Shown here: in pieces, positions 1-7,061 of the stretch | How positions within the stretch are numbered: the stretch's first letter is position 1 | Layout of the letters: every line of letters starts with the position of its first letter | Assembly: GCA_030622265.1 (NCBI GenBank) | Contig: JAUXGG010000083.1 | Span: 1-7,061 of the forward strand | DNA from: Candidatus Eiseniibacteriota bacterium | GTDB taxonomy: Bacteria > Arandabacterota > Arandabacteria > Arandabacterales > Arandabacteraceae | DNA: 7,061 bases | Direction: 5' to 3' | Made by a program: the position numbers and the translations under genes | Notes under the pieces: model-generated | Told to the model about the DNA's origin: nothing | What the model saw: only the letters and a program-made list of their open reading frames with translations | Database searches by the model: none

Positions 1-1
1 C

Positions 2-427
2 AGTTTCGGCCTGCCTGTGGGCGAGTACGATAAGCGGGCCAGAGGGTTCAGGGAGTACCGGAACCTGGCCACCGAGGTAGTGGAGGATGAAGGGGAGGTC
101 AGGGTGGAGGAGGCGCTTCAGGTCTCGAAGGATGTTCCCGAGAAGGAGACTTACGGGCCGATGCCCGTGCCCGGCGGCGTGCTCTTTAAAATCGAAGCCC
201 AGGGCGCCAACAAGGTCTCAGTGATAGGTGACTTCAACTCCTGGGCAGACCCGGTCGAGCTCAACGATGATGACGAGGATGGAACCTGGATCGCGATAGC
301 GCGGATGGATCCCGGCACCTACCAGTACAAGTACATCGTGGATGGTAAGTGGCAACACGATGCGGCCAATCCTGTTGATGTTGATGATACCCACGGAGGG
401 CGGAACTCGATCATGGTGGTGAGATAG
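2..427 (+). CDS. ParA-family ATPase C-terminus fused to an AMPK-type glycogen-binding (CBM48) domain, 5' partial
   Basis: The reading frame is open to the left edge, so the gene begins upstream; the GTG at 17 is probably an internal Val. The first visible residues, SFGLPVGEYDKRARG followed by FREYRNLATEVVE, follow the pattern that ends ParA/Soj ATPases (SFGKP...YD...G...Y..LA.EV). I therefore read this as the tail of a ParA ATPase whose Walker motifs lie outside the window. A charged linker (about 89-180) leads into a complete E-set carbohydrate module (about 170-427). It contains GDFNSW, then YQYKYIVDGKW and a terminal GGRNSI. The four residues known to contact glycogen in AMPK beta (W, K, W, N) are all matched, at codons 242, 329, 350 and 404, so glucan binding is plausible. 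Stop TAG is 1 nt before the next ATG, implying co-transcription and perhaps translational coupling. CBM48 identity is firm; the ParA assignment rests on about 28 residues. Confidence 0.85.
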   Translation, partial: SFGLPVGEYDKRARGFREYRNLATEVVEDEGEVRVEEALQVSKDVPEKETYGPMPVPGGVLFKIEAQGANKVSVIGDFNSWADPVELNDDDEDGTWIAIARMDPGTYQYKYIVDGKWQHDAANPVDVDDTHGGRNSIMVVR

Positions 428-428
428 G

Positions 429-1388
429 ATGATGAGTGAGCGGCCCAGTCGACCTGCCAGAAGAAGGAAACTGGGCCGGGGTCTAGCTGAAGTCTCACAC
501 ATCTTCCTGTCCGGCGCCGAGAAGAACCTCAAGGATGATCCCGATCGTGATTCCGACAATGCCCCCAACGGCGCTCCCGATGGCGGAGGGGAAGCGCTAT
601 GGCTTCCGGATGCCAACCTCATAAGCATCACCTCCGGGGAGAAGATACAGGGCAAGACCTTCCTTGCCGCGAACCTGGCCTTCGGACTCTTCGCCGAGGG
701 CAAGAGCGTCGGCATCGTGAATGCCGATTCGGAGAAGCCTGACATCCTCGACATGATAAGCGCCGTCCCATCAGAGAGCGGTGACGGCCTAGCGATAGCT
801 TCTCCCAGGTTTGGGGGGCTTCCGGTCGGCGACGCCTTCGGAGGTTTCGACCCTGTGACCGGGGAGAGCCCGGGAGATAGAAAGGTCTCATCGCTTGCCG
901 CCCTCGAAGCTGTTGCGGGGCGGGCGCAGAGCGTCGTCATAGACACCTCGCCGTGGGCCGAGCCCGGCCGGGCGGTTTGGTCGGCGGCCGGTCTTACTCT
1001 GGTTGTTGCCAGGGCAGGCTCGGACGCGATGCAGGCATCCTATGTCACGGTGAAGCGCGTGCGGAGTATGTCACCGGTGGGGAGGATAGGCCTGGTTGTG
1101 AACATGGCGTCGAGCCGGGCGGAGGCTCACAAGTGTTTCAGGAAGATGTCGGAGGTGTGCCGGCGTTTCCTCAAGACCAATATCAGGGACTATGGCTATA
1201 TTGTGCAGAGTGAGATTGCGGGTGAAGCCTGCAGGAAGGCGGTACCCCTGGCTCAGGCGTATCCTGAGTCGGCTGCGACGAAGTGCATCCATTCGATTCT
1301 GAAGCTCATAATGATGGATGAATCTGCAATTGCTAGAAGACGGAGGGAGGTGACGTTTAAGACGTGCGCATTGAGAGAAGGAAGATAG
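429..1388 (+). CDS. FlhG/MinD-like P-loop ATPase with ParB-like N-terminal LGRGL peptide
   Basis: A 319-residue SIMIBI-class ATPase, presumably cytoplasmic or peripheral at the membrane. Residues 11-29 are a basic peptide (RRRKLGRGLAEVSHIFLSG), followed by a low-complexity D/P/G linker to about 55. The ATPase core begins near 63. ISITSGEKIQGKTFLAANLA (65-84) is the Walker A region; GK-T (75-77) is intact, but the MinD/ParA signature lysine position is Glu71, with Lys72 one place later. D100 (VNAD) and D172 (VVIDTSP, Walker B) are present. The C-terminal half (VVNMASSRAEAHKCF, then DYGYIVQSEIAGEACRKAVPL) resembles FlhG/FleN/YlxH rather than classic ParA. The start is ATG 429 or the adjacent ATG 432, behind a GGTGAGATAGG stretch. 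It lies between a ParA-like gene and a nuclease-like gene, and no flagellar gene is visible, so flagellar placement is not supported. CpsD-type BY-kinase is an alternative for the P-loop, but no Tyr-rich tail is present. Confidence 0.82.
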   Translation: MMSERPSRPARRRKLGRGLAEVSHIFLSGAEKNLKDDPDRDSDNAPNGAPDGGGEALWLPDANLISITSGEKIQGKTFLAANLAFGLFAEGKSVGIVNADSEKPDILDMISAVPSESGDGLAIASPRFGGLPVGDAFGGFDPVTGESPGDRKVSSLAALEAVAGRAQSVVIDTSPWAEPGRAVWSAAGLTLVVARAGSDAMQASYVTVKRVRSMSPVGRIGLVVNMASSRAEAHKCFRKMSEVCRRFLKTNIRDYGYIVQSEIAGEACRKAVPLAQAYPESAATKCIHSILKLIMMDESAIARRRREVTFKTCALREGR

Positions 1389-2182
1389 AGAGTGCCGGTG
1401 AGCTGACCACAATGGTCACCGAGGTGCTCCAGGACGAGATCAGCGGGTTCGAAGTGATCGACACAGTGGATCCCAGCCAGGACGGCGGGATCGAAATCGG
1501 TCTTCTTGCCTGTAACAGTGAAGGGCGCGTCTTTGTGGTAATGGCGAAGGATCGTCTGGGCGATAGCCTGGTTATGAGCTACGGAAAGCATCTGGAATGG
1601 TTCAAGACGAATAAGGACAGGATGTCCGCCGATAAGCCCCACCTTGACTGGGACAGGCAGCCGGGATTGGTAATGGTGGCCGACGGCTTCAGCCCCCATG
1701 CTCTGACTCTGGCCTCGCTGCTGGGAGTCGAGCCCAAGGCATGTTACTCCATGAGATGCCTTGGCATGGGGGAAGAGAAGGGTCTTCTCGTGGAACCCGT
1801 CGAGGTTCCGATAGCCGGGTCGGTGACGGCCGCTCCCGCGGCATCCGCACCCCAACAGGAAAGCGATCTGCTTTCCAGGGCCGTTAACGGGGTGGTTGAT
1901 GTCGCCGAGGACCTCTCGATCTCGGCATCGTTTGGCTATGTGAGTGAAGCCCTTGACTGGGTTCCCGTTGCCAATCTGCGAAGCCGCAGGGGAACTATCT
2001 GGATAGAGTCCGGACCGGGGAAGTGGTCCACCAAGCGAATAGAAGATGATGACTCGCTCCGGAGCGCCCTCGAGGCGGTGAAGCAGAGTTATGACGAGGT
2101 CGTCAGGACCGAAGGCGGGGCCAAGAACCTTGGTGAGGATGAGCTCTCGGAGGCCGAACGCAAGAGCCTGAGGTGGGAGTAA
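1364..2182 (+). CDS. Protein with degenerate PD-(D/E)XK-nuclease-like N-terminal domain, function unknown
   Basis: A 272-residue soluble protein with no signal peptide or TM segment. Start GTG 1364 is chosen because an in-frame TAA lies at 1358, and a strong GGAGGGAGG (1342-1350) sits about 13 nt upstream; ATG 1412 (residue 17) is the alternative. It overlaps the upstream gene by 25 nt. Residues 28-80 show a beta-beta-alpha pattern: DTVDPSQDGGIEIGLLA, then GRVFVVMAKDR, then a helix with YGKHLEWFK. This resembles NucS/DUF91-like restriction-endonuclease folds (hydrophobic-D-LLA...VVVELK...RY..W). In this reading the catalytic Asp is Glu44 and the E-x-K is Met60-Ala-Lys62, so nuclease activity is doubtful. 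QPGLVMVADGFSPHAL (about 104-119) would be the next strand and helix. The rest (from about 150) is acidic with WVPVANLRSRRGTIWIESGPG (split across about 203-223), unrecognised. The fold assignment is by pattern only. Confidence 0.62.
   Translation: MRIERRKIESAGELTTMVTEVLQDEISGFEVIDTVDPSQDGGIEIGLLACNSEGRVFVVMAKDRLGDSLVMSYGKHLEWFKTNKDRMSADKPHLDWDRQPGLVMVADGFSPHALTLASLLGVEPKACYSMRCLGMGEEKGLLVEPVEVPIAGSVTAAPAASAPQQESDLLSRAVNGVVDVAEDLSISASFGYVSEALDWVPVANLRSRRGTIWIESGPGKWSTKRIEDDDSLRSALEAVKQSYDEVVRTEGGAKNLGEDELSEAERKSLRWE
2171..2179 (+). promoter_or_regulatory. Shine-Dalgarno that points to a CTG start
   Basis: AGGTGGGAG lies within the last codons of the upstream gene. It is 7 nt before CTG 2187 and 4 nt before CTG 2184. 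No ATG, GTG or TTG exists in the downstream protein's frame between the in-frame TGA at 2169 and GTG 2313. This ribosome site is therefore the best evidence for a non-canonical start at 2187. Confidence 0.5.
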
Positions 2183-2186
2183 GCTG

Positions 2187-3098
2187 CTGGTTGACAGAGA
2201 CGATGCCGGCCGGTCGAACGGTACGATAACCGGCACGGAGCCGCGGGAGCTCGAGCCGACGGAAGGCATAATAATATCAGTTGTCGCCTATGGCGTCGCC
2301 TTTATCTTTGCCGTGATTGTCACCTACTCGGGTGGAGTGTCGATTCGCGCGGAGACCTCCCTCTTCACGCTGCTTATGTTCCTCATAGCTTATGCCATGG
2401 TGGCCAGGTCTGCGGGCGACCCCATGCGCTGCGTTCGCCTCAGGCGAGCAAGGCCGCTGGTGATCCTGTGCTCCGTGCTGGCGAGTCTCGCGATAATTCC
2501 GCTGGCCGTTAGCCTCCAGGCGCTGGTCTTCTCCTGCATCGAGATACCCGAGAAGTGGATGGAGTACGTCCTGGAGGTTATCCGGGCGGAGAGTGTGCCG
2601 GAGCTGATCTATGCCTGGCTGGTAGTGGCTCTTGGTGCGGCCGTAAGCGAGGAGTTTGTGTTCAGGGGAGTCTTCCAGAACTCTCTGTCCAACAGGATGC
2701 GCGGATGGGGCGCCGTCCTCGTGACCTCGGGCGTGTTCGCCGCCCTTCACACCTGGAGATTCCCCGCAGCATTCATCATGGGCTTCTTCCTGGGTATGCT
2801 CTACCTGCGGACGCGGTCGATCCTGGTTCCATTCATCGCCCACCTTACGATCAACTCGGTGGTGGTGTTCACGCAGTACGCCATAGACAAGCGGGGAGAG
2901 GATCTGTTTCCCCGCTGGCTGGTAGAGGAGAGGATGGCTCCTTTCTTGCTGATCGCAGTCTCGGGGCTCGTCTTCGTGCTCCTCATGTCGCTGCTTTTCC
3001 GCTTGACCCGGAGCGAGGCCCGGAAGCCGTGGTCGCCTGAGGCGGACAACACGGGTGATCCCCCGGCCGGCACTCTCTCGACAGGTGGTCTCTCATGA
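2187..3098 (+). CDS. CPBP-family (Abi) intramembrane metalloprotease, probable CTG start
   Basis: A multi-pass membrane protein of the CPBP/CAAX-prenyl-protease-like family (PF02517); such proteins are intramembrane proteases used in CAAX processing, bacteriocin immunity or undefined roles. With CTG 2187 as residue 1 (303 aa) the family motifs are complete: EEFVFR at 155-160 (EExxxR), FAALH at 184-188 (FxxxH) and HLTIN at 219-223 (HxxxN). About eight hydrophobic segments are visible. The first (about 28-48, IIISVVAYGVAFIFAVIV) would be cut in half if GTG 2313 were used. The frame is open back to 2172, and AGGTGGGAG fits the CTG. Other explanations are a mutated start codon or an assembly error in the 2180-2220 stretch. 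It begins 4 nt after the upstream stop and its TGA overlaps the next ATG (ATGA), so it belongs to the operon. Nothing in the sequence identifies the substrate. The family call is firm; the start is uncertain. Confidence 0.88.
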   Translation: MVDRDDAGRSNGTITGTEPRELEPTEGIIISVVAYGVAFIFAVIVTYSGGVSIRAETSLFTLLMFLIAYAMVARSAGDPMRCVRLRRARPLVILCSVLASLAIIPLAVSLQALVFSCIEIPEKWMEYVLEVIRAESVPELIYAWLVVALGAAVSEEFVFRGVFQNSLSNRMRGWGAVLVTSGVFAALHTWRFPAAFIMGFFLGMLYLRTRSILVPFIAHLTINSVVVFTQYAIDKRGEDLFPRWLVEERMAPFLLIAVSGLVFVLLMSLLFRLTRSEARKPWSPEADNTGDPPAGTLSTGGLS

Positions 3099-4165
3099 CT
3101 TCGCGCGAGCGTGTGGGTGTGGTGTTTGACGGAGGGATTCCCGATCGCGTTCCCATCCATGACGGCTACTGGGACGATGCTCTGGAGCGGTGGACCTCCG
3201 AGGGTTTGCCCCGGGACATTGCCGCCGACAAGGATGACCGTCTCGGCGAGTTTTTCGGCACCGAGATAAGGCTGATCCGCATCAATGACTCCTTCCTCGT
3301 GGAAGAGAAAGTGCTCGAGGAAGATGACCGGTACATTACCCGTCTCAACAAGAACGGCGGCGTCGTTAAGTTCATAAAGGGCCGGACCTCCACACCGGGC
3401 CTGATCTCTTTCGCGGTTAACTCGAGGGCCGAGTGGGAAGAGATGAAGTCCCGGCTCCACTCGGTGGAGGGCAGGCTGCCTCTCGACCTGGAGAGCCATT
3501 ACCGGAATTTCCGCGAGAACGACAGGTTCGTGATGGCCTGCGTTCACGAACCCTACGAAGCGTCATGGTCCAAGCTCGGGCCCGAGTTCCTGCTTGAATC
3601 CATGATAACCGACCCCGGGCTTGTAAGAGACGTGTTCGAGACCATGACCGATCTCGAGATCGCTGTTTGCGAGGACCTCCTCGGCCGGGGCTATGAGGTA
3701 GACGGGGCTTGGATATGGGGAGACATTGCCTATTGCAGAGGTACCCTGTTCTCACCGCAAGCCTATCGCGAGCTCCTCTATCCATGCCACAAACGCCTGA
3801 TCGGTTTCTTTACCGAGAGAGGCCTTCCGGTCGTCTATCACAGCGACGGGGATATCCGTCCCGTGATACCCCTCCTGATCGAGGCGGGCATCAGGTGTAT
3901 CCATCCCCTCGAGACCAAGGCCGGGATGGACCTGTTCGAGCTTAAGCGGGAGTACGGTGACCGGCTGGTCTTTATGGGCAATGTCGACTTTGAGCAGGTG
4001 ACCAAGGGCCGCGGGTGCGCCGAGCAGGAAATCCGGACCAAGGTGGGCCTGGGAAAGGAGGGAGGGGGCTACATCTATCATTCGGACCATTCGGTGCCTC
4101 CAACCCTGAGTCTTGAGGACTACAAGTACGTGCTGGACCTGGTCAGGAAGTACGGCAAGTACTGA
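3095..4165 (+). CDS. Uroporphyrinogen decarboxylase superfamily protein (non-HemE, HSDG type)
   Basis: A 356-residue cytoplasmic TIM-barrel protein of the URO-D/MtaA superfamily, which includes HemE, methylcobalamin:CoM methyltransferases and many uncharacterised enzymes. The opening MTSRERVGVVFDGGIPDRVP is the usual superfamily N-terminus. The HemE-specific PxWxMRQAGR substrate loop is absent, so it is unlikely to make haem precursors. Core motifs are YHSDGDIRP (H249-S-D251), HPLETKAGMD (270 on), FMGNVD (293-298) and a terminal HSDHSVPP (329-336) before a closing RKYGKY. Where MtaA/MtbA methyltransferases carry zinc-binding H-x-C, this protein has H-x-D, so either another metal geometry or another reaction is implied. 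ATG 3095 overlaps the upstream TGA by 4 nt and is preceded by AGGTGG (3083-3088). It is the last gene of the compact run; no Rho-independent terminator with a T-run was seen after it. The exact substrate is unknown. Confidence 0.9.
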   Translation: MTSRERVGVVFDGGIPDRVPIHDGYWDDALERWTSEGLPRDIAADKDDRLGEFFGTEIRLIRINDSFLVEEKVLEEDDRYITRLNKNGGVVKFIKGRTSTPGLISFAVNSRAEWEEMKSRLHSVEGRLPLDLESHYRNFRENDRFVMACVHEPYEASWSKLGPEFLLESMITDPGLVRDVFETMTDLEIAVCEDLLGRGYEVDGAWIWGDIAYCRGTLFSPQAYRELLYPCHKRLIGFFTERGLPVVYHSDGDIRPVIPLLIEAGIRCIHPLETKAGMDLFELKREYGDRLVFMGNVDFEQVTKGRGCAEQEIRTKVGLGKEGGGYIYHSDHSVPPTLSLEDYKYVLDLVRKYGKY

Positions 4166-4191
4166 GCTGACGCGGCTCATCTGTTGTCTTC

Positions 4192-4234
4192 TCAAGCGCG
4201 CTATTCTGCAAGCTTGCCCGGCGCTTGAAAGCGC
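4192..4234. repeat. Nested inverted repeats, candidate activator-binding site
   Basis: TCAAGCGC (4192-4199) is exactly complementary to GCGCTTGA (4221-4228), with 21 nt between. Between the arms lies the perfect palindrome GCAAGCTTGC (4208-4217). The right arm also starts a tighter dyad, GCGCTT-GA-AAGCGC (4221-4234). The hexamer AAGCGC thus occurs three times, twice direct and once inverted, within 41 bp. No T-run follows, which argues against a simple terminator. The cluster lies about 125-167 bp before the predicted sigma-54 start at 4359, the distance expected of an upstream activating sequence. The protein that binds is not known. Confidence 0.5.
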
Positions 4235-4332
4235 ATATCGCAAGACTGTTAACCCCCGCCAGGTTGAGCCTTCCCGGCCCCTGCGAGTGTATCTTCTTAA
4301 GCGACCACAGGTAAGGCGGCCACCCCTTTTTG

Positions 4333-4348
4333 TGGCATGTCTTGTGCA
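4333..4348 (+). promoter_or_regulatory. Sigma-54-type -24/-12 promoter
   Basis: TGGCATG-TCTT-GTGCA matches the consensus TGGCACG-N4-TTGCA at all but two defined positions, and the GG and GC doublets are separated by exactly 10 bp. Taking C4347 as -12, transcription would start near 4359. That leaves a 20-nt leader holding AGGATGG (4362-4368) before ATG 4379. A weak dyad GCCAC-N8-GTGGC (4319-4323/4332-4336) overlaps the -24 element. Assigned by consensus match, spacing and agreement with the gene start. Confidence 0.5.
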
Positions 4349-4361
4349 ATACTCCATATGC

Positions 4362-4368
4362 AGGATGG
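4362..4368 (+). promoter_or_regulatory. Shine-Dalgarno supporting ATG 4379
   Basis: AGGATGG lies 10 nt before ATG 4379. Two earlier in-frame ATGs (4337, 4358) would add 7 or 14 residues ahead of the signal peptide. Both also fall upstream of the predicted sigma-54 transcription start (about 4359), so 4379 is preferred. Confidence 0.5.
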
Positions 4369-4378
4369 TGTGTGTTGT

Positions 4379-6277
4379 ATGGACAATGAAACCAGATCAC
4401 TGACAGTACTTCTGTGTGCGTTCATCTCTTGCGCGTTTCTAATAGCCCTCGCCGCGCCCTGTCACGCATCGCACGATTATCCAAGGATCTGCAACTATTT
4501 CACAGGTTACACCGACCTTGAGTATTGCGAGATGCTGAGCCGTTGGGATGTGGCGGTCCTCAATTGCATCGTGCAGGACAACAGGCCCGAGATGCCGGAT
4601 TCACTCAGGACTCTCAATCCGGACATGACCGTTATCACGTATTTCCCCGTGTCGTTCATATGGGCGGGATACGATTCGATGGGAAGGATCGGATCCGGCT
4701 ATGGTGACAAAGCCGCCGATGCCGACTGGTGGCTCTATGACACCAGGGGAAACCGTGTGGGCAACTCGGACTATGCCTGGGGCATCAACATGAGCACAAA
4801 GTGTCCCGAGGACGAAAACGGGCAGACTGCGGGTGAGTGGCTGGCGGAATATATAAGCGATGAGATTGTATCATCGGGAATGTGGGACGGATTGCTCCTT
4901 GACGGCCTGAACGAGAGGGCTTCCGGGCTGAACAACATGGAGCACTTCTTTGCAGAGCTACCGGCTGCGGTTGATGCCGACCGCGATGGGATCGCCGATC
5001 ATCCCGAGAGCCTGGACATATGGTGGAGTCAGGGGCACGAGATCTTTCTGACCCTTCTCCGGCAGGAGGTCGGCGATTCGCTGATACTCGTGGGCAATGG
5101 TAAGAACCCCAGCAAGGCAGGTTACCTCAACGGCGGCATTCGCGAGGATTTCCCCACGATGCACGGAGGCTGGGAGCCGAACATGCTTGCGCCCTATGGA
5201 TATCTGAGCATGTGCCGCGATTATCTTCAGGACCCCATGAATCTTACCTTGATGCTGTGCTGGTGGATAGACGAGGAGGCCGACATGTATGGCCCGAGGC
5301 GAACAAGTTCCTATGAGAGATTTGTTCGCTTCACCCTTTCGAGTTCACTCTTGGGCGATGGCTACCTTATCCTCAACGGCAAAGAGAGCCAGCTCTGGTG
5401 GGAGGACCTCTACGACCTCGACCTGGGAAGCCCCATCTCAGACGCCTACCTGGATTCGGTCTGGAACGACATGTATGATTGTTACAGCACAGTCTGGAAA
5501 CGGGACTTCTCCAATGGGGTGGTCTACTGCAACCCCTATGACCAGTACCTGACCCTCGAAGATGGCACGTGGCTCACTCCCACAGACGGAAGGATCAAGA
5601 GCTTCAGCCCCCCGACCGGAACGACCGTGGAAATCCTCGAGGATACCTCGCAGCGTGAGTTCGACCAAGCCGACAATACCATAACCTACTCGGTACTGCT
5701 GACCAACTCTGCTGATGAGGCCACCTATTCCTATGTATGGGCCAATCTCCTGGATGGTGCGGACACCCTGGTGGCCGGCGCCCAGGCCGAATACCTGGTT
5801 GGAGCGGGTGATACCCACTCCATGGACAGGTGCCTGAGAATCCGTAATGCTGTTCCGTGTGGGACCTACTGCCTTGAGGTCGTCCTCGGAGGCGAGAATC
5901 GCGCCATCGTCGACAGGGATACCATTCTGGTGACAAGAGTCGTCGATTTCCGCAAAGTGCAGAAGCAGGATGGAGAACTCCCTCTGGAGCAGGACAATCT
6001 TCTGGTTTTTCCTCAGCCCCTCATCGGGCCTGACGCGACGATGAAACTGGAGGTGAAGGGAACTCATTCATCGAGCAGATCGCTCACGGTCAGGCTCTAT
6101 GATGTCAGGGGAAGGTTGGTACGGACGATCATCGAGGATGAACCCGATGAGGATTCGGGTCTCGAGATTGGAATGAGAGCCGAAGGGGGTGGATCATTGG
6201 TACCCGGCGTGTATTTCGTTACTGTCGAGACCGGAGACCAGGTCCTCAGGAAGAAGGTTGTCCTCCTCCACAACTAG
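4379..6277 (+). CDS. Secreted GHL15-like putative glycoside hydrolase with C-terminal sorting (FlgD-like/T9SS type A) domain
   Basis: A 632-residue exported protein. Residues 1-30 look like a signal peptide: R6, a hydrophobic core 8-26, and cleavage probably after C-H-A30. From 32 to about 390 it resembles the hypothetical glycosyl hydrolase GHL15 family. It shows an initial strand with PRICNYF, then LNPDMTVITYFPVSF, a DWWLYDTRGNRVG strand, WDGLLLDGLNE (169-179, D170 and D175 candidate catalytic or structural acids), LILVGNG, and MLCWWIDEEAD. Residues 199-207 (DADRDGIAD) form a DxDxDGxxD calcium-loop motif. A beta-rich Ig-like part follows (about 440-525). The last 90 or so residues (540-632) have the NLLVFPQPL...VRLYDVRGRLVRTI...VPGVYFV...RKKVVL pattern of FlgD-like / T9SS type-A domains, implying surface attachment or release through the outer membrane. 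It is monocistronic in appearance behind a sigma-54-type promoter. Polysaccharide cleavage is inferred from fold resemblance; the substrate is unknown. Confidence 0.85.
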   Translation: MDNETRSLTVLLCAFISCAFLIALAAPCHASHDYPRICNYFTGYTDLEYCEMLSRWDVAVLNCIVQDNRPEMPDSLRTLNPDMTVITYFPVSFIWAGYDSMGRIGSGYGDKAADADWWLYDTRGNRVGNSDYAWGINMSTKCPEDENGQTAGEWLAEYISDEIVSSGMWDGLLLDGLNERASGLNNMEHFFAELPAAVDADRDGIADHPESLDIWWSQGHEIFLTLLRQEVGDSLILVGNGKNPSKAGYLNGGIREDFPTMHGGWEPNMLAPYGYLSMCRDYLQDPMNLTLMLCWWIDEEADMYGPRRTSSYERFVRFTLSSSLLGDGYLILNGKESQLWWEDLYDLDLGSPISDAYLDSVWNDMYDCYSTVWKRDFSNGVVYCNPYDQYLTLEDGTWLTPTDGRIKSFSPPTGTTVEILEDTSQREFDQADNTITYSVLLTNSADEATYSYVWANLLDGADTLVAGAQAEYLVGAGDTHSMDRCLRIRNAVPCGTYCLEVVLGGENRAIVDRDTILVTRVVDFRKVQKQDGELPLEQDNLLVFPQPLIGPDATMKLEVKGTHSSSRSLTVRLYDVRGRLVRTIIEDEPDEDSGLEIGMRAEGGGSLVPGVYFVTVETGDQVLRKKVVLLHN

Positions 6278-6310
6278 TCCCGCGCTTGGCGGCCGATACC
6301 ATTAATCACC

Positions 6311-6341
6311 TTGACTTTCTTCCCTCCGGATGTTACTTAAT
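6311..6341 (+). promoter_or_regulatory. Possible sigma-70-type promoter
   Basis: TTGACT (6311-6316) and CTTAAT (6336-6341) match -35 and -10 hexamers at 5/6 and 4/6 positions, but with a 19-nt spacer that is longer than ideal. It lies in the gap after the secreted-protein gene, ahead of the small membrane ORFs, in a locally AT-richer stretch. Support is moderate to weak. Confidence 0.3.
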
Positions 6342-6369
6342 CTCTGTTCGACAAAGTGAGGGTTCTGCT

Positions 6370-6465
6370 ACGGACGATCTTGCAGCCTACATAGTGCTCA
6401 TAGTACTGGCGGTCTTTCTGGCGTCAGGGCTGTGGTTCGTGGTTCTGCGGCAGCTCTTTGGTTGA
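6370..6465 (+). CDS. Possible 31-aa single-TM small protein without a canonical start
   Basis: This frame encodes a convincing short membrane peptide: an acidic start (TDDLAAY), then a hydrophobic stretch IVLIVLAVFLASGLWFVVL, then a basic/amphipathic end RQLFG and a TGA. There is no ATG or TTG in the frame. The only canonical-type start is GTG 6394, which lacks a Shine-Dalgarno and gives 23 residues. GAGGG (6358-6362) is 7 nt before ACG 6370, just where an ATG would be expected, so either ACG is used as a rare start, an ATG was mutated, or the ORF is a decayed gene. It lies 23 nt upstream of another small membrane protein, and the two could form a pair. Confidence 0.3.
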   Translation, partial: TDDLAAYIVLIVLAVFLASGLWFVVLRQLFG

Positions 6466-6508
6466 AATAGTCTCCCGGGATCTTGACAGTGCTGAAACTG
6501 GTTGAAAT
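6459..6508 (+). repeat. 10-bp direct repeat spaced by 40 bp
   Basis: TGGTTGAAAT occurs at 6459-6468 and again at 6499-6508, exactly 40 bp apart. The first copy spans the stop of the small ORF; the second lies inside the next coding region. Function unknown; it could be chance. Confidence 0.35.
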
Positions 6509-6668
6509 CGTGCTCGGAATGGCTCTCATGTACTTCGGCATAGAGAAGATCTGCCATGCCGATCAGGTTAAGAGCGTCATATTCGGGTTGATTGCCATCG
6601 CCGGTCTGATAGTCACAGTCCACGGGCTCCTGGTTTACCTGGTTCCCGGCTTTTTCGGCCAGGGCTAG
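6489..6668 (+). CDS. Small two-TM membrane protein, unknown function
   Basis: A 59-residue protein from GTG 6489, or 61 residues from TTG 6483. GTG is slightly preferred because GGGA (6477-6480) is 8 nt before it and only 2 nt before the TTG. It has two hydrophobic segments, about residues 2-18 (LKLVEIVLGMALMYFGI) and 27-52 (VKSVIFGLIAIAGLIVTVHG onward). They are joined by a short polar loop with a Cys and a His (EKICHADQ), and a short tail ends GFFGQG. The composition is that of a real inner-membrane hairpin protein, and no family was recognised. It follows the 31-codon membrane ORF by 23 nt and precedes a response-regulator gene by 120 nt. It may belong with either neighbour. Confidence 0.6.
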   Translation: MLKLVEIVLGMALMYFGIEKICHADQVKSVIFGLIAIAGLIVTVHGLLVYLVPGFFGQG

Positions 6669-6732
6669 TCCTTTCACGCTCATCCTCAAAACGCCTAAAG
6701 AATCTCCCTCGGAGTGCCGAATCATCTTGAAG

Positions 6733-6771
6733 AGACGCATACCGGCGTCGAGACGCTCGTACCCGGCATCG
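6733..6771 (+). repeat. Imperfect tandem repeat of about 18-21 bp
   Basis: Two adjoining units begin with AGACGC and end with GGCGTCG or GGCATCG (6733-6750 and 6751-6771), with TACC/TACCC between; they differ by a 3-nt length change and a few substitutions. They lie just upstream of the response-regulator start, so they could be an operator. They could also be coding if translation begins further upstream (GTG 6714). Confidence 0.35.
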
Positions 6772-6777
6772 TAGCAC

Positions 6778-6783
6778 AGGGAG
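6778..6783 (+). promoter_or_regulatory. Shine-Dalgarno supporting GTG 6789
   Basis: AGGGAG lies 5 nt before GTG 6789, which opens directly onto the receiver domain. The frame is open back to 6699, so GTG 6714 and GTG 6783 are possible but less well placed. Confidence 0.5.
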
Positions 6784-6788
6784 TGCTT

Positions 6789-7061
6789 GTGGACGAAAAG
6801 CGCAGCATACTGGTTGTCGACGATCAGGAAAGCATGCGGACCCTTCTTAAGGATATGCTCGAGGTCATCGGCTATGAAATCACTCTGGCCGAGGGTGGCG
6901 AGGAGGCCCTTTCACCCCTGCAGTCGCGCGACTTCAACCTTGTGCTGAGCGATCTCAACATGCCCGGAATGGACGGCTCGGCGCTCCTAAGGGCGATCAA
7001 GGCTACATGGCCGAGTCTCCCCGTTGTGATTATCACCGGCTATGGCACCTTCCATACCGAG
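6789..7061 (+). CDS. Response regulator receiver domain, NtrC-like style, 3' partial
   Basis: The first 91 residues of a two-component response regulator that runs off the right edge. Residues 6-12 (SILVVDD) supply the acidic pair D11/D12 that binds Mg2+. D55 in LVLSDLNMPGMDG is the phospho-accepting aspartate, and T83 in VVIITGYGT is the conserved switch Thr/Ser. The conserved Lys (about residue 105) is not reached. The ITGYGT wording is common in receivers of NtrC-type (sigma-54-activating) regulators, but single-domain or other output types cannot be excluded without the rest. GTG 6789 is chosen for its AGGGAG site and because it begins a normal receiver N-terminus. If the missing part has an AAA+ domain, this gene would be a candidate activator of the sigma-54-type promoter at 4333-4348. 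Confidence 0.93.
   Translation, partial: MDEKRSILVVDDQESMRTLLKDMLEVIGYEITLAEGGEEALSPLQSRDFNLVLSDLNMPGMDGSALLRAIKATWPSLPVVIITGYGTFHTE

Follow-up and report, generated by a model that had tools for sequence, protein, structure and literature searches.

The cargo known for ParA-family ATPases comprises DNA, carboxysomes, chemotaxis clusters, flagella and the divisome, and the partners of ParA and MinD proteins rely, as shown or suggested, on an N-terminus that is disordered and positively charged, according to the available part of a survey of these ATPases (PMC10241942). The word glycogen is absent from the main text of that survey, and among the best-ranked open PMC papers, judged by title and start of abstract, we found no description of a ParA with a glycogen-binding module or of ParA-driven glycogen positioning, and no paper naming a storage sugar as ParA cargo. 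Glycogen binding by a module of the kind discussed here has been described for AMPK, where the available part of one report lists W100, K126, W133, L146 and T148 as contacts, and mutation of W100, K126 or W133 markedly lowers binding (PMC2642990).

Here we describe proteins, hereafter ParA-CBM, in which a ParA ATPase is joined to a CBM48 module, together with the genes that follow them. The system resembles ParABS (Soj/Spo0J) in its Soj-type ParA domain (1wcv, E 2e-50; 8ray, E 1e-54) and in the LG(R/K)GL stretch that the tail of the partner has in common with the ParB of the same genome. Unlike ParABS, it carries CBM48 on the ATPase, the partner gives no ParB-family match while a real ParB is encoded on another contig, and the equivalents of the ATPase residues D110 and E117, contacts for the ParB tail, are mostly altered. 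With McdAB it shares a ParA-family ATPase, an adjoining partner with a basic N-terminal tail and, as we propose here, a cargo other than DNA, although McdA structures match less well than Soj (best E 7e-17 versus about 5e-28). In contrast to both ParABS and McdAB, it would be the ATPase, instead of the partner, that grips the cargo. The module has the Pfam family (PF16561), the W/K/W contacts and the fold of the AMPK beta glycogen-binding domain, but it is joined to a ParA ATPase with no kinase complex, and the L146 and T148 contacts are not kept. Finally, BcsQ of cellulose synthesis is likewise a ParA/MinD ATPase tied to a glucan, but ParA-CBM falls under the cut-off of the corresponding model, TIGR03371, and no cellulose genes were recognised in the loci viewed.

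The ParA-CBM fusion and its distribution

The window, by which we mean the whole stretch of DNA analysed, is an entire contig of 7,061 bases (C350) from genome G000 (2.29 Mb, 74% complete), and it contains the following features:

2..427, forward strand: parA-CBM48, 3' part (141 codons and the stop), with the 5' end cut by the contig end
2..85, forward strand: end of the ParA ATPase domain, ~28 residues (the sibling protein aligns to 8ray up to sibling residue 248)
155..418, forward strand: CBM48/AMPK-beta-like module, predicted to bind glycogen (PF16561, PF02922, PDB AMPK beta chains, conservation)
242-244, 329-331, 350-352 and 404-406, forward strand: codons of the putative glucan contacts W81, K110, W117 and N135, respectively (residue conservation)
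429..1388, forward strand: partner gene, 319 aa, with a ParB-like N-terminal tail and a MinD-like P-loop domain
468..512, forward strand: ParB-like tail motif of the partner, KLGRGLAEVSHIFLS (strict motif count)
636..659, forward strand: Walker-A-like stretch of the partner, GEKIQGKT
1364..2182, forward strand: third gene, 272 aa, with an N-terminal domain weakly like the PD-(D/E)XK (nuclease) fold

The first gene occupies a single open frame of 141 aa (2-427, forward strand) that stays open to the 5' end of the contig. An earlier note on this DNA had claimed that the frame starts with the end of a ParA/Soj-type protein and runs on, in the same frame, into a CBM48/AMPK-beta domain, and both claims are borne out. 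The homolog from a sibling genome of the same genus (G001; JAUVJV010000235.1, Candidatus Eisenbacteria) has 361 aa, begins with MRTIAIANQKGGCGKTTTAINL and is 96% identical to the window copy over the shared 141 aa. Residues 2-248 of this sibling protein align with residues 4-252 of the solved ParA 8ray (255 aa); sibling residues 221 and 248 correspond to window residues 1 and 28, so that the ParA fold ends with window residues 1-28. Beyond a linker comes the CBM part: AMPK1_CBM (PF16561) matches window residues 67-139 (E 1.3e-16; 61 bits, cut-off 26.8), CBM_48 (PF02922) matches residues 52-118 (E 3.2e-7), and by sequence the CBM part finds AMPK beta chains (best E 9e-10) and the SEX4/DSP4 glucan phosphatases in the PDB. 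The sibling protein contains AAA_31 (E 1.8e-53; 181.5 bits against a cut-off of 27) and AMPK1_CBM (E 1.2e-15), and the Walker motifs that the earlier note proposed to look for upstream are present in its full sequence as NQKGGCGKTTT and DLDPQ, a region in which the window copy itself is cut. The missing 5' part was not found on the other contigs of G000, and the ParA identity of the window copy therefore rests on its 28 residues and on its relatives. That the fusion is real, one in-frame protein, is confirmed; a frameshift or an assembly join between the halves is excluded because the fusion recurs across genomes (at least 29) and protein clusters (62 of 67).

Among 98 genomes searched, this domain build also occurs in open frames of 366-378 aa in G002, G003, G004 and G005. 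The 67 clusters, the query among them, were retrieved with the tail region of the G002 protein; beside the 62 with both ATPase and CBM domains, the other five list CBM-type domains only, and Nitrospirota, Candidatus Omnitrophota and Planctomycetota are among the named sources. A search with a 13-row profile detected the form that we call class A (match starting at profile position 1-4, open frame of 355-431 unless truncated by the contig) in at least 29 of the 386 genomes sampled and at no fewer than 30 loci; 28 of the 30 loci listed are full length, and those of G000 and G006 are cut by contig ends. A scan of named genomes returned 14 loci, with the fusion in one (L023, the sibling) and no KGGxGKT frame found in the other 13. 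The domain architecture, which the earlier note suggested seeking in related genomes, is thus found there, and the fusion is a widespread protein family and not a one-off.

A second form, class B, is a ParA-CBM paralogue of 356 aa in the same order, which also occurs in G000 (L037, 1204-2274; G000:C258), where it adjoins a gene with ATP-cone and PRK domains. In a tree of the first 248 residues, with the CBM excluded, the 37 class A and 6 class B rows, 43 fusions in all, are split by a 100/100 branch from seven ordinary ParAs of the sampled genomes. On a tree with just these seven ordinary ParAs, a single origin of the fusions is likely. Also common in the sampled genomes are large open frames (~990-1270 aa) in which CBM48-like matches occur twice or more (G007:C49, G076:C54, G036:C21 and others).

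Conservation of the ATPase and of the predicted glucan-binding site

Each of the 33 aligned class A proteins has KGGxGK(T/S) with the signature lysine as well as DxDPQ, and the ATPase core residues K10, K15 and D39 are invariant, as is R186. Position K215, which is K or R in 33/33, corresponds to R238 of Myxococcus xanthus ParA (we converted the M. xanthus numbering to that of 8ray by an offset of 19, obtained from residue identities), and the R238E protein lacks non-specific DNA binding, according to the available part of the report (PMC12462528). The basic residues for nucleoid binding are therefore retained in class A, which is predicted to bind DNA.

The structural model of the sibling protein (pLDDT 87.5, pTM 0.70, with linker residues 255-270 below 50) has the ParA fold, which answers the earlier note's call for a fold prediction of the full protein: the PDB matches are the Soj/ParA structures 9a6n (E ~5e-28), 8ray and 1wcv, and the 50 best contain no CBM. 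Against a viral library, the model matches AMPK-type glycogen-binding domains over 82 columns, one of them with an rmsd of 1.7, and we place these matches on the CBM part. A Soj-NrdR model gives the best fold match to the class A model; NrdR has an ATP-cone, and the parallel with the ATP-cone gene beside class B is coincidental. A viral origin was rejected, with no good whole-model BFVD match among the matches listed (best TM-score by query length 0.50), and so was a role in anti-phage defence: PADLOC matches are weak and confined to residues 4-39 of two ParA-CBM proteins, and PADLOC gave none for the partner or the third gene. Three class A proteins score 117, 106 and 112 bits with NCBIfam NF041546 (ParA family partition ATPase), under its cut-off of 180, and are thus related to this group but outside it.

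Within the CBM48 module, W301, K330 and W337, the equivalents of W100, K126 and W133 of rat AMPK beta1, are invariant in 33/33 class A proteins. The position of N355, equivalent to N150 of rat AMPK beta1, which we take to be a glycogen contact as well, has N in 29 and S in 4 of the 33. The four residues of the window copy are W81, K110, W117 and N135, in the same order. L146 and T148 of AMPK are not kept in class A; the sibling has THGG in this stretch, and L occurs at column 351 in 5 of 33. Hence the earlier claim that all four glycogen contacts are conserved stands for the equivalents of W100, K126, W133 and N150 and does not extend to L146 and T148. A wider set (A1, 27 rows) has R in place of K330 in 7 rows (3 class B, 4 class A); its 24 class A rows all keep both W, with K in 20 and R in 4. 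Conservation backs the description of the site as functional-looking, with W/K/W in 33/33 and binding as a prediction, and we infer that the CBM48 of class A binds alpha-glucan, probably glycogen.

The partner gene and its ParB-like tail

The partner gene begins one base past the parA-CBM48 stop, and its product starts with MMSERPSRPARRRKLGRGLAEVSHIFLSG. Its Pfam matches (CbiA, ParA) lie under the curated cut-offs, as do its scores with the curated MinD models (16.1 and 19.6 bits against 212.9 and 201.75). What recurs among the partners is a basic tail with the consensus LGRGLxxVSHxFLS. Among 1,763 ORFs (stop to stop, at least 90 aa) in the 30 loci listed, 18 contain the strict form [KR]x[LF]x[DEQ][VIF]SHx[FY][LF][STA], a motif defined after several partners had been seen, so that its statistics are post hoc. 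All 18 are the gene after parA-CBM48, with the motif no more than ~310 bases from the parA-CBM48 stop. The regular-expression finder returned no ParA frame in L049, L079, L080, L085 and L089, whose neighbours were read separately; the motifs of L049, L080 and L085 are included in the tally. A nineteenth motif-bearing partner, in G099, has the variant RGMEEISHIFLS, and the remaining 11 of the 30 loci have neither the strict motif nor a one-letter variant: looser look-alikes occur in G032, G125, G262 and G372, and no tail gene could be made out in G109, the second locus of G235, G106, G237, G244, G291 and G362. A loose form of the motif is present in 76 of 91 relatives of the partner; of the other 15, eight start without the tail, four are one-letter variants and three resemble ordinary ParA/MinD proteins.

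The protein behind the tail varies. A GKT/GKS loop is found in 10 of the 19 motif-bearing partners, and in nine none was matched within 170 residues of the motif; of these nine, G366, G143 and G272 give weak P-loop matches and G235 none, while the G031 partner has a cysteine-containing stretch with no Pfam match and those of G178 and G316 look similar by eye. A short tail that outlasts change in the rest of the protein is the pattern expected of an ATPase-activating peptide. However, if the tail docks on ParA-CBM, it must do so differently from that of ParB. In M. xanthus, the ParB arginine is placed near ParA Y81, E82, D110 and E117, according to the available part of the report (PMC12462528). 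The LGRGL tail is present and conserved on the partner, but the pocket residues for a ParB tail differ in ParA-CBM: the Y81 equivalent (position 60) is Y in 28 of 33 class A proteins, whereas the equivalent of D110 (position 88) is never D, and E once, and that of E117 (position 95) is E in 3 of 33. The ordinary ParB of G000, on another contig, has RRALGKGLDALIPE near its start (LGKGLDALIP), and because canonical parAB sits elsewhere in the genome, the ParA-CBM unit is a second system.

The third gene and the downstream region

At E <= 0.001 the third gene has 74 relatives, and no Pfam domain is listed for any of them. A profile HMM built from five members of the order, searched against 2,821 ORFs, found eight more members in other loci, five at E 1.8e-4 to 8.5e-3 and three at 0.013 to 0.047, with the next match at 0.52. 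Seven of the eight lie directly after the partner, and the other (L090) is downstream of a parA-CBM48 gene with no partner recognised there. The structural model (pLDDT 81, pTM 0.57) has one PDB match at E <= 0.001, EndoMS (E 8e-4, TM-score 0.26-0.30, rmsd 6.5), which we take to be a PD-(D/E)XK nuclease. The assignment to the nuclease fold is tentative because of the low TM-score, the rmsd and the lack of a (D/E)xK active-site motif evident by eye; as a guess, the third protein might serve as a scaffold or DNA contact.

The rest of the window encodes a CAAX-type protease (2313-3098), a URO-D family protein (PF01208, 3095-4165), a GHL15 glycosyl hydrolase, putatively secreted, whose Por_Secre_tail match is under the cut-off (4337-6277), and a response-regulator receiver domain cut by the contig end (6714-7061). 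Frames similar to these also follow the three-gene unit in other members of the order, by eye.

Glycogen genes

The earlier note had also proposed to look for co-occurring glycogen genes; enrichment of glgA is moderate and that of phosphorylase weak. With related genomes counted separately and P values uncorrected for descent, glgA (TIGR02095) is found in 26 of the 29 carriers listed versus 236 of 357 other genomes (one-sided Fisher P = 0.005), and the phosphorylase family (PF00343) in 23 of 29 versus 226 of 357 (P = 0.06). The carriers G006, G125 and G272 have no glgA match, and all three have a PF00343 match. In the neighbourhood of parA-CBM48, G001 and G002 have a galT-type gene (PF02744) two genes upstream, and in G001 a flavin reductase gene stands between it and parA-CBM48; the upstream starts of G003 and G005 look similar to galT-type by eye, and that of G004 does not. 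A GH57 branching enzyme is encoded ~8 kb upstream in G002 only, and a GH38 alpha-mannosidase-type gene is near parA-CBM48 in G031 and G316 (L051, 10315-13173; L083, 4423-7278), two genera of one family. We saw no consistent glycogen synteny outside the order, and a glycogen gene cluster was rejected as an explanation, since ten scanned neighbour proteins and others read by eye show no consistent link. Taken together, the link to glycogen from co-occurrence and synteny is suggestive, not strong.

Possible functions of the ParA-CBM unit

The explanation that we consider best, and advance tentatively, is that parA-CBM48 is the first gene of a conserved unit that tethers glycogen to the nucleoid and shares it between daughter cells. 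An ATP-bound ParA-CBM48 dimer would sit on nucleoid DNA while its two CBM48 modules hold an alpha-glucan granule; the basic LGRGLxxVSHxFLS tail of the partner would dock on the dimer, much as a ParB tail docks on ParA, and trigger hydrolysis that frees the ATPase. Repeated binding and release would then spread granules over the nucleoid as a diffusion ratchet. We favour this account because an ATPase that binds the nucleoid, a tail like that of an activator and a domain for holding cargo are the parts of a ParA positioning system, and because the cargo domain points to alpha-glucan. The suggestion of the earlier note that such a protein positions or partitions glycogen is plausible in this light: the ParB-like tail, the retained nucleoid-binding residues and the moderate co-occurrence of glgA speak for it, and the weak synteny with glycogen genes against it.

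The main rival, because the domain in AMPK is itself a sensor, is that CBM48 reports the glycogen store and sets the ParA switch, with the partner adjusting something else, such as division, chromosome segregation or gene expression, and nothing being moved. The same domain of AMPK is a regulatory glycogen sensor and not just an anchor, according to the available part of the report (PMC2642990), and neither the MinD-like partner, often named FlhG by JGI, nor the weakly nuclease-like third protein resembles a granule protein; the inconsistent synteny fits sensing as well. Nonetheless, retained nucleoid-binding residues and a ParB-like tail are marks of positioning systems, and no output gene is consistently attached in the loci viewed, so that we regard sensing as unlikely, if a serious contender.

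Alternatively, ParA-CBM may be a second partition ATPase for the chromosome or a protein cargo, with the CBM48 fold as a protein-protein module that binds no sugar. Class B illustrates how this could be: in the three rows checked, R, T/Q/P and V stand at the K, W and N positions, so that its sugar site looks lost, and yet the CBM fold is retained, which implies that the domain can persist without the site. In addition, the scanned partners and third genes yielded no carbohydrate domain. In class A, however, W, K and W are kept in 33/33 proteins down to 35% identity to the sibling, a constancy that is hard to explain without sugar binding, and we judge this alternative improbable. An accessory role like that of BcsQ, in which the ATPase locates or activates a glucan-making or glucan-exporting enzyme, is the least credible, for although BcsQ structures are among the fold-search matches and three class A proteins reach 66.2, 64.5 and 88.7 bits with TIGR03371, these scores are far under its cut-off of 157.85 bits, Soj/ParA structures rank higher, and no synthase gene was recognised in the scanned or eye-read neighbours.

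Implications

Returning to the tethering and partition of glycogen, the ParA-CBM unit may, on a yet more cautious assessment, be a dedicated machine for segregating a storage polymer, in which ParA-CBM48 would hold granules to the nucleoid, the ParB-tailed partner would cycle the ATPase and the nuclease-fold third protein would assist. What is new here is the ParB-like tail on the gene after ParA-CBM48, and a grip on the cargo that lies on the ATPase would reverse the usual wiring of ParA systems. The unit is also a small, testable case, amenable to assays of binding, ATPase stimulation and localisation. In an Escherichia coli csrA mutant, glycogen that accumulates at the old pole seems to keep the chromosome out and to halt division, according to the available part of the report (PMC4836754), so that even sharing of glycogen would clearly benefit the cell. 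If our account is correct, daughter cells would inherit the carbon store evenly, and its granules would not crowd out the chromosome.
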